From the NCBI GenBank assembly GCA_016209015.1, contig JACQWY010000022.1, positions 248,001 to 312,000 on the forward strand: DNA of 64,000 nucleotides, read 5' to 3'. The translations under genes and the position numbers were made by a program. The notes under the pieces were generated by a model that searched no databases, was not told where the DNA came from, and was given only the letters and a program-made list of their open reading frames with translations. This DNA is from Gammaproteobacteria bacterium. GTDB taxonomy: Bacteria; Pseudomonadota; Gammaproteobacteria; Ga0077536. Shown one piece after another: positions 1 to 64,000 of this stretch; positions within the stretch are counted from its first letter, which is position 1, and each line of letters begins with the position of its first letter.

Positions 1-2
1 AC

Positions 3-932
3 GACCTTCCCGACGCGCAGGCGCTGGGCCCGGTGACGTGGATCGACCTCTATCAGCCGACGCGCGAAGAGGAGCTCGGCGTCGAAGCCCTGCTCGGGCT
101 CGACCTGCCGACGCGCGAGGAGATGAAGGAGATCGAGGATTCGAACCGGCTCTACCAGCAGGGCAGCGCGGTGTTCCTCACGGCGACGGTGATGGTCCAG
201 TCCGAGTCGGAATACCCGCGCGCCGACGAGATCACGTTCGTCGTCGCCGGCAACCGGCTCGTCACCGTGCGCTACTCGGATCCGAAGGCCTTCCAGATCT
301 TCAGGGGCCGCGCCGAGAAGCAGCCGGTGCTCTGCGCGAGCGGCGAGCGCACGCTGCTCGGGCTGCTCGAAGCGATCCTGCAGCGCGCCGCGGACGCGAT
401 CGAGCGCGCGAGCACGGATCTCGACAATCTCGTGCACGCGGTGCTGAATCCGGAACACGGGGGCAAGCCGAAGCCGCGCGATCACGCCGCGCTGCTGCGC
501 CGGCTCGAGCGCAATCAGGTGCTGGTGGCGCGCGCGCGCGTCAGCCTCATGAGCATGAACCGGCTGCTCGGCTTCCTGCTGCGCCCGACGCTCGAGCTGC
601 CCGTCGGCAAGTCGTTCCGCTCGCAGGTCCAGACGCTCGTGCACGACACGCACTCGCTCATCGACTACACGGCGTTCCTCGCCACGAACATCAGCTTCGA
701 GCTCGACGCCATCCTCGGCATGGTGAACATCGAGCAGAACGGCATCATCAAGATCTTTTCGGTCGCGGCGGTCGTGTTCCTGCCGCCGACCCTCGTCGCG
801 AGCATCTACGGCATGAACTTCGATTACATCCCCGAGCTCAAGTGGCTGTTCGGCTACCCCTGGGCGCTGGTCCTGATGGTCGCCTCGGCGATCGTTCCCT
901 ACTGGTACTTCAAACGCCGGGGGTGGCTGTGA
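3..932 (+). CDS. corA: CorA-family magnesium/divalent cation transporter, 5' end outside the window
   Basis: Membrane transporter that admits Mg2+ (or Co2+/Ni2+) to the cytoplasm. The last 60 residues show the CorA signature: a hydrophobic stalk helix ending in YGMNF, a short periplasmic loop, a second membrane helix (WALVLMVASAIVPYWYF) and a basic cytoplasmic tail (KRRGWL). The preceding 230 residues form the cytoplasmic funnel. The frame is open to the left edge, so the true start probably lies upstream; a GTG at 33 is the first internal candidate and would give 299 residues, slightly short for the family. The stop overlaps the next gene by four bases (GTGA), which suggests coupled translation. 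Family assignment is firm; ion specificity is not visible. Confidence 0.93.
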   Translation, partial: DLPDAQALGPVTWIDLYQPTREEELGVEALLGLDLPTREEMKEIEDSNRLYQQGSAVFLTATVMVQSESEYPRADEITFVVAGNRLVTVRYSDPKAFQIFRGRAEKQPVLCASGERTLLGLLEAILQRAADAIERASTDLDNLVHAVLNPEHGGKPKPRDHAALLRRLERNQVLVARARVSLMSMNRLLGFLLRPTLELPVGKSFRSQVQTLVHDTHSLIDYTAFLATNISFELDAILGMVNIEQNGIIKIFSVAAVVFLPPTLVASIYGMNFDYIPELKWLFGYPWALVLMVASAIVPYWYFKRRGWL

Positions 933-1750
933 CCGAGGGCGAGGAGTTCACCTGGCTGACGGCATTGATCCTCGGCTGCGTCGAGGGCCTGACGGAATTC
1001 CTGCCGGTGTCGAGCACCGGGCATCTCATCCTCGTCGGCGACTGGCTCGGCTTCGAGGGCGAGAAGTCCGGGCTCGTCGAAATCGTGATCCAGGGCGCGG
1101 CGATCCTCGCCGTGTGCTGGGAGTACCGCCGCAAGCTGTTCGACACCGTGTGCGAGCTCGGCACGCGCAGCGAGGCGCGGCACTTCGCGTCGAACATCGC
1201 CGTCGCGTTCATGCCGCTCGCCATCGTCGGGCTCCTGTTCGGCAACGCGATCAAGGAAGCGCTGTTCAACCCCTATGCCGTCGCGGTCGCGCTGCTCGCC
1301 GGCGGCATCGTGATCCTGCTCGTCGATCGCGGCCACGGTTCACCGCGCATCCTCGAGACCGAACGCATGCCTCTGTGGGTGGCGGCGGCGCTCGGCTGCT
1401 TCCAGGCGCTCGCGCTCTTTCCCGGCACCTCGCGTTCGGCGGCGACGATCATCGGCGGCCGTCTGCTCGGCCTGTCGCGGATCTGCGCGACCGAATTCTC
1501 GTTCTTCCTCGCGATCCCGACGCTGCTCGCGGCGACGGGCTATTCGCTGTTCAAAGCGCGTCACGTGTTCGACGCCGGCGATCTCGGTCCGCTCGCGTTG
1601 TCGAGCGTCGCCGCGTTCCTCACGGCGCTCGTCGCGATCCGCGGCTTCATCCGCTTCGTGAGCACCCATACGTTCGCGGCGTTCGCGTGGTATCGCATCG
1701 CGCTCGGTGTGCTGGTGCTCGGTTGGGCGAAATTCGGCGGCTGGGTGTAA
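929..1750 (+). CDS. uppP: Undecaprenyl-diphosphatase UppP (BacA family)
   Basis: Integral membrane enzyme that dephosphorylates undecaprenyl diphosphate to recycle the lipid carrier for peptidoglycan and other envelope polymers; overproduction gives bacitracin resistance in relatives. Both family signatures are present: EGLTEFLPVSSTGHL near residue 20, holding the catalytic glutamates, and PGTSRSAATI near residue 170. About eight hydrophobic segments follow the family pattern and the length (273 aa) is normal. The GTG start at 929 overlaps the stop of the corA-like gene. It is chosen because the homologous region begins within the next ten codons, although the frame stays open far upstream without similarity. 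The pairing with corA looks like a two-gene envelope transcription unit. Confidence 0.95.
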   Translation: MTEGEEFTWLTALILGCVEGLTEFLPVSSTGHLILVGDWLGFEGEKSGLVEIVIQGAAILAVCWEYRRKLFDTVCELGTRSEARHFASNIAVAFMPLAIVGLLFGNAIKEALFNPYAVAVALLAGGIVILLVDRGHGSPRILETERMPLWVAAALGCFQALALFPGTSRSAATIIGGRLLGLSRICATEFSFFLAIPTLLAATGYSLFKARHVFDAGDLGPLALSSVAAFLTALVAIRGFIRFVSTHTFAAFAWYRIALGVLVLGWAKFGGWV

Positions 1751-1933
1751 GCCTGACGGCAGCGCGCGGAATTTTGATCCGGGGCCCGATCTTTCCCTAT
1801 GCTTGAAGCAGGCGCGGTTGCGATCCGCGCCACGTATGCGCGCCTGGCATGGGAGCTTCCGGCCGACTGCCCGCGTCGCCTCGCGCCCGATGGCGCCCCA
1901 CGGCGTACGCCTGGAACACAGGGGACTCCGCGT

Positions 1934-4900
1934 TTGAGCTGGCCCATCACGAGCAACGGCTACGCGCTGCGCGCCGCGGCGATCTACGCGGGATTCGCCG
2001 CGGCCTGGATCCTGTCTTCCGATCACCTGCTGCGCGCGCTCGCCGGCGATGCCGAGGATTTCGCGCGCTACCAGACCTACAAGGGCTGGGGGTTCGTCGC
2101 GATCACCTCGCTGCTGCTCTACGCCTTGCTGCGACGCAGTCCGACGCAGGACGCCGCGCCGATGGGCGCGGCGCCCGTCGCGCACGGCGGGCTGCGCCGC
2201 GCACTCGCGCTCGCTGCCGCGCTCGTCGTGCTCGTCATCACCGTCAATCTCGCGCTCGTCGTGCGCCAGGGCCGTCATCACGCGGCGGCCGCCACCGTCG
2301 AGCGCGCGGGCGATCTCGCCGGCGCCATCGCGGCGCGGCTCGGCGCCGGGGTGACCGGCATCACGGCGCGACTGTGGGAGCTCGAGGGGGCAGGCGAGGG
2401 CCGCACGCTTACCGCAGCGCTCGCAACCCTGCCCGCAGTCTACGGGCTCGCGTTCGTGGACGCCGCGGGCGTGCTGCACACCGCGGGCGCAGCCTGCGAC
2501 GCCTCGGCCGTGAGCGCCGCACCTGTGCCCATGCTCGAGCAGACGGCCGGCGGCGGCGCGCGGCTCGTGATCCCGGCGCGTGCGCATGGCGAGGGCCGCT
2601 ACGTCGCGTGTCTCGCCCCGGCGTTCTTCGCCGCCGCGGCGAGCGGCGCCGGGGAGGACGCGGACGTCACGGTGCTCGGCTCCGACGAACGGCGCGTCTG
2701 GTCCGCCGGCGCCGCACTGCCTGCCGTCGCCGGCGAGGGCGCCTGGGCGCGCGGCGACCGGGCTGAGCGTTATCTCGCGCGCCGTGCCTTCGGCGGCCTG
2801 CCGGCAAGCGTGGTCGTGGGCGTCGCGAGGGAACACGCGCTCGCGCAGTGGCGGCGCGAGGCGCAGCAGTACGGACTCGTGGCCGCGGTCTTCATCGTCG
2901 CGCTCGTCTGGCTGGCGCGTCTCATGCTCGCCGCGATCCGCCGGCGCGACGAGTTCGAGCTCGCGCTCGCCGCGAGCGAGGAACGCTTCGCGCAGGCCTT
3001 CCATCACAATCCGCTGCCGACCCTGCTCAGCGCTGCCGCGAGCGGGCGCATTCTCGCCCTGAACGATCAGGCCGCGGCGCTGTTCGGCGCGCCGGCCGAC
3101 GAGCTCATCGGGCGCACCGTGCCGGAGCTCGGTCTGTGGGCCGATCCCGCCGAGCGGAGCCTCGCGTTCGCGGAGATTGCGACGCACGGGCGGGTGCGCG
3201 GATTCGTCGCCCGGTTGAAACGCCGCGACGGCGTCGAGCGCATCGTGCAGGTCGCGGCGGCGAGCGTCGAGCACGGTGCGGGTCGCGAGCCCGCGCTCGT
3301 GACGACGCTCGACGACGTCACGGAGAAGCTGCGCGCCGAGCGCGAGGCCGCGGTCATGACGGAGCGCTTCACGTTGCTGGCACGCGCCACGACGGACGTC
3401 GTCTGGGATCACGACGTCGCGACCGGCAGCGTGTGGTGGAACGAGAATCTCGCGACGCTGCTCGGCTGCCCGGGCGCGGACGTCGGCGGCGATCCCGGGT
3501 ACCGGCGCTCGCTGTTGCATCCCGAGGACCGTGATCGCGTCTGGGAGTCCTTCCGCGCGGCCGTGGCCGGCACGGCGAGCATGTGGAGCGGAGAATACCG
3601 CTGCCGGCGCGCCGACGGCACCTATGCCTACGTCCTCGACCGGGCCTGCCTCATCCGCGATGCCGAGGGTCGTTGCGTACGCATGATCGGTGCGATGACG
3701 GATCTCACGCCGCGCCGCGTCGCCGAGACCGCACTCGCGGACAGCGAGGCGCGCTTCCGCAAATTGTTCGAATCGAACCCGATCCCGATGTGGGTGTACG
3801 ACGTCGACACGCTGCGCTTCCTCGCCGTCAACGACGCGGCGGTCGCCCACTACGGTTATGCGCGCGAGGACTTCCTCGCCATGACGCTGCGCGATCTCCG
3901 GCCCGCGGACGAAGCCGGGCGTCTCGAGCGCGCGGTCGCCGAGCTCGGCGACGAGCCGTCCCGCGCGGGCGTGTGGCGGCACCGCAGGCAGGACGGCACG
4001 CTCATCGACGTCGAGGTCGCCTCCGACGGCATCGGCTTCGGCGCGCATCGCGCGCGGATCATGATCGCGAACGACGTCACGCAGCGCCTGCGCGCCGAGC
4101 GCGAATTGAAGGCGAGCGAAGCGCGCTACCGCGAGCTCGTGGACACGGCCGAGGAGGGCATCGTCGCCGTCGACGTGGAGGCGCGGATCACGTTCGTCAA
4201 TCCGCGCATGGCACGCATGCTGGGGCTGCCACCCGAGGCGCTCGCCGGCCGTCCGCTCACCGCGTTCATGGACGAGGCCGCGGCGGCGCTCGCGCTCGGA
4301 CGCAGTACCGTGCGCCGGCGCGCCGCCGAGGCCTACCGCTTCCTGCCGCTCTCCGGTGCCGAACTCTGGGGCCTCGTCTCGACGGCACCGCTGCCCGACG
4401 AAGCGGGCGGTCTCACGGGCACGCTGTGTCTCGTCACGGACGTGAGCGCGCGGCGTCAGGCCGAGCAGGAGATCCGGCGCCTCAACGCCGAGCTCGAGCG
4501 GCGCGTCGCGGAGCGCACCGAGCAGCTCGCTAACGCGAACCACGAGCTCGAGGCGTTCACGTATTCCGTCTCGCACGATCTGCGCGCGCCGCTGCGTCAC
4601 ATCGACGGCTTCGCGCGTCTGCTGCTCGAAACCGAGTTGCCGCCGGGCTCGCCCCAGGAACGCTATCTGCGCATCATCGCCGGCTCCGCCGTGAAGCTCG
4701 GCCGCCTCATCGACGGCCTGCTCGCGCTGTCGCGCGCCGGCCGCGCACCGCTCGCGCACGGCCGCGTCGCGCTCGATTCCCTGCTCGCGGAACTGCGCGA
4801 GGAAAGTCTGCGCGACGCGGCCGGCCGCGACATCGCTTGGTCGATTGGACCGCTCGGCAGCGTCGACGGCGATCCCGTGCTGCTGCGGCAGGTGTTCGCG

Positions 4901-5218
4901 AACCTGCTCGACAACGCCGTGAAGTTCACGGCCGCCACGCACGCGGCGCACATCGACATCCGAGCCGCGCGCCCGGACGGCGAATGCGTCGTCACCGTGC
5001 GCGACAACGGCGTCGGCTTCGACATGCGCTACGTCGATCGCCTGTTCGGCGTCTTCCAGCGCCTGCACCGGGAAGACGAATTCCCCGGCACGGGCATCGG
5101 GCTCGCGACCGTCCAGCGCATCGTCCATCGCCACGGCGGCCGCGTGTCCGCGGAGGCGACGCCGGGCGGTGGGGCGTGCTTCACCGTCGTGTTGCCGGTC
5201 GCAGGAGACTGCGCATGA
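1934..5218 (+). CDS. Membrane-bound multi-PAS sensor histidine kinase
   Basis: Sensor kinase of about 1094 residues. From the N-terminus: three membrane helices within the first ~110 residues, a periplasmic sensor region, a fourth membrane helix near residue 320, four PAS/PAC modules starting near residues 349, 477, 605 and 729, then a coiled coil, a HisKA domain (SVSHDLRAPLRHI, phospho-accepting His at about 881) and a HATPase domain with N box (NLLDNAVKFT, ~990) and G box (GTGIGLATV, ~1052). It lacks its own receiver domain. The TTG at 1934 is preferred because an AGGGGA-like ribosome site precedes it and the membrane part starts at once; an ATG at 1799 would add 45 unlikely residues. The gene overlaps the next reading frame by ATGA. 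That frame is a ruined response regulator, so the cognate partner is now unclear. Confidence 0.9.
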   Translation: MSWPITSNGYALRAAAIYAGFAAAWILSSDHLLRALAGDAEDFARYQTYKGWGFVAITSLLLYALLRRSPTQDAAPMGAAPVAHGGLRRALALAAALVVLVITVNLALVVRQGRHHAAAATVERAGDLAGAIAARLGAGVTGITARLWELEGAGEGRTLTAALATLPAVYGLAFVDAAGVLHTAGAACDASAVSAAPVPMLEQTAGGGARLVIPARAHGEGRYVACLAPAFFAAAASGAGEDADVTVLGSDERRVWSAGAALPAVAGEGAWARGDRAERYLARRAFGGLPASVVVGVAREHALAQWRREAQQYGLVAAVFIVALVWLARLMLAAIRRRDEFELALAASEERFAQAFHHNPLPTLLSAAASGRILALNDQAAALFGAPADELIGRTVPELGLWADPAERSLAFAEIATHGRVRGFVARLKRRDGVERIVQVAAASVEHGAGREPALVTTLDDVTEKLRAEREAAVMTERFTLLARATTDVVWDHDVATGSVWWNENLATLLGCPGADVGGDPGYRRSLLHPEDRDRVWESFRAAVAGTASMWSGEYRCRRADGTYAYVLDRACLIRDAEGRCVRMIGAMTDLTPRRVAETALADSEARFRKLFESNPIPMWVYDVDTLRFLAVNDAAVAHYGYAREDFLAMTLRDLRPADEAGRLERAVAELGDEPSRAGVWRHRRQDGTLIDVEVASDGIGFGAHRARIMIANDVTQRLRAERELKASEARYRELVDTAEEGIVAVDVEARITFVNPRMARMLGLPPEALAGRPLTAFMDEAAAALALGRSTVRRRAAEAYRFLPLSGAELWGLVSTAPLPDEAGGLTGTLCLVTDVSARRQAEQEIRRLNAELERRVAERTEQLANANHELEAFTYSVSHDLRAPLRHIDGFARLLLETELPPGSPQERYLRIIAGSAVKLGRLIDGLLALSRAGRAPLAHGRVALDSLLAELREESLRDAAGRDIAWSIGPLGSVDGDPVLLRQVFANLLDNAVKFTAATHAAHIDIRAARPDGECVVTVRDNGVGFDMRYVDRLFGVFQRLHREDEFPGTGIGLATVQRIVHRHGGRVSAEATPGGGACFTVVLPVAGDCA

Positions 5219-5577
5219 GCGCGCCTGGTCCCGCTCTCGACCCCGGCGGTCTCCGGCTGCGGGTGTCGAGCATCGGCGACAGCGCGCCGGATGCCGAGCT
5301 CGCGCCCGCCGCGCACCCCGAGGCGCACGCCTACGACATCGTCCGCGCCGCGCGTGATCGACTCCGGCCTACCCGGCGAGGAGCGCGCGCCGTGACCGCG
5401 CGCCTGTTGCTCGCCGACGATCACACGCCGGTGCGCGCGGGCCGGCGGGCGCTGCTCGAGAGCCTGCCCGGCCGCGAGACCGTCGACGTCGGGATCACCG
5501 ACATCGCGATGCGGCGCATGAACGGCCTGCAGCTCGCCGCGCGCGTGCGCGAGGATCATCCCGCGGTGAAACCGTGA
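5215..5577 (+). pseudogene. Degenerate response-regulator remnant(s)
   Basis: This frame of 120 codons looks like the fused remains of receiver domains. Residues ~14-50 resemble the start of a receiver (RLRVSSIGDSAPDAELA, compare the family pattern with ED-S--DAEL). Residues ~60-118 resemble a NarL/FixJ receiver: LLLADDHTPVRAG, then ITDIAMRRMNGLQLAARV, which keeps the presumed phospho-accepting Asp. About 20 residues normally found between these blocks are missing. The receiver homology then continues after the stop in another frame, inside the start of the next gene (VILALHTGPDSVQQAL), so a frameshift split it. No DNA-binding output domain remains. It sits between a kinase gene (ATGA overlap) and a GGDEF/EAL gene (GTGA overlap). 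Degeneration is inferred from the alignment pattern; a tiny functional protein cannot be excluded. Confidence 0.6.
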
Positions 5578-8500
5578 TCCTCGCGCTGCATACCGGGCCG
5601 GACTCCGTGCAGCAGGCGCTGCTCGCGCTCGCCAGCGATTTCTCCTGGGTCACCGATCTCGCCCATCGCTACACGGGCGTGTGGGCCGAGGACGGCGCGT
5701 CCGAGGCACCCGCATGGCTCGTGGGTCACACGCCGTGGGGGCTCGCGTCGACCGCGCCCGACGGCGCCGGCTGGGAGGGCTTCCGCGCGACGCTCGAGCG
5801 GCACGCACCGTTCCGCGATTTCGAATTCGCGACCGCCATCGACGCGGATCGCCACGTCGTATTGTCGATCAGCGGCGCGCCCGTTCACGACGAATCCGGC
5901 CGCTTCTCCGGCTATCGCGGCGTCGGCCGCGACGTCACGCACCGGCATCGGCACGAGCGCGAGCTGGAACGCTTTCGCGCGGCCGTCGAGCTCTGCGCCG
6001 ACGGCATCGGCATCGTCGATCGCCTCACGATGCGCTTCGTCGACGCGAACGCCTCGCTGTGCCGCATGACCGGCTACAGCCGCGCCGAGCTGCTCGATCT
6101 CGGTCCCCACGAGCTCCTGGCCGTCGATCCCGCGACGCTCGCGACGATCTACGACGATCTGATCGACACGCGCACGACGGGCGTCTTCCGCAGCGCCTAT
6201 CTGCGGCGCGACGGTCAGCACGTCGCCGTCGAAATCCTGCGCCGTGCGCACTGGACGGGCGAGCACTGGCAGATCGTCACGACGGCACGCGAAATCGGCG
6301 ATCGCCTCGACGTCGAGCGCGAGCTCGAGGCCGGCCGCGCGCGTTTCGCCCACATCGCCCACGCGACGAACGACGTGCTGTGGGAGTGGCAGCGCGATAC
6401 GAACGCCGTGTGGTGGAACGACGCGTTCTACCGGATCCTCGGTTACGACGCCGCGCGCCTGCCGCCCGGTGTCGCCGCGATCTGCGACTGCCTGCATCCC
6501 GAAGACGCCGCCGGCGTCGTGAACAGCGTGCACGCGGCGATGGCGAGCGGCGCGCAGCGCTGGGAGCGCGAATTCCGCTGCCGCCGCGCGGACGGCAGCT
6601 ATGCGAGCGTCGTGGCCCGCGCCCACATCGTCTGCGACGCGAACGGCCGTGCGGTGAGCGTGATCGGCGGCGCGGTCGATTGCTCGGAACGCCGGGCCGC
6701 CGAAGCGGAGATGCGCGCGCGCGTCGAGCGCCAGCGCCTGCTCGCGGAGTTCGGCCAGCAGGCGCTCGCGCGCAGCGACACGGCGGCGCTCATGCAGCAG
6801 GCCGTCGAGCTCGCCGCGGCGACGCTCGGCCGCACGGCCGCGGCGGTACTGCAACTCGGCGCGGACGGCGATTCGCTCGTGCTCCGCGCTGCGAGCGGCT
6901 GGCCGCCCGCGATGTCCGGCCGCCGGCTCGGCACGCTCGCGGACGACGCGGAGATGCGCTGGGTGCTCGCGCAGTCCGAAGCCGTCGTCGTCGAGGACTA
7001 CGCGCGCGAGACGCGCTTCGCGGCCTCGCCTGCGGTGCTGCGGCTCGGCTACGCGAGCGCGCTCGAGGTGCGTATTCCCGGCGGTGACCAGCCCTACGGC
7101 GTGCTCGCCGTCCATGCCGCGGCGGCGCGCCCGGCGCATGGCGACGACGTCGCATTCCTGCTGAGCCTCGCGAACACGCTCGGGGCGGTGCTCGAACGCA
7201 GACGCTCCGAGGATCGCCGGCGCTACATGGCGCAGTTCGACGATCTGACCGGCCTGCCGAACCGTCACTTGTGCCGCGATCGCCTCGCGCAGACGATTGC
7301 CCAGGCCGAACGCAGCGGCTGGCTGCTCGGCGTGCTGATCCTCGACCTCGACGGCTTCAAGTCGATCAACGATTCCTACGGCCATCGCCACGGCGACCGC
7401 CTGCTCGTGCAGACCGGCCAGCGCATTGCGGCCTGCATGCGGCCCGGCGACACGACCGCGCGCTTCGCCGGCGACGAGTTCGCGGTCGTGCTCGCGGATC
7501 TGCATCGCTCCGAAGATGCCGGGCTCGTCGCGCAGAAGATCCTCGCCGCACTCGCCGAGCCCTTCGAGCTCGACGGCGAGACCTGCTTCGTGACCGCGAG
7601 CGTCGGCGTGAGCCTCTATCCCGCCGACGGCGCGGATGCCGACACGCTGCTGCGCAATGCCGACGCCGCGCGCTACCGCGCGGAGCAGACCGGGCGCGGC
7701 GGTTATCAGTTCTATCTGCCGCACATGACGGAAATCACCGTGGAGCGGCTGCGCAACGAGTCGCAGCTCCGCGGCGCGCTGGAACGCGAGGAGTTCGAGC
7801 TGCACTACCAGCCGAAGGTCGAGCTCGGCGAGGGCACGATGTGCGGCTTCGAGGCGCTGCTGCGCTGGCGCCATCCCGAGCGCGGTCTCGTCTCGCCGGG
7901 CGAGTTCATCCCGGCACTCGAGCACACCGGGCTCATCATGCCGGCAGGTCGCTGGGTGCTCGACCGCGTGTGCGCCCGGCTCGGCGCCTGGCGCGAGGCC
8001 GGCCTCGACGCCTTGCCGATCGCCGTGAACCTCTCGGCGCGCCAGTTCCAGGACCGCACGCTCGAACGCGGTATCCGCGACGCGCTCGCGCGCCATGGCG
8101 TCGACCCGCGCCTGCTCGAGCTCGAGATCACGGAATCGATGCTCATGCACGATCCGGAAGCGGCCGTCGGCATCATGCGCTCGCTGCGCGCGACGGGCGT
8201 GCGGCTGTCGATCGACGATTTCGGCACGGGTTACTCGAGTCTTGCCTATCTGCAGCGCTTCCCGCTCGATGCCCTCAAGATCGATCGCACGTTCATCGAC
8301 GACGTCTGCTCGGTCGGCGGCGACGCGCTGATCGCGACCGCCGTCATCAACCTGGCGCACACCCTGCGCCTGAAGGTCGTCGCGGAAGGCGTCGAGACCG
8401 CCGAGCAGTGCAGCTTCCTCGCCCATCAAGGCTGCGACGAGATCCAGGGTTATTACTTCTCCCGGCCGCTCACGGCGGCGGACGCCACGGCCCTGCTCCG

Positions 8501-8948
8501 CGGGGCGCGGCGGCTCGGCGACTACCAGGCCGAGGCCGGTGCGCGGCCCGCGCTGCTGCTCGTCGACGACGATCCGAACGAGCTGCTCCTGCTCGGCCAC
8601 ACGCTGCGTCACGAGGCATTCGAGATCCTGACCGCGGATTCGCCGAGCGCCGCGATCGAGATCCTCGCCCGCCGGCCGATTGCGCTGATCGTCTCCGACT
8701 ATCGCATGCCGGAGATGACGGGCGTGGAATTCCTGGCGCGCGTGCGGCTGCTCTATCCGGAGATCCTCCGCATCGTCGCGACGAGCAGCGACGATCCGCG
8801 CATCGTCGCGGCCGCGATCAACGAGGCGGCGATCCACAAGTTCCTCTCGAAAGACTGGCCGCCCGCGCGCATCTGCGCGCAACTGCGCGAGGCCTGGCGC
8901 GAGTTCGGCGGCACGCCCGTCGCGGAGCCAGGTACGCCTGCGCTATAG
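5574..8948 (+). CDS. PAS-GAF-GGDEF-EAL protein with C-terminal receiver domain
   Basis: Cyclic-di-GMP signalling protein, 1124 residues, with no membrane segment. Order: PAS-like modules at about 20-125, 130-250 and 255-385, a GAF domain at ~385-545, a GGDEF domain whose signature is AGDEF (about residue 632), an EAL domain with EALLRW near 759 and DDFGTGYSSL near 883, then a receiver domain (VDDDPNE, phosphorylatable Asp in SDYRMPEM near 1041, conserved Lys in LSKDW). The EAL motifs look intact, so phosphodiesterase activity is likely; AGDEF is often still active or serves as a GTP-binding regulator. A C-terminal receiver is less usual than an N-terminal one. The first ~16 residues are leftover receiver sequence, so the functional start may be further in. 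Probably co-transcribed with the upstream kinase. Confidence 0.9.
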   Translation: MILALHTGPDSVQQALLALASDFSWVTDLAHRYTGVWAEDGASEAPAWLVGHTPWGLASTAPDGAGWEGFRATLERHAPFRDFEFATAIDADRHVVLSISGAPVHDESGRFSGYRGVGRDVTHRHRHERELERFRAAVELCADGIGIVDRLTMRFVDANASLCRMTGYSRAELLDLGPHELLAVDPATLATIYDDLIDTRTTGVFRSAYLRRDGQHVAVEILRRAHWTGEHWQIVTTAREIGDRLDVERELEAGRARFAHIAHATNDVLWEWQRDTNAVWWNDAFYRILGYDAARLPPGVAAICDCLHPEDAAGVVNSVHAAMASGAQRWEREFRCRRADGSYASVVARAHIVCDANGRAVSVIGGAVDCSERRAAEAEMRARVERQRLLAEFGQQALARSDTAALMQQAVELAAATLGRTAAAVLQLGADGDSLVLRAASGWPPAMSGRRLGTLADDAEMRWVLAQSEAVVVEDYARETRFAASPAVLRLGYASALEVRIPGGDQPYGVLAVHAAAARPAHGDDVAFLLSLANTLGAVLERRRSEDRRRYMAQFDDLTGLPNRHLCRDRLAQTIAQAERSGWLLGVLILDLDGFKSINDSYGHRHGDRLLVQTGQRIAACMRPGDTTARFAGDEFAVVLADLHRSEDAGLVAQKILAALAEPFELDGETCFVTASVGVSLYPADGADADTLLRNADAARYRAEQTGRGGYQFYLPHMTEITVERLRNESQLRGALEREEFELHYQPKVELGEGTMCGFEALLRWRHPERGLVSPGEFIPALEHTGLIMPAGRWVLDRVCARLGAWREAGLDALPIAVNLSARQFQDRTLERGIRDALARHGVDPRLLELEITESMLMHDPEAAVGIMRSLRATGVRLSIDDFGTGYSSLAYLQRFPLDALKIDRTFIDDVCSVGGDALIATAVINLAHTLRLKVVAEGVETAEQCSFLAHQGCDEIQGYYFSRPLTAADATALLRGARRLGDYQAEAGARPALLLVDDDPNELLLLGHTLRHEAFEILTADSPSAAIEILARRPIALIVSDYRMPEMTGVEFLARVRLLYPEILRIVATSSDDPRIVAAAINEAAIHKFLSKDWPPARICAQLREAWREFGGTPVAEPGTPAL

Positions 8949-8987
8949 TCCGGCCGGCGGCAGCGCGCCGCACGCAGGGGAGCGCCG

Positions 8988-9344
8988 ATGACATACCGGA
9001 ACATCGCAGCAATGGGATTCGTGCTGGCGTTCGCGACGAGCGGCGCCGGTGCCGTGTCCTTCCAGACGGGCACGGAGCTCGTCGCGGAGTGCGCCTCCGA
9101 CAAAGTCACGGAGCAGTCGTTCTGCAACGGCTTCCTCGCCGGCATGGCGGAAGCGCACGATCTCTACCGCAACTGGTACGGCATGAAGCCCGCATGGTGC
9201 ATGCCGCCCGGCGTGACGACGGCGGACATGCGCAAGAGCATCACCGCCTACGGCACGCGCCACCAGGCCGAGCTCATCCAACCCGCCGGCGCCATCGCCG
9301 CAACCGCGTTCACCGAGACCTATCCCTGCGCGCCGGCGCCGTAG
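8988..9344 (+). CDS. Secreted Rap1a/Tai-family protein
   Basis: Small periplasmic protein of 118 aa. An N-terminal signal peptide (Ala-rich helix ending near GAGAVS) is followed by a compact domain with four cysteines, probably two disulphides, and the pattern TGTELVAEC, FCNGFLAG, W-MPPGVTTADM, TYPCAP. This fits the Rap1a/Tai family, whose founders neutralise type VI amidase toxins, although most members encoded away from T6SS genes have unknown roles. No toxin or T6SS gene lies nearby, so immunity is not supported by context. A good ribosome site (AGGGGAG) precedes the ATG. It follows the signalling gene by 39 bases on the same strand. Confidence 0.7.
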   Translation: MTYRNIAAMGFVLAFATSGAGAVSFQTGTELVAECASDKVTEQSFCNGFLAGMAEAHDLYRNWYGMKPAWCMPPGVTTADMRKSITAYGTRHQAELIQPAGAIAATAFTETYPCAPAP

Positions 9345-9462
9345 CGCTGCGCCGGTCCGGTTGCGCCGCGGCTTATGCTCGAACACGCGAGGGTGCGCGG
9401 CGGACCGGCTGAATTGCCGGAATTCCCCGACTCGGTGCGGTGTCCGCCCGCCGCTCGTGCCC

Positions 9463-11724
9463 TCAGCCCCGCGCGCCGACTTTCGCCTGCGCCACGCTGT
9501 CGACGAAATAACCGCCCGCGCCGTCTTTCACGAGGCCGTGGATGTCGGTCTCGAAGCCCGGGAAGCGGGCGTTGAAGTCGCGCGCGAAGCGCAGGAAGCG
9601 GACGATGGTCGCGTTGATGCGCTCGCCCGGGATCAGCAGCGGGATGCCGGGCGGGTAGGGCGTGAGCAGGACTGCCGAGACGCGGCCTTCGAGCTCGTCG
9701 ATGTTCACGCGCTCGACCTCGTTGTGCGACATGCGCGAATACGCTTCCGCCGGCGTCATCACGGGACTGATCGCCGAGACGTACATCTCGGTCGTGAGCC
9801 GTGCCACGTCGTTCGCGCGATAGACGGAGTGGATGTCGTCGCAGAGCTCGCGCAGACCCATCTGCTCGTAGCGCGGATGGCTGCGCAGGAACTGCGGCAT
9901 CACGCGCCACAGCGGCTTGTTGCGATCGTAGTCGTCCTTGAACTGCTGGAGCTCGGTCACCATGGTGTTCCAGCGGCCCTTCGTGATGCCGATCGTGAAC
10001 ATGATGAAGAACGAGTAGAGGCCGGTCTTCTCGACGATGATGCCGTGCTCGGCGAGATACTTCGTGACGACCGCGGCGGGAATGCCCTGCGCGGCGAATT
10101 CGCCGTCGACGTCGAGGCCGGGCGTGATCACCGTCGCCTTGATCGGATCGAGCATGTTGAAGCCCGGCGCGACATCGCCGAAGCCGTGCCAGCGATCGCC
10201 CGTCTTCAGCACCCAGTCCTCGCGCGAGCCGATGCCTTCCTCGGAGAGACTGCCGGGGCCCCACACCTTGAACCACCACGCGTCGCCGAACTCGGCATCG
10301 ACCTTGCGCATGGCGCGGCGGAAGTCGAGCGCCTCGTGGATCGATTCCTCCACGAGCGCCGTGCCGCCCGGCGGCTCCATCATCGCCGCGGCGACGTCGC
10401 AGGACGCGATGATGGCGTACTGTGGCGAAGTCGAGACGTGCATGTGATAGGCCTCGTTGAACTGGAAGCGGTCCAGGGCCTCGCCGACGGAATCCTGGAC
10501 GAGGATTTGGGAGGCCTGCGAGAGCCCGGCGAGCAGCTTGTGCGTCGACTGCGTCGAGAACACCATCGAGTGCTGCGGGCGGGAGCGATCGGCCGCGATG
10601 GCGTGCATGTCGCGGTAGAAATCGTGGAACGCGGCGTGCGGCAGCCAGGCCTCGTCGAAGTGCAGCGTGTCGATGTGGCCGTCGAGCTGGCGCTTGATGG
10701 TCTCGACGTTGTAGACGATGCCGTCGTAAGTGCTCTGCGTCAGCGTCAGCACGCGCGGCTTGCCGGGCGCGGACTTGATCAAGGGATTCGCGGCGATCTT
10801 CGCGGCGATCGATTCCGGGCGGAACTCGTCCTGCGGAATCGGCCCGATGATGCCGTAGTGGTTGCGCGTCGGCGTCAGGAACACCGGGATCGCGCCGGTC
10901 ATGATGATCGCGTGCAGCACGGACTTGTGACAGTTGCGATCGACGACCACGACGTCGCCGGGCGCGACGACGTAGTGCCAGACGATCTTGTTCGCCGTCG
11001 ACGTGCCGTTCGTGACGAAGAAGAGGTGATCGCAGCCGAAGATGCGCGCGGCGTTGCGCTCGCTCGCGGCGACCGGCCCGGTGTGGTCGAGGAGCTGGCC
11101 GAGCTCCTCCACCGCGTTGCACACGTCGGCGCGGAGCAGGTTCTCGCCGAAGAACTGGTGAAACATCTGGCCGACCGGGCTCTTCAGGAACGCGACGCCG
11201 CCCGAGTGCCCGGGGCAGTGCCAGGAGTAGGAGCCGTCCTGCGCGTAGTGCGTGAGCGCACGGAAGAACGGCGGCGCGAGCGTGTCGATGTAGGCGCGGG
11301 CTTCGCGCACGATGTAGCGCGCGACGAACTCGGGCGTGTCCTCGAACATGTGGATGAAGCCGTGCAGCTCGCGGAGGATTTCATTCGGCACGTGGCGCGA
11401 AGTGCGGGTTTCCCCGTACAGGAACAGCGGAATCTCGGAATTGCGGCGGCGGATCTCGCGCACGAACTCGCGCAGCCAGTCCGCGGGCTCCGCGTCGATG
11501 CCGTCCTCGCGCACCGCGAAGTCCTCGTCGTCGATCGAGATGATGAACGCCGAGGCGCGGCTCTGCTGCTGCGCGAACGTCGAGAGATCGCCGTAGCTCG
11601 TCACGCCGATCACTTCCACGCCCTCGGCGCCGATGGCCGTGACGAGCTCGCGGATGCCGAGCCCGCTCGCGTTCTCGGAGCGGAAGTCCTCATCGATGAT
11701 GACGATCGGGAAGCGGAATTTCAT
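9463..11724 (-). CDS. Orn/Lys/Arg decarboxylase, class-III PLP enzyme
   Basis: Cytosolic decarboxylase of about 753 residues, the size of inducible AdiA/LdcI-type enzymes. Order: an N-terminal receiver-like wing domain (~1-130), the PLP-binding aspartate-aminotransferase-fold domain, and a C-terminal domain. The PLP lysine is in STQSTHKLLAG (about Lys396); HFDEAWL and the SYSWHCPGHSGGVAF segment are typical. Such enzymes make cadaverine, putrescine or agmatine and consume protons during acid stress. Which amino acid is used cannot be read from the sequence; length and wing domain favour arginine or lysine. The ATG at 11724 gives the usual MKFRFPIVIIDEDF beginning; an in-frame ATG at 11793 would add 23 atypical residues. 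No antiporter gene is adjacent. Confidence 0.9.
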   Translation of the reverse strand: MKFRFPIVIIDEDFRSENASGLGIRELVTAIGAEGVEVIGVTSYGDLSTFAQQQSRASAFIISIDDEDFAVREDGIDAEPADWLREFVREIRRRNSEIPLFLYGETRTSRHVPNEILRELHGFIHMFEDTPEFVARYIVREARAYIDTLAPPFFRALTHYAQDGSYSWHCPGHSGGVAFLKSPVGQMFHQFFGENLLRADVCNAVEELGQLLDHTGPVAASERNAARIFGCDHLFFVTNGTSTANKIVWHYVVAPGDVVVVDRNCHKSVLHAIIMTGAIPVFLTPTRNHYGIIGPIPQDEFRPESIAAKIAANPLIKSAPGKPRVLTLTQSTYDGIVYNVETIKRQLDGHIDTLHFDEAWLPHAAFHDFYRDMHAIAADRSRPQHSMVFSTQSTHKLLAGLSQASQILVQDSVGEALDRFQFNEAYHMHVSTSPQYAIIASCDVAAAMMEPPGGTALVEESIHEALDFRRAMRKVDAEFGDAWWFKVWGPGSLSEEGIGSREDWVLKTGDRWHGFGDVAPGFNMLDPIKATVITPGLDVDGEFAAQGIPAAVVTKYLAEHGIIVEKTGLYSFFIMFTIGITKGRWNTMVTELQQFKDDYDRNKPLWRVMPQFLRSHPRYEQMGLRELCDDIHSVYRANDVARLTTEMYVSAISPVMTPAEAYSRMSHNEVERVNIDELEGRVSAVLLTPYPPGIPLLIPGERINATIVRFLRFARDFNARFPGFETDIHGLVKDGAGGYFVDSVAQAKVGARG

Positions 11725-11876
11725 GGGGAGGCTCCGGGGCGCTGGCGGGTCGCGGGGGATTATCGGCGCTTGGGGTGACATGTCAACGGCCATGGGGGCA
11801 GGTGTCGGGATTCGTCTGCGGGGATCGCCTTGCGGCGTCTACTGTCGGCACGGAAGCGAATGCCTTCCGCGGTATT

Positions 11877-11911
11877 GGGGTCAGAGTCCAATTCAATTGG
11901 ACTCTGACCCC
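11877..11911. repeat. Perfect 17-bp inverted repeat, GGGGTC-type
   Basis: Arms GGGGTCAGAGTCCAATT and its exact complement are separated by a single base, giving a 35-bp near-perfect palindrome in the gap between the decarboxylase start and the RND pump end. The GGGGTC...GACCCC framework recurs at 25455, 25574 and 61384 with different inner bases, so this is one member of a REP-like family. Confidence 0.85.
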
Positions 11912-11982
11912 GATTCCCCTCCTCGGCAAGGGCTCGCCGGCCGTGGCAATCCGGCGTAGCCCCGCCGCCGGAATTCGCGAAC

Positions 11983-12008
11983 GTCCGATTACGCTGCGCG
12001 AATCGGAC
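11983..12008. repeat. GTCCGATT hairpin repeat over the RND stop codon
   Basis: Short inverted repeat GTCCGATT - 10 bases - AATCGGAC. Read on the minus strand it matches the elements at 61265 and 62849 (AGGTCCGATT.GCGCAGCGTAATCGGAC). The TAA stop of the RND gene (11989-11991) is part of the repeat, so the last codons of the pump come from the element. Confidence 0.75.
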
Positions 12009-15000
12009 CTGCGGCAGGATCCGCCGCCCGCCGCCGGAACATCCGGCTGCCCTTCATCCGCTCGAAGTAGAGATACACGACGGGCGTGATGTAGAGCGTC
12101 ATGAGCTGCGAGACGACGAGGCCGCCGACGACGGCCCAGCCGAGCGAGCGCCGGCCTTCCATGCCGCCGCCGAGGCCGATCGCGACCGGCAGCGTGCCCA
12201 TGATCGCGGCCATGGTCGTCATCATGATCGGGCGGAAGCGGATGAGGCAGGCGTCGAAGATCGCCTCGGCCGCGGGCCGGCCTTCGCGGCGCTGCGCCGC
12301 GATCGCGAAGTCGATCATCATGATGGCGTTCTTCTTCACGATGCCGATGAGCATGATGATGCCGACGAAGCCGTAGAGGTCGAGCTCGAGGTGGAACAAG
12401 AGCAGCGTGCCGAGCGCGCCGAATCCCGCCGTCGGCAGACCGGAGAGGATAGTCACCGGGTGGAGGTAGCTTTCGTAGAGCATGCCGAGCACGAGATAGA
12501 TGACGAATACCGCCATCGCGAGGAGCAGGCCCATGCCGGCGAACGAGGACTGGAAAGCCTGCGCCGTGCCCTGGAAGCTCGCGGTGATCTGCGCCGGGAC
12601 TTTGAGCGCGGTGCGCACGCGCTCGATCTCGGAGACGGCCTCGCCGAGCGACATCCCGGGCGCGAGGTTGAAGGAGATCGTCACGGACGGGAGCTGGCCC
12701 AGATGGTTGATCGTCAGCGGCGCGACGTCGCGGGTGAGGCGGGCGAGGGAATCGAGCGGCACGAGCGCGCCGCCCGACGCACGCACGTAGAGCAGTGACA
12801 GCGCCGCCGGATCCGCCTGGTATTTCGGCTGCAGCTCCATGATGACCCAGTATTCGTTGCTCGGCGCGAGGATCGTCGAGACCTGGCGCGCACCATACGC
12901 CGCGTAGAGCGCATCCTCGATCTGCTGCGCGGTGACGCCGAGCTGCGCTGCGCGGCCGCGGTCGATTTCCACGTTCACCTGCGGATTGCTGATGAGGAGA
13001 TCCGTCGTCACGTCGAGGAAGCCGCGCGTCGCGCGGAGCTTCTCCTCGAGCTTCGGCGCCCATTGGATGAGCTCGCTCGTGTCGGGCGCCTGCAGCGTGT
13101 ACTGGTACTGGCTCTTCGTGAGCTGGCCGCCGATGCGGATGAGCGGCAGATTCTGCAGGAAGACGTTCAGCCCGGGAATCGTCGTCAGCTTCGGCCGGAG
13201 CTCCTGGATGACCGCGTCCGCGCCGACGCGCTCGTCGCGCGGTTTGAGCCGGATGAAGATGCGGCCGAGGTTCATGGTGCTGCTCGAGCCGCCGACGCCG
13301 ACGAAGCTCATGAAGCCGTCGATGTTCGGATCCTGGCGGACGATCGCCGTCGCCTGCTTCTGCTTCTCGACCATGGCGTCGAAGGACACGTCCTGCGCCG
13401 CCTCCATGAACGCGAAGAGCTGGCCCGTGTCCTCGTTCGGCAGGAAGCCTTTCGGCGTCAGCGTGAAGAGCCAGGCCGTCGCGGCGAAGACGGCGAAGTA
13501 GACGAGCATCACGACCCGGCGGTGCGCGAGCGCCCAGCGCAGCGTCACTTCGTAGAGGTGCTTCCAGGCTTCGAAGCCTGCTTCGACGGCACGATAGAAC
13601 GGGCCGTGACGCTCCTCCCGCTCGGCGCGCAGCAGCCGGCTGCAGAGCATCGGCGTGAGCGTCAGCGACACGAAGCCCGAGACCAGCACCGCGATCATGA
13701 TCGTCACCGCGAATTCGTGCAGCAGGCGGCCGATGACCCCGCCCATGAAGAGCACGGGGATGAACACGGCCGTCAGCGAGAGCGTCATGGAGAGAATCGT
13801 GAAGCCGATTTCCTGCGCCCCCTTCAGCGTCGCCTCCATCGGCGCCATGCCTTCCTCGATGTGGCGCGAGACGTTCTCGAGCATGACGATGGCGTCGTCG
13901 ACCACGAAGCCGACGCTCAGCGTCAGCGCCATCAGCGACAGCACGTCGACGCTGAAGTCGAGGAGATACATCGCGCCGAACGTGCCGACGATCGACATCG
14001 GCAGCGCGAGGCTCGGGATGATCGTCGCGGTGAGCTTCCGCAGGAAGACGAAGATGACCATGACGACGAGCGCGAACGCCGCGAGCAGCGTGAACTTCAC
14101 GTCGTCGACCGAGGCGCGCACGGACTGCGACCGATCGTAGAGCACGTCCATGTCGAGGCCGGCGGGCATCTGGGCACGGAACGTCGGCAGCAGGCCCTTG
14201 ATGGCGTCGACGACGGCGATCGTGTTCGTGCCGGGCTGGCGCTGGATGGCGAGGATGACGCCGGGCGTGCCGTTGTAGGAGGCCCGCACCTTGTCCGTCT
14301 GCACGCCGTCGATGACGCCGCCGAGATCGCGCAGCCGCACCGGTGCGCCGTTGCGGTAGGTGACGATCATGTCCTCGAACTTCTTCGCCGAATCGAGCTG
14401 GCCGTTCGCCTCGATGGTGTAGGCGCGCTGCCTGCCGTAGAGGATGCCCGTCGGCAGGTTCACGTTCTGGGCGGCGACGGCGGTGTAGACCTCGTCGATG
14501 CCGATGCCGCGCGCGGCCAGGAGCTTCGGATCGAGCTGGATGCGCACGGCGTATTTCTGCGAGCCGAAGACCTGCACCTGCGCGACGCCGTTGATCGTCG
14601 AGATGCGCTCGGCGAGCAGCGTCTGGGCATATTCGTCGACGGTCGAGAGCGGCAGCGTCGCCGAGGTCAGCGCGAGGTAGAAGATCGGCGAGTCCGCCGG
14701 GTTCACCTTGCGGTAGGACGGCGGCGTCGGCATGTCCGGCGGCAACTGCTTCTGGGCGCGCGAGATCGCGGCCTGCACGTCCTGGGCCGCGGCGTCGATG
14801 TCGCGGTCGAGCGAGAACTGGAGCGTGACCTGCGTCGTGCCCTGGGCGCTCGTCGAGGTCATGGAATCGAGGCCCGCGATCGTCGAGAACTCCTTCTCGA
14901 GCGGCGTCGCGACGGCCGAGGCCATGGTCTCCGGCGTCGCGCCGGGTTGCGAGGCCGAAACCTGGATGGTGGGGAAATCGACGTTCGGGAGGTCCGACAC

Positions 15001-15099
15001 CGGCAGCGCGCGATAGCCGAGCACGCCGAAGATGAAGATGCCGATCATGAGCAGCCCGGTCGCGACCGGACGCTCGATGAAGAAGCGCGAGATGTTCAA
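11989..15099 (-). CDS. RND multidrug efflux transporter (HAE1/MdtC-like)
   Basis: Inner-membrane proton-driven pump, 1036 aa, full length for the HAE1 class. The start MNISRFFIERPVATGLLMIG is the usual first membrane helix. Two periplasmic porter regions alternate with twelve predicted membrane helices, and the proton-relay pair is present in SVGFVVDDAIVMLENV within TM4. Overall flavour is MdtB/MdtC or MuxB-like rather than AcrB. It lies seven bases after the adaptor gene on the minus strand, so the two are one operon. No outer-membrane channel gene follows; a TolC-type protein from elsewhere must complete the tripartite pump. The final residues (GPIRAA) are encoded by a dispersed hairpin repeat, implying the original C-terminus was replaced or extended. 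Confidence 0.95.
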   Translation of the reverse strand: MNISRFFIERPVATGLLMIGIFIFGVLGYRALPVSDLPNVDFPTIQVSASQPGATPETMASAVATPLEKEFSTIAGLDSMTSTSAQGTTQVTLQFSLDRDIDAAAQDVQAAISRAQKQLPPDMPTPPSYRKVNPADSPIFYLALTSATLPLSTVDEYAQTLLAERISTINGVAQVQVFGSQKYAVRIQLDPKLLAARGIGIDEVYTAVAAQNVNLPTGILYGRQRAYTIEANGQLDSAKKFEDMIVTYRNGAPVRLRDLGGVIDGVQTDKVRASYNGTPGVILAIQRQPGTNTIAVVDAIKGLLPTFRAQMPAGLDMDVLYDRSQSVRASVDDVKFTLLAAFALVVMVIFVFLRKLTATIIPSLALPMSIVGTFGAMYLLDFSVDVLSLMALTLSVGFVVDDAIVMLENVSRHIEEGMAPMEATLKGAQEIGFTILSMTLSLTAVFIPVLFMGGVIGRLLHEFAVTIMIAVLVSGFVSLTLTPMLCSRLLRAEREERHGPFYRAVEAGFEAWKHLYEVTLRWALAHRRVVMLVYFAVFAATAWLFTLTPKGFLPNEDTGQLFAFMEAAQDVSFDAMVEKQKQATAIVRQDPNIDGFMSFVGVGGSSSTMNLGRIFIRLKPRDERVGADAVIQELRPKLTTIPGLNVFLQNLPLIRIGGQLTKSQYQYTLQAPDTSELIQWAPKLEEKLRATRGFLDVTTDLLISNPQVNVEIDRGRAAQLGVTAQQIEDALYAAYGARQVSTILAPSNEYWVIMELQPKYQADPAALSLLYVRASGGALVPLDSLARLTRDVAPLTINHLGQLPSVTISFNLAPGMSLGEAVSEIERVRTALKVPAQITASFQGTAQAFQSSFAGMGLLLAMAVFVIYLVLGMLYESYLHPVTILSGLPTAGFGALGTLLLFHLELDLYGFVGIIMLIGIVKKNAIMMIDFAIAAQRREGRPAAEAIFDACLIRFRPIMMTTMAAIMGTLPVAIGLGGGMEGRRSLGWAVVGGLVVSQLMTLYITPVVYLYFERMKGSRMFRRRAADPAAGPIRAA

Positions 15100-15106
15100 G
15101 CCGCGT

Positions 15107-16267
15107 TCACGCGCCCGGCGCGGCCGGCTGGATCGAGACGGGCGAGCCGGCCTTCAGCCGCGACTGGCCGTCGGTCACGACCTGCTCGCCGGTCTCGAGG
15201 CCGTGCGCGACGATCGTCTCCGCCCCCGCCTCGCGATCGACGTCGACGGGTCGGAGCTCGGCGATCTTCTCGGCATTCACGACGAACACGAAATTGCCCT
15301 TCGGTCCGTTCTGGATCGCGCTCGAGGGCACGACGAGCGCGCCGTGCTGCTCGCGGAGCGTCACGGTCGCGGTCACGAACTGGCCCGGCCAGAGCGGGCG
15401 GTCCGCGTTGTCGAACGTCGCCTTGAGCCTGATCGTGCCGGTCGTGGTGTCGACCGCGTTGTCGACGAACGTGAGCCGGCCGCCGGCGAGCGCCTCGCCG
15501 CCGCTCGGCAGCACGCTGACGGCGAGCGGGCCCGCGCTCATGGCCTTGCGGATCTCGGGCAGGAAACGCTCGGGCACGGCGAAGGCCACATAGATCGGCG
15601 TGACCTGATCGATCACCACGAGCGGATTCGTGTCGTTCGCCTTCACGAGGTTGCCGGCCTGGATGAGCACCTTGCCGGCGCGGCCGGCGAACGGCGCGCG
15701 GATCGTGCAGTACTCGAGCTGCAGCCGCGCGGCCTCGACCGCGGCGCGATCCATCTCGACCGTCGCGGCGAAGATCTCGACGTTGTTCTTCAGCGGTGTG
15801 TAGGTTTCCTGGGTGATGAAGTGCTTCTCGAGCAGCGCGCGGTTGCGTTGCTCGAGCGAGCGCGCGTTCTCGAGCTGCGCGGCGTCGCGCTTCTGCGTCG
15901 CCTCGGCCTGGCGGAGTGCGGCCTCGAACGGCCGGCGATCGATCTCGAAGAGGATCTGGCCGGCCGCGACGTCCGCGCCGTCGGCGAAGCCCACGCGCTC
16001 GATGTGGCCGTCGACGCGTGCTTTCACCGCGACGCTCGTCAGGGCCTCGACGTTCGCGATGGCGTCCAGCTCGAGCGGCACGGTGCGGCGCTCCGCCGTG
16101 GCGATTGTCACCGGCACGAGGGGCTTCGGCGTCGCGGCCTTGTCCGGGGCGTTCGCGCGGCTCTTGTCGCAGCCCGCGAGGGCGGCGGCGAGGCAGAGGC
16201 AGACGAGGCCGCCCATGAGCGAGAGGCGTGCGGGTCTTGCCGGTTCCAACGAAGCTCTGTCGATCAT
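15107..16267 (-). CDS. RND periplasmic adaptor lipoprotein (membrane fusion protein)
   Basis: Adaptor that links the inner-membrane pump to an outer-membrane channel, about 386 aa. The N-terminus has a lipoprotein signal with lipobox LAGC (Cys near residue 28), followed by a lipoyl half (AVKARVDGHIERVGFADGADVAAG), a coiled-coil hairpin (~90-160), the second lipoyl half (APFAGRAGKV) and beta-barrel/membrane-proximal domains (GTIRLKATFDNAD, LWPGQFV). The ATG at 16267 is chosen because it places a normal-length signal; an in-frame ATG at about 16309 is also possible. The gene precedes the RND pump with only seven bases between, so co-expression is near certain. No regulator is adjacent except the marR gene, which belongs with hmgA. 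Confidence 0.93.
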   Translation of the reverse strand: MIDRASLEPARPARLSLMGGLVCLCLAAALAGCDKSRANAPDKAATPKPLVPVTIATAERRTVPLELDAIANVEALTSVAVKARVDGHIERVGFADGADVAAGQILFEIDRRPFEAALRQAEATQKRDAAQLENARSLEQRNRALLEKHFITQETYTPLKNNVEIFAATVEMDRAAVEAARLQLEYCTIRAPFAGRAGKVLIQAGNLVKANDTNPLVVIDQVTPIYVAFAVPERFLPEIRKAMSAGPLAVSVLPSGGEALAGGRLTFVDNAVDTTTGTIRLKATFDNADRPLWPGQFVTATVTLREQHGALVVPSSAIQNGPKGNFVFVVNAEKIAELRPVDVDREAGAETIVAHGLETGEQVVTDGQSRLKAGSPVSIQPAAPGA

Positions 16268-16389
16268 GCGGGAGTATTGCGGCGCGCGGCGCGGAATGGG
16301 CACCCGCATAGTATGAGGGAATCGCACGGGGATTGGTTCCGGGGGCCGGCGCGCGTATGTAACGCCGTGTAGGCGGCGGACAGCGTGTC

Positions 16390-16884
16390 TCAGAACGGGA
16401 CACGCTCCGCGGCGAGCGCCTCGGCGCGCGCATCGAGCGTCGTGAGGAGGGCATCGAAGCGCGCCGCGCTTCCCGCATCGAGCACTTCGAGCAGTGCCTG
16501 CTCGTAGCGGCGCGCGAGCGGCACGACGCCGGCGTAGACGCGGCGGCCGGCGGCCGTGAGATTCAGGCGCGAGCACCGGCGATCGTCGGACGCACGCCGT
16601 CGCGAGAGCTGGCGTTTCGCCGCGAGGCGCGCGACGGCGCGGCTGACGGTAACGCGATCCATCTGCGTTTTGGCGCACACGAAATCGCTCGTCACGTCGG
16701 AGAACTGGCCGAGCACCGCCATCACGCGCCATTCCGGAATCGTCAGGTCGAAGCGCTCGGCGTAGAGGCGCGCGAGCTGCGAGGACAGCCGGTTCGCGAG
16801 CACCGACAGCCGATACGGCAGGAAGCCCGCGAGATCGAGCGCGGCATCCGCGGCGGTCTCGTCCTGGCGCGGGCGGGCGCTCAT
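16390..16884 (-). CDS. MarR-family transcriptional regulator of the homogentisate genes
   Basis: Winged-helix DNA-binding protein of 164 aa. The core reads [15 protein letters not shown], then a recognition helix region ([28 protein letters not shown]) with the wing arginines typical of MarR. It overlaps the stop of hmgA by four bases, downstream of it on the same strand, so it is translated with hmgA and probably autoregulates the divergent hmgA/fah promoter region, where a 20-bp dyad of MarR type occurs (18221-18240). HmgR/HpaR-type regulators usually respond to the aromatic intermediate; the ligand here is inferred from context only. Confidence 0.88.
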
Positions 16885-18185
16885 GGCGTGTAGTGGCTGT
16901 CGAGCCCCCGCCAGCAGTCGGCGTAATCCGCCTGCAGCGCCGGCGTATCGAGCGCGGCCGCGGTGCAGTGGTAGGCGTAGCGCGATTCGAACATGAACGC
17001 GAGCGTCGCCTCCTGCTTCACGGGGCCGAGCGCGACCGCGCTCGCCTTGCGATGCACGGCGGCCTCCGGTCCGTGCGGGGCCATGCAGTTGTGCAGGCTC
17101 GCGCCGCCCGGCACGAAGCCCTGCTCCTTCGCGTCGTAGACGCCGTAGACGAGACCCATGAACTCGCTCATGACGTTGCGATGGAACCAGGGCGGGCGGA
17201 AGGTGTGCTCGGCGACCATCCAGCGCGGCGGGAAGATCACGAAATCGCAGTTCGCGACGCCCGGCGTATCCGAGGGTGCGGTCAGCACCGTGAAGATCGA
17301 GGGGTCGGGATGGTCGTAGCTCACCGTGCCCATGACGTTGAAGCGCAGCAGATCGTATTTCAACGGCACCGCCGTGCCGATCCACGCCACGACGTCGAGC
17401 GGCGAATGGGCGAGGTCGGCGCGATACAGCGCACCGCCGAATTTCGTGACGAGCTCGCATTCGCCCGCGCGATCCTCGAAGCAGGCGACGGGCGCGAGGA
17501 AGTCGCGATCGTTCGCGTAACCATCCGAGCCGACCGGCCCGCGCTCGGGCAGGCGGAACTGCTGACCGTAGTTCTCGCAGACGTAGCCGCGGCTCGGGCC
17601 GTCGGGCAGCAGCACCTGGACGCGCATGCCGCGCGGCACGAGCGCGATTTCGCCGGGCCGCACCTCGAGCCGCCCGCATTCCGTCGCGAGCCGCAGGCGT
17701 CCCTGTTGCGGCACCAGCAGCAGCTCGCCGTCCGCGTCGCAGAAATAGCGATCCGTCATGTCGCGGTTCGCGGCGTAGACGTGGATGCCGAGGCCGGTCT
17801 GCAGCGCGCAGTCGCCGTTCGCACACAGCGTGAGGAGTCCGTCGACGAAATCCGCGCCGGACTGCGGCAGCGGCCAGGGGTCCCAGCGCAATTGCGCGGG
17901 CGTCGCGAGACCTTCCGCGAGCGGCGCGGTGCGCAGGCCGGCATGCGCCATCGGCACGGGCCGGCCGTGACCGACGGAGGGCCGCAGGCGGTAGAGCCAG
18001 GTGCGGCGGTTCTGCGCGCGCGGCGCGGTGAACGCCGTGCCGCTGAACTTCTCGGCATAGAGTCCGAACGGCACGCGCTGCGGCGAGAACTGACCTACCG
18101 GCAGCGCGCCGGGCCGGGCCTCGCTCGCATGCTCGTTCGCGAATCCGGCGGAATGATGCAGGTCGTCCCAGGTGGTGTCGGACAT
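16881..18185 (-). CDS. hmgA: Homogentisate 1,2-dioxygenase
   Basis: Cytosolic Fe(II) ring-cleaving dioxygenase that opens homogentisate to maleylacetoacetate in tyrosine and phenylalanine catabolism. The 434-residue protein matches the family along its length: [10 protein letters not shown] near the start, [13 protein letters not shown], then the metal-binding cupin region with [25 protein letters not shown] and [10 protein letters not shown], supplying the His/Glu ligands. The ATG at 18185 fits homologues; an upstream in-frame ATG at 18230 would add 15 residues and overlap the operator. It is transcribed away from the fah-type gene with a shared 79-bp control region and is followed by its overlapping marR gene. 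Confidence 0.97.
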
Positions 18186-18220
18186 GGCGCGATCCCATTG
18201 AAACGCGGAGTGAGGCGAGT

Positions 18221-18240
18221 ATAGTTGCATTTGAAACTAT
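18221..18240. promoter_or_regulatory. Candidate MarR operator between hmgA and the fah-type gene
   Basis: The dyad ATAGTTGCATTTGAAACTAT has 6-bp perfect arms (ATAGTT/AACTAT) and further partial symmetry in the middle. It lies midway between the divergent hmgA (start 18185) and fah-type (start 18265) genes, where one bound MarR dimer could control both directions. Assignment rests on symmetry and position. Confidence 0.6.
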
Positions 18241-18264
18241 TCGCCAAGCGAGATGCAGCCCATC

Positions 18265-19257
18265 ATGAAACTCGCGACGCTCGAGAGCTCCACACGCGAC
18301 GGCATGCTGGCCGTGGTCAGCCGCGACCTCACGCGCATGCTGCGCGTACCGGCGATCGCGCCGACGCTGCAAGCCGCGCTCGACGACTGGGCGCGCTGCG
18401 AGCCGCTATTGCGACAGGTCGCCGCCGCCCTCGAGCGGAACGCCTGTGACGACGCCCGCATCTTCGAGCCCGTGAGCTGCGCCGCGCCGCTGCCGCGCGC
18501 CTATCAATGGGTGGACGGCAGCGCCTACGTCAACCACGTCGAGCTCGTGCGCAAGGCGCGCGGCGCCGAGATGCCGGCGAGCTTCTGGCACGATCCGCTC
18601 GTCTACCAGGGCGGCTCGGACGATCTGCTCGGGCCCTGCGCGCCGATCGTCGTCGCGAGCGAGGAGTTCGGAATCGACCTCGAGGCCGAGGTCGCGGTCG
18701 TCACCGGCGACGTGCCGATGGGCACACGCGCGGAGGAGGCCGGGCGGTACATCCGCCTCGTGATGCTCGTGAACGACGTGTCGCTGCGCAACCTCGTCCC
18801 GGGCGAGCTCGCGAAGGGCTTCGGCTTCTACCAGTCGAAGCCGGCCTCGGCGTTCTCGCCGGTCGCGGTGACGCCGGACGAGCTCGGCGACGCCTGGGAC
18901 GGCGGCAAGGTGCTGCTGCCGCTGCGTGCCGAGGTGAACGGCGAGCTGCTCGGCGCGCCGGAGTGCGGCGTGGACATGACGTTCGATTTCACGCAGCTCA
19001 TCGCCCACGCGGCGCGCACCCGCCGCCTCGGCGCGGGCACGATCGTCGGCTCCGGCACGGTCTCGAACTACGATCGCTCGCGCGGTTCGGCCTGCCTCGC
19101 GGAACGTCGCATGCTCGAGACGCTGGAGCACGGCGCGGCGCGCACGCCGTTCCTGCGCTACGGCGATCGCCTGAAGATCGAAATGTACGACGCGGCGGGC
19201 CGCTCGATCTTCGGCGCGATCGAACAGATGGTCCTGAATCCCGACGATGTCCGCTGA
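18265..19257 (+). CDS. fahA: Fumarylacetoacetate hydrolase family protein
   Basis: Hydrolase of about 330 aa that would split fumarylacetoacetate into fumarate and acetoacetate, the last step after HmgA. The N-terminal domain (~1-75) is the short type seen in two-domain bacterial FAH proteins. The FAH core follows: EFGIDLEAEVAVVTGDVPMG with acidic metal ligands, LVMLVNDVSLRNL, GFGFYQSKPASAFSP and GTIVGSGTVSNYD. The ATG at 18265 (MKLATLESS) matches the usual family start; an ATG four codons earlier is possible. Its 3' end overlaps the flavin monooxygenase gene by 11 bases. No zeta-class maleylacetoacetate isomerase gene accompanies it, so the isomerisation step is either encoded elsewhere or bypassed. 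Confidence 0.9.
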   Translation: MKLATLESSTRDGMLAVVSRDLTRMLRVPAIAPTLQAALDDWARCEPLLRQVAAALERNACDDARIFEPVSCAAPLPRAYQWVDGSAYVNHVELVRKARGAEMPASFWHDPLVYQGGSDDLLGPCAPIVVASEEFGIDLEAEVAVVTGDVPMGTRAEEAGRYIRLVMLVNDVSLRNLVPGELAKGFGFYQSKPASAFSPVAVTPDELGDAWDGGKVLLPLRAEVNGELLGAPECGVDMTFDFTQLIAHAARTRRLGAGTIVGSGTVSNYDRSRGSACLAERRMLETLEHGAARTPFLRYGDRLKIEMYDAAGRSIFGAIEQMVLNPDDVR

Positions 19258-20872
19258 GCCGCTCGTCTACGCGAGCCAGACGGCGCGGCGCGCGCGCCGC
19301 ACGTATGCCTTCCTCGCCGCGCCCGACGCGGAGCGCAACGGTCTCAGGCGCGTGCCGGTCGTCATCGCGGGTGGCGGACCCTGCGGCCTCGCGATGGCGC
19401 TCGATCTCGCCCGCTACGGCGTCGAATGTGTCGTCCTCGAGCGCGCGAACTGCCTCTCCGACGGCTCGCGGGCCATCTGCTGGGCGAAGCGCAGCCTCGA
19501 ATTCCTGGATCGCCTCGGCGCGGCGGCGGGCCTGGTCGCGCGCGGCGTGACCTGGAACGTCGGCAAAGTGTTCCTCGGCAGTGCGCCGGAGCCGATCTAC
19601 ACGTTCGACCTCCTGCCGGAGAAGGATCAGAAATTCCCGGCGTTCATCAATCTCCAGCAGTACTACCTCGAAGAAGCACTCGTCGAGCGCCTCGCCGCCG
19701 AGGCCTGCGTCGAGCTGCGCTGGCAGCACGCCGTGAAGGCGGTGCGCCAGGATGCCGCGGGCGTGACGGTCGACATCGGCACGCCGCTCGGCGATTACAC
19801 GCTCGCCTGCGACTATCTCATCGCCGCCGACGGCTGCCGCAGCACGGTGCGCAGTCTGCTAGGCCTCGATTTCGCGGGCCGGAGCTTCAACGACAACTTC
19901 CTGATCGCGGACATCCGCATGAAAGCGCCGTTTCCGGCGGAGCGCCGTTTCTGGTTCGACCCGCCGTTCAATCGCGGCCGCACGGCGCTCATGCATCGTC
20001 AGCCGGACGATCTCTGGCGGCTCGATTTCCAGCTCGGACCGACCGTCGACCGGCGCGCCGCGCTCGAGCCGGCGGCCGTCGCCGCGAAAGTGCACGGCAT
20101 GCTCGGCGCGGAGATCCCCTTCGAATACGAGTGGGTGAGCATCTACGACTTCCAGTGCCGGCGCATGGAGCGCTTCGTGCACGGGCGCGTCCTCTTCGTC
20201 GGCGACGCGGCGCACCTCGTCTCGCCGTTCGGCGCGCGCGGCGCGAACGGCGGTCTGCAGGACGTCGACAACCTCGGGTGGAAGCTCGCGCGCGTGCTCG
20301 CCGGCCGCTCGCCGCCCGCGCTGCTCGACAGCTACGACGTCGAGCGCTGCCGGGCCGCCGACGAAAATATCCTGAATTCGGCGCGCGCCACGGATTTCAT
20401 GACCGCCGCCACACCCGCCGCGCAGGCCTATCGCGACGCCGTCCTCGAGCTCGCGCGCGACTTCGAGTTCGCGCGTCCGCTCGTGAACAGCGGGCGCCTG
20501 TCGCGGCCCGCGGTGCTCGACGATTCGCCGCTCTCGACACCGGAGGCGTCGACGTTCGAGCACGCGATGCGCCCCGGTGCACCCTGCGTCGACGCCCCGC
20601 TCGGGAGCGGCTGGCTGCTGGAGAAGCTCGGCGGGCGCTTCGTCGCGCTGCATTTCGCGGCGGACGACGCGGCGCAGAGGCAGGTGCCGGCCGGCGTCGA
20701 GCTCGTCGTCGTGCGGCCCGCGGACGATCGCGAGGGCCTGGCCGCGCGCCGCTACGACGCCGCGCCCGGTACGACTTATCTCGTCCGGCCCGACCAGCAC
20801 GTGTGCGCGCGCTGGCGGGCCTTCGATCCGCACGCCCTGGACGCAGCCGTCAAACGGGCCACCGTCCACTAG
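19247..20872 (+). CDS. FAD-dependent aromatic-ring monooxygenase
   Basis: Flavoprotein hydroxylase of the PHBH/MhpA group, 541 aa. It shows the dinucleotide-binding VVIAGGGPCGLAMALDLARYG (split here as VVIAGGGPCG followed by LAMALDL) near residue 35, the DG motif LIAADGCRSTVR near 190, and the second FAD motif LFVGDAAHLVSPFGARG near 320; a C-terminal thioredoxin-like domain follows. In this gene order, next to fah and hmgA, it probably hydroxylates a phenolic acid feeding into homogentisate, such as 3-hydroxyphenylacetate or 3-hydroxybenzoate-like substrates, but the substrate is not readable. It is translationally coupled to fah and followed after 15 bases by the MBL gene. Confidence 0.88.
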   Translation: MSAEPLVYASQTARRARRTYAFLAAPDAERNGLRRVPVVIAGGGPCGLAMALDLARYGVECVVLERANCLSDGSRAICWAKRSLEFLDRLGAAAGLVARGVTWNVGKVFLGSAPEPIYTFDLLPEKDQKFPAFINLQQYYLEEALVERLAAEACVELRWQHAVKAVRQDAAGVTVDIGTPLGDYTLACDYLIAADGCRSTVRSLLGLDFAGRSFNDNFLIADIRMKAPFPAERRFWFDPPFNRGRTALMHRQPDDLWRLDFQLGPTVDRRAALEPAAVAAKVHGMLGAEIPFEYEWVSIYDFQCRRMERFVHGRVLFVGDAAHLVSPFGARGANGGLQDVDNLGWKLARVLAGRSPPALLDSYDVERCRAADENILNSARATDFMTAATPAAQAYRDAVLELARDFEFARPLVNSGRLSRPAVLDDSPLSTPEASTFEHAMRPGAPCVDAPLGSGWLLEKLGGRFVALHFAADDAAQRQVPAGVELVVVRPADDREGLAARRYDAAPGTTYLVRPDQHVCARWRAFDPHALDAAVKRATVH

Positions 20873-20887
20873 CCCACTGGAGGAACG

Positions 20888-21844
20888 ATGAGCAAGGCAT
20901 TCGCATCGAAAGGCGATCTCACGCCGAAGCAGGTGAGCTTCACGAAGCTCGCCGACAACGCCTACGCCTACACGGCCGAAGGCGACCCGAACACGGGGGT
21001 CGTGATCGGTGACGACTGCGTGATGGTGATCGACGCGCAGGCGACACCCGTCATGGCCCAGGACGTCATCAAACACATCCGCACCGTCACCGACAAACCG
21101 ATCGCGCACGTCGTGCTGAGCCACTACCATGCGGTCCGCGTGCTCGGCGCGAGCGGCTATGGTGCGACGAACGTCATCGCGAGCCGCGACACCTACGATC
21201 TCATCGTCGAGCGCGGCCAACAGGACTACGACTCCGAGTTCGAGCGCTTCCCGCGGCTCTTCCAGGCCGTCGATTCGATCCCGGGCCTGACCTGGCCGAA
21301 CATCGTCTTCGAGCACGAGCTCACGGTGTGGATGGGCAAGACGGAGGTGAAGATCCTGCAGCTCGGCCGCGGCCACACCAAGGGTGACACGATCGTGTGG
21401 CTGCCGAAGGAAAAAGTGCTGTTCAGCGGCGACCTCGTCGAATTCGGCGCGACGCCCTACACGGGCGACGCCTACCTGACGCACTGGCCGGCGACGCTCG
21501 ACCGTCTCGCCGCGCTCGGGCCGCGGGCGCTCGTGCCCGGCCGCGGCGCGGCGCTCACGACGCCCGCGGAAGTGGCGGAGGGTTTCACCGGCACGCGCGC
21601 ATTCATCTCCGAGCTCTACGCCGGCGCCGAGCACGCCCGCGCCGCAGGGCTGTCGCTGAACGCCGCCTACGACGCAATCTACGCGCGGCTCAAACCCCGG
21701 TTCGGCGAATGGGTCATCTTCGATCACTGCCTGCCGTTCGACGTCAGCCGCGCCTACGACGAGGCGGGCGGCATCGTCGATCCCCGGATCTGGACCGCGG
21801 AGCGCGACGCCGAGATGTGGACGGCGCTCGCCGCCGGCACGTGA
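20888..21844 (+). CDS. MBL-fold protein with altered metal motif, homogentisate cluster
   Basis: Metallo-beta-lactamase-fold protein of 318 aa, cytosolic, with no signal peptide. The core strands and the later motifs are present (GRGHTKGDTIVWL, VLFSGDLVEFGATPY), but the primary metal motif reads HYHAVR at about residues 79-84, where active hydrolases have HxHxDH. The first two His remain while the usual Asp and third His are replaced. Either the metal site is mononuclear and rearranged or the activity differs from hydrolysis. A good ribosome site (GGAGG) precedes the ATG. It shares a GTGA overlap with the small DUF2783 gene, and the two are probably functional partners in aromatic catabolism, role unknown. 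Confidence 0.85.
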   Translation: MSKAFASKGDLTPKQVSFTKLADNAYAYTAEGDPNTGVVIGDDCVMVIDAQATPVMAQDVIKHIRTVTDKPIAHVVLSHYHAVRVLGASGYGATNVIASRDTYDLIVERGQQDYDSEFERFPRLFQAVDSIPGLTWPNIVFEHELTVWMGKTEVKILQLGRGHTKGDTIVWLPKEKVLFSGDLVEFGATPYTGDAYLTHWPATLDRLAALGPRALVPGRGAALTTPAEVAEGFTGTRAFISELYAGAEHARAAGLSLNAAYDAIYARLKPRFGEWVIFDHCLPFDVSRAYDEAGGIVDPRIWTAERDAEMWTALAAGT

Positions 21845-22056
21845 TCACGACGCCGAATCTGACGGATCCGGACGGCTTCTTCGCGGCCCTGATGGCGCTG
21901 CACGAGGGCCTGTCGGACGCCGAGAGCCGGCGCCTCGACGCGCGTCTCGTGCTGCTGCTCGCGAACCAGATCGGCGATCCGGCCGTGCTCGCGGACGTGC
22001 TCGCGGCGGCGCGCCGCGCGTCCGCGGCGCCGGAGCTCGCGCCCGGGGCGGGTTGA
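21841..22056 (+). CDS. DUF2783 small protein
   Basis: A 71-residue acidic, helical protein (DPDGFFAALMALHEGLSD, then LDARLVLLLANQIGD) matching the short DUF2783 family, which commonly sits directly after this kind of MBL gene in aromatic degradation clusters. The GTG start overlaps the MBL stop by four bases, so it is the last gene of the fah operon. Function is unknown. The reading frame is open upstream but the upstream part is only a shadow of the MBL gene. Confidence 0.75.
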   Translation: MITTPNLTDPDGFFAALMALHEGLSDAESRRLDARLVLLLANQIGDPAVLADVLAAARRASAAPELAPGAG

Positions 22057-22089
22057 TCGGGCCCTGGGCGACGGCTACGGTTAAGGAGA

Positions 22090-22107
22090 ACCGTCCTCGC
22101 GGACGGT
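22090..22107 (+). other. Small hairpin upstream of the CBS-domain gene
   Basis: ACCGTCC-TCGC-GGACGGT forms a 7-bp stem with a four-base loop, 47 bases before the CBS gene. There is no T tract, so it is not a standard terminator; it may be a 5' leader structure or an mRNA-end stabiliser for the fah operon. Confidence 0.35.
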
Positions 22108-22154
22108 GCCCCCGGCGTCTTTCATGAGGAACTCCAGCCCACGGAGGCTCACCC

Positions 22155-22583
22155 ATGCACTCGATCAGGCAACTGCTCAATACGAAGGGTCACAAGGTCT
22201 GGACGGTCAGCCCGAACGCCTCGGTCTACGACGCGATCGCGCTGATGGCCGAGAAGGAGATCGGTGCGGTGTTGATCATGGAGGGCTCGCACGTCGCCGG
22301 CATCCTCTCGGAGCGCGATTACGCCCGCAAAGTCATCCTCGCCGGTCGCTCGTCACGCGAGACGAAGGTCTCGGAGATCATGACGACGCGCGTCTATCAC
22401 GCCCAGCCGCACCAGAACATCGAGGAATGCATGGCCGTGATGACCGAGAAGCGCATCCGGCATCTGCCGGTGCTCGACAACGGGATCCTGATCGGCATGA
22501 TCTCGATCGGCGACCTCGTGAAAGCGATCATCGCGACCCAGCAGTTCATGATCACGCAGCTCGAGACGTATATCGCGAGTTGA
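22155..22583 (+). CDS. Two-CBS-domain protein
   Basis: Small cytosolic protein of 142 aa consisting of a tandem CBS (Bateman) module: the first repeat at ~12-65 (AIALMAEKEIGAVLIMEG, GILSERDYARKV), the second at ~78-130 (EECMAVMTEKRIRHLPVLDNG, given here as two parts around MAVMTEKRIRHLPVL, then GMISIGDLVKA). Such modules bind AMP, ATP, SAM or NAD and act as free-standing energy sensors. No attached enzyme domain or partner gene shows what it regulates. A strong ribosome site (ACGGAGG) precedes the ATG. Monocistronic by position. Confidence 0.9.
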   Translation: MHSIRQLLNTKGHKVWTVSPNASVYDAIALMAEKEIGAVLIMEGSHVAGILSERDYARKVILAGRSSRETKVSEIMTTRVYHAQPHQNIEECMAVMTEKRIRHLPVLDNGILIGMISIGDLVKAIIATQQFMITQLETYIAS

Positions 22584-22600
22584 GGGGCGGGGCCGCGTAC

Positions 22601-22834
22601 AGGATGTGCCGACGAAGGAGGCGCATCGATCGCGTCTTGTCGATACCTGTCGTGAAGCGTTCTGGCGGCGACTGCCTCCGCCATCGCGCTGCGGCGCCCG
22701 TCGATGTACGGATTCCGGCAGCCTTCCGGGATCTCGACTGGCCTGACCGGCGCGCTGCGCGCTGACGTCCGGCGTCTCTGCCGGGACCCGATGCCGCTGC
22801 GCGATCGGTGCGCCTCCTTCGTCGGCACAATCCT
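22601..22834. repeat. Long inverted repeat, GGATGTGCCGACG family
   Basis: Arms of about 34 bp at 22601-22634 and 22800-22834 are complementary with one mismatch and one single-base indel, enclosing 165 bp that has no convincing gene. The left arm occurs again, with one difference in 34 bases, at 32900-32933. The structure looks like a small non-autonomous repeat unit. Its right edge touches the CTAA target site of the adjacent MITE. Confidence 0.75.
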
Positions 22835-22836
22835 AA

Positions 22837-22988
22837 GGAAGCTCTGAACAAGTTCAGAGCTTTCTGCGGCACATGGACGTGCCGCCGTGAACAGTGGCGT
22901 AAGCCTTTGTTCACGTAAGGTCGGTAAGAACCACGCTTCTTGCCGACCGTGCTCTGAAAAGTCCAGGATGGACTTATTCAGAGCTTCC
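22837..22988. mobile_element. 152-bp MITE with IS5-group ends
   Basis: The terminal inverted repeats are GGAAGCTCTGAACAAGT at the left and, complemented, GGAAGCTCTGAATAAGT at the right (16 of 17 match). The element is flanked by CTAA on both sides (22833-22836 and 22989-22992), a 4-bp target duplication of the YTAR type used by the IS5 subgroup, whose ends also begin GGAAGGTGCGAACAAG. Each end folds into its own hairpin (GCTCTGAAC-AA-GTTCAGAGC on the left). It encodes no protein, so it needs a transposase from elsewhere. Confidence 0.8.
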
Positions 22989-23009
22989 CTAAATGAGCTG
23001 CGGGGCGCC

Positions 23010-23543
23010 TCAGGTCAGCGCATACACGAGACAGGTCGTCGAGCCGTACGCGTAGATCTTTCCCGCAGCGTCCACGACACGGCCTTCGGCCACACCGACC
23101 TGCCGCCCCACGTTCACGACGTTCGCTTCCACGCGCACGGGCCCCGTGTCCGAGGTGAGCGCGCGCAGATAATTCACCTTCAGCTCGAGCGTCGTCGAGC
23201 CGCGGCCCTGCGGCAGCATGCTGTGCACGGCCCAGGCGAGCGCCGTGTCGAGCATCGTCGCGGCGAGGCCGCCGTGCACCGAGCCGAAGGGGTTGTAATG
23301 GCGGGTGGAGGGCGTGCACTGCAGAACCGCGCGTCCGGGCTCGGCATGGATCGGCACGAAGTCGAGTGTCTCGCCCATGAGCGGCGCGGGCAGGGCACCG
23401 TCGAGCAGGGCCTTCAGGAAATCGAGGCCGGTGTACTGCCGCACGTCGTCGAGCGTCGTCACCCCGCTCGGTTTCAATCGCGACCGCACCGCTGCCTCTT
23501 CTTCACGCCAGCGCGCGATCGTCGCTTGCACCTCTGCCGTCAT
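23010..23543 (-). CDS. PaaI-like hotdog-fold thioesterase
   Basis: Acyl-CoA thioesterase of the PaaI/YdiI type, about 177 aa. The hotdog core shows NPFGSVHGGLAATMLDTALAWAV, with the HGG element that lies over the thioester, and LELKVNYLRAL, the central strand. The N-terminal ~45 residues are a helical extension. The ATG at 23543 is favoured because GGGAG stands ten bases upstream; an in-frame start at 23579 would overlap that site. No neighbouring gene names its substrate; hydrolysis of aromatic or medium-chain CoA esters would fit the catabolic surroundings. Confidence 0.88.
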   Translation of the reverse strand: MTAEVQATIARWREEEAAVRSRLKPSGVTTLDDVRQYTGLDFLKALLDGALPAPLMGETLDFVPIHAEPGRAVLQCTPSTRHYNPFGSVHGGLAATMLDTALAWAVHSMLPQGRGSTTLELKVNYLRALTSDTGPVRVEANVVNVGRQVGVAEGRVVDAAGKIYAYGSTTCLVYALT

Positions 23544-23689
23544 GTCTGCATGCTCTCCCGCTGAAAATAGAGGCGGCATTGTAGCCGCTCGCTTCCGCTT
23601 TGAACTCGGGCCACGCCACCCGGACTAAGCCGGAGGGCCGCGTCCGCCGGCACGCATCCACAGTCAGGCAATCAGGAAAGAGAGCACCC

Positions 23690-25444
23690 ATGTCCTCCCA
23701 TGTGCCACCGATGAACATTCCCGACCATCGCGCCACGTTCGGCAAGATCTGGGCTCTCGTGAAACCGTTCTGGGTCTCGGACGAGCGGTTCGCGGCGCGA
23801 GGTCTGCTCGCGGCGGTGGCGGGCCTGAATCTCGCGCTCGTCTATCTCGCGGTGCTCATCAACAAGTGGAACAACGATTTCTACAACGCGCTCGATGCCA
23901 AGAACTACGACGACTTCAAGGCGCAGATCGCGCGCTTCGCGGTGCTGGCCTTCACGCACATCGTGATCGCGGTCTACGCGGTGTACCTCAGACAGATGCT
24001 GCAGATCCGGTGGCGCCGCTGGCTCACGGAAGTGTTCATCGCAGACTGGCTGCACGCGCGGACATACTACCGGCTCGAATTGACCACGAACGGGACGGAC
24101 AATCCGGATCAGCGTATTCAGGAGGACCTCAACGTCTTCACGCAGATGACACTCGCCCTCGGCCTCGACTTCATGCGCTCGGTCGTGACGCTCGTGTCCT
24201 TCGCCGGGATCCTGTGGACGCTCTCCGGTGCGCTCGAGCTCTCGCTGGGTGGGACGGAATTCGCGGTGCCGGGCTACATGATGTGGGTCGCGATCGTGTA
24301 TTCCGCTGCCGGCACCTGGCTCACGCACAAAATCGGTCTGCCGCTCGTCGGTCTCAATTTCCAGCAGCAGCGCTACGAGGCCGACATGCGCTACGGCCTC
24401 GTCAGGCTGCGCGAGAACGCCGAGGGCGTCGCGCTCTATCACGGCGAGCAGGACGAGCATCGGAATCTCAGCACCCGATTCGGTCATGTCGTGGGCAACT
24501 GGTGGTCGCTCATGACTTACGGCAAGCGGCTCAACTGGTTCACGAATTTCTACGGCCAGATCGCGATCATCTTTCCTTACGTCGTCTCGGCGCCGCGCTA
24601 TTTCGGCGGCGAGATGAAGCTCGGCGGCCTGATGCAGACGGGCTCCGCGTTCGGGCGCGTGCAGGATGCCTTGAGCTGGTTCGTCGGCGCGTATGCGGAT
24701 CTCGCCCAATGGAAAGCGACCGTCGATCGTCTCACCTCCTTCCACGAAGCGATCCAGAACGCCCACCGCGCGGCATCGGGTGAGGCGCTCAGCGTGCAGC
24801 CGGCGGCGGCGAACACCGTCACCGCGCGCGACATCCAGGTCGGACTGCCCGATGGCCGCATCCTCATCGGTCACACGACGACCGCGCCCGAGCCGGGCGT
24901 GCACACGCTCCTGACCGGACCCTCGGGCACGGGCAAGAGCACGCTGTTCCGCGCGCTCGCCGGCATCTGGCCGTTCGGCCGCGGGCGCGTCGAAGTGCCG
25001 GCCGGGGCGAAGCTGATGTTCCTGCCGCAGAAGCCCTATCTGCCGCTCGGCACGCTGCGGCAAATCGTCTCCTATCCCGCCGGCGCCAGCGGCTTCGGCG
25101 ATCGCGAGATCGAGAGCGCGCTCGAGCTCTGCGGGCTCGGCGAGTTCAAGGACCGGCTCGACCTCGACCAGCCCTGGGCGCAGCGCATGTCGCCCGGCGA
25201 GCAGCAGCGGCTCGCGTTCGCGCGCGTGCTGTTGAATCAGCCGGACTGGCTGTTCCTGGACGAAGCGACCTCGGCGCTCGACGCCGACATGGAGCACCGT
25301 CTCTACGCGCTCGTCCGCGAACGCCTGCCGCAGACGACGCTCGTCAGCATCGCGCATCGCCCGTCCGTCGCGGCCTTCCATCGCCGCAAGCTGCATTTGC
25401 AGCCGGGCGAGGGTCCGGCACGCCTCGTCGCCGAACCGGCATGA
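23690..25444 (+). CDS. SbmA/BacA- and YddA-like ABC transporter (fused permease-ATPase)
   Basis: Half-transporter of about 584 aa with the ABC_membrane_2 type transmembrane domain (~20-340; five or six helices, including an NKWNNDFYNALD loop and EDLNVFTQM typical of the family) fused to an ATPase domain: Walker A GPSGTGKST (~420), signature MSPGEQQRLAFARVLL (~502), Walker B WLFLDEATSALD, and H-loop SIAHR. Relatives import or export peptides, B12 or very-long-chain acyl-CoA (the ABCD group); the substrate cannot be deduced. The ATG at 23690 has AGGAAAGAGA upstream; the open frame back to 23600 is not supported. It stands alone, divergent from the thioesterase. Confidence 0.9.
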   Translation: MSSHVPPMNIPDHRATFGKIWALVKPFWVSDERFAARGLLAAVAGLNLALVYLAVLINKWNNDFYNALDAKNYDDFKAQIARFAVLAFTHIVIAVYAVYLRQMLQIRWRRWLTEVFIADWLHARTYYRLELTTNGTDNPDQRIQEDLNVFTQMTLALGLDFMRSVVTLVSFAGILWTLSGALELSLGGTEFAVPGYMMWVAIVYSAAGTWLTHKIGLPLVGLNFQQQRYEADMRYGLVRLRENAEGVALYHGEQDEHRNLSTRFGHVVGNWWSLMTYGKRLNWFTNFYGQIAIIFPYVVSAPRYFGGEMKLGGLMQTGSAFGRVQDALSWFVGAYADLAQWKATVDRLTSFHEAIQNAHRAASGEALSVQPAAANTVTARDIQVGLPDGRILIGHTTTAPEPGVHTLLTGPSGTGKSTLFRALAGIWPFGRGRVEVPAGAKLMFLPQKPYLPLGTLRQIVSYPAGASGFGDREIESALELCGLGEFKDRLDLDQPWAQRMSPGEQQRLAFARVLLNQPDWLFLDEATSALDADMEHRLYALVRERLPQTTLVSIAHRPSVAAFHRRKLHLQPGEGPARLVAEPA

Positions 25445-25454
25445 CACTTACCCA

Positions 25455-25496
25455 CAGGGGTCGGAGGGACTTTTCGAAAAGTCCCTCCGACCCCTG
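25455..25496. repeat. 42-bp perfect palindrome, GGGGTC family, copy A
   Basis: Arms beginning CAGGGGTCGGAGGGACTTTT meet at the central TTCGAA with no loop. Outer bases extend the symmetry imperfectly (CTTACCCA left, TTGATAAG right). It lies ten bases after the ABC transporter stop, so it may also end that transcript or protect its 3' end. Confidence 0.85.
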
Positions 25497-25573
25497 TTGA
25501 TAAGATGCCGTTCATGGGCCGATCGGGACGCCGCCGCGTACCGCTGCAAAAGATTCGCCCGAGTTACCCACAA

Positions 25574-25620
25574 GGGGTCGGAGGGACTTTCTCGAAACTC
25601 CCTCCGACCCCTGTGGATAA
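25574..25620. repeat. GGGGTC-family palindrome, copy B, with a consensus DnaA box
   Basis: Arms GGGGTCGGAGGGA and TCCCTCCGACCCC (25574-25611) enclose a 12-base loop. With copy A 78 bases upstream this makes a REPIN-like pair. The right flank is TGTGGATAA (25612-25620), the exact complement of the DnaA box TTATCCACA; the related flanks of copy A are degenerate. The next gene starts 13 bases later. Confidence 0.75.
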
Positions 25621-25632
25621 GTGGAGCTTTGA

Positions 25633-26856
25633 ATGACTGATGTTCGTGGCATGGAGTCGAATCGGCGCGACACCGGGCCGCGCGTGTTCGACGGGGTGCG
25701 CGTGCTGGACTTCACGGCGGTGCTGGCCGGGCCGTATTGCACGCGGCTGATGGCGGATCTCGGTGCCGACGTCGTGAAGATCGAGTCGCCGGAGGGGGAG
25801 CTCTTCCGCCACGTTCCGCCGTTCCGTGACGGCGTGTCCGCGCTCTTCAGCCCCATCAATGCCGGCAAGCGTTGTATCGCGCTCGATCTCAAACATCCCG
25901 AAGCTGCCGCGCTCGTGACAGCGCTCGTGCCGCGCTTCGACGTCGTGGTCGAGAATTTCAGCCCGGGCGTGATGGCGCGCCTCGGTTTCGACTATCCGAC
26001 GCTCGCGGCGCTGCACCCGAAGCTCGTCATGTGCTCGATCTCGGGCTTCGGCCAGACCGGGCCGGACGCGATGAAGCCCGCGTTCGCGCCGATCGTCCAC
26101 GCCTGGAGCGGTTACGACATGGCGACGCTCCGCTATCAGCCCGGGCAGACGCAGCCGCCGAACATGGGCCTGCCCGTCGGCGACACCTCGACGTCCCTGC
26201 AGGCCTTCGGTGCCATCGCCGCGGCGCTCTTCCACCGTGAGCGCACCGGCCGGGGCCAGTACATCGACATCGCGATGTTCGACACGCTGCTCGCGCAGAT
26301 GCAGAAGGATTTCCAGCAGTACCAGATCCCGGGCACCGCGGATCGCATCTACGGCCCGCTCGCGACGCAGGACGGCGCGGTGCTGATCATGCTGCTCAGC
26401 CCGCGCCACTTCGAGAGCCTCGCGGAAATCATCGAGCAGCCCGCGCTGAAGTCCGATCCGCGCTTCGCGACGACGGCGGCGCGCATGCATCACTACACCG
26501 AGCTCATGGCCATCGCCGGCGAATGGCTCGCGGGGCGCACGACGGGCGAGGCCCTCGCGCGGCTCGAGGCGGCCGGCATTCCGATCACGCGCTACCGCGA
26601 TCTCGCCGAGGTCGCGCGCGATCCCCAGCTCCTCCATCGCGGCATGATGACGCACGTCGTCGACGCGGCCGGCCCGCTGCTCGTGCCGAACACGCCGTTC
26701 CTGTTCTCGGCGACGGAAGCCGCCGTGCGCCCGCAGGTGCCGCGGCTCGGCGAGCACACGCGCGAGGTGCTCTCTGCCGAGCTCGGCTGCACGGAACAGG
26801 CATTGAACGCGCTCGCCGCGGCCGGCGCGGTGTTCGACGGTCGCGGCGCCTCGTGA
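25633..26856 (+). CDS. Family III CoA transferase (CaiB/BaiF type)
   Basis: Moves CoA between an acyl-CoA donor and a free carboxylic acid, activating the acid without ATP. The 407-residue protein has the family core: VLDFTAVLAGPYCTRLMADLGADVVKIE (the two halves VLDFTAVLAGPYC and MADLGADVVKIE), NAGKRCIALDLKHPE, FSPGVMARLGFDY, and the segment MGLPVGDTSTSLQAFGAI holding the catalytic Asp near residue 183. The start ATG lies 13 bases after a palindromic repeat, so any promoter must lie in or before that repeat. Its stop overlaps the next gene by GTGA. The acid substrate is unknown. Confidence 0.9.
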   Translation: MTDVRGMESNRRDTGPRVFDGVRVLDFTAVLAGPYCTRLMADLGADVVKIESPEGELFRHVPPFRDGVSALFSPINAGKRCIALDLKHPEAAALVTALVPRFDVVVENFSPGVMARLGFDYPTLAALHPKLVMCSISGFGQTGPDAMKPAFAPIVHAWSGYDMATLRYQPGQTQPPNMGLPVGDTSTSLQAFGAIAAALFHRERTGRGQYIDIAMFDTLLAQMQKDFQQYQIPGTADRIYGPLATQDGAVLIMLLSPRHFESLAEIIEQPALKSDPRFATTAARMHHYTELMAIAGEWLAGRTTGEALARLEAAGIPITRYRDLAEVARDPQLLHRGMMTHVVDAAGPLLVPNTPFLFSATEAAVRPQVPRLGEHTREVLSAELGCTEQALNALAAAGAVFDGRGAS

Positions 26857-27815
26857 AGGCCCGCGGCGGTCGCGTGTTCCGCAACAACTACCCGAGCGGC
26901 TGGGTGCGCAGCAGCTTCTGGCGCTGGCAGCGCGAGCGCTGGGAGCAGGGGCTCGTGTTCCAGCGTGTCGCGGCGGTACCGGACAGCAGCGTCGCGCCGG
27001 ATCTCGATTTCATACTCTCGAACCGCAGCGTCCCCGCGCTGACCTGGCTCGGTCATTCGAGCTTCCTCGTGCAATGCGGCGGGCTGAACGTGCTGACGGA
27101 CCCCATGCTCTCCGCGCGCGCCTCGCCGTTCGCGTTCCTGGGCCCGCGCCGTTTCCTTCCGCCGGCGATCGCCGTGGCAGACCTGCCGCGCATCGACGCC
27201 GTGCTCGTCTCGCACGACCACTACGATCACCTCGACGCAGCGAGCGTGCGCGGCCTCGCGCGCCAGGCCGGCGGGCCGCCGCGTTATCTCGTTCCGCTCG
27301 GGCTCGCGGCGTGGTTCAGGCGCCGCGGCATGACGACGGTCGAGGAGTTCGACTGGTGGCACGGCACGACGCTCGACGGCGTGCGCTTCACGCTGACCCC
27401 GGTGCAGCACTGGAGCGCGCGCGGCCTGCGCGATCGCAATCACTCGCTGTGGGGCGGCTGGCGCATCGACGCGCCGGGGACGAGCGTGTTCTTCGCAGGC
27501 GACACCGGCTATTCGCGGGATTTCGCCGACATCCGCGACCGGCTCGGCCCCGTCGATTACGCACTGCTGCCGATCGGCGCTTACGAGCCGCGCTGGTTCA
27601 TGCGCGTGATGCACCTCGACCCCGACGACGCCGTGCAGGTCCATCGCGATCTCGAGGCGCGCACCTCGTTCGCGATGCACTGGGGCACGTTCAAGCTCAC
27701 GGACGAGCCGCTCGACGAGCCGCCGCGCCGGCTCGCCCGGGCCCTCGCCGCCGCGGGCGTGCCGGCCGACCGGTTCCGGCTCGTGAAGTGCGGCGCCACC
27801 GAACGTCTGCGCTGA
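26853..27815 (+). CDS. MBL-fold hydrolase, NAPE-PLD/UlaG-like
   Basis: Metallo-hydrolase of about 320 aa. The N-terminal block (FRNNYPSGWVRSSFWRWQRERW) is characteristic of bacterial NAPE-PLD-like proteins; it continues with LTWLGHSSFLVQCGGLNVLTDP and the intact metal motif VSHDHYDHLD (about residue 120), then GDTGYSRDF and GTFKLTDEPL. Unlike the MBL protein at 20888 all expected metal ligands are present. Family members cleave phosphodiester or lactone bonds of lipid-like substrates. It is coupled to the upstream CoA transferase by a GTGA overlap. Whether it is secreted is unclear, as no signal peptide is seen. Confidence 0.88.
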   Translation: MKARGGRVFRNNYPSGWVRSSFWRWQRERWEQGLVFQRVAAVPDSSVAPDLDFILSNRSVPALTWLGHSSFLVQCGGLNVLTDPMLSARASPFAFLGPRRFLPPAIAVADLPRIDAVLVSHDHYDHLDAASVRGLARQAGGPPRYLVPLGLAAWFRRRGMTTVEEFDWWHGTTLDGVRFTLTPVQHWSARGLRDRNHSLWGGWRIDAPGTSVFFAGDTGYSRDFADIRDRLGPVDYALLPIGAYEPRWFMRVMHLDPDDAVQVHRDLEARTSFAMHWGTFKLTDEPLDEPPRRLARALAAAGVPADRFRLVKCGATERLR

Positions 27816-27904
27816 TCGTCGCCGGGGCAGCGCCCCGCCTTGTTTCCGCGCGGTCCTCTCTTGCATAGTTCGCGCTCCGAGCCCCATCCGTAGAGGAAGC
27901 CTGC

Positions 27905-30900
27905 GTGCCGAACTATCTCAGCGAGAACGACTGGAAGACCGAGCTCAAGAAGAAGGAACACAAGGACGTCAAGAAGACCGGCATCTCGGAAGCCCTGCGG
28001 GACTACGAAAAAGCCGCGAAGAAGGGCGGCAGGGAGGCGATCGCGGCGCTCGACGAGCTCATCAAGGTCGCGGGCGGTGCGAAATCGAAGCACGCGAAGC
28101 TCAAGAGCCTCTGCGACTATCTCGATCGGATCGCCGGCGCCGCCGGCACGGCGAAGACCCAGCTCGCGCAGAACCTGCCCTCCGACGATCCGGTACGCGA
28201 CGGGCAGCTCAAGCGCCTGCAGATCGTCAGGACGATCACGGATCCCGAGCGCGCCTTCAATGTCGTCTGCACGCCCGGCAGGCGCACGGGCATATACCTC
28301 AGCAAGAATCCGATCAGCGCGCAGCACGTCCAGATCGTGCGCGAGTTCCGCGGCAAGGGCCGCGGCGGCCCGATCCTGCGCGGCCTCGCTTACGGCGACA
28401 GCGGCAAGCTCGTATTCGACTTCGGCGAAGTCGAGCCGCCGAAGGGCGTCGCGAAGGCCCTGCGCAAGACCTTGAAGACGCATTTCGACCTGCAGAGCCT
28501 GAAGGTGATCGCGAAAGGCGCGAGCCAGACGCTCGACGACGAGACGGACGTCGACGACGTCGATTTCGAGAACAGCTTCGAGCAGGCGACCGGGCTCACG
28601 GATCACAAGGCCGGGGATCGCGTCGCCCCCGTGCAGACGGCGAACTACACCCCGGCCGAGGAGTGGGACCGGCTGCTGAAGGGCCTGCAGGCCCGGGACG
28701 CGGAAGGACGCGCGGGCATGCGCGACGGTCTGCTCGGCATCGCGCGCCGCGACGGCGAGATGTTGAAGAACGATCAGGCCTTGTCCGTGGAGATGAAGCG
28801 CACGCGGGCGAAGATCATCTCCGACGCCGTCGCCGAGGTGAAGCGCATCATGGGCACCGCGGCACCGCAGGCGCCGCAGCACCCGTCCGTCGCGCCCCAG
28901 ACCCAGACGCGCGTCGACCGTCGGCGCGAGATCGCCGAGGTGCTGACGAAGAATCTGCAGTTCGTCGCGAAGGCCGCGTTCGCGAAGGGCGGGGCGGCGG
29001 CGATCGGCACGAAGCCCGGGCTCATGGCGGGCGGCGCGCATCTCGGCCCGGTGCAGGCTGCGCTCGCGGCCTGCGAGGGCGGGCACGACGCGGGCAGGCT
29101 CAAAGCCGTGCGCGACGCCTGCGATGCCTACGAAGCCGGGCGGGCGAGCGCCGAACGCGGCTTCGTGCCGGGCACCGCGGCGGCCGCGCTCGCGCGCAAG
29201 GAGCTCGATCCGGGCTCGAACTTCAAGGCCTGCGCGAAAATCTACCAGGCCTGCGAGACGAATCCCTCGGCGAAGAATCTGGAGCTGCTGCGCAAGGCCT
29301 GCGAGGCCTATCTCAAGGGCAATGCGAAGGATCTGGAGAAAGCGAAGCCGCAGGACGTCGCGAAGATCGAGGCCAAGCGCGACATCGTGCGCGGCTGGCA
29401 GCTCGCGGTGCTCGAGGTCCAGGATCCGAAGGCCTTCGTCGCCCAGCACGCCGTCGTCCTGCAGGCCCGCACGCAGGTCCGACTCGCCGAGATCGCCGCG
29501 GAGTTCGAGCAGCTCGGCGACCCCTCGGGCTGGACGCGCGAGCAGGAGGAGATCGCCGCCGAGCTCGAAGCGGCGTATCTCTTCGAGGAGGGCACGGTGT
29601 CGCAGGGCGCGCGCTTCGGCGCGGTGCCGCTCGGCGGCGAGGAAGGCGGCGTCAACCCGGCGTTCTGGATCAAGCGCAAACGGCCCGGCGCGACGAACGA
29701 CGAGGCCGAGAGCCTCTACATCTTCAAGCCGGGCGATGCCGAGGCCGACGTCGTGGCGGGCCTGCCGGCCGGCAGTGGCGCGGCGCGCGAGGTCTTCGCG
29801 AAGGATCTCGCCGAGGCGCTCGGCGCCTCGGGCTTCAGCGTCGACGTCTGCCCCACGGACCTCGTGCGTATCGACGGCGCGAAGCTGCCGGGCTCGAAGG
29901 ACGCGAAGCCGCGCACCGGCGCGATGCAGCGGCTCGGCGGCGACGTGAAGGGCAATATCCGCGGGCACCTCGAGAAGGATCCGGGCCTCGCCGCCCGCAT
30001 CGACAAGGCCGCCTACGATCAGCTCGCGGTCTTCGATCTCATCATCGGCAATCTCGATCGCCATGCCGGCAACATCCTCCTCGCGGGCGATCCGGGCGGC
30101 ACGCCGAAGCTCGTGCCGATCGATCACGGCACTTCGATGCCGGGCCGCGACGCGCTGAAGCTCAATACGAGCCGCATGGAACATCCGCTCAACGTGCTGA
30201 TGAGCCCGGAGCTGACGCAGGGCGACCAACCGCTCGATCCGGCGACGGTGAAACTCCTGCGCGGCCTCGACCCGGCGGCGATCGCGAAGACGATGCGCGA
30301 CAGTCAGGCCCGTCTGCAGCAGCGGCACGACGGGCTGAAGGCGCCGGCCATGGGCCTCGACGACGAGCAGATCAAGATCATGGAGCGCACGACGCGCTTC
30401 ATGCAGGCCGCCGCCGAGAAGCTCACCGTGCGCGAGCTGTTCGAGGCGAAAGCGCGCCACCTCGACGAGATCCTGAAGGACCCGGAGCCCGACTGGGCCA
30501 GGCTCGTCGACGCGATCGCGGACGAGCTCCGGGCGTGGCACGCGGCGAAGCAGGAAGCGAACAAGTTCGTGAATCTCGAGACCACGAGCTGGATGAGCAA
30601 TCTCAACGCACTGCAGGCGCTGGGCTGGTGCATGGGCATGTCGCAGGCGCAGGGCCGGCAGTGGGCGACGGACCATGCGGATCTCGTGGTACGCATCCTC
30701 GCCGGCCGCCTCGAGAACCCGGCGCTGCAGGACGAGGCGGATGCCTTGCGCAAGGAGCTCGGCAAGCCGGCCGATCAGGTCGCGAAGACGCTGCCGCTCG
30801 TGCAGCAGGTCAGGCAACTGCGCGATCGCCTGAACGGCGCGAACCTGCCCGACAGCCTGCGCAGCGCGCAGCCGATCCGCGACGGCATCCAGCGCCTCGG

Positions 30901-32014
30901 CGGTGAGCGGACGCTCGCGAAGGTGCTGGCGTTCTGCGCGCACGCCCGCGACAACCTCGAAAATCGCGAGGGCGCGATCGCAAAGGCCGGGAGCCCCGAG
31001 GACAAGGAAGCCGCCGAGATCGATCTGCTCGCGGCGAAGTACGAGCTGCTCCGCATCTGGCAGCGCTTCGAGGCGGCCGGCGGCATCGCCGAATACGTGC
31101 GCCTCGGCGGCAAACAGGCCGAGGAGCCGCTCGATGCCTACAATCTGCTCGTCTCGCTGAAGGCCCAGGAGCGCGCGAGCGGCGAGGTGCGCGGCATGAA
31201 GCCGGAGGAGGTCTCGAAGCGTCAGGTCGCGAACCTCGAGAGCCTGGAGAAAGCTTTCCTGGCGGAGCATCAGAAGGCGCGCGGCAGCACGCTCGTCGCC
31301 GGGACGAAGGCCGATTTCGAAAAGCTGCAGAAGCTCGAGGCGACCGATCCGAACGCTGCGCAGGCCGGCCTCGAGAAGCTCGTCGCCCGGCTCGCGAGCA
31401 AGGTGATCACCGAAGCCACGGCCGTGAAAGTGCATCGCGACGAGACGAAGCGGATCGGCGAGATGCTCGCGAAGGTGCCGCAGGGCGTCGACGTGAGCGC
31501 CGTTCGCAAGGAGTTCGACGCGCTCGACCAGGCGACGGACGGCGACATCATCGAATCCGATGGCGCGTTCGGTGGCCGTCGCGCGAAGCTGCTCGCCCAG
31601 GCGGAAGTGCTCGCCCTGGGTGCGGAGTCGCCGCAGTCGAAGTTCGACCAGCGGCTGCAGGACGTCGGCAAGGCGATCGCCGCATTCGGCACGGCGCCGT
31701 TCCACGGCGTCATGCAGCAGGTCCGGGCGGCGCTCGCGCAACGCCTGCAGGACTTCCTCCACGATCAGCTCGACAACGATCTCCGCGCGCTGGAACGCGG
31801 TCTCGAATATGCGGCGCAGCACGCGGCCGTGCGCAAGACCCTCGACACGCAGCTCGTGGGCCATGCCAGCGAGGCGTCGGCGCGCAAGGCGCTGGACGAA
31901 GTCGACGACTGGTTCGCGAAGATGACGGTGCAGAACTTCAACACGTCGGTGGCACGCCTCAGCGTGGCCTTGTCCGACGCCGCCGTGATCGTACGCCGGG
32001 CGACGAGCGGTTAG
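27905..32014 (+). CDS. Giant protein with a PI3/PI4-kinase-like core, function unknown
   Basis: Cytosolic protein of 1369 residues without signal peptide or membrane segments. Residues ~1-80 form a charged helical region (YLSENDWKTELKKKEHKDV). Residues ~385-470 hold two copies of a ~30-residue helical unit (ALAACEGGHDAGRLKAVRDA and IYQACETNPSAKNLELLRKA). Residues ~600-800 resemble the atypical kinase fold of PI3K/PI4K and related protein kinases: YIFKP with a candidate ATP-binding Lys608, an alpha-C-like REVFAKDLAEAL, the catalytic-loop motif NLDRHAGN (Asp718, Asn723) and a metal-binding IDHGTSMP (Asp740). Residues ~850-1369 are mostly helical and charged. The GTG start has AGGAAG seven bases upstream. 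Composition matches the neighbours. Such a core could phosphorylate a lipid, a protein or a small molecule; an effector, toxin or defence role is speculation. Confidence 0.85.
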   Translation: MPNYLSENDWKTELKKKEHKDVKKTGISEALRDYEKAAKKGGREAIAALDELIKVAGGAKSKHAKLKSLCDYLDRIAGAAGTAKTQLAQNLPSDDPVRDGQLKRLQIVRTITDPERAFNVVCTPGRRTGIYLSKNPISAQHVQIVREFRGKGRGGPILRGLAYGDSGKLVFDFGEVEPPKGVAKALRKTLKTHFDLQSLKVIAKGASQTLDDETDVDDVDFENSFEQATGLTDHKAGDRVAPVQTANYTPAEEWDRLLKGLQARDAEGRAGMRDGLLGIARRDGEMLKNDQALSVEMKRTRAKIISDAVAEVKRIMGTAAPQAPQHPSVAPQTQTRVDRRREIAEVLTKNLQFVAKAAFAKGGAAAIGTKPGLMAGGAHLGPVQAALAACEGGHDAGRLKAVRDACDAYEAGRASAERGFVPGTAAAALARKELDPGSNFKACAKIYQACETNPSAKNLELLRKACEAYLKGNAKDLEKAKPQDVAKIEAKRDIVRGWQLAVLEVQDPKAFVAQHAVVLQARTQVRLAEIAAEFEQLGDPSGWTREQEEIAAELEAAYLFEEGTVSQGARFGAVPLGGEEGGVNPAFWIKRKRPGATNDEAESLYIFKPGDAEADVVAGLPAGSGAAREVFAKDLAEALGASGFSVDVCPTDLVRIDGAKLPGSKDAKPRTGAMQRLGGDVKGNIRGHLEKDPGLAARIDKAAYDQLAVFDLIIGNLDRHAGNILLAGDPGGTPKLVPIDHGTSMPGRDALKLNTSRMEHPLNVLMSPELTQGDQPLDPATVKLLRGLDPAAIAKTMRDSQARLQQRHDGLKAPAMGLDDEQIKIMERTTRFMQAAAEKLTVRELFEAKARHLDEILKDPEPDWARLVDAIADELRAWHAAKQEANKFVNLETTSWMSNLNALQALGWCMGMSQAQGRQWATDHADLVVRILAGRLENPALQDEADALRKELGKPADQVAKTLPLVQQVRQLRDRLNGANLPDSLRSAQPIRDGIQRLGGERTLAKVLAFCAHARDNLENREGAIAKAGSPEDKEAAEIDLLAAKYELLRIWQRFEAAGGIAEYVRLGGKQAEEPLDAYNLLVSLKAQERASGEVRGMKPEEVSKRQVANLESLEKAFLAEHQKARGSTLVAGTKADFEKLQKLEATDPNAAQAGLEKLVARLASKVITEATAVKVHRDETKRIGEMLAKVPQGVDVSAVRKEFDALDQATDGDIIESDGAFGGRRAKLLAQAEVLALGAESPQSKFDQRLQDVGKAIAAFGTAPFHGVMQQVRAALAQRLQDFLHDQLDNDLRALERGLEYAAQHAAVRKTLDTQLVGHASEASARKALDEVDDWFAKMTVQNFNTSVARLSVALSDAAVIVRRATSG

Positions 32015-32062
32015 GGGGAGGGTGATCGCGGCGCGTCGCCGCGCCGCGATCACGAAGAGCGA

Positions 32063-32713
32063 TCAGCCGCGCATCTTGACCTGCGTCCACGCCGGATGCA
32101 GGCTCGACGTCGCGCTCGGGCGGCTGTCGACGCGCTTGAACCAGGCGCTGATGTTCTTCAGCTCCGGATTGATCGGCTGGCCGACGTCCTTCGCGAAATC
32201 CATGCAGCAGTAGAGGCCGATGTCGGCGAGCGAGAGCTTGTTGCCGCCGATGAAGTCGCGGCCGTTCATCAGGCCGTCGAGCTTCGCGAGCCACTCCTGC
32301 GCCGTCGCCTTGAGATCCGCGGCTGCGGCGGGGATGCAGTGCACGCGGTTCTTGAACAGCTCGATGCCTTCGGCGAAGCGGAAGCCGTTGTACATGTGCT
32401 CGGTGATGTTCAGCTCGACGCGGCGCATCCACATGCGGTTGTTCGCGCGCTCTTCGGCCGTCGCGCCGATCACCGGCGGATTCGGGAAGCGCTCCTCGAG
32501 GTATTCGCACATCACGGTCGTCTCGGCGATGTAGCTGCCGTCGTCGAGCTGCAGCGCGGGCATCTGGCCGCCGGGATTCTTCGTGAGATAAGCGGACTGG
32601 CGGTTCTCCCCGGCGAGCAGGTCGACATCCTCGCTCGGGAGCGTGATGCCTTTTTCCGCCATGAACATGCGGACGAGACGCGGATTCGGGCCGAAGGAAT
32701 TGATCAGTTTCAT
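32063..32713 (-). CDS. Glutathione S-transferase family protein
   Basis: Cytosolic two-domain protein of 216 aa. The thioredoxin-like half (~1-80) shows SFGPNPRLVRMFMAEKG and the glutathione-side motif NPGGQMPALQLDDGSYIAET with the cis-Pro; the all-helical half follows (FIGGNKLSLADIGLY is the conserved N-capping box). It lacks the SSCxWR signature of zeta-class enzymes, so it is not a likely maleylacetoacetate isomerase for the homogentisate genes. It is convergent with the giant kinase-like gene (48 bases apart) and transcribed alone. Confidence 0.9.
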   Translation of the reverse strand: MKLINSFGPNPRLVRMFMAEKGITLPSEDVDLLAGENRQSAYLTKNPGGQMPALQLDDGSYIAETTVMCEYLEERFPNPPVIGATAEERANNRMWMRRVELNITEHMYNGFRFAEGIELFKNRVHCIPAAAADLKATAQEWLAKLDGLMNGRDFIGGNKLSLADIGLYCCMDFAKDVGQPINPELKNISAWFKRVDSRPSATSSLHPAWTQVKMRG

Positions 32714-32899
32714 GTAGCCTCCTGATGGTCGTTGTCGCCCCGCGCAGTGTGTTCCGCCGACGCCCTTGGGCAGGAGGTCGGCGGCGAAAGACGGGGTGTG
32801 TTTATGAAGACGAGTCCGGCACGTTAGGGGTGAACGGGGCCGGAGTCAAATTGCGCCTCGCGGGCTGAACGGCGGCGCTGAGCCGAAGCGCATTTTCAT

Positions 32900-32933
32900 A
32901 GGATGTGCCGACGCAGGAGGCGCATCGATCGCG
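32900..32933 (+). repeat. Single arm of the GGATGTGCCGACG repeat
   Basis: Matches 22601-22634 at 33 of 34 bases. The partner arm is missing here, so this is a truncated or solo copy. It lies in the 356-base gap between the GST and opgD genes (32714-33069), where I see no gene. Confidence 0.75.
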
Positions 32934-32992
32934 GTATCGAGGTGGGAAGATCCCTTCGGTCGGCGCTCTGGAAGCCGGGGTATGACCCGTAT

Positions 32993-33016
32993 GGGTAACT
33001 CGCTCGCGAGTTACCC
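32993..33016. other. Perfect 10-bp-stem hairpin after opgD
   Basis: GGGTAACTCG-CTCG-CGAGTTACCC, 54 bases beyond the opgD stop on the minus strand. No T tract follows in either direction, so it is a possible mRNA 3' stabiliser or a terminator that depends on another factor rather than a canonical intrinsic terminator. Confidence 0.5.
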
Positions 33017-33069
33017 GCACGCGGCAGACCCCGGCGCTACCCACCCGCGTCAGCCCCGGGCGACAGGCC

Positions 33070-34644
33070 TCAATACTTGCGCTGATCAACCGGCGGCGGG
33101 TTGTATTGATACAGCCACGTCTCCGTCAGCGGTTCGCCGTCGAGGGCGAGGAAGAGGCGGATGTTGATCGGCTCCGGCGAGTCGTCCGGCACGAGGTCGA
33201 ACAGCGCGCGATAACCGTTGATCGCATCGAGCGGCCGCGCGGAGGTGATCTCCGTCGTGCCGCGCGAGACCCAGATCACGGGCTCGACTTTCGCCTTGCG
33301 CGCGAGCAGCGGCAGCACGCCGCCCGTGAAGTCCACGCCGAAGCGCCACGAGAAGCGCTCGCGCGGCTGGCCGACCACGCCGCCGAGGCCGGTGCGCGTC
33401 GCGACGACGGTCGCGCGCTCGGGCGCAACGGGCGGCGTGCGGCCCCAGTGCAGGCGGTAGGAGAGCAGCGTCTCCGAGCCGGGCTTCGGAGCTTGTTTCG
33501 GATTCCAGAATGCGACGATGTTGTCGAAGGTCTCGTCCTTCGTCGGGATCTCGACGAGCGTCACCGCACCCGGGCCCCAGGAACCGACCGTCTCGATCCA
33601 TACGCCCGGCCGCTTGTCGTAGAACACCGCGTCGTCCTGGTAGTGATCGAAATCGCGATCGCGCTGCAGGAGGCCGAAGCCGCGCGGATTCTCGTCCGAA
33701 TACATGTTGAAGCGCAGGCCCACCGGATTGACGAGCGGGCGCCAGATCCACTCGCCGGCACCGGTCCACATCGCGAGGCCGTCGGAATCGTGGATCTCGG
33801 GCCGGAAGTCGTCGTCGAGGCGGCGATCGTTCTCCGAGTTCTTGAACATGCTCGTGAGCGGCGCGATGCCGAGGCGCTCGATGTCCTGGCGCGGATAGAG
33901 CGCGGTGTCGACGTCCATCACGAAGCTCCTGCCGGGCTTGAGATTGAAGCGGTACGCCCCCGCGATGCTCGGCGAATCGAGCAGCGCGTAGACGACGAGA
34001 TTGCCCGCGTGCTTGCCCGGCTTCTCGAACCAGAAGTGCGTGAACATCGGGAACTCTTCGGGGCGCGGCATGCCGGTGTCGACCGCGAGGCCGCGCGCGG
34101 ACATGCCGTACTGCTTGTCCACGCCGACGGCGCGGAAGTAGCTCGCGCCGAGGAAGGCCGCGAGATCGATGTCCGGGTTGATGTGGTGATTCACGCGGAA
34201 GCCCGCGTAGCCGAGCGTCTTCGGCAGCAGCTTGCCGTCGACGCCGCTCTTGCCGAGATCGAAGCGCTGCGGATCGTAGAGAATCTCCCGCGCGCGGCCG
34301 TCGACGACTTCGTAGAGCGTCACCGACTTGTTGAAGAACAGGCCCATGTGGAAGAAGCGCAGCTCGATGCCGAGCTTGTCCTCGCGCCACAGCGAGTGAT
34401 CGGCGCGATACTGGATGGACTGGTACTGGTCGTAGTTCAGATGCGCGATCGGCGCCGGCAGCGGCGTGTGATCGTCGACGTAGGGCTTGGCCGCGAGCTC
34501 GCGCGCCTGTCCCTTCAGCCAGGCGAAATCGAAGGGCTGACCGGGATCGTTGCTGGCGGTGGCGGCGGCGGCACGGATGAGGGCGGGCGACAGGCCGAAC
34601 GCGCTGAGCGCGAGCCCGGCCTTCAGGAGTTCTCGACGGTCCAT
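33070..34644 (-). CDS. opgD: Periplasmic glucan biosynthesis protein OpgD
   Basis: Periplasmic protein of 524 aa that shapes the osmoregulated periplasmic glucan backbone. The N-terminus MDRRELLKAGLALSAFGLSP is a twin-arginine (Tat) signal, which distinguishes OpgD from Sec-exported OpgG. The mature part follows the MdoG family: PFDFAWLKGQARELAAKPY at the start, YDQYQSIQYRADHSLWR, an N-terminal beta-sandwich and a C-terminal immunoglobulin-like domain ending YNPPPVDQRKY. Length is normal. No opgH is adjacent, so the glucosyltransferase must lie elsewhere. Confidence 0.95.
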   Translation of the reverse strand: MDRRELLKAGLALSAFGLSPALIRAAAATASNDPGQPFDFAWLKGQARELAAKPYVDDHTPLPAPIAHLNYDQYQSIQYRADHSLWREDKLGIELRFFHMGLFFNKSVTLYEVVDGRAREILYDPQRFDLGKSGVDGKLLPKTLGYAGFRVNHHINPDIDLAAFLGASYFRAVGVDKQYGMSARGLAVDTGMPRPEEFPMFTHFWFEKPGKHAGNLVVYALLDSPSIAGAYRFNLKPGRSFVMDVDTALYPRQDIERLGIAPLTSMFKNSENDRRLDDDFRPEIHDSDGLAMWTGAGEWIWRPLVNPVGLRFNMYSDENPRGFGLLQRDRDFDHYQDDAVFYDKRPGVWIETVGSWGPGAVTLVEIPTKDETFDNIVAFWNPKQAPKPGSETLLSYRLHWGRTPPVAPERATVVATRTGLGGVVGQPRERFSWRFGVDFTGGVLPLLARKAKVEPVIWVSRGTTEITSARPLDAINGYRALFDLVPDDSPEPINIRLFLALDGEPLTETWLYQYNPPPVDQRKY

Positions 34645-34730
34645 CGAACCTCTCGTAAAGCTTGCAAAACCGTCCGGCAGGATAGGGAAATCCCGCCGGA
34701 TTTGCCAGGATCCGCGGCTTCAGCGGCCCG

Positions 34731-35909
34731 TCACACTTCGCACATCAGGCCCTTGAGATATTCGCCCTCGGGGAAGGCGAGGCGGATGGGATGGTCGAGC
34801 CCCGCGCCGAGCTGGGCGAGGAAGCGCGCATCGACGCCCGCATCCGAGGCCGCGCCGGCGATGATCTTCTGGAAGAGATCGCGATGCACGCCGCCCGAGC
34901 AGGAGAACGTGAAGAGCAGCCCGCCCGGCTTCAGCAGTTTGAACGCGAGCAGGTTGATGTCCTTGTAGCCGCGTGCCGCGCGCCCGGCATGGGCGGCCGT
35001 CGGCGCGAACTTCGGCGGATCGAGCACGATCAAATCGAAGCTCCGCGCCTGATCGCGGAGCTTGCGCAGCAGCTTGAACACGTCGCCCTCGATGAACTCC
35101 ACGCGTTCCGAATCGAGCGCGTTCATCGCGATGTTGTCGCGGGCGAGGGCGATCGCGCTCGCCGCGGATTCGATCGCCGTCACCTGCGCCGCGCCGCCGG
35201 CGAGCGCGTTCAGGGTGAAACCGCCGGAGTAGGCGAAGCAGTCGAGGACTTCGCGATCCTTCGCGTGATGGCGGACGAGCGCGCGATTGTCGCGCTGGTC
35301 GAGATAGAAGCCGGTCTTGTGGCCGGCCGTGACGCTGAGCCTGAACGCGAGCCCCGCCTCGGCGATGTCGAGCGTCTCGGGCGGCGCGGCGCCGCGCAGC
35401 GGGCCGGTACGGACTTCGAGGCCTTCGAGCGACATGACCTCGGCATCGGAGCGCTCGTAGATCGTCGCGAGTCCGGTCGCGGCGAGCAGCGCGTCGGCGA
35501 TCGTCTCGCGCCAGCGCGCGGCCCCCGTGCTCGCGAGCTGCACGACGAGCACTTCGTCGTAGCGATCGCAGACCACGCCGGGCAGGCCGTCCGATTCGCC
35601 GTTCAGCAGGCGCACCGCGTGCACGCCGGGCAGGAGGCGGCGACGCGAGTCGATGGCCGCGTGCACGCGGCGCGCGATCCAGTCCGCATCGAGCGGCTCG
35701 TCCTCCCGCCAGCTCCAGACGCGCGCGATGATCTGCGAGGCCGGGCTGTATGCGGCCCAGCCGAGGAAGCGGCCGTCCTGGGCCTGTATGCGCAGCGTCG
35801 CACCGGGTTCGGGAGTGCCTTCACACCGCGCGACGGCGCCCGAGAAGATCCAGGGGTGGCGGCGGAGCAGCGATTTCTCGCGTCCGGCCTTCAGCATGAG
35901 AGTGGTCAT
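34731..35909 (-). CDS. rlmI: PUA-domain 23S rRNA cytosine methyltransferase (RlmI-like)
   Basis: SAM-dependent RNA methyltransferase of 392 aa. An N-terminal PUA domain (~1-75; GREKSLLRRHPWIFSGAV, LGWAAYSPASQIIARVW) is followed by an EEHEE domain and a Rossmann methyltransferase with VLDCFAYSGGFTLNAL (SAM site, ~220), FIEGDVFKLL and the catalytic-site LIVLDPPKFAPT; FTFSCSGG carries the cysteine. The closest pattern is RlmI, which makes m5C1962 of 23S rRNA in E. coli. The ATG fits homologues. It is a single gene, 86 bases upstream of opgD on the same strand, and could be read through into opgD. Confidence 0.92.
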   Translation of the reverse strand: MTTLMLKAGREKSLLRRHPWIFSGAVARCEGTPEPGATLRIQAQDGRFLGWAAYSPASQIIARVWSWREDEPLDADWIARRVHAAIDSRRRLLPGVHAVRLLNGESDGLPGVVCDRYDEVLVVQLASTGAARWRETIADALLAATGLATIYERSDAEVMSLEGLEVRTGPLRGAAPPETLDIAEAGLAFRLSVTAGHKTGFYLDQRDNRALVRHHAKDREVLDCFAYSGGFTLNALAGGAAQVTAIESAASAIALARDNIAMNALDSERVEFIEGDVFKLLRKLRDQARSFDLIVLDPPKFAPTAAHAGRAARGYKDINLLAFKLLKPGGLLFTFSCSGGVHRDLFQKIIAGAASDAGVDARFLAQLGAGLDHPIRLAFPEGEYLKGLMCEV

Positions 35910-35981
35910 GCCCGCATTATCACCGATTGCGGCACGCAGCGGGGTTTTGATCCGACAGGCGCGCGGCGGCGTATCGAGCGC

Positions 35982-36272
35982 ATGTCGACTTCATTGCGCT
36001 CCCTGTCCCGCCTCTGCGCCGTCGCGTTCCCGCTCGCGGCCTGCGCCGCAACGCCCGAGCCTTGCGCCGATCCCGGTCAGCGGCCCGTCGCGATCGCCGC
36101 GTCCTACGGCGGGCCGATCGAGTTCGAGGTCACGCGCAACGGCGAGCGCGTCGGCCGGCACGTCACGACGTTTGCCGGGCGCGCGGGCCATCTGTGCGGA
36201 TGGCTGTGGTGCGCGCCCCGAGGGGCACGGGATCAAGGGCGGATCTCGGGTCGCTCATGCTGTCCGACATAG
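35982..36272 (+). pseudogene. 3'-truncated DUF6134-like gene
   Basis: Starts normally with a secretion-type N-terminus (SLSRLCAVAFPLAACAAT) and a first domain strand IEFEVTRNGERVGRHVTTF, the opening pattern of DUF6134-like periplasmic proteins. After about residue 70 the similarity stops and the frame runs on through the tail of the convergent DUF1365 gene, overlapping it by 40 bases. Normal members are about twice as long. Genes of this sort accompany sigma/ChrR stress loci in other proteobacteria, so this is probably another eroded member of the locus. Family assignment is tentative. Confidence 0.5.
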
Positions 36273-37021
36273 AAGGTCTCGCGGTTCTGCAGGTGTCCGG
36301 TCGTGAGCGGCAGGCCTTTCAGCCAGAGCTTCAGGGCTTCCCAATGGATGCCGGCGACGACTTTCAGCGTCATGAGCGGAAAGCCGGCGAGGAGGCGCAG
36401 CAGGACGCCGCGCGTGAATTCCCTGCGCTCGCCTGCGAACACTGCGTCGAGACGCGGTCCGTGCTCGTCGGCGTAGCGGATGTGGAGCTTCAGACGCGCG
36501 TCCGGCGCCTTGAAGCGGAAGCAGTAGCCGCCCGCCATGTCGAAGAACGGCGAGACGAACAGGCGCTTCGGGCAGCGTTGGGTGATCGTCGCGGCGGCGT
36601 CCGGCGCCACGGGCAGCACGTAGGAGAGACGCTCGCCGAACGTGTTCGAGACTTCGTAGACGGTCGCGACGAGCCGCCCGGCCGCGTCGTGGCAGTAGAC
36701 GACGGAGAGCGGGTTGAACACGTAGCCGAGCAGGCGCGGCAGCGTCAGCAGGCGATAGCGCCACGGGCCCGCGCCGACACCCGCGCCGGCGAGCGCAGCA
36801 TCGAGATGCGCCTTCAGCGGCGTGCCGTCGCCCGGACCGTGGTCGCGATCGTGATAGGCGAGCAGCGCACGCCGGTTCACACCGAACAGCCAGCCGCCGC
36901 GATCGAGCGAGCCCAACTCGTCGAGGTCGAGATAGAGAAAGCCGAGCCCGTAGCGCAGGCGGTGCGCGCGCGGCGCGTGGCGGTGATGACTGACCGCGCC
37001 GACGTAGAGGGCGGAGTGCAT
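36233..37021 (-). CDS. DUF1365 (COG3496) protein of the ECF/ChrR regulon
   Basis: Protein of 262 aa, full length for DUF1365. It has the family start SALYVGAVSHHRHAPRAHRL, then YVFNPLSVVYCHDAAGR, TYEVSNTFGERLSYVL (as VYEVSNTFGE) and the C-terminal helix TLKVVAGIHWEALKLWLKG. The family is of unknown biochemistry but nearly always lies with a flavin amine oxidase and a cyclopropane-fatty-acid synthase homologue in singlet-oxygen or lipid-stress operons run by RpoE/ChrR. Here the ATG follows the end of the wrecked amine oxidase gene by two bases, while the Cfa gene is absent. Its promoter is the minus-strand ECF promoter at 37508-37533. Confidence 0.88.
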   Translation of the reverse strand: MHSALYVGAVSHHRHAPRAHRLRYGLGFLYLDLDELGSLDRGGWLFGVNRRALLAYHDRDHGPGDGTPLKAHLDAALAGAGVGAGPWRYRLLTLPRLLGYVFNPLSVVYCHDAAGRLVATVYEVSNTFGERLSYVLPVAPDAAATITQRCPKRLFVSPFFDMAGGYCFRFKAPDARLKLHIRYADEHGPRLDAVFAGERREFTRGVLLRLLAGFPLMTLKVVAGIHWEALKLWLKGLPLTTGHLQNRETFYVGQHERPEIRP

Positions 37022-37023
37022 GC

Positions 37024-37474
37024 TCAGGCGGCGCTCGGCAGGGTCTGCGCGGGCAGGGTCGGCGGCGCGTGCACGCGATCGGCTCCCGGGTCCACGTCCC
37101 ACGGCCGCGCGAGCCCGCCGAGCAGCTCCGCGACGCGCAGGCCGGACTGCAGCGCGTCCTCGGGGAAGCCGAAGCCGAAAGAGCGAGACCGCGAACGACA
37201 TGTCGCTCGCCTGCGTCGCGACGCCGAGCTCGGCGAACAGCGCGACGAGATTCGGATAGTTCAGCGCGTTGTAGGCGATGAAACCGGTGTCGACGGGGAT
37301 GCGCCGGCCGTCGCAGGTGACGTCCACGGTATGGCTGTGGCCGCCGACGCAGTCGTTCTGCTCGAACAACGTGACGTCGTGGCGCCGGTCCAGCAGCCAG
37401 GCCGCGCCCAGGCCCGCGATGCCGGTGCCGATCACCGCGATGCGCTGGCGCGCGGGGTCCGTTCGATGCGTCAT
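37024..37474 (-). pseudogene. Internally deleted FAD-dependent amine oxidase (COG2907 type)
   Basis: The first ~95 codons are a good flavoprotein N-terminus (IAVIGTGIAGLGAAWLLDRR, FEQNDCVGGHSHTVD, DTGFIAYNALNYPNL, ATQASDMSFAVS). At about 37181-37188 the homology jumps in a different frame to the last ~50 residues of the same family (FGFGFPEDALQSGLRVAELL). About 300 codons are missing and the junction is out of frame. Read without a shift, the frame runs on into the DUF1365 gene as low-complexity Arg/Ala sequence. Loss of function is therefore likely, though the promoter and downstream gene are preserved. Confidence 0.8.
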
Positions 37475-37507
37475 GGTCCTTGTCTCGTCGAGGTTGCCGG
37501 GGTGTAC

Positions 37508-37533
37508 TACGGGCGAGCCCGCGGAGCGGATCA
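37508..37533 (-). promoter_or_regulatory. ECF (RpoE/ChrR-type) promoter facing the amine oxidase/DUF1365 operon
   Basis: On the minus strand TGATCC (37533-37528), 16 bases, then CGTA (37511-37508), the form recognised by ECF sigma factors paired with ChrR. The expected transcript start is about 27 bases before the amine oxidase ATG. Confidence 0.75.
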
Positions 37534-37546
37534 GCGGCGCGGGCGG

Positions 37547-37572
37547 TGATCCATCTGCCGCGCCCCGCCGTA
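37547..37572 (+). promoter_or_regulatory. ECF (RpoE/ChrR-type) autoregulatory promoter
   Basis: TGATCC (37547-37552), 16 bases, CGTA (37569-37572), identical in sequence and spacing to the divergent promoter at 37508. The start point would fall at about 37579, so an ATG at 37581 would be nearly leaderless; the in-frame ATG at 37593 may be the true start. Confidence 0.75.
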
Positions 37573-37580
37573 GTGGGGCC

Positions 37581-38231
37581 ATGACGAGATTCATGACCAT
37601 ACCGACCGCAAGAGACCCCGGCGAGGTCGCCGCCGTCATCCCCCTCGAGGGCGCGGCGCAGACTCCGGCGGGCGTGGATCCGGCCGTCGCCGCGGAGACG
37701 GCCCTGCTGCTGCGCGTGAGAACGGCGCGCGACGAGGGCGCCTACCAGAGCCTCTTCGCGCAGTTCGCCTCGCGCGTCAACGGCTACCTCCTGCGCGCCG
37801 GCCTCTCGCACGCCGACAGCGAGAACGTCCTGCAGGACATCATGCTCGCGGTGTGGCAGAAGGCCGACTTGTTCGACCCGGCGATCGCCTCCGCGCGGAC
37901 CTGGATCTATTCGCTCGCGCGCAACCGGCTCATCGATCTCAAGCGCGCGGAGAAGCGCGAGGCGAGCGCGTTCGATCGCTACTTCCTCGAGCGCAGCGAC
38001 GACCTGCTGCAGGAGGAGGATCACCTCGCGCGCGCCTTCGGCACGAAGCTCGCCGCGCTGCTGCGCGAGCTGCCGCCGGAACAGGCCCGGGTCATCGTGA
38101 TGACGTATGTGGAAGGCAAGTCGCACCGCGAGATCGCCGACGAGCTCGGATTGCCCGTCGGCACGGTCAAGTCGCGCGTGCGGCTCGGTTATCAACGCCT
38201 GCAACTGAGGGTGGGGGAGGCCGAGGCATGA
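37581..38231 (+). CDS. rpoE: ECF RNA polymerase sigma factor (RpoE/ChrR pair)
   Basis: Group IV sigma factor of about 216 aa. Region 2 is at ~50-125 (LFAQFASRVNGYLLRAG, ENVLQDIMLAVWQKADLFDP, ARTWIYSLARNRLIDLKR) and region 4 at ~150-210 (LPPEQARVIVMTYVEGKSHR followed by EIADELGLPVGTVKSRV). It overlaps the anti-sigma gene by ATGA, so the two are made in step. With ChrR it should answer singlet oxygen or related lipid stress. Its own promoter and the divergent one upstream carry the cognate consensus. Start 37581 or 37593; the later codon leaves room for a short leader. Confidence 0.93.
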   Translation: MTRFMTIPTARDPGEVAAVIPLEGAAQTPAGVDPAVAAETALLLRVRTARDEGAYQSLFAQFASRVNGYLLRAGLSHADSENVLQDIMLAVWQKADLFDPAIASARTWIYSLARNRLIDLKRAEKREASAFDRYFLERSDDLLQEEDHLARAFGTKLAALLRELPPEQARVIVMTYVEGKSHREIADELGLPVGTVKSRVRLGYQRLQLRVGEAEA

Positions 38232-38875
38232 GCATCTCGCATCATCCGGATCTCGCCTGGCTCCTCGATTTCGCGGCCGGCAATCTCAGCCGCGGCACGG
38301 AGCTCGTGCTGTCGGCCCATCTCACGGTCTGCGCCGAGTGCCGCGCCGAGGTTGCGCGCGCGGAATCCTTCGGCGCGCGCCTGCTCGCCGATGCCGCGCC
38401 CGCGGCGCCGAAGCTCAGCGCCCAGGACGTGCTGCTCGCCGCGAAGCAGGGTGCGTCCGCCTCGGCGGGCGTGACGCGCAGCCGCGGCCGGATCCGCGAT
38501 CTCGAGGGCTTCGTGAGCACCTGGCTCGAATGCAGCCTCGGCGGCCTCGCCTGGCGCTGGGGCGGCCCGGGGCTGCGCATGGCGAACCTCTCGCGCAGCG
38601 ACGGCGAGCGCATCTGGCTCCTGCACGCGAAGCCGGGCACGGTGCTGCCGCGGCATACGCACCAGGGTGCGGAGCTCACGCTCGTGCTCAAAGGCGGTTA
38701 TTTCTCGCGGAGCGAAATCTATTCCACGGGCGACGTCGAGGACGCGGACGAGGAGACGCTGCACCAGCCCGTCATCACGACCGGCGGCGAGTGCCTGTGC
38801 CTCGCGGTCACGGAAGGGCCCTTGAAGTTCAGCGGTCTCGTGCCGCGGCTCGTGCAGCGGCTGATCAAGATTTGA
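38228..38875 (+). CDS. chrR: ChrR-type zinc anti-sigma factor with cupin domain
   Basis: Cytosolic anti-sigma factor of 215 aa. The N-terminal zinc anti-sigma domain (~1-80) has the HHP near residue 5 and H-x3-C-x2-C in SAHLTVCAECRAEV; the C-terminal cupin domain (~100-200) has PRHTHQGAELTLVLKGGY and further histidines and acidic residues that bind a second metal needed to sense singlet oxygen. It binds and silences the sigma factor encoded directly upstream. Length and both metal sites look intact, so the regulatory module is probably functional although much of its adjacent target operon is decayed. Confidence 0.93.
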   Translation: MSISHHPDLAWLLDFAAGNLSRGTELVLSAHLTVCAECRAEVARAESFGARLLADAAPAAPKLSAQDVLLAAKQGASASAGVTRSRGRIRDLEGFVSTWLECSLGGLAWRWGGPGLRMANLSRSDGERIWLLHAKPGTVLPRHTHQGAELTLVLKGGYFSRSEIYSTGDVEDADEETLHQPVITTGGECLCLAVTEGPLKFSGLVPRLVQRLIKI

Positions 38876-39131
38876 GGACGCTCTGAACGGATTCCTCGAC
38901 ACGGCCGCCGCGCTGATCGGAGCGCGCTTGCGCCTGTCCGACTCACGGCCTGTGCAGCCGGCGAGCCGCAGCGCGCCGGGCGGGACCCGCGTGCGGAGCG
39001 GACTGGACGGGGTATCTCCCTCGCCAGGAGGGTGATCCCGCTACGCGCGGGCAGAGCCGCCGGATCTGCGGTGCACGGGCGCCGCGGGTGTCGTATCCTG
39101 CCGTCATCACGAGAAGTGCGAGGAGGGTGCG

Positions 39132-39710
39132 ATGACCTGGATGATCCTGGGCTTGGTGTTGTTCTTCGGCACGCATTCGATATCGATCGTCGCGCGCGGC
39201 TGGCGCGATCGCATGGCGGCGCGCTGCGGCGAATGGGGCTGGAAGGGGATCTATTCCGTCTTCGCGATCGCGGGCTTCGTGCTGATCGTCTACGGCTACG
39301 GCCAGGCGAAGCTCGCGCCGATCGTGCTCTACACGCCGCCGACGTGGCTGCGTCACGTCGCCTTCCTGCTGCTCGTGCCGGTGTTCCCGCTGCTGCTCGC
39401 GGCCTATCTGCCGGGACGGCTCAAGACGCTCGCGAAGCATCCCATGCTGAACGCGGTGAAGTTCTGGGCGACGGCGCACCTGCTCGTCAAGGGCACGCTC
39501 GCCTCGATGCTGCTCTACGGCGCGTTCCTGGTCTGGGCGAGCGTCGATCGCGTCTCCGTCAAATACCGGCCGCGTCCGGGGCCGCCGACGCTGCCCGCCT
39601 CGAGCGTGAACGACGTGATCGCGATCGTCGGCGGGCTGGCGATCTACGTCGCGTTCCTGTTGTTCGCCCATCGTCTGCTGATCGGCGTGTCACCGCTGCC
39701 CGGTCACTGA
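39132..39710 (+). CDS. NnrU-family membrane protein
   Basis: Integral membrane protein of 192 aa with about five hydrophobic helices (MILGLVLFFGTHSISI, YSVFAIAGFVLIVYGYG, HVAFLLLVPVFPLLLA, LVKGTLASMLLYGAFL, IAIVGGLAIYVAFLLF). It belongs to the NnrU/MAPEG-like family, found near denitrification genes and related to 15-cis-zeta-carotene isomerase. Its place seven bases before a HAD gene and close to norCBQD fits a nitric-oxide-linked role, but the activity is unknown. The preceding 256 bases (38876-39131) hold no gene I can support. Confidence 0.85.
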   Translation: MTWMILGLVLFFGTHSISIVARGWRDRMAARCGEWGWKGIYSVFAIAGFVLIVYGYGQAKLAPIVLYTPPTWLRHVAFLLLVPVFPLLLAAYLPGRLKTLAKHPMLNAVKFWATAHLLVKGTLASMLLYGAFLVWASVDRVSVKYRPRPGPPTLPASSVNDVIAIVGGLAIYVAFLLFAHRLLIGVSPLPGH

Positions 39711-39717
39711 GGCGGAC

Positions 39718-40485
39718 GTGATCCGCGGTGTGCTCTGCGATCTCGTCGGCGTGCTCTACGAGGGGCACACCGTGCAGCCGGGTGCGCACGCCGCGCTCGC
39801 GGCGCTCGAGCGCGCCGGGCTCGTCGTCCGCTATCTCACGAACACGACGCGCAGTCCGTGCACTGCGATCCTCGCGCGGCTGCAGGCGCTCGGCTTCCGC
39901 GTCGGGCCCGAGGCGCTCTTCACGGCGCCGCGCGCCGTCCATGATCACCTGCTCGCCCGCGGCCTCGAGCCGCTGCTCATCACGCATCCGGATCTCGCGC
40001 CCGAATTCGCCGACCTGCCGCCGACCGGCCGGCGCTGCGTCGTCATCGGCGATCCCGGAGAGGCCGCCGACTACGCGAGCTTGAACGCGGCATTTCGGCT
40101 TCTGAAATCCGGTGCACCGCTCATCGCGATGGGCCGCAACCGCTACTTCCAGGAGGACGGCGCGCTCTCGCTCGACATGGGGCCTTTCGTCGCACTGCTC
40201 GAATATGCCGCCGAGATCGAGGCCTGCGTGCTCGGCAAGCCCGCGCCCGCGTTCTTCGAGGCCGCACTCGCGGGTACGGGCCTCGCGCCGCACGAGACCG
40301 TGATGATCGGCGACGACGTCGAGGCCGACGTGCTCGGCGCGGTCGCGGCCGGCATGCGTGGCATCCTCGTGCGCACCGGCAAGTACCGCGCGGGCGACGA
40401 GCGCCGTCTGGGCCGGGGGGCGCTGTGCGTCGCGGATGTCGGCGAAGCGGTCCGGGAAATTCTGACGGCGCGCGACACGCGTTGA
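39718..40485 (+). CDS. HAD-IIA hydrolase, LHPP/TIGR01458-like
   Basis: Phosphatase-like protein of 255 aa with GTG start. Motif I reads CDLVGVLYEG: the nucleophilic Asp is kept but the second Asp of DxD is Val, as the second acidic residue is also altered (DISG) in LHPP-type phospholysine/phosphohistidine phosphatases. Motif II is YLTNTTRSP, motif III the Lys in VLGKPAPAFFE, and motif IV MIGDDVEADVLGA. The cap between motifs II and III has the HAD-IIA size. It follows nnrU by seven bases. Substrate unknown; a pyrophosphatase or protein histidine phosphatase role is inferred from the family. Confidence 0.85.
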   Translation: MIRGVLCDLVGVLYEGHTVQPGAHAALAALERAGLVVRYLTNTTRSPCTAILARLQALGFRVGPEALFTAPRAVHDHLLARGLEPLLITHPDLAPEFADLPPTGRRCVVIGDPGEAADYASLNAAFRLLKSGAPLIAMGRNRYFQEDGALSLDMGPFVALLEYAAEIEACVLGKPAPAFFEAALAGTGLAPHETVMIGDDVEADVLGAVAAGMRGILVRTGKYRAGDERRLGRGALCVADVGEAVREILTARDTR

Positions 40486-40728
40486 TTTCCGCACTTCGCG
40501 CGGTGTGTTTTTCGCGCGGAGCTTTCCCTATCTTAGTGCGCGGGGTATTTCATTCGCTGACGCCGGCCAGGACGGCGACGCGACGGCGAAGGGTGCGAAT
40601 CATCCCTTGTGCGACGTCCGGCCCGGCCGGGCGTCGCCATGCAATGCCCTGAACCGACTCGACCCGTGAGGCCGGCGCGCGTTGCCGCCGGCGGCACCCG
40701 GCGGCACCCGGCGGCAACGGAGGTGGGC

Positions 40729-41451
40729 ATGCTCTCGAAATCGGCGGCACGCGCGTTCTTCCTCATCGGCACCGCACTCTCCGGCGGTGCGTTCCTGATT
40801 CTGACCTACGACACCATCCAGCGCGTTCCGGCGCAGACCCACCAGGACCAGCTCACACCGGCGGCGATCCGCGGCAAGCAGTTGTGGGAATCGAGCAACT
40901 GCATGGGCTGCCACACGCTGATGGGCGAGGGCGGCTATTACGCGCCGGAGCTGACGAAGGTCTACGAGCGTCGCGGCGAGGCGTTCATCCGCACGATGCT
41001 GAAGGATCCGGAACAGCTCTATCCGGGGCAGCGCCGCATGCAGAACTATCATTTCCAGGACGCGCAGATCGATGATCTCGTCGCCTTCCTGAAATGGATC
41101 GGCAACATGGATCTGAACGGCTTCCCGCCGCATCCGAATCTGCTGCCGGTCGCGGTCGCCGGTGCGCCGGTCGCGGGACCGCGCGCGGGCCTCGCCCACA
41201 TCGGCGACCGGCCGAAGCTCTTCAACCAGGTGTGCATCGCCTGCCATGCGCTCGAGGGCCAGGGCGGTAACGTCGGGCCCGCGCTCGACGACGTGGGCGA
41301 TCGCCGCGACCGCGACTACATCGTGCGCTGGCTGACGGATCCGAAAGCCGTGAAGGCCGATTCGCGCATGCCGAAGCTGCCGCTCTCGGATGCCGACGTC
41401 GCAGAGCTCGCCGCCTTCCTCTCGCAATTGAAAGCGGAGCCGAAGTCATGA
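40729..41451 (+). CDS. norC: Nitric oxide reductase cytochrome c subunit with an extra heme domain
   Basis: Membrane-anchored electron-entry subunit of cNOR. Residues ~1-30 are the single membrane helix (FFLIGTALSGGAFLILTYDT); the periplasmic NorC domain has its c-heme site CMGCH at 58-62 and Met ligand further on (GQRRMQNYHF). Ordinary NorC ends near residue 150. Here a linker and a second cytochrome c domain follow, with CIACH at 169-173 and a Met in SRMPKLPL. The extra domain could take electrons directly from a donor. GGAGG precedes the ATG. The stop overlaps norB by ATGA. The 243 bases upstream show no clear NorR, NsrR or FNR-type box. Confidence 0.92.
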   Translation: MLSKSAARAFFLIGTALSGGAFLILTYDTIQRVPAQTHQDQLTPAAIRGKQLWESSNCMGCHTLMGEGGYYAPELTKVYERRGEAFIRTMLKDPEQLYPGQRRMQNYHFQDAQIDDLVAFLKWIGNMDLNGFPPHPNLLPVAVAGAPVAGPRAGLAHIGDRPKLFNQVCIACHALEGQGGNVGPALDDVGDRRDRDYIVRWLTDPKAVKADSRMPKLPLSDADVAELAAFLSQLKAEPKS

Positions 41452-42803
41452 AATACGCTTCCCAGCAAGTCGCGTGGTGGTTCTTCGCCGTCTGCATGCT
41501 GCTGCTCTCGTTGCAGATCGTCTACGGCTTCATCATGGCCTTCGCGCATCTCGGTTACGACGTGCTGCATCCCTGGATCCCGTTCCACGTCGCGCGCTCG
41601 ACGCACACGAACCTGCTCGTGATGTGGCTGCTCGCGGGCTTCATGGGCGCGGCCTACTACATCATCCCGGAGGAGGCGGAGCGCGAGCTCGTCTCGCCGC
41701 GGCTCGCCTACGTGCAGCTCGCGGCCTTCGTCGCCGTCGGCGTGACCGCGCTCGTCGGCTTCAATTTCGGCTGGTGGGAGGGCCGCAAGTTCCTCGAGAT
41801 CCCGCGCCCGCTCGACTGGCTCGTCGTCGCCGACGTGCTGCTCTTCATCTATCTCATCGGCATGACGCTCTGGAAGAGCACGCGGCGCACGACGACGAGC
41901 CTCGTGCTGTTCTTCGGCCTGCTCTCGGCGGCCTTGCTCTATCTGCCGGGCATGCTGCCGACGGACAACCAGACCATGGATTCCTACTGGCGCTGGTGGG
42001 TCGTGCATCTGTGGGTCGAAGGCGTCTGGGAATTGATCATGGGCGGGATACTCTCGTTCCTGCTGATCAAGCTGACCGGTGTCGATCGTGAAGTCATCGA
42101 GAAATGGCTGTACGTGATCGTCGGCTTCACGTTCCTCTCGGGCATCCTCGGCACCGGGCACCATTACTACTGGATCGGTGCGCCGCGCTACTGGCTCTGG
42201 ATCGGCGGCTGGTTCAGCGCGCTCGAGCCGCTCGCCTTCCTCGGTATGGCGATCTTCGCGATCGCGATGGCGCGTCAGGGCGGCAAGGCGCAGACGAACC
42301 GCACGGCGCTGAACTGGTCGGTCGGCTGCGCGATCATGTCCTTCGTCGGCGCGGGCTTCCTCGGCTTCGCGCATACCATCCCGCAGGTGAACGTCTACAC
42401 GCACGGGACGTTCGTGACCGCGATGCACGGCCACATGGCGTTCTGGGGCGCCTACGCCATGCTCGTGCTCGGCATGATCACCTACGCCTGCCCGCTGATG
42501 ACCGGGCGCAACGTCAGCGACACGCCCATGAACGTCGTCGCGTTCTGGACCGCGAACATCGGCATGGTGTCGATGACGCTCGCGTTCGCCGTCATCGGCG
42601 TCTCGCAGGTCGTGCTCGAACGGCGCGCGGGCATGGATTTCCTGTCCGTGCAGCACGAGCTCGAGGTGCACTTCATCGGCCTCATCCTCGCCGCGTGTCT
42701 CTTCACGCTCGGCATAATCGCGTTCATCTGGAACTTCACGCGCTACGGCCTGCCGTATCGCGAGCCGGCCGCGCATGGCGTTCTATCTCCCGGCCGGGCG
42801 TGA
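41448..42803 (+). CDS. norB: Nitric oxide reductase large subunit
   Basis: Catalytic membrane subunit of 451 aa that reduces 2 NO to N2O. Twelve membrane helices and the heme b/b3 and non-heme iron ligands are visible: ARSTHTNLLVMW (low-spin heme), VVHLWVEGVWELIMGG (Fe-B His and Glu), GTGHHYYWIG (Fe-B histidines) and MHGHMAFWGAYAMLV (heme b and b3). The length and lack of an N-terminal quinol-oxidising extension mark it as cNOR rather than qNOR, consistent with NorC upstream. It overlaps norQ by 29 bases. Confidence 0.96.
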   Translation: MKYASQQVAWWFFAVCMLLLSLQIVYGFIMAFAHLGYDVLHPWIPFHVARSTHTNLLVMWLLAGFMGAAYYIIPEEAERELVSPRLAYVQLAAFVAVGVTALVGFNFGWWEGRKFLEIPRPLDWLVVADVLLFIYLIGMTLWKSTRRTTTSLVLFFGLLSAALLYLPGMLPTDNQTMDSYWRWWVVHLWVEGVWELIMGGILSFLLIKLTGVDREVIEKWLYVIVGFTFLSGILGTGHHYYWIGAPRYWLWIGGWFSALEPLAFLGMAIFAIAMARQGGKAQTNRTALNWSVGCAIMSFVGAGFLGFAHTIPQVNVYTHGTFVTAMHGHMAFWGAYAMLVLGMITYACPLMTGRNVSDTPMNVVAFWTANIGMVSMTLAFAVIGVSQVVLERRAGMDFLSVQHELEVHFIGLILAACLFTLGIIAFIWNFTRYGLPYREPAAHGVLSPGRA

Positions 42804-43542
42804 GTGCGAGCTCTTCGCCGCGGCGTGCCGCGCCCGGCTGCCGGTGCTGCTGAAAGGGCCGACGGGTTGCGGCAAATCGCGCTTCGTCGAGGCGATGGCG
42901 GAGCGGCTCGGTCTCGCGCTCGTGACCGTCGCCTGCAACGAGGACACCTCGGCGTCCGATCTGCTCGGACGTTATCTGCTCGACGGCGGCGGCACGCGCT
43001 GGCTCGACGGTCCGGTGACGCGCGCCGTGCGCGAGGGCGCACTGCTCTACCTCGACGAAGTCGCGGAAGCGCGCGAGGACGTGCTCGTCGTCATCCACGC
43101 GCTCACGGATCACCGCCGCCGGCTCTTCATCGATCGCCGTGACGAGACGCTCGTCGCGCCCCCGTCGTTCCAGCTCGTCGTGAGCTTCAATCCCGGCTAC
43201 CAGCGCGGTGTGCGCGAGATGAAACCTTCGACGCGCCAGCGCTTCACGGCGCTCGCGTTCGATTTCCCCGATCCGCCGCGCGAAGTGGAGGTCGTGCGCC
43301 ACGAGTCGCAATGCACGGCGGACGTCGCGGTGCGCCTCGTCGCGCTCGCGGGCCAGATCCGCGCCGCGCAGGATCTCGGCCTGCGCGAGACCGTCTCGAC
43401 GCGGCTCCTCGTCTACGCGGCGCGGCTCATCGTCGAGGGCATCCCGCCGCGCGAAGCCTGCCGGGCGGCGCTCGTCGAGCCGCTCACCGACGAGGTCGAC
43501 GTCGCGCTCGCGCTCGGCGATCTCGTTGCGCTGCGGTGGTGA
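42775..43542 (+). CDS. norQ: NorQ/CbbQ-type MoxR AAA+ ATPase
   Basis: AAA+ ATPase of 255 aa needed to insert the non-heme iron in NorB, working with NorD. Walker A is LLKGPTGCGKSRFVEAMA (~26-43), the following VACNEDTSASDLLGRYLL is the CbbQ/NorQ signature, Walker B is LLYLDEVAEAREDVL, and SFNPGYQRG and the arginine-rich RQRF segment give the sensor/finger region. The ATG at 42775 (MAFYLPAGRE) matches the family start and places the gene inside the end of norB. Confidence 0.93.
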   Translation: MAFYLPAGRECELFAAACRARLPVLLKGPTGCGKSRFVEAMAERLGLALVTVACNEDTSASDLLGRYLLDGGGTRWLDGPVTRAVREGALLYLDEVAEAREDVLVVIHALTDHRRRLFIDRRDETLVAPPSFQLVVSFNPGYQRGVREMKPSTRQRFTALAFDFPDPPREVEVVRHESQCTADVAVRLVALAGQIRAAQDLGLRETVSTRLLVYAARLIVEGIPPREACRAALVEPLTDEVDVALALGDLVALRW

Positions 43543-43549
43543 GTGCCGC

Positions 43550-45298
43550 GTGAGCGGCGGCTGGGACGAGCGGCTGTTCGGCGTGGTCCATCGCTGGTGG
43601 CGCGCCGCGCGCGGCCCGGCGCCGGTCGACCCGCACGCCGTACCGCTCGACGCGCAGCGCCGGCGGCTGGAGTTGCTCGCGGGCGCGATCGCCGGCTTCC
43701 CGATCGCGATCCGCGTCCAGCATCCCGCACGGCCGGGTCTCAGTTCGCGCGACGGCGGCCTGCACGTGCCGGCGCTCGCCGTGCGCGGCGGCAGCGTCGC
43801 GGCGAACGAGCAGAGCTATGTGCTGCGCGTCGTGCTCGGCGCGTCCGCGCTCGCGACGGGTGAGCGGGCGCCGCCGTGCGCGACGGCCGCCGCGCTCCAT
43901 GCCCGCTGGGCCGCGCACGGCGCGGCACTCGCGGCACGCTGGCCGGGTTTCGCGCCGCTGTGGTCGGCCTGGCAGCCGCGGCTCGCGCGCTGGGCGGACG
44001 AGGGCGATCTCGCCGCGCTGTTCGACGTCCTCGGGCAATGGCCGGGCGAGGACGCGACGACGCCGGCGGACGCGGCGGCGGGCGGGCTGCCCGCGGCCGG
44101 TGCGCGGGCGGCGCGCCCGGCCGCGCGGCTCGCCGAGACGCCCGAGCTCCGGCATGTCGAGGAGCGCACGCCGAATCCCATGCTCCACAATTTCGAGAAG
44201 CTCGAGACGGTCGAGGAATACGGCGGCGGCAGCCGCACGCTGGACGGCCGCGACGAGCTCGCCGCGCACGGCGAGGCGCTCGCCGAGATCGCTTTCGATC
44301 AGGTCATCCGTACGCGCGAGACGGCGCAGACGATGCTCGAGAGCGACGTCGACGTCGCGTTGCCCCCGGCCCGCCTGGAGGCGGCGACCGACGCGTCCGC
44401 GGCGCGCGAGCTCCGCTATCCCGAATGGTCGGTGCGCGCCCAGCGCTATCTCGCGGACTGGTGCCGGGTCGTCGAGACCGCGGACGAGCCGGCGGCCGCG
44501 GCGGCCGTCGCACCGCCCGCGCCCGAGCTCCTCGCCCAGGCCCGCCGGCTGCGCGTCGCGTTCGAGACCTTGCGCAACCGCTACGAATGGGAGCGGCGCC
44601 GTCACGACGGGCCGGAGCTCGATCTCGACGCCGCCGTGCGCCGCGCCGGCGATCTCGCGCGCGGCACGACGCCCGAGGATCGCCTGTGGCTGCGGCGGCG
44701 GCGGCTCGAGCGCGATCTCGTGACGCTCGTGCTCGTCGATCGCAGCCTGTCGACGGACGCGTGGGTCGGCGGCCGCCGCGTCGGGGCGGTGATCGCGGAC
44801 GCCTTGTGCGTGCTCGGCACCGCGCTCGACGGACTCGACGCGCGCGTCGAGATCGCGGCGTTCTGCTCGAATACGCGGCAGGATTGTCGCTATGCGATCC
44901 TGAAAGCCTTCGACGCGCCGTGGCGACCCGTGCTCGCCGCGTTGCCGGAGTCGCTGCGCGCCGAGGGTTATACGCGCATCGGGCCGGCGCTGCGCCATGC
45001 GACGGCGCGGCTCGCGGCAGTTCCGGCCCGGCGCCGCGCGCTGTTCGTCGTCAGCGATTCGCGACCGACGGACTACGACGCCTACGAAGGCACGCACGGT
45101 CTCGCCGACGTCGCCCGGGCGGTGGAGGAGGCGCGCGGACGGCGCATCGCGGTGCGTGGTTTCGCGGTCGCGGCGTCGCGACGCGCGCATTTCGAGAAGC
45201 TCTACGGGAGCGGCCAGTACGTGCTGCTGCACGATCGGGACAGCCTCGGCGCGAAGCTCTTCGAGGCGCATCTCGCCGCGTTGCGGGCGCGGCTCTGA
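43550..45298 (+). CDS. norD: NorD, von Willebrand A-domain activation protein
   Basis: Cytosolic or membrane-associated partner of NorQ in NO reductase maturation, about 582 aa. The C-terminal vWA domain begins near residue 395 with the MIDAS metal motif VDRSLSTDAW (DxSxS), and continues through YTRIGPALRHATA and LFVVSDSRPTDYDAYEG, a conserved NorD segment. The N-terminal 390 residues are the less conserved, Ala/Arg-rich helical part with an acidic loop. The GTG at 43550 lies seven bases after norQ; a start at 43526 is also open but overlaps norQ. It is the last recognised nor gene; norE and norF are absent. Confidence 0.92.
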   Translation: MSGGWDERLFGVVHRWWRAARGPAPVDPHAVPLDAQRRRLELLAGAIAGFPIAIRVQHPARPGLSSRDGGLHVPALAVRGGSVAANEQSYVLRVVLGASALATGERAPPCATAAALHARWAAHGAALAARWPGFAPLWSAWQPRLARWADEGDLAALFDVLGQWPGEDATTPADAAAGGLPAAGARAARPAARLAETPELRHVEERTPNPMLHNFEKLETVEEYGGGSRTLDGRDELAAHGEALAEIAFDQVIRTRETAQTMLESDVDVALPPARLEAATDASAARELRYPEWSVRAQRYLADWCRVVETADEPAAAAAVAPPAPELLAQARRLRVAFETLRNRYEWERRRHDGPELDLDAAVRRAGDLARGTTPEDRLWLRRRRLERDLVTLVLVDRSLSTDAWVGGRRVGAVIADALCVLGTALDGLDARVEIAAFCSNTRQDCRYAILKAFDAPWRPVLAALPESLRAEGYTRIGPALRHATARLAAVPARRRALFVVSDSRPTDYDAYEGTHGLADVARAVEEARGRRIAVRGFAVAASRRAHFEKLYGSGQYVLLHDRDSLGAKLFEAHLAALRARL

Positions 45299-45303
45299 GA
45301 AGC

Positions 45304-45846
45304 TCAGCGCGGCTTGAGCAGGAGCGTCAGGACACCGATCAGGTTGTCGGCCACGATGCGATCGGCGAGCCGCGGCAGCACGACCGGAAAGCTGCGCTGG
45401 GCGAGGAACGCATCGTCGATCAGGACGAGCGGCGGCCGCTGCTTCGCCGCCATGATCGCGCGGAACGCGCAGTAGTAGCTGCCGGCGACGGCGTAGTCGT
45501 CGTCACGGCGGAGCTGGTCGATCATCTTCTGCGGAGACTGCCCGGCGAGCTTGCGGCGCAGCGCGAACGCCGTGTCGTGCCGGCCGATGCGATCGAACCA
45601 GCGGCCGTAGAACGGCATGCTGTTCCTGAACGGCAGACCGGACTCGGGATCCGGCAGCGTGACGCGCCCGATCACGGGCACCTCGTCGGCGGCGACGGAA
45701 AAGAGCTTCTGCAAGTCGACGGGATCGCTGAGGCTGCGGATGCGGCTCACGTCGTAGACCGCCGGGTGCTCGACGGCGACGAGCACCTGCCGCAAGCCGA
45801 AGGGCTCGAGCAGGCGGGCGACGGTGAGGCGGGTGTGATTCGTCAC
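45304..45846 (-). CDS. Conserved hypothetical protein facing norD
   Basis: About 180 residues, convergent with norD (five bases between the stops). I do not recognise the family. It is soluble, rich in Arg and Leu, with RSLSDPVDLQKLFSVAADE, RNSMPFYGRWFDRIGRHDTA and a C-terminal hydrophobic stretch (ADNLIGVLTLLLKPR). The middle could be a small PAS-like alpha/beta fold, but this is a guess. GTG 45846 is taken as start; a TTG at 45888 would add 14 residues. The coding character is supported by third-position GC and the lack of any rival on the other strand apart from shadows. Confidence 0.6.
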   Translation of the reverse strand: MTNHTRLTVARLLEPFGLRQVLVAVEHPAVYDVSRIRSLSDPVDLQKLFSVAADEVPVIGRVTLPDPESGLPFRNSMPFYGRWFDRIGRHDTAFALRRKLAGQSPQKMIDQLRRDDDYAVAGSYYCAFRAIMAAKQRPPLVLIDDAFLAQRSFPVVLPRLADRIVADNLIGVLTLLLKPR

Positions 45847-46014
45847 GGATGCCAATGTGGACCGCCACGCGGCCACGCCGCCGCGCAAGAGTACCCGTGT
45901 GTCGAAAGTTCACGATCGGCGCTTGCGTTCGTGAAGCCTGTCGGAAGGGTGACTTGCCCGCGCGCGACGCCTCGCCGATACTCGCGCGCAGCACGATCGC
46001 GATTGGACTCCTCG

Positions 46015-46524
46015 ATGACCGCACCCGACGTCGCGAGACTCGGCGCCGCCGCCGGCCCGCGCGCCGGCAGTGTGCGCGCGCTGTTCGCATGCTACGGCCT
46101 CGAGGTCGTGCATCTCCCGCCCGATGCGGACCTGCCGGGCAGCTATTGGGGCGACGCCGAGGCCGGTCTGCGCGGGGATCGCCTCTACGTGCGCGACGAC
46201 ACGCCGCTGCACTCGCTGCTCCACGAGGGCTGCCATTACGTGTGCATGGACGACGCGCGCCGTGCCGCGCTCGACACGGACGCGGGCGGTGATTTCATCG
46301 AGGAGTGCGGCGTCTGCTATCTCGGCGTCCTGCTCGCCCCGGAAATCACCGACTACGATGCCGCGGGCATGCTCGCCGACATGGATGCCTGGGGATACAC
46401 GTTCCGCCTCGGCTCGGCGCGCGCATGGTTCGAAGAGGACGCCGCGGACGCGCGCGCGTGGCTCGCGACGCAGGGGCTTCTCGATGACCGGGGCCGGATC
46501 CGCTACGAGTGCAGACACCGCTGA
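46015..46524 (+). CDS. Hypothetical protein with HEXXH motif
   Basis: Protein of 169 aa, acidic, with no signal peptide. It has HEGCHY at about residues 70-75, a perfect HEXXH zinc-peptidase motif, preceded by the hydrophobic TPLHSLL and followed by a Cys-rich stretch (EECGVCYLGVLL) whose Glu might act as third ligand. The flanking helix pattern is that of short zincin-like proteins; I do not recognise a named family. The start ATG gives MTAPDVARLGAA. It is downstream of the nor genes on the same strand but separated by the convergent gene, so any functional tie is uncertain. Confidence 0.7.
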   Translation: MTAPDVARLGAAAGPRAGSVRALFACYGLEVVHLPPDADLPGSYWGDAEAGLRGDRLYVRDDTPLHSLLHEGCHYVCMDDARRAALDTDAGGDFIEECGVCYLGVLLAPEITDYDAAGMLADMDAWGYTFRLGSARAWFEEDAADARAWLATQGLLDDRGRIRYECRHR

Positions 46525-46627
46525 CGGCACGCGTCAGGATTTTTGACATTTCCGGGGGCTGCCGCCCCGCCTCTGTTCAGCTTCCTTTACAGCCCGCCGC
46601 ACGGCCCGCGTCTAAGTCATTGGCATT

Positions 46628-46640
46628 GAGAATGTTTCTC
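46628..46640. promoter_or_regulatory. Fur-like dyad
   Basis: GAGAA-TGT-TTCTC within TTGAGAATGTTTCTCG resembles half of a 7-1-7 Fur or related iron-regulator site (TGAGAAT-N-ATTCTCA). Three or four positions differ from consensus, so this is a weak call based on sequence and position ahead of a terminator. Confidence 0.35.
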
Positions 46641-46959
46641 GGCTGGCGTGCGGATTGCTTCACGGAATCGAGGCTCGGGTGAGCCTCGGTGCGGCAGGAT
46701 ACGAGTCCGGCACACGGCGCCGGCCCGTGCTGCGGGTGCGCGCGACGATTGCCTGCGGGCTGCGATTCCGATCCGACGACCCCGCGCGGCGGGCCCGACG
46801 GGTGCCCGGTATCGCCTCGCGGTCAGGTGCTTCGACGTGGCGTGATGTCGTCGACGTGCCGCGGATGTTCGCGTCCGCGACGTCGTGCCGGTGAGCGCCG
46901 CACCGCGCGGCATCGTCTTGCAACGCCGTCCGCGGGCCTGCGCCCGAGGCTGCGTATTG

Positions 46960-47008
46960 GGAGGCCGGGACGATCCTTGCAGGGAACGTCCCGGCCGCCT
47001 CCTTTTTT
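46960..47008 (+). terminator. Intrinsic terminator, plus strand
   Basis: A GC-rich stem GGAGGC-CGGGACG pairing with CGTCCCGGCCGCCTCC, loop of about 14 bases, then six T. The T tract is on the plus strand only, so it ends rightward transcription, although the nearest recognised rightward gene stops 430 bases earlier. Confidence 0.8.
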
Positions 47009-47047
47009 AATCGCTCTTCCCGCCCGTGGACGGTGGCGACCCTCCCC

Positions 47048-47851
47048 TCACTTGCCCCGGAAGACCGGAGCGCGCTTCTCGAAAAAGGCGTTGACCGCCT
47101 CGAGGTGATCGTCGGTGCGCTGGACGATGGTCTGCATCGCCGCCGACATCTCCATGATCGCATCGAAGCTCGCGCTGACACTGTCGCGCATGAGCCGCTT
47201 CGTCATGCGCAGCGCCTGCGGCGGTTGCTGGATGATGCGGTTCGCGAGCTTCTCGGCCTCGTTCATGAGCTCGGCGTCCGGATAGACTTCCGAAACGAGC
47301 CCCCATTTGCAAGCGGTTTCGGCGTCGACGACCTCGCCCGTGAAATAGAGCTGCGAGGCCCGCGACCAGCCGACGATGCGCGGCAGCAGCCACGCGCCGC
47401 CATCGCCCGGGATGAGGCCGATCTTCAGGAACGTCGCGCCGAACTTCGCGCCCGCCGCGGCGAGGCGGATGTCGCACAGCGAGGCGACGTCACCGCCGAG
47501 GCCGATGGCCGGGCCGTTGATCGCGCCGACGATCGGCACCTCGATGCTCCACATCGCCTTGATGATGCCGTGGATGCCGCTGCGGTAGTGTTCGCGCAAG
47601 GACAGATTGTCGCCGCCGAACTCGCCCGTGCGATCGCGCATCGCCTTGAGATCGCCGCCCGCGGAGAACGCCGGGCCCGCGCCGGTCATGATCACGCAGC
47701 GCACGTCGTAGTCGTCGTTGATGCGCTTCGCCATCGCCATGAACTGATCGCCGTCGCCGGCGAGGCCGAGCGGATTGCGGCGATCGGGACGATTGATGGT
47801 GAGCCGGCCGATGTGGCCGGTCTTCTCGAACAACAGCAGGTCATCGCTCAT
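47048..47851 (-). CDS. Enoyl-CoA hydratase/isomerase family protein
   Basis: Crotonase-fold enzyme of 267 aa, last gene of the minus-strand acyl-CoA operon. Oxyanion-hole motifs are GPAFSAGGDLKAMRDR (~60) and INGPAIGLGGDVASLCDIRL (~110); at the catalytic positions it has GLIPGDGGAWLLPRIVG, where the second hydratase Glu is replaced by Asp or Gly, so it may be an isomerase or hydrolase rather than a classical hydratase. It starts 21 bases after the preceding acyl-CoA dehydrogenase gene. Confidence 0.9.
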   Translation of the reverse strand: MSDDLLLFEKTGHIGRLTINRPDRRNPLGLAGDGDQFMAMAKRINDDYDVRCVIMTGAGPAFSAGGDLKAMRDRTGEFGGDNLSLREHYRSGIHGIIKAMWSIEVPIVGAINGPAIGLGGDVASLCDIRLAAAGAKFGATFLKIGLIPGDGGAWLLPRIVGWSRASQLYFTGEVVDAETACKWGLVSEVYPDAELMNEAEKLANRIIQQPPQALRMTKRLMRDSVSASFDAIMEMSAAMQTIVQRTDDHLEAVNAFFEKRAPVFRGK

Positions 47852-47872
47852 TCGTATTGCTCCGGGCCCGGA

Positions 47873-48919
47873 TCAGGCCGTCAGGTAGTTCCAGATGCGA
47901 TCGCCGCCCTGATCGAGCGCGACGCGTCCGAGGTGTTCGCCCCAGTGACCGACGCCGCCGAACTCGGCGCGCCAGGACCACAGCCGGCGGGTGAGGTAAT
48001 GCAGGGTGTACTCGTAGGTGAACCCGATCGCGCCGTGCACCTGATGGCTCTGGCGCGTCAGCATTTCGACGATCTGCGAGGCGAGGCACTTCGCCGCCGC
48101 GATCTCGAGCGTGGCATTGCGCCCGCCGCCCGTCATGCCGCGCCGATCGAGCGCATTGCACGCCGCGGCCGCGATCGTGTCGACTGCGGCGACCTGACCG
48201 GCGAGCTCCGCGAGATGATGCTGTATGGCCTGGAACTGCGAGAGCAGGCGGCCGAACTGTTCGCGCTGCGAGGTGTATTCGACGCTGAGCTCGAGACAGC
48301 CCGCACCGGCGCCCGCGATCTGTGCCGAGCGCAGCAGCGCGCCCAGCCACTCGACGCAGTCCGCCGGCAGATCGAGCGGCGCGAAATCGAGCACGGTCGC
48401 GCCGTCGAACACGACGCGATCGCGCGGCTCGCGGGCGAGGTTCTGCTCGAAGTGGAATTCCGCGGCGTCCTTCGAGACGACGGCGAGCCGGCCGTCGCTC
48501 ACGGTGCCGACGAAGTAATCCGCATGACGGCCCCAGGGCACGCGCGCGACGTCGGCGCGGCACCGGCGATCGGAGAATTCGCGCGGCTTGAGCGGGCGCG
48601 GCAGCAGGCCCGGCACGCCTTCGCGCGGCTGCAGTCCGGCGCGCTCGATGAGATGGAGCGCGAGGATCGCTTCCGGCACCGGCAGCGGCACGGCGTAGCG
48701 GCCGCAGGCGCGTGCGACGACGAAGGCATCGAGCCAGCCGCCGCCCATGCCGCCCCCGGCTTCGCTGACGAGCACGTGCGTCAGACCCTGCTCGGCGACG
48801 AGGTCCCAGAGCCCGGCCGGCCATTCGCCGGATTCGGACTCGGCGAGGAACTCGCGCGTGACGCGCTCGGAGAAGAGACGCGTGACCGCGTCTTCCAGCA
48901 TTTTCTGTGATTCGTTCAT
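47873..48919 (-). CDS. Acyl-CoA dehydrogenase, small subunit type
   Basis: Acyl-CoA dehydrogenase-fold protein of 348 aa. Helical N-terminal domain (AVTRLFSERVTREFL, GLTHVLVSEAGGGMGG), a poorly conserved central beta domain, and a C-terminal helical domain (YTSQREQFGRLLSQFQAIQH, SHQVHGAIGFTYEYTLHYLT with the FAD-contacting QxHGAIGFT). I see neither the ELAFER nor the YEGT catalytic Glu motif. It overlaps the larger dehydrogenase gene by four bases. This fits the non-catalytic or FAD-sharing partner in alpha2beta2 dehydrogenases of the FadE28/29 or ChsE type that act on steroid side chains. Confidence 0.88.
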   Translation of the reverse strand: MNESQKMLEDAVTRLFSERVTREFLAESESGEWPAGLWDLVAEQGLTHVLVSEAGGGMGGGWLDAFVVARACGRYAVPLPVPEAILALHLIERAGLQPREGVPGLLPRPLKPREFSDRRCRADVARVPWGRHADYFVGTVSDGRLAVVSKDAAEFHFEQNLAREPRDRVVFDGATVLDFAPLDLPADCVEWLGALLRSAQIAGAGAGCLELSVEYTSQREQFGRLLSQFQAIQHHLAELAGQVAAVDTIAAAACNALDRRGMTGGGRNATLEIAAAKCLASQIVEMLTRQSHQVHGAIGFTYEYTLHYLTRRLWSWRAEFGGVGHWGEHLGRVALDQGGDRIWNYLTA

Positions 48920-50076
48920 CGGACCCCCAAACCGCGCGCGATGATGCCGCGCAGGATTTCGAGCGTGCCCCCGCGCAGCGAGAACGAGGGCGCGAGCTGC
49001 ATGAGATTGCCGAGCACCTGTTGATAGTCGGAGCCGCTGCCGGCGAGCGTCGGCTCGAGCGCGACGAGCTCCTGCGCCACGCCGGGCAGGCGCTGCTCGA
49101 ACTGGCAGCCCAGGTCTTTCACGATCGAGGCCTGCAGGCCCGGATCGATGCCGGCGGTCAGCATGCCGGCGACGGACAGCGACATGTTCCTGAGCGTGAC
49201 GGCCCAGGCGACCTCGGCGCCGATGCGCGCGAGCGTCGCGGGGCTCGCCTGATCGCGAACCGCCTCGATGAGCTGGGTCAGGATCAGGAAGCACGACAGA
49301 TAACGCTCCGGCCCGCTGCGCTCGAACGCGAGCTCGGCCGTGACCTGCTTCCAGCCGTCGCCTTCGCGGCCGAGCAGCGCGTCCGCCGGGAGCAGGGCGT
49401 CGACGAACGAGACTTCGTTGAAATGCCGCCGGCCGGAGAGATCCTGGATCGGGCGCGGCGTGATGCCCCGTACGTGCTTCAGATCGATCAGGAACTGCGA
49501 GAGTCCCTTGTGCTTCGATTCCGGCGAGGAGTCGGTGCGCAGCAGCGCAATCATGTAATCGGCGCGGTGCGCGTTCGTGGTCCAGATCTTCGTGCCGTTG
49601 ACGAGCCAGCCGTCGGCGACGCGCTCGGCGCGCGTGCGCACGGAGGCGAGATCCGAGCCCGAGTTCGGTTCGCTCATGCCGATGCAGAAACACACTTCGC
49701 CGCGCGCGATGCGCGGCAGGATGTGTTGCTTCTGCTCCTCGGTGCCGTAGCGCGCGATGACCGGACCGCTCTGGCGATCGCCGATCCAGTGGAAGCCGAC
49801 GGGCGCGCCCGCGGCGAGCACTTCTTCGACCACGACATAGCGCTCGAGCGCCGAGCGCTCGTGACCGCCGTAGGCCTTCGGCAGCGTCATGCCGAGCCAG
49901 CCGCGTTCGCCGAGCTGGCGGCTGAACTCGGGATCGAAGCCGTCCCAGGTGTTGCTGCGGACGAGCTGTGAATAGGGCGCGAGCGCGGTGGCGAGGAAGT
50001 CGCGCACCTCGCGCCGCAGGTCCTCGAGCTCGGCGGGCAGCTCGAAGCGCGGGAAGCGCAGGTTCTCGATGTTCAT
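48916..50076 (-). CDS. Acyl-CoA dehydrogenase, catalytic subunit type
   Basis: Flavoenzyme of 386 aa that introduces an alpha-beta double bond in an acyl-CoA. It shows the FAD/substrate motifs CFCIGMSEPNSGSDLASV (~130) and KIWTTNAHRADYM, and AELAFERSGPERYLSCF near residue 235, where the Glu probably is the catalytic base, as in the IVD/ChsE branch. At the MCAD-type position the sequence is RGGTLEIL without Glu. The adjoining 348-aa dehydrogenase gene overlaps by ATGA, so the two likely form one heteromeric enzyme. Confidence 0.92.
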   Translation of the reverse strand: MNIENLRFPRFELPAELEDLRREVRDFLATALAPYSQLVRSNTWDGFDPEFSRQLGERGWLGMTLPKAYGGHERSALERYVVVEEVLAAGAPVGFHWIGDRQSGPVIARYGTEEQKQHILPRIARGEVCFCIGMSEPNSGSDLASVRTRAERVADGWLVNGTKIWTTNAHRADYMIALLRTDSSPESKHKGLSQFLIDLKHVRGITPRPIQDLSGRRHFNEVSFVDALLPADALLGREGDGWKQVTAELAFERSGPERYLSCFLILTQLIEAVRDQASPATLARIGAEVAWAVTLRNMSLSVAGMLTAGIDPGLQASIVKDLGCQFEQRLPGVAQELVALEPTLAGSGSDYQQVLGNLMQLAPSFSLRGGTLEILRGIIARGLGVR

Positions 50077-50098
50077 GGAATGGTCCCTCGTTGGCGCG

Positions 50099-51175
50099 CT
50101 ATTTCGCGCCGGCCTTGACCGCGAACGCCCAGGCGATGTCCGCGAGATCGCGCACCAGCCCCGCGTCCTTCGGCGCTTCGCTGCTCGCCGCCGTCCCGTC
50201 CTCGACGCGCTTGACGATGCCCTGGTAAATCGCTGCCAGCCGCCACACGGTATAGGCGAAGTAGTAGTCGGAATTCGGAATCTCGGGCAGCCCCGTGAGC
50301 GCGCAGTAACGCGCGACGTATTGCTCCTGCGTCGGAATGCCGAGCGCGGGCAGATCGAGTCCGCCGAGGCTGGAGAGGCGCTCGCCCATGTTCGGCAACA
50401 GCCAGGGCAGGAGATGGTAGGTGAGATCGCCGAGCGGATGACCGAGCGTGGAGAGCTCCCAGTCGAGAATCGCGACGACGCGCGGTTCCGTCGGGTGGAA
50501 GATCATATTGTCCATGCGGTAGTCGCCGTGGACGATGCACGTCGCCTCGTGCGCGGGAATGTTCGCCGGCAGCCAGGCGTTCAGCTCGTCCATGTGCGGA
50601 ATCGACTCCGTCTCGGAGGCGATGTAGTTCTTCGACCAGCGCGTGATCTGGCGGGCGAAGTAATTATCCGGCTTGCCGAAGTCCTCGAGGCCGAGCGCCT
50701 TGTAGTCGAGGCTCTGCAGCTTCGCGAGCGTCGTGACCATCGAATCGTAGATCGCCGCGCGTTCGCCGGGCTGCATGCCCGGCAGCGACATCTCCCACAG
50801 CACGCGGCCCTCGACCATTTCCATCACGTAGAACATCGTGCCGATGATCGCGGTGTCCTCGCACAGCACGTGCGGCGTGGGGACCGGGAAGCCCGTCGTC
50901 GCCAGCGCCTTGATCACCTTGAACTCGCGATCGACGGCATGCGCGGACGGCAGGAGCTGGCCCGGCGGCTTGCGGCGGAGCACGTAGCGATGCTGCGGCG
51001 TGACGAGCTGATACGTCGGGTTCGACTGCCCGCCCTTGAAGCGCTTGATCGACAGGGGCCCCTGGAAGTCGGGGATCCGCGGCGCGAGATAGGCTTCGAG
51101 CTTCTGCGTATCGAGTTCCAGATGCGGCTCGACGTCCTTCGTGCCGGAGAATTTCTCTTGTCTTTCGCTGGTCAT
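50099..51175 (-). CDS. APH-family phosphotransferase (ACAD10/11-like)
   Basis: Aminoglycoside-phosphotransferase-fold kinase of 358 aa. Motifs: [15 protein letters not shown] (P-loop region), the ATP-binding Lys in [21 protein letters not shown], the catalytic loop [16 protein letters not shown] and the metal-binding [20 protein letters not shown]. In actinobacteria and in human ACAD10/11 such domains are tied to acyl-CoA dehydrogenases and phosphorylate 4-hydroxyacyl-CoAs; the same role is probable here given five flanking acyl-CoA genes. Spacing to the next dehydrogenase gene is 22 bases. Confidence 0.9.
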
Positions 51176-51215
51176 GGATGTCCTTCGCGGGTGGCGTAAC
51201 GAGGAGTGTGGATTC

Positions 51216-52436
51216 TCAGGCGCGCGGGCCGGCGACGATCTTCTCGTCGTGCAGTGTGCCGATCTCCGACGAGCTGAGCCCCAGGATGTCGGCGAGGATC
51301 TCGTCCGTGTGCTCGCCGAGGCGCGGCGCGCGCCGCGCCGGGCCGCGCTGCACGGCGGTGAACGTCATCGGCATGCCCGGCACGGGATAGGTGCCGATGT
51401 CGGGCTGCTCGACGAGGTGGAATATCGGATTGTCCGGTGAACAATCGGGATCCTTCTCGATCAATTCGGCGACGGACTGGTAACGCCCCCAGCATACGCC
51501 CTGCGCATCGAAGGCCCGGCTCACTTCGGCGTAGGGTCGCGCCGCGACCCAGGCCGCGAGCAACCCGGAGATGCGATGACGCGCGGCATAGCGATCGCCC
51601 TCCTTGTCGAAGTCGAGCCCGAGTTCGGCGGCGAGCGCGTTCATCGTTTCGGTGAGACCGCTCGCGGAGAGGATGCCGAGCCACATCTTGTGGCTGACCG
51701 CCATCACCATGATCCGCTCGCCGTCGCGCGTCTCGAAATCGCGGCCGTAGGCGCCGTAGACGTAGTTGCCGCCGCGCTTGCGGCGCTTGCCGGTGATGAG
51801 CTGCTCGCCGATGTAGCCGAGGTTGCCCATCGTCGCGAGCGCGGTGTCGGCGAGCGCGAGCTCGATCTTCTGGCCCTGGCCCGTCTGGTCGCGATAGCGG
51901 AGCGCGGCGAGGATACTCGTCGCGGCGAGATAAGCGGTCGCGATGTCCCAGGCCGGCAGCACGTGGTTCACGGGGCGATCGTCGTCCTCGGGGCCGGTGA
52001 GATGCGGGAAGCCGACTTTGCAGTTCACGGTGTAATCGACGGCCGTGCCGCCGTGGCGGTCGCCGACGATCGCGAGCTGGATGACGTCGGCGCGGCGCTT
52101 CTTGAGGTTTTCGAAGTCGACCCAGCCGCGCGCCGGCAGGTTCGTCGACATGATGCCGGCACCCGGCCCCGGCGCGCAGATGAGGCGCGTGACGAGCTCC
52201 CGGCCTTCGTCCTTGCGCAGATCGACGGCGAACGAGCGCTTGCCCTTGTTCATGTCCGCCCAGTAGATGCTCGTGTTGTCCGCGGTCACGGGCCAGCGCC
52301 GGTAGTCGATGCCGCCGCCGATCTGATCGAAGCGTATGACGTCGGCGCCGAGCTGCGCGAGCGTCATGCCGCACATGGGCGCGGCGATGAAGGCCGAGGC
52401 TTCGACGATGCGCACGCCGGAGAGGATGTTCTGCAT
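51216..52436 (-). CDS. Family III CoA transferase of the acyl-CoA operon
   Basis: CaiB/BaiF protein of 406 aa. It starts [20 protein letters not shown], continues with [20 protein letters not shown] and [21 protein letters not shown], where the Asp of PAWD holds the place of the catalytic residue in MGD/VGD of relatives, and ends with [17 protein letters not shown]. It probably attaches CoA to the carboxylic acid that the operon degrades. It lies 11 bases after the MaoC gene and 40 before the APH kinase gene. The ATG at 52436 fits homologues; the frame stays open far upstream without meaning. Confidence 0.9.
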
Positions 52437-52447
52437 GACGGTCTGCC

Positions 52448-53305
52448 TCAGCCGTTCAGTTCCACGAGCCCGTTGCCGAGCACCTGCACGCCGCGATCGA
52501 GCGAGCTCGCCGTGAAGTACGCGCGCAGGCCCTCCCGCCAGATCTCCGTGCGCAGCGTCTCGCCGGGCAGGAAGGGTGCGGAGAAGCGCACGCGCATGGA
52601 CTTCATGCGCCGCGACTCGTAATTGCAGCAGGTCTTGAGGATCGCGTGCTGGGCGATGCCCATCGTGCAGCGGCCGTGCAGGATCGGCCGTTCGAAGCCC
52701 GCGAACTTCGCGACCTCCGGGTCCGCGTGCAGCGGATTGAAATCGCCGCACAGACGATAGATCAGCGCCTGCTGCGGCAGCGTCGGAATGTCGCACACGA
52801 GGTCCGGCTTGCGGTTCGGCACTTCGACCGGATCCGGGCGCGGCCCGGTCGGGCCGCCGAAGCCGCCGTCGCCGCGCGCGAGCGTCGTCGAGTACACGGT
52901 CGCGATCTTGATGCCGTCGGCCTCGCTGATGACGTCCTTCCTGATGTAGAAGAACGCGCCCTTGTCCGGGCCGCGATCGACGATGTTGTCGACGACGGTC
53001 ACGCCGCGGATCGTGCCTGCCGGCGGCATGGGATGATGGATGACGAAGTGCTCCTCGGCATGCAGGCATTTCTGCCACTGCACCTGGTACTGCGGATCCT
53101 TCAGCCAGAAGCCGGGATAGCCGAGCACCATGCTCAGGCCCGGCAGCGTCTCGATGCCGTCCTCGTAGACGTAGCGGAGCTGCTGCTTGTCGCACGGGTC
53201 GGCGCCGAAGCCGAGCGAGAGCGCATAGAGAATCGAGTCCTCGGTGCGGTAGGTGACTTCGCGGGTATCGACGGTCTTGCCGACGATGAGCTTGTAATCG
53301 ATCAT
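52448..53305 (-). CDS. MaoC-type (R)-specific enoyl-CoA hydratase 2
   Basis: Double-hotdog hydratase of 285 aa. The active hydratase-2 motif sits in the C-terminal half: RLCGDFNPLHADPEVAKFAG followed by FERPILHGRCTMGIA. The N-terminal half has lost the motif, as is usual. The sequence follows the C-terminal part of HSD17B4 (peroxisomal multifunctional enzyme 2) and the trihydroxycholestenoyl-CoA hydratases (LRYVYEDGIETLPGLSMVLG). With the SDR at 55040 it would rebuild the two activities of that enzyme. The next genes lie 9 and 11 bases away. Confidence 0.9.
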   Translation of the reverse strand: MIDYKLIVGKTVDTREVTYRTEDSILYALSLGFGADPCDKQQLRYVYEDGIETLPGLSMVLGYPGFWLKDPQYQVQWQKCLHAEEHFVIHHPMPPAGTIRGVTVVDNIVDRGPDKGAFFYIRKDVISEADGIKIATVYSTTLARGDGGFGGPTGPRPDPVEVPNRKPDLVCDIPTLPQQALIYRLCGDFNPLHADPEVAKFAGFERPILHGRCTMGIAQHAILKTCCNYESRRMKSMRVRFSAPFLPGETLRTEIWREGLRAYFTASSLDRGVQVLGNGLVELNG

Positions 53306-53314
53306 CCGTGCTCC

Positions 53315-55000
53315 TCAGGTTTCGGGGGTGGACGCGTTGAGTATGAGATCGCGGGCGACGACCTTGAGCGCGAGCGTCTCCTCCGCGCCCTCGAAAATCG
53401 ACAGCACGCGGGCATCGACGAAGTAACGGCTCACCGCCGTCTCCTCGGAGTAGCCCATGCCGCCGTGGATCTGCAGCGCTTCGCGCGTGAGCGTCTCGGT
53501 GGCGCGGCAGGCGTAGAGCTTCACGAGGCTCGCTTCCATCTGGCCGCGGCCCTGGTCCATGAGCCGCGCGACGTTGTACGTCATCTCCTGGCAGGCGCGC
53601 ACGGTCGCGCCGAGCAGCGCGAGCTTCGCGAGCGTCAACTGGTATTCCGACAGCGGCTTGCCGAACACGCTGCGCTCCGTCGCGTAGCGGAGCGCCGCGC
53701 CGTAGGCCGCACGCATCACGCCGCAGGCGCGCGCCGCGGTCTGGATGCGCCCGCCGGCGAAACCCGCCATGGTCAGATAGAAGCCCTTGCCCTCGGCCTC
53801 GGGACCGCCGACGAGGTTCTCGGCCGGCACGAACACGTCGTCGAAGAACAGCGTGAAGGAATGCATGCCGCGATAGCCGAGCGTCGGGATCGCCTTGCCG
53901 GAGAGCACGCCGCCGCCGTCCTGCCCGAATTCGAAAGCGTGACCGTCGAACGCCGGCTTCTCGAGCAGGAACAGCGACAGCCCGCGATGCGCGGCCTTCG
54001 GATCGGGATTCGTGCGCGCGAGGACGAGCAGCAGCTCGGCGCGGCCGCCGAAGGTGCACCAGGTCTTCGCGCCGTTGAGCAACCAGCCGCCCTCGGTCGG
54101 CGTCGCTTTCAATTTCACGGCCGCGACGTCGGAGCCGGTGTCGGGCTCGGTGACGGCAATGCCGCAGATCGGCCTGCCCTGCGCGATACCCGGCAGCCAG
54201 CGCTCCTTCTGCGGCTCGTAGCCGCCCGCCATGAGCGCGCGGCAGAGGATTTCGGGACGCGTGAGCGGGCTGCCCGCGGCGGCGAGCGAGCCGCGCGAGA
54301 GCTCCTCCGTCACGACGACCATGGTCAGGTTGTCGTGGCCGGAGGCGGGCGCCGTGCCGCCGTAGGCTTCGGGAATGGCGAGCGCGAAGCAGCCGAGGTC
54401 GACGAGGCCGTCGAGGATCTCGTCCGGGATGAGCAGATCCTCGCGATGGATCTTCTCGGCGAGCGGGGCGACGACCCCTTCGGTGAAGCGTGCGAAGCTC
54501 GACGCCACGATCGCCTTCTCGTCGTCGAGCAGCGAGCGGCCGCACTCGCCCGATTCCACGATCGCACGGCCGACTTCCTCGAGCCGGGCCGGGGCGCCGT
54601 GGCGACGGCAGAAGCCGAGCAGCTCCGGCGCCTCGAACACCGACAGCAGCACCGGCGCGCTCAAGCCGACTTCGTGGCGGATGCGCTCGAAGCGTCCGCG
54701 CAGCTTGATCACCGTGTCGGCGACGAAAGTCAACGCGAGCCCGGTCTCCGGGATCTGGCCGGCGGCGCCGAACGTCGCGAGCGCGTTGTTCGCGTAGTCG
54801 AGCATCGAGCCCATCGCATAGAGCTCGGCGTTGACATAGGCGAGCTCATAGCTCACGCACTGCACGTCGTCGAGGCGTTTCTCGGGCGCGGGCCCGAGAC
54901 TCTGCTTCACGAAGTGCAGCATGTCCTTCAGCAGGGCGGAGATCTCGTTGTGGAGATGTGCGCCGATCGCGAGCTCGATCTCGGGATCGATGACGGACAT
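53315..55000 (-). CDS. Long acyl-CoA dehydrogenase with N-terminal extension
   Basis: Acyl-CoA dehydrogenase of about 561 aa. Residues ~1-150 are an additional helical region seen in some aromatic or dicarboxylic acyl-CoA dehydrogenases; the standard domains follow. Motifs: ICGIAVTEPDTGSDVAAV (~275), NGAKTWCTFGGRAELLLVL, QIHGGMGYSEETAVSRYFVD and IFEGAEETLALKV, whose Glu matches the MCAD-type catalytic base. It is thus independent of the two-subunit enzyme encoded downstream. The ATG at 55000 (MSVIDPEIEL) is preferred over one at 55033. It starts 39 bases after the SDR stop. Confidence 0.9.
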   Translation of the reverse strand: MSVIDPEIELAIGAHLHNEISALLKDMLHFVKQSLGPAPEKRLDDVQCVSYELAYVNAELYAMGSMLDYANNALATFGAAGQIPETGLALTFVADTVIKLRGRFERIRHEVGLSAPVLLSVFEAPELLGFCRRHGAPARLEEVGRAIVESGECGRSLLDDEKAIVASSFARFTEGVVAPLAEKIHREDLLIPDEILDGLVDLGCFALAIPEAYGGTAPASGHDNLTMVVVTEELSRGSLAAAGSPLTRPEILCRALMAGGYEPQKERWLPGIAQGRPICGIAVTEPDTGSDVAAVKLKATPTEGGWLLNGAKTWCTFGGRAELLLVLARTNPDPKAAHRGLSLFLLEKPAFDGHAFEFGQDGGGVLSGKAIPTLGYRGMHSFTLFFDDVFVPAENLVGGPEAEGKGFYLTMAGFAGGRIQTAARACGVMRAAYGAALRYATERSVFGKPLSEYQLTLAKLALLGATVRACQEMTYNVARLMDQGRGQMEASLVKLYACRATETLTREALQIHGGMGYSEETAVSRYFVDARVLSIFEGAEETLALKVVARDLILNASTPET

Positions 55001-55039
55001 GGTGCTTTCCTCAGGCTGTGACGCGGCGCGCACGCGGGA

Positions 55040-55951
55040 TCACACGGGATCCCAGCACCAGACGTCGGGCGAACGTTCCAGGCCCATGAAGTTCTGCTTC
55101 AACGCCGGGATGCAGTGCGCGGCGATCGACGCGGCGGTCCAGCCCTCGGCGCGGTGCATGGAGCGCACGGGCCGCGGCTGGTTCATCAGGAAGATTTCGT
55201 TGAAGCGCACGCCGAAGACCTGGGCGTTCACTTCGGCCGCGGCGTCCGAGAGGAGATACACGGCCATCGGCGCGATCTTGTCCGGCGTCATGTTCTGCAG
55301 GCGGCGGACGCGCGCGATCTCCGCTTCGTTCCGCGCCGGGATGGTATTCGTCATGCGGGTCCAGGCGAAGGGCGCGATGCAGTTCGAGCGCACGTTGTAG
55401 CGGCCCATGTCGAGGGCGATGCTCTTCGAGAGCGCGCAGATGCCGAGCTTCGCGGCGGAATAATTCGCCTGGCCGAAATTGCCGACGAGGCCGGAGGCCG
55501 AGGTCATGTGGACGTAGGCGCCGGTCTCGCGTTCGCGGAAGTGATCGGCGGCGGCGCGGCTGACGTTGAAGCTGCCGTTCAGGTGCACGTCGATGACGGA
55601 ATGCCAGTCGTCCTCGGTCATCTTGTGGAAGATGCGATCGCGGAGGATCCCGGCGTTGTTGACGACGCCGTCGAGCTGGCCGAACGTCGCGATCGCCTGC
55701 TCGACCATCGCGAGCGCGTCGGCGTATTTCGCGACGTTGCCGTGGTTCGGGCTCGCACGGCCCCCTGCGGCGCGGATCTCCTCGACGACCTGTTCGGCGG
55801 GCGAGCCCTCGGGGCCCGTGCCGTCCGTGCTCACGCCGAAATCGTTGACGACGACGGCGGCGCCCTCGGCCGCGCAGGCGAGCGAGAACTCGCGACCGAT
55901 CCCGCGGCCCGCGCCGGTGATGATGACGACTTTGTCTTCCAGCATGCTCAT
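55040..55951 (-). CDS. SDR 3-hydroxyacyl-CoA dehydrogenase, HSD17B4-like
   Basis: Short-chain dehydrogenase of 303 aa, first gene of the minus-strand operon. It has IITGAGRGIGREFSLACA (NAD-binding TGxxxGIG), VVVNDFGVSTDGTGPEGSPA (the insertion typical of the HSD17B4 dehydrogenase domain), NNAGILRDRIF, the catalytic Ser in TSASGLVG and YSAAK (Tyr and Lys). The C-terminal ~60 residues extend beyond common SDRs (SIAAHCIPALKQNFMGL). Together with the MaoC protein it would hydrate and oxidise an (R)-3-hydroxyacyl-CoA. The ATG at 55951 fits; the frame upstream to 56182 is unsupported. Confidence 0.92.
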   Translation of the reverse strand: MSMLEDKVVIITGAGRGIGREFSLACAAEGAAVVVNDFGVSTDGTGPEGSPAEQVVEEIRAAGGRASPNHGNVAKYADALAMVEQAIATFGQLDGVVNNAGILRDRIFHKMTEDDWHSVIDVHLNGSFNVSRAAADHFRERETGAYVHMTSASGLVGNFGQANYSAAKLGICALSKSIALDMGRYNVRSNCIAPFAWTRMTNTIPARNEAEIARVRRLQNMTPDKIAPMAVYLLSDAAAEVNAQVFGVRFNEIFLMNQPRPVRSMHRAEGWTAASIAAHCIPALKQNFMGLERSPDVWCWDPV

Positions 55952-56376
55952 GGCGTGTTTCCCTGCTTGGGTGACGGACGTCCGTCCGCGCGCCGGCGCG
56001 GCGGTCCACGCGGGCCATGACCGTGGAGCGATGCTCGATCGGGCGTGCATGCCGCGATCCTGGCAGCGCTCACCCCGCGGTCGAGGCGCCGCTCGCGATG
56101 TGTTCAGGGATCTGCGGGAAGGCCGGCGCCGGCGTGGCGCGGCGGGGGGTGTGCCCGGTGCCGCGCCGCGTCGTGCGCGCATCTGTCGCGCGAGATCCGC
56201 GAGCCGGGCGTGGGGTCCAGCGGCCCAGGTGAACGCCCGAATGTTACTTCAGAACCGGACCCCGGGGAATATCGTACGCCGGCGCCGATTTACCTGATGC
56301 AGCACCGGAATCCGGCGCCGTGCGCGGCCGTTCGCGCGGGCATGACGACGCTCCCGCCGACTCAGTACAATGCGCC
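55952..56376. promoter_or_regulatory. 425-base divergent control region between the acyl-CoA and F420 operons
   Basis: No supported gene. Next to cofE there is a candidate sigma-70 promoter: TGACGA (56343-56348), 17 bases, TACAAT (56366-56371), which would start transcription at or next to the cofE ATG (leaderless mRNA). I see no clear promoter for the leftward SDR operon and no TetR-type dyad that I would defend. Confidence 0.4.
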
Positions 56377-57147
56377 ATGATCCCGACCCACACGCTTTCA
56401 TTCGCCGTGCTCTCCGGCATTCCGCTCGTGAAGGCCGGCGACGATCTCCCGGCGCTCCTGCTCGACGCGCTCGCACGGCTGCCGGCGCCGCCCGCCGACG
56501 GCGACGTGCTCGTCGTCGCCCAGAAGATCGTCTCGAAAGCCGAGGGCCGGCTCATCCGCCTCGCTACGGTGACGGCGTCCGACGAGGCGCGCGCGCTCGC
56601 CGCCGAGACCGACAAGGATCCGCGGCTCGTGCAGCTCATCCTCGACGAATCCGAGTCCGTGATGCGCAAGAAGCCGGGCGTGCTCATCATGCGCCATCGC
56701 CTCGGCTTCGTCGGCGCGCACGCCGGCATCGATCAGTCGAACGTCGAGCACGAGGGCGGCGAATGTGCGCTCCTGCTGCCGGTCGATCCGGACGCCTCGG
56801 CGCGGCGTCTGCACGAGGCGCTGAAAGCCGCGACCGGCAGACACGTCGCGGTAATCATCGCCGACAGCATGAACCGCGCCTGGCGCCTCGGCACGATCGG
56901 CGGGGCGATCGGCTGCGCGGGACTGAAGGTGCTCGACGACCTGCGCGGCAGCCCGGACATGTTCGGCCGCGAGCTGAAGGTCACGCTCATCAATCGTGCC
57001 GACTCGCTCGCCGCGACGGCGACGCTGCTAATGGGCGAGAGCATCGAACGCACGCCCGCCGTGCTCGTCCACGGCCTGCCCGTCGAAGTGACGGGCGAGA
57101 CGGCGCAGCACATCATCCGGCCGCCCGCCGAGGACATGTTCAAGTGA
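56377..57147 (+). CDS. cofE: Coenzyme F420-0:L-glutamate ligase
   Basis: GTP-dependent ligase of 256 aa that adds glutamate to F420-0. Family motifs: LSGIPLVKAGDDLPALLLDAL at the start (as SGIPLVKAGDDL), DVLVVAQKIVSKAEGR, RHRLGFVGAHAGIDQSNVE, VAVIIADSMNRAWRLGTIGG and AIGCAGLKVLDDLRG. It is the single-domain form, not the FbiB fusion with a nitroreductase-like domain of mycobacteria. The ATG at 56377 matches the family start. No ribosome site is seen and a TACAAT box lies six bases before it, so the message may be leaderless. First gene of cofE-cofD-cofC-cofGH; overlaps cofD by GTGA. Confidence 0.95.
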   Translation: MIPTHTLSFAVLSGIPLVKAGDDLPALLLDALARLPAPPADGDVLVVAQKIVSKAEGRLIRLATVTASDEARALAAETDKDPRLVQLILDESESVMRKKPGVLIMRHRLGFVGAHAGIDQSNVEHEGGECALLLPVDPDASARRLHEALKAATGRHVAVIIADSMNRAWRLGTIGGAIGCAGLKVLDDLRGSPDMFGRELKVTLINRADSLAATATLLMGESIERTPAVLVHGLPVEVTGETAQHIIRPPAEDMFK

Positions 57148-58103
57148 GCGTACGCCGGTATCTCGCGCTGACCGGCGGCGTCGGCGGCGCGAAGCTCGGT
57201 CTCGGTCTCGCGCAGCGTCTCGGACCCGGCGAGCTCGCGTTCCTCGTCAACACCGGCGACGACTTCGAGCATCTCGGCCTGCACGTCTCGCCGGATCTCG
57301 ACACGCTCATGTACACCTTGTCGGGCCTCTCGAACCCCGAGACGGGCTGGGGGCGCGCGGGCGAGAGCTGGCAGTTCATCGAGAGCTTCACGGCGCTCGG
57401 CGGCGAGGGCTGGTTCAATCTCGGCGATCGCGATCTCGCGATCCACGTGCGGCGCACGCAGCGGTTGCGCGAGGGTGCATCCCTGAGCGTCGTGACGCGC
57501 GAACTGAACGCCGCGCTCGGCGTCACGCATCCGATCTTCCCGATGAGCGACGCGCCCGTGCCGACGCGCGTGCTGACGGCGGACGGTCCGCTCATGTTCC
57601 AGCACTATTTCGTGCGCGAGCGCTGCGCGCCGGCGGTGACGGGCTTCGAATTCCACGGCGCCGCCGCGGCACGGCTCGTCCCCGCGGCGGCGGACTGGCT
57701 CGCGGACCCGGCGCTGGCGGGCATCGTCCTGTGTCCCTCGAATCCCTACGTGAGCGTCGACCCCGTGCTCGCCGTGCCCGGCGTGCGGGCAGCGCTCGCC
57801 GCGACGCGCGCGCCGGTCGTCGCCGTCTCGCCGATCGTCGCGGGCCTCGCGATCAAGGGACCGACCGCGAAAATGATGGCCGAGCTCGGCGTGCCGAACA
57901 CGGCCGTTGCTGTTGCGGCGCATTACCGCGAACTGCTCGACGGCTTCATCGTCGACGACAGCGACGCGCACCTCGCGGCCGAGATCGAAGCGCTCGGGAT
58001 CGCGACTATCGCGGCCCCGACCGTCATGGTAACGTTAGCCGACCGTACCCGGCTCGCCGACATCGCCATCCGATTCATCCAGGACCTCGAGAGCTCCCGA
58101 TAA
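57144..58103 (+). CDS. cofD: 2-phospho-L-lactate (or analogue) transferase CofD
   Basis: Transferase of 319 aa that joins the activated phospho-acid from CofC to the deazaflavin Fo, giving F420-0 or its dehydro- or 3PG-form. The N-terminal motif is ALTGGVGGAKLGLGLAQRL, then LAFLVNTGDDFEHLGLHVSP and DLDTLMYTLSG, with LCPSNPYVSVDPVLAVPG and VAVSPIVAGLAIKGPTAKMM in the second half. All are standard CofD/FbiA segments. The GTG start overlaps the cofE stop, and cofC follows after three bases. Confidence 0.96.
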   Translation: MSVRRYLALTGGVGGAKLGLGLAQRLGPGELAFLVNTGDDFEHLGLHVSPDLDTLMYTLSGLSNPETGWGRAGESWQFIESFTALGGEGWFNLGDRDLAIHVRRTQRLREGASLSVVTRELNAALGVTHPIFPMSDAPVPTRVLTADGPLMFQHYFVRERCAPAVTGFEFHGAAAARLVPAAADWLADPALAGIVLCPSNPYVSVDPVLAVPGVRAALAATRAPVVAVSPIVAGLAIKGPTAKMMAELGVPNTAVAVAAHYRELLDGFIVDDSDAHLAAEIEALGIATIAAPTVMVTLADRTRLADIAIRFIQDLESSR

Positions 58104-58106
58104 GCC

Positions 58107-58787
58107 ATGCGGATCATCGTTCCCGTCAAGTCGTTCGACATGGCGAAGCGCCGGCTCGCTTCGGTGCTCAGCGAGGCCGAGCGCCGCGAGCTCGCGCGCA
58201 TCATGCTCATCGATCTGCTCGGCATGCTCGGCCAGGTCGCGAACGCCGCGGGCGTGCTCGTGATCTCGCGCGAGCCGGCGGCCGAGGCGCTCGCCGCGGC
58301 CCACGGCGCCGAGTTCATCCCGGAGCAGGGGCAGGGGCTCTGCGCGGCGGTCATGCAGGGCGCGCAATACGTCGCCGCGCGCGGTGAACCGTCCATGCTC
58401 ATGATTCCGAGCGACGTGCCGCTCGCGAGCGCCGCGGAAATCGATCGCCTGATCCTGAGTCATCCGGCGGCACCCGCCGTATCGATCGTCTCGGATCTCG
58501 AAGGTGTGGGCACGAACGCGATCGCCTGTTCGCCGCCCGACTTCATGCCTTTCCTGTTCGGCGCGCGCAGCTTCGCGGCGCACTGCCAGCAGGCCGAAGC
58601 GCGCGGTGCGCGCGTCAATACCCTGAGGCTCTCGGGGTTGTCACTCGACATCGATACGCCGGAAGATTTACGCCGGCTCCTGACCTATGAAACGGAAACT
58701 GAAACGCTGGCGTTCCTCTGCGACCACGCGGTGGCTCCCCGTCTGGTGCCCCGCCATAGCGTCCAGCGCGTCAACGCCACTCACTGA
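58107..58787 (+). CDS. cofC: Phospho-acid guanylyltransferase CofC
   Basis: Nucleotidyltransferase of 226 aa that links GMP to 2-phospholactate, phosphoenolpyruvate or 3-phosphoglycerate to supply CofD. Motifs: IIVPVKSFDMAKRRLASVLS (nucleotide-binding loop), LMIPSDVPLASAAEIDRLI (metal site Asp), GVGTNAIACSPPDFMPFLFG and LSLDIDTPEDLRRLL. Which phospho-acid is used differs between lineages (3-phosphoglycerate in a known betaproteobacterial symbiont) and cannot be decided from sequence by eye. The last ~25 residues are unusual and run up to the cofGH gene. Confidence 0.93.
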   Translation: MRIIVPVKSFDMAKRRLASVLSEAERRELARIMLIDLLGMLGQVANAAGVLVISREPAAEALAAAHGAEFIPEQGQGLCAAVMQGAQYVAARGEPSMLMIPSDVPLASAAEIDRLILSHPAAPAVSIVSDLEGVGTNAIACSPPDFMPFLFGARSFAAHCQQAEARGARVNTLRLSGLSLDIDTPEDLRRLLTYETETETLAFLCDHAVAPRLVPRHSVQRVNATH

Positions 58788-58803
58788 GCGGGTCTCCACC
58801 GAC

Positions 58804-61254
58804 ATGACGAACGCCATTATCGAAGGCGCGGCGCAGGGCCGGCCGCCGAGCGACGCCGAAGCCCGGGCGCTGGCCGACGCGACCGATCTGCCGCTCTTGA
58901 TGGAGGCCGCGGCGCGGCTGCGCGACACGGGCTATCGCAACGTCATCACGTTCTCGAAGAAAGTCTTCATCCCGCTCACGCAGCTCTGTCGCGACGTCTG
59001 CCACTACTGCACGTTCGCGAAGGCGCCGAAGCGCCTCGAGAAGCCCTATCTCACGCTCGACGAGGTCGTCGACATTGCCGCCCGGGGCGCACGCCTCGGT
59101 TGCAAGGAGGCCCTGTTCACGCTCGGCGAGAAACCGGAGCTCCGCTATGCGACGGCGCGCGACGCGCTCGCCGCGATGGGCTACGGCTCGACGACGGATT
59201 ATCTGCAGGCGGCTGCCGCCGCGGTGTTCGAGAAGACCGGTCTCCTGCCGCATCTCAATCCGGGCACGCTGACGGACGTCGAATTCGTGAACCTGCGCGC
59301 CGTCGCGCCGAGCATGGGCCTCATGCTCGAATCCGCTTCCGAACGCCTGACCCGGGCCGGCATGCCGCACCACGGCTCCCCCGACAAGACACCGGCCGCG
59401 CGCCTCGAGGCGATCGCCGCCGCCGGCCGCGCCCGCGTGCCGTTCACGACCGGGATTCTGATCGGCATCGGCGAGACGCGGCTGGAGCGCATCGAGGCGC
59501 TGCTCGCGATCCGCGCGCTGCACGCGAAGTTCGGTCACATCCAGGAAATCATCGTCCAGAACTTCCGCGCCAAGCCCGGCACGAAGATGGTCGACGCGCC
59601 CGAGCCCGCGCTCGAGGAGATGCTGTGGACGCTCGCCGTCGCGCGGCTCGTCTTCGGCGCCGAGATGAGCGTGCAGGCGCCGCCGAACCTGAGCCCGGGC
59701 GCGCTGCCGCAACTCGTCGCGGCCGGCATCAACGACTGGGGCGGCGTCTCGCCGCTGACGCCGGACTACGTCAATCCCGAGGCGCCGTGGCCGCATCTCG
59801 TCGAGCTCGAGCAGGACACGGCCGCGGCCGGCAAGCTGCTCATCGAGCGCCTGACGGTCTATCCGGAATACGCACTCGCCGGCGAGCGCTGGATCGACGA
59901 GAAATTCCGCACGCCCGTGCTCAAGCACATCGACGGCGAAGGACTCGTGCGCATGGACGGCTGGGCGCCCGGCGATCCCGTCGAGCCCGCGGCCCGCGAT
60001 CTGGAGCTCATCACGAAGAAGCCCGCCCGGGTCTCGCGCGACGTCGCGGCGATCCTCGAGCGCGCGACGCGCGGCGACGCGCTCGACGAAGCCGAGGTCG
60101 TGCGGCTCTTCCAGGCGCGCGGCGAGGATTTCTCGGCGGTCTGTCAGGCCGCGGACGCGGTGCGGCGCGAGGTCAACGGCAACGCCGTGACGTTCTGCGT
60201 CAACCGCAACATCAACTACACGAACATCTGTTACTTCAAGTGCCAGTTCTGCGCGTTCTCGAAGGGCAAGCTCTCCGAGAACCTGCGCGGCCAGCCCTAC
60301 GATCTCGAGCTGCCGGAAATCCAGCGCCGCGTGCTCGAGGCCTGGGAGCGGGGCGGCACGGAAGTCTGCATGCAGGGCGGCATCCATCCGCAGTACACGG
60401 GCGAGACCTATTTCGAGATCGTGCGCGCGGTGAAGGAAGCCGTGCCCGACATGCACGTCCACGCGTTCTCGCCGCTCGAAGTGTGGCAGGGTGCGATGAC
60501 GATCGACCAGCCGCTCGAGGATTATCTCCGCCGGCTCCGCGCCGCGGGGCTCGGCACGCTGCCCGGCACGGCCGCGGAAGTGCTCGACGACGAAGTGCGG
60601 AAGATCCTCTGCCCGGACAAGATCAACACCGCGCAGTGGTTCGAGGTCATGCGCACCGCGCACAAGGTGGGATTGCGCAGCACCTCGACGATCATGTACG
60701 GCCACGTCGACCGCTATCACCACTGGGCACGCCACATCCTGCGCCTGCGCGAATTGCAGCGCGAGACGGGCGGCTTCACGGAATTCGTGCCGCTGCCCTT
60801 CGTGCACATGGAAGCGCCGCTGTATCTCAAGGGCCGCGCCCGCAAGGGGCCGACGTTCCGCGAAGCGGTGCTCATGCACGCCGTGGCGCGTCTCGCGCTC
60901 CACCCGTATTACGCGAACATCCAGGCCTCGTGGGTGAAGATGGGCCACGCGGGCGTCATCGCCTGTCTCAACGCCGGCGCGAACGATCTCGGCGGCACGC
61001 TCATGAACGAGAGCATCACGCGCGCCGCCGGCGCCGCCCACGGTCAGGAGACGAATCCCGACGAGATGCAGGCCATGATCCGCGACGCCGGCCGCGAACC
61101 GCGCCAGCGCACGACGGAATATGGCGAAGTTCCCGAGGAGCGCATCGAAGCGGCGCGCCACGCGCCGGAGCTGACGGAGATCGTGAACACGCCCGCATTG
61201 AAGTTCGAACGCAATGCGAAGCGGGTGTTGGTGCGGCCTGGGCTCGAGGCGTAG
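58804..61254 (+). CDS. fbiC: Fused Fo synthase CofGH (FbiC type)
   Basis: Bifunctional radical-SAM enzyme of about 816 aa that makes the deazaflavin Fo from tyrosine and 5-amino-6-ribitylaminouracil. The CofG half has its iron-sulphur motif CRDVCHYC at ~62-69; the CofH half has CYFKCQFC at ~476-483. Both are C-x3-C-x2-C. Other markers are FTTGILIGIGETRLER, PNLSPGALPQLVAAGINDWG and GHVDRYHHWARHI. Fusion is normal in actinobacteria, while archaea and cyanobacteria have two genes. ATG 58804 is used; a start at 58687 would overlap cofC and adds no homology. The stop codon abuts a hairpin repeat. Confidence 0.96.
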   Translation: MTNAIIEGAAQGRPPSDAEARALADATDLPLLMEAAARLRDTGYRNVITFSKKVFIPLTQLCRDVCHYCTFAKAPKRLEKPYLTLDEVVDIAARGARLGCKEALFTLGEKPELRYATARDALAAMGYGSTTDYLQAAAAAVFEKTGLLPHLNPGTLTDVEFVNLRAVAPSMGLMLESASERLTRAGMPHHGSPDKTPAARLEAIAAAGRARVPFTTGILIGIGETRLERIEALLAIRALHAKFGHIQEIIVQNFRAKPGTKMVDAPEPALEEMLWTLAVARLVFGAEMSVQAPPNLSPGALPQLVAAGINDWGGVSPLTPDYVNPEAPWPHLVELEQDTAAAGKLLIERLTVYPEYALAGERWIDEKFRTPVLKHIDGEGLVRMDGWAPGDPVEPAARDLELITKKPARVSRDVAAILERATRGDALDEAEVVRLFQARGEDFSAVCQAADAVRREVNGNAVTFCVNRNINYTNICYFKCQFCAFSKGKLSENLRGQPYDLELPEIQRRVLEAWERGGTEVCMQGGIHPQYTGETYFEIVRAVKEAVPDMHVHAFSPLEVWQGAMTIDQPLEDYLRRLRAAGLGTLPGTAAEVLDDEVRKILCPDKINTAQWFEVMRTAHKVGLRSTSTIMYGHVDRYHHWARHILRLRELQRETGGFTEFVPLPFVHMEAPLYLKGRARKGPTFREAVLMHAVARLALHPYYANIQASWVKMGHAGVIACLNAGANDLGGTLMNESITRAAGAAHGQETNPDEMQAMIRDAGREPRQRTTEYGEVPEERIEAARHAPELTEIVNTPALKFERNAKRVLVRPGLEA

Positions 61255-61264
61255 GTCCGAATAG

Positions 61265-61290
61265 GTCCGATTAGCGCAGCGTAATCGGAC
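61265..61290 (+). repeat. GTCCGATTA hairpin repeat after cofGH
   Basis: GTCCGATTA - GCGCAGCG - TAATCGGAC, ten bases beyond the cofGH stop, with a partial extra copy of the left half in between. Same family as 11983 and 62849. A hairpin at the end of the F420 message could stabilise it or aid termination. Confidence 0.8.
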
Positions 61291-61354
61291 GCTCGCGAAT
61301 CCGCTTGCCGTGAAAGAGATGCTGGCGATCGCATTGCGACGCCACAGCGATGTC

Positions 61355-61374
61355 GTCCCGGCCTGCGCCGGGAC
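61355..61374. repeat. GTCCCGGC hairpin
   Basis: GTCCCGGC-CTGC-GCCGGGAC, an 8-bp perfect stem, in the 373-base gap 61255-61627 that otherwise has no gene. The type is frequent as a dispersed repeat in many proteobacteria. Confidence 0.6.
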
Positions 61375-61383
61375 AAAGGGAAA

Positions 61384-61461
61384 TGGGGTCAGGTTCGATA
61401 TCGCGTGTGAGCGCGTGGTCGTGTGCCACCCGCGCCGGCCGCGAAATCGAACCTGACCCCA
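61384..61461. repeat. GGGGTCAGG-family inverted repeat with 34-base loop
   Basis: Arms of 22 bases at 61384-61405 and 61440-61461 (TGGGGTCAGGTTCGATNTCGCG) pair with one mismatch. The GGGGTC...GACCCC frame ties it to 11877 and 25455/25574, although the inner bases differ. Confidence 0.8.
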
Positions 61462-61627
61462 ATTCCCGTCGGCGCCGCGATTCTTCCACGGCAGCCGGCG
61501 AGGTCCGTCCACCGAGGCGCGCCCGCGTGTCCCCCGCGTGAATTCCCCCGGCGCTCCGCATCCTCCATAATCCGAAAAAGCGCTCGCCTCCGCGCGCTCG
61601 CCGAACAACGCAGCTCCCGAGGTCAAC

Positions 61628-62848
61628 ATGTCGCCCATGAAACACATCCTCACCGGATTCAAGGTCCTCGATTTCTCGCACGTGCTCGCCGGGCCCTCGG
61701 CGACGCGCATCATGGCGGAAATGGGCGCGGACGTGATCAAGGTGGAGACGCCGACGCTCGGCGATCTCTCGCGGCTCCTGCCCGTGTTCAAGAACGGCCG
61801 CAGCGCCTACTACCTCCAGCAGAACCGCGGCAAGCGCAGCATCTGCGTGAACCTGAAAGAGGAGGAGGGCAAGGCGATCATCCGCGAGCTCCTCAAGCAG
61901 GTGGACGTCGTCATGGAGAACTTCGCGCCGGGCGTCATCGGCCGCCTCGGCTTCGGCTGGGAGCAGGTGCACGCGCTGAATCCGCGCGCCGTGATGTGCT
62001 CGATCTCGGCTTTCGGACAGCAGGGGCCCCTCGCGAACCTGCCGGGTTACGATTACATCGCGCAGGCCTATTCCGGCGTCACCAGCATGATCGGCGAGCC
62101 GGACGGCGCGCCCTCGCTGCCGATGCTCGGCATCGGCGACGTGATGACCGGCGTGCACGCGGCCTGCGCGATCGGCTATGCGCTCCTGCATCGCGAGCGC
62201 GGCGGACTCGGCCAGTATCTCGACATCTCGCTGCTCGACAGTTATTTCCACTGCCACGAGATCAACGTGCAGGTCTACAGCGCGAGCGGCGGACAGACCG
62301 TGCCGACGCGTTGCGGCCATCACCATTTCGCAGTCACACCGCTCGGTCTCTTCAAGGCGCGCGAGCACTACATCTGCATCATCGCGCTCGACCAGCAGTG
62401 GCCCGGCGTGTGCCGTGCGATCGGCCGGCCCGAGCTCGCGGCGGACGAGCGCTACGACAAGAATCTGAAGCGCGTCGAGCGCTCGGCAGAGGTCAATGCG
62501 ATGATCCAGGCGTGGATGGATTCGATGCCGTCCGACGACGCGATCCTCAAAGCGCTCGAAGCGGAGCGCATCCCGGTCGCACCGGTGCGCACGATTGCGG
62601 AGGCCGTCAACGAGCCGCACCTGCGCGATCGCGGCACGGTGCGTGCAATCACGGATCCGAAGTTCGGCTCGCTCGAAGTGCCCGGCATGCCGCTGCGCTT
62701 CTCGGGCTTCCCGAACAACATCCCGCTCGATGCCGCCTATCTCGGCGAGCACAACGCGGAAATCCTCTCGAGCGTGCTCGGCTACTCGGCGGAACGTATC
62801 GACACGCTCGCGCAGAACGGCGTGCTGTACGCGAATCCGGAGACGTAG
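61628..62848 (+). CDS. Family III CoA transferase
   Basis: CaiB/BaiF enzyme of 406 aa. Family core: FKVLDFSHVLAGPSATRIMA, EMGADVIKVETPTLGDLSRL, NRGKRSICVNLKEEEGKA, MLGIGDVMTGVHAACAIGYA with the catalytic Asp of GIGD near 178, and LGQYLDISLLDSYF. A purine-rich site precedes the ATG. It is one of three such enzymes in the window, each with a different neighbourhood; this one is convergent with an enoyl-CoA hydratase gene. The frame ends at a TAG that is the first base group of a tandem repeat (62849-63023). Confidence 0.92.
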   Translation: MSPMKHILTGFKVLDFSHVLAGPSATRIMAEMGADVIKVETPTLGDLSRLLPVFKNGRSAYYLQQNRGKRSICVNLKEEEGKAIIRELLKQVDVVMENFAPGVIGRLGFGWEQVHALNPRAVMCSISAFGQQGPLANLPGYDYIAQAYSGVTSMIGEPDGAPSLPMLGIGDVMTGVHAACAIGYALLHRERGGLGQYLDISLLDSYFHCHEINVQVYSASGGQTVPTRCGHHHFAVTPLGLFKAREHYICIIALDQQWPGVCRAIGRPELAADERYDKNLKRVERSAEVNAMIQAWMDSMPSDDAILKALEAERIPVAPVRTIAEAVNEPHLRDRGTVRAITDPKFGSLEVPGMPLRFSGFPNNIPLDAAYLGEHNAEILSSVLGYSAERIDTLAQNGVLYANPET

Positions 62849-63023
62849 GTCCGATTAGCCGAAGGCGTAATCGGACGCTCGGCTGTGCATTTCGGCACCA
62901 CGTCCAGCCGCAGGCGTAATCGGACGCTCGGCTGTGCATTTCGGCGCCCCGTCCAGCCGAAGGCGTAATCGGACGCTCGGCTGTGCATTTCGGCACCATG
63001 TCCAGCCGCAGGCGTAATCGGAC
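62849..63023 (+). repeat. 49-bp tandem repeat, about 3.4 copies, with GTCCGATTA hairpin
   Basis: Units begin at 62857, 62906 and 62955 and a partial one at 63004. Each starts AGCCG(A/C)AGGCGTAATCGG and differs from the others at only a few positions. The first unit is entered by GTCCGATTAG from the stop codon of the CoA transferase gene, so the array seems to have grown from one hairpin repeat of the 61265 type. No spacer variation like that of a CRISPR. Confidence 0.9.
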
Positions 63024-63047
63024 CTGCGACATCGCGAATTCGCCGCC

Positions 63048-63833
63048 TCAATCCCCCGTGAACTTCGGCTCCCGCTTCGCGAGATACGCTTCGATCGCCT
63101 CCGCCTGATCCTGCATCGTCCGGTTGTAGAGGTTCTGGTCCGCGTCCATGTGCATGATGGCACCGTCGAGCGCGGCGCTGATGCGGTTGATGCTGCGTTT
63201 GATCATCTGCGCCGCGACCGGCGGCTTGCCGGCGTAGAACGCCGCCATCGCGAGTGCGCGCGGCAGGACGTCCTCGACCGGCACGCACTCGTCGAGCACG
63301 CCCCAGGCGGCGAGCGTCGGGCCGTGGATGCGTTCGCCGCCGACGACGAGACGCTTCGCGCGCGCCGGGCCGACGAGGTGCACGCAGAGCGGCAGGCTCT
63401 GCCACATCAGGTTCATGCCGATGTCGACCTCGGGGTACTGCATGAAGCAGTCGGTCGCGCCGATGCGGAAATCGAGCGCGGTCGCGAAGCACGCGCCGCC
63501 GCCCATCGCCGCGCCCGTCCACGCCGCGATCGTGATCTGATCCATGTCCATCAAGGCCGTCATCGCGCGCGCGCCGATGCGCGTGCGCCGGCGGCGGATC
63601 ACGAGCGAGTCGCCGTAACCGCTCGCATCCTTCAGGTCCATCCCCGAACAGAAATGCGGACGCGCGCCGGTGAAGACCACGGCACGCGTCTCGGCGTCCT
63701 CGCGGAACGCGAGTGCGATCTCCTCGAGCTCGCGCAGCACCTCGTAGGTGACGGCGTTCGCGCGGCCGGGCCGGTTCAGGGTCACGACCGCGACGTGCGC
63801 GCGGCGTTCGACGAGGAAATGCTGAGGGCTCAT
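63048..63833 (-). CDS. Enoyl-CoA hydratase/isomerase family protein
   Basis: Crotonase-fold protein of 261 aa. Oxyanion-hole segments are PHFCSGMDLKDASGYGD (~60) and IAAWTGAAMGGGACFATALD (~105). The catalytic-region strand reads YPEVDIGMNLMWQSLPL, lacking the second Glu of classical hydratases (normally GIxPGxGG), so an isomerase, hydrolase or other crotonase reaction is likely. A GC-rich leader of 167 bases remains to the right edge, with no further gene visible. Confidence 0.9.
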   Translation of the reverse strand: MSPQHFLVERRAHVAVVTLNRPGRANAVTYEVLRELEEIALAFREDAETRAVVFTGARPHFCSGMDLKDASGYGDSLVIRRRRTRIGARAMTALMDMDQITIAAWTGAAMGGGACFATALDFRIGATDCFMQYPEVDIGMNLMWQSLPLCVHLVGPARAKRLVVGGERIHGPTLAAWGVLDECVPVEDVLPRALAMAAFYAGKPPVAAQMIKRSINRISAALDGAIMHMDADQNLYNRTMQDQAEAIEAYLAKREPKFTGD

Positions 63834-64000
63834 CGGCGGCTTCCTGGGCTGCTTTCGGGCGAGGGAGTTCGCGCCGCGGCGCGCGTGAATTCCGGCCGCG
63901 ATGCTTCAAATTGACACACCGTCGGCCGTCTGCCGCGACTCCCGCGTGGTGCTGCATCGCGGTGTCCGGAGCTCGCCTTGACACCCGCGAGTAGCAAAAC

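Follow-up and report, generated by a model that had tools for sequence, protein, structure and literature searches.

The closest described systems are the RpoE-ChrR circuits of Rhodobacter sphaeroides, Pseudomonas syringae and Shewanella oneidensis, in which a sigma factor is paired with its anti-sigma factor. The sequence TGATCC-N15-GCGTA is given for Pos19 of R. sphaeroides (PMC5036791), UfaD (a desaturase), UfaO and UfaM of the same species are described as making furan fatty acids (PMC7380195), and RSP_1090/91, located immediately upstream of rpoE-chrR, are described as required for full activation of RpoE (PMC7074977). For the RpoE/ChrR-like PSPTO_1043 of P. syringae, the consensus TGATCC-N16-CGTA was obtained from ChIP-seq and qRT-PCR (PMC5507510). 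Promoters of this kind are listed in Shewanella for rpoE2 and SO_1987, the start of rpoE2 transcription being an A downstream of the -10 element (PMC4336711), and in Vibrio the motif is given as TGATC-N16-18-CGTAW (PMC5241685).

The window, that is, the whole stretch of 64,000 nucleotides analysed here, contains two copies of this motif within a stretch of 65 bp. Very probably, an ECF11-type RpoE-ChrR switch for oxidative (singlet-oxygen/organic-peroxide) stress has its divergent control region here and is autoregulated through it. The two elements and the sigma-factor operon are located as follows.

37547-37572, plus strand: predicted ECF11-type promoter of rpoE-chrR (-35 TGATCC at 37547-37552, N16, -10 CGTA at 37569-37572); exact match to the published consensus, conserved
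37508-37533, minus strand: predicted ECF11-type promoter toward ufaD-ufaO (-35 TGATCC at 37533-37528, N16, -10 CGTA at 37511-37508); exact match, conserved
37581-38231, plus strand: rpoE, ECF sigma factor (Pfam Sigma70_r2 and r4)
38228-38875, plus strand: chrR, anti-sigma factor with a C-terminal cupin (TIGR02451, Cupin_7; H6, H31, C35 and C38 present)

As described in an earlier sequence-only reading of this DNA, both elements are exact, lie on opposite strands and have spacers of identical length: the minus-strand element (37533 to 37508) reads TGATCC-GCTCCGCGGGCTCGCC-CGTA and the plus-strand element (37547-37572) reads TGATCC-ATCTGCCGCGCCCCGC-CGTA, each with a spacer of 16 bases. The -35 hexamers of the divergent promoters are 13 bp apart, and RNA polymerases bound at such close-set elements may hinder each other. 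Matches to TGATCC-N14-18-CGTA number three in the window against 0.23 expected, and three matches were reached in none of 100 shuffles.

The family labels given to the genes in that reading were confirmed by profile searches, namely sigma-70 regions 2 and 4, ChrR, DUF1365 and the N-terminus of an FAD/amine-oxidase protein. RpoE passed the cut-off for both Pfam PF04542 and PF08281 (regions 2 and 4). ChrR scored 165.5 bits against TIGR02451 (cut-off 124.5) and also matched Cupin_7, while its score against the narrower NCBIfam equivalog NF051881 was 138.1, under the cut-off of 300. In an alignment of 12 homologues, H31, C35 and C38 of the HxxxCxxC motif were invariant and H6 was nearly so; these four residues are presumably the zinc ligands of ChrR. 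The label of an ECF11-type system is predicted from sequence and rests on what was found together at this locus, that is, sigma regions 2 and 4, an adjacent ChrR-type anti-sigma factor, and TGATCC-N16-CGTA before the sigma gene.

By analogy with characterised homologues, loss of ChrR under singlet oxygen or organic peroxide would free RpoE, and the free RpoE would direct RNA polymerase to both back-to-back promoters; the plus-strand promoter would re-make rpoE-chrR, leading to autoregulation, and the minus-strand promoter would directly transcribe the furan-fatty-acid operon ufaD-ufaO. Control of the promoter pair by ChrR is thus predicted from homology. The divergent ChrR-controlled regulon proposed in the sequence-only reading stands in so far as the motif equals the published RpoE-ChrR consensus, the pair is conserved, and it faces rpoE-chrR on one side and homologues of ufaD and ufaO on the other. 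The same proposal falls short in that the motif is weak as a query for targets and the gene called amine oxidase is broken in the assembly (see below for both).

ChrR was present in 26 of the 36 genomes of the family to which the window belongs. Among 29 family loci with rpoE, two were cut by a contig end, and the remaining 27, including that of the window itself, were searched for TGATC and CGTA with spacers of 15-20. The motif was found in both directions at 19 of these loci, facing ufaD only at four, facing rpoE only at three, and in neither direction at one. A larger set was composed of 118 ChrR loci, of which 30 came from the family search, 80 were named (the best 80 of 116), and eight were class-level (L137-L144); 21 weaker class-level loci (L145-L165) matching part of ChrR only were left out. 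After removal of six loci without an rpoE match, the rpoE-side motif was found at 80 of the 112 loci listed, duplicates included, and was absent upstream at the other 32, five of which have little upstream DNA. The presence of the motif before rpoE-chrR itself at so many loci is the usual sign of autoregulation. It also speaks against the idea that the promoters belong to one or more other ECF factors and that RpoE-ChrR is just a neighbour; this idea is very improbable, and in its favour several strains of P. fluorescens have a putative site before phrB and no evident homologue of PSPTO_1043 (PMC5507510).

Identical stretches were merged to give 63 unique rpoE-side loci, drawn from the set with the best 80 of 116 named. 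L116, with an rpoE match that was not in frame, was left out; its ATG placement is the same as that of its Porticoccus relatives. A spacer of 16 bases was found in 58 of these 63 motifs. A divergent ufaD is located at 47 of the 89 de-duplicated loci listed with uncut upstream DNA, and of these 47 unique loci, 40 carry the ufaD-facing promoter and 35 carry both promoters. A fixed distance between the two promoters was considered as a functional feature and rejected, since this distance varies widely among relatives. Many of the loci are related and the counts are not independent; a count by 31 clusters of the sigma factor (60% identity), given below, is the fairer one.

The sequence-only reading further recommended the motif as a query for other targets, and in this role it performed poorly: the genome yielded 26 matches at spacings 15-17 against about 18 expected from the counts at other spacings. 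In total, 197 matches to TGATCC...CGTA were found in the 5.7-Mb genome by summing over the 31 spacings from 5 to 35. Spacing 16 alone gave 16 matches against a mean of 6.0 per other spacing (Poisson P ~5e-4), and spacings 15 and 17 gave seven and three, respectively. Three of the 16 sit in the locus under study, and without them 13 are left (P ~0.009). The genome-wide excess at spacing 16 is real but small, amounting to only about 10 sites. The other spacings served as the control in place of the reversed pattern, which gave no matches at spacings 15-17 and nine at 5-35 and was not relied on because its sequence composition differs. From these numbers one might argue that both sites of the pair arose by chance in intergenic DNA rich in GC and that the genes use other promoters, given that about six matches per spacing are expected genome-wide and that 12 of the 26 matches at spacings 15-17 fall within predicted genes (as predicted by a simple codon-score gene caller). 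The pair, however, is kept in the same positions across the family and in other lineages, and the number of matches in the window was never reached by shuffling; such a coincidence is exceedingly improbable.

The candidate targets outside the locus are two peroxiredoxins, an HlyD-type adaptor and a P-type ATPase. One peroxiredoxin gene has its candidate site 64 nt upstream. This site was absent within 200 nt of the gene in all 17 relatives with at least 65% identity, and among the 26 loci examined it was found in the genome of the window only. Since the site of this gene, the sole candidate tested for conservation, is not conserved among relatives, an extended regulon is not claimed. At locus L006 (1501-1570), TGATCC-N16-CGTA is followed by an ATG at +8 that opens a frame of eight codons, the stop of which stands just ahead of a peroxiredoxin start; this frame could be a leaderless leader peptide, or chance.

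Outside the divergent pair, only a third site, located beside the gene cluster, has support in another genus. This site, which had not been reported in the sequence-only reading, and the gene that follows it are as follows.

35948-35973, plus strand: third site with the motif TGATCC-N16-CGTA, followed at a distance of 8 nt by the ATG at 35982
35982-36272, plus strand: truncated DUF6134-type lipoprotein gene, the frame of which breaks off near the 3' end of ufaO

Two homologues of the window lipoprotein hit DUF6134 in Pfam, and no Pfam family was found for the truncated protein itself in a scan that ran in a different reading frame. In two species of the genus g4, the motif precedes the DUF6134-type gene at the same distance of 8 nt, in this case to an in-frame GTG, not an ATG. 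At 11 other loci examined, several of them weak or doubtful matches, no motif was found before this gene. In eight relatives that have both genes on a single contig, longer DUF6134-type homologues are located on the strand of chrR at a distance of about 6-10 kb; in the window this distance is about 2 kb. If the assembly is correct, a large part of the cluster, between the lipoprotein gene and ufaO, therefore seems to be gone.

The minus-strand promoter faces the following features.

37477-37481, minus strand: Shine-Dalgarno-like AAGGA of ufaD, the ATG of which lies 33 nt after CGTA
37020-37474, minus strand: ufaD remnant, in which codons 1-98 are fused near 37180 to an out-of-frame C-terminal tail (tblastn against the intact relative L057)
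36233-37021, minus strand: ufaO homologue (Pfam DUF1365, 247 bits), full length, the only DUF1365 match in the genome

The ufaD remnant lacks residues 100-398 of the protein of the relative (about 300 codons, or about 0.9 kb), and its out-of-frame tail matches residues 399-437. No second copy of ufaD was found in the genome, in which a single weak N-terminal FAD-domain match was detected (38% over 72 residues), nor was a close ufaM found, the best CMAS protein being 33-36% identical to UfaM of the relatives. In the relatives L057, L061 and L066, by comparison, full-length ufaD, ufaO and a CMAS-type open frame stand in a row; the CMAS identity of the third frame was given by Pfam for L057, by 62.6% identity to L057 for L061, and by eye for L066, and the open frame that comes next in L057 and L066 is one which we take to be an MFS transporter. 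The strongest CMAS gene in the genome of the window (C9:122666-123442 of G000, L169) has TGATCC-N15-CGTA inside its coding region on the opposite strand, probably by chance.

Altogether, the output side is decayed in this assembly: of the core regulon of ECF11 systems (intact ufaD, ufaO and ufaM), ufaD is broken and no close ufaM is present, and the third promoter drives a truncated gene. It is quite possible, though we lean the other way, that assembly errors account for the break in ufaD, the lack of ufaM and the shortening of the DUF6134-type gene, and that the organism has an intact, ordinary operon, considering that two truncations lie within about 1.3 kb, that they are seen in one assembly of the species, and that the ufaD join adjoins a short TTCGGC repeat. 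Against such errors, the genome is rated 100% complete and yet a search of it did not yield the missing middle of ufaD at any other place, and the best CMAS protein is distant from UfaM of the relatives, as noted above.

The rpoE side of the pair differs from the ufaD side in the placement of the start codon. The rpoE ATG of the window lies 8 nt downstream of CGTA, at the point where transcription from an ECF promoter would be expected to start, so that a leaderless rpoE mRNA is predicted. The transcript starts expected in the sequence-only reading, 6-10 bases after CGTA, would indeed place the 5' end of this RNA at the rpoE AUG or within about 3 nt of it, a consequence that had gone unnoticed there; this step, taken from position only, is less certain than the rest of the proposed mechanism. 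For the ufaD transcript, the leader would be about 25 nt long and include a Shine-Dalgarno sequence. No Shine-Dalgarno-like 4-mer precedes the rpoE ATG of the window. The rpoE frame is open upstream, past the promoter, and a second in-frame ATG is located at 37593.

The same placement was found in many of the 63 unique loci listed. With the first in-frame ATG taken from +5 on, and ATGs before +5 ignored, it falls at +8 (14 loci), +9 (18 loci) or +10 (two loci) in 34 of the 63. Of the 29 loci that remain, 21 have it at +25 to +33; no locus among the 63 has it at +12 to +21. Counted in any frame, an ATG at +8 or +9 is present at 35 of the 63 loci, against a mean of 1.8 and a maximum of nine in 2000 shuffles, and in 32 of these 35 it is in the sigma frame; all 32 in-frame starts at these positions are ATG. 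Among the 31 sigma clusters, 15 are wholly of the leaderless type, 14 are wholly not, and two are mixed. The leaderless type makes up 18 of 22 loci from the family of the window and 16 of 41 others, the latter including records titled Maricaulis, Rhizobium, Magnetovibrio, Porticoccus and Nitrincola. The ufaD side provides an internal control, with an open in-frame ATG at +7 to +10 in none of 40 promoters; the first in-frame start is located at 30-37 nt in 24 of these, an in-frame GTG or TTG stands at +7 in three, and no start was obtained in two. On the ufaD side in genus g9 (L039, L040 and L047), an ATG at +8 is followed by a stop after two more codons, and the ufaD start lies at +35.

A rival explanation, doubtful in our view and yet a serious one, accepts the promoters as real, takes the ATG at +8 as incidental, and supposes that translation of rpoE begins at the second ATG (37593) or further downstream, or takes place on a longer mRNA. 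Another in-frame ATG stands before the conserved domain in 30 of the 34 leaderless-type loci, and at 20 of the 63 loci, including that of the window, an in-frame ATG is found before +5, upstream of or inside the promoter. For ecfF of B. japonicum, the mapped start overlaps the annotated ATG, and a later codon was preferred by the authors (PMC3420878). Four of the 34 leaderless-type loci carry a Shine-Dalgarno-like 4-mer before the ATG at +8 to +10 and the other 30 do not; the test is a weak one, leadered loci being positive in only 10 of 23. By the same weak test, 25 of 28 second ATGs have no such 4-mer, which goes against a later start, as does the finding that in four of the 34 loci the conserved domain is preceded by no other ATG, although GTG and TTG codons are present in that region. 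An incidental ATG is also disfavoured by its frequency at +8/+9, about 19-fold over that in shuffled sequence, together with its location in the sigma frame in 32 of 35 cases. In Porticoccus and Nitrincola (L106, L112, L113 and L115), a Shine-Dalgarno sequence stands right after CGTA, and a longer mRNA from another promoter may exist in addition.

A precedent for a leaderless mRNA made upon self-activation might be sought in sigE of Mycobacterium tuberculosis, but is contested: the leaderless mRNA is assigned to the promoter P2, transcribed by SigE itself, in a review (PMC10027907), and is tied to a WhiB7-linked promoter, with a SigE-type promoter upstream, in another source (PMC4921905). No report of leaderless ECF11 rpoE was found in the open-licence PMC literature with searches combining leaderless with ChrR or ECF terms. 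Three points weaken the leaderless reading and raise the probability of a later start: the in-frame ATGs before +5, the use of GTG in genus g4, and the disagreement over sigE as a precedent. With these points taken into account, we propose tentatively, with confidence slightly short of even, that a large share of ECF11-type loci in Alpha- and Gammaproteobacteria combine a leaderless rpoE with a leadered divergent target, and that the species of the window keeps the regulator after loss of the furan-fatty-acid output.

If the placement of the start codon is functional, a widespread sigma factor would be made from a leaderless mRNA upon its self-activation, which would constitute a feedback point, and stress that alters ribosome behaviour could then tune synthesis of the sigma factor separately from that of its targets. 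In R. sphaeroides the furan-fatty-acid output is needed for turnover of ChrR under singlet oxygen, and here, if the loss is true, the regulator persists without this output. The apparent loss of ufaD would offer a natural experiment on the question whether switching off ChrR depends in general on furan fatty acids.

Among the characterised systems that the locus resembles, RpoE-ChrR (ECF11) of R. sphaeroides with its operon RSP1087-1091 shares the sigma/anti-sigma pair, the ufaD and ufaO homologues immediately upstream, and, at Pos19, the promoter consensus; it differs in that ufaD of the window is broken and the subsequent genes of the operon are missing. In P. syringae PSPTO_1043/1042, the identical motif is described before the sigma gene and at several of the targets obtained by ChIP-seq (PMC5507510), but most homologues of the core targets are located at a separate locus. 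For S. oneidensis rpoE2-chrR and SO_1987, which carries the next locus tag, TGATC(C/A)...CGTA promoters are listed, as in the window (PMC4336711); the neighbour SO_1987 is, however, a gene for a Lon-domain protease and not ufaD, and its divergent orientation is deduced from the locus tags. M. tuberculosis sigE is an ECF sigma gene with a leaderless mRNA, as is predicted for rpoE of the window, but belongs to another ECF group and another phylum. Compared with these systems, the promoter pair shows a known stress circuit and a known type of promoter region in their ordinary form, to which the pair alone adds little; what the locus adds is the placement of the rpoE start codon and the decayed output side.
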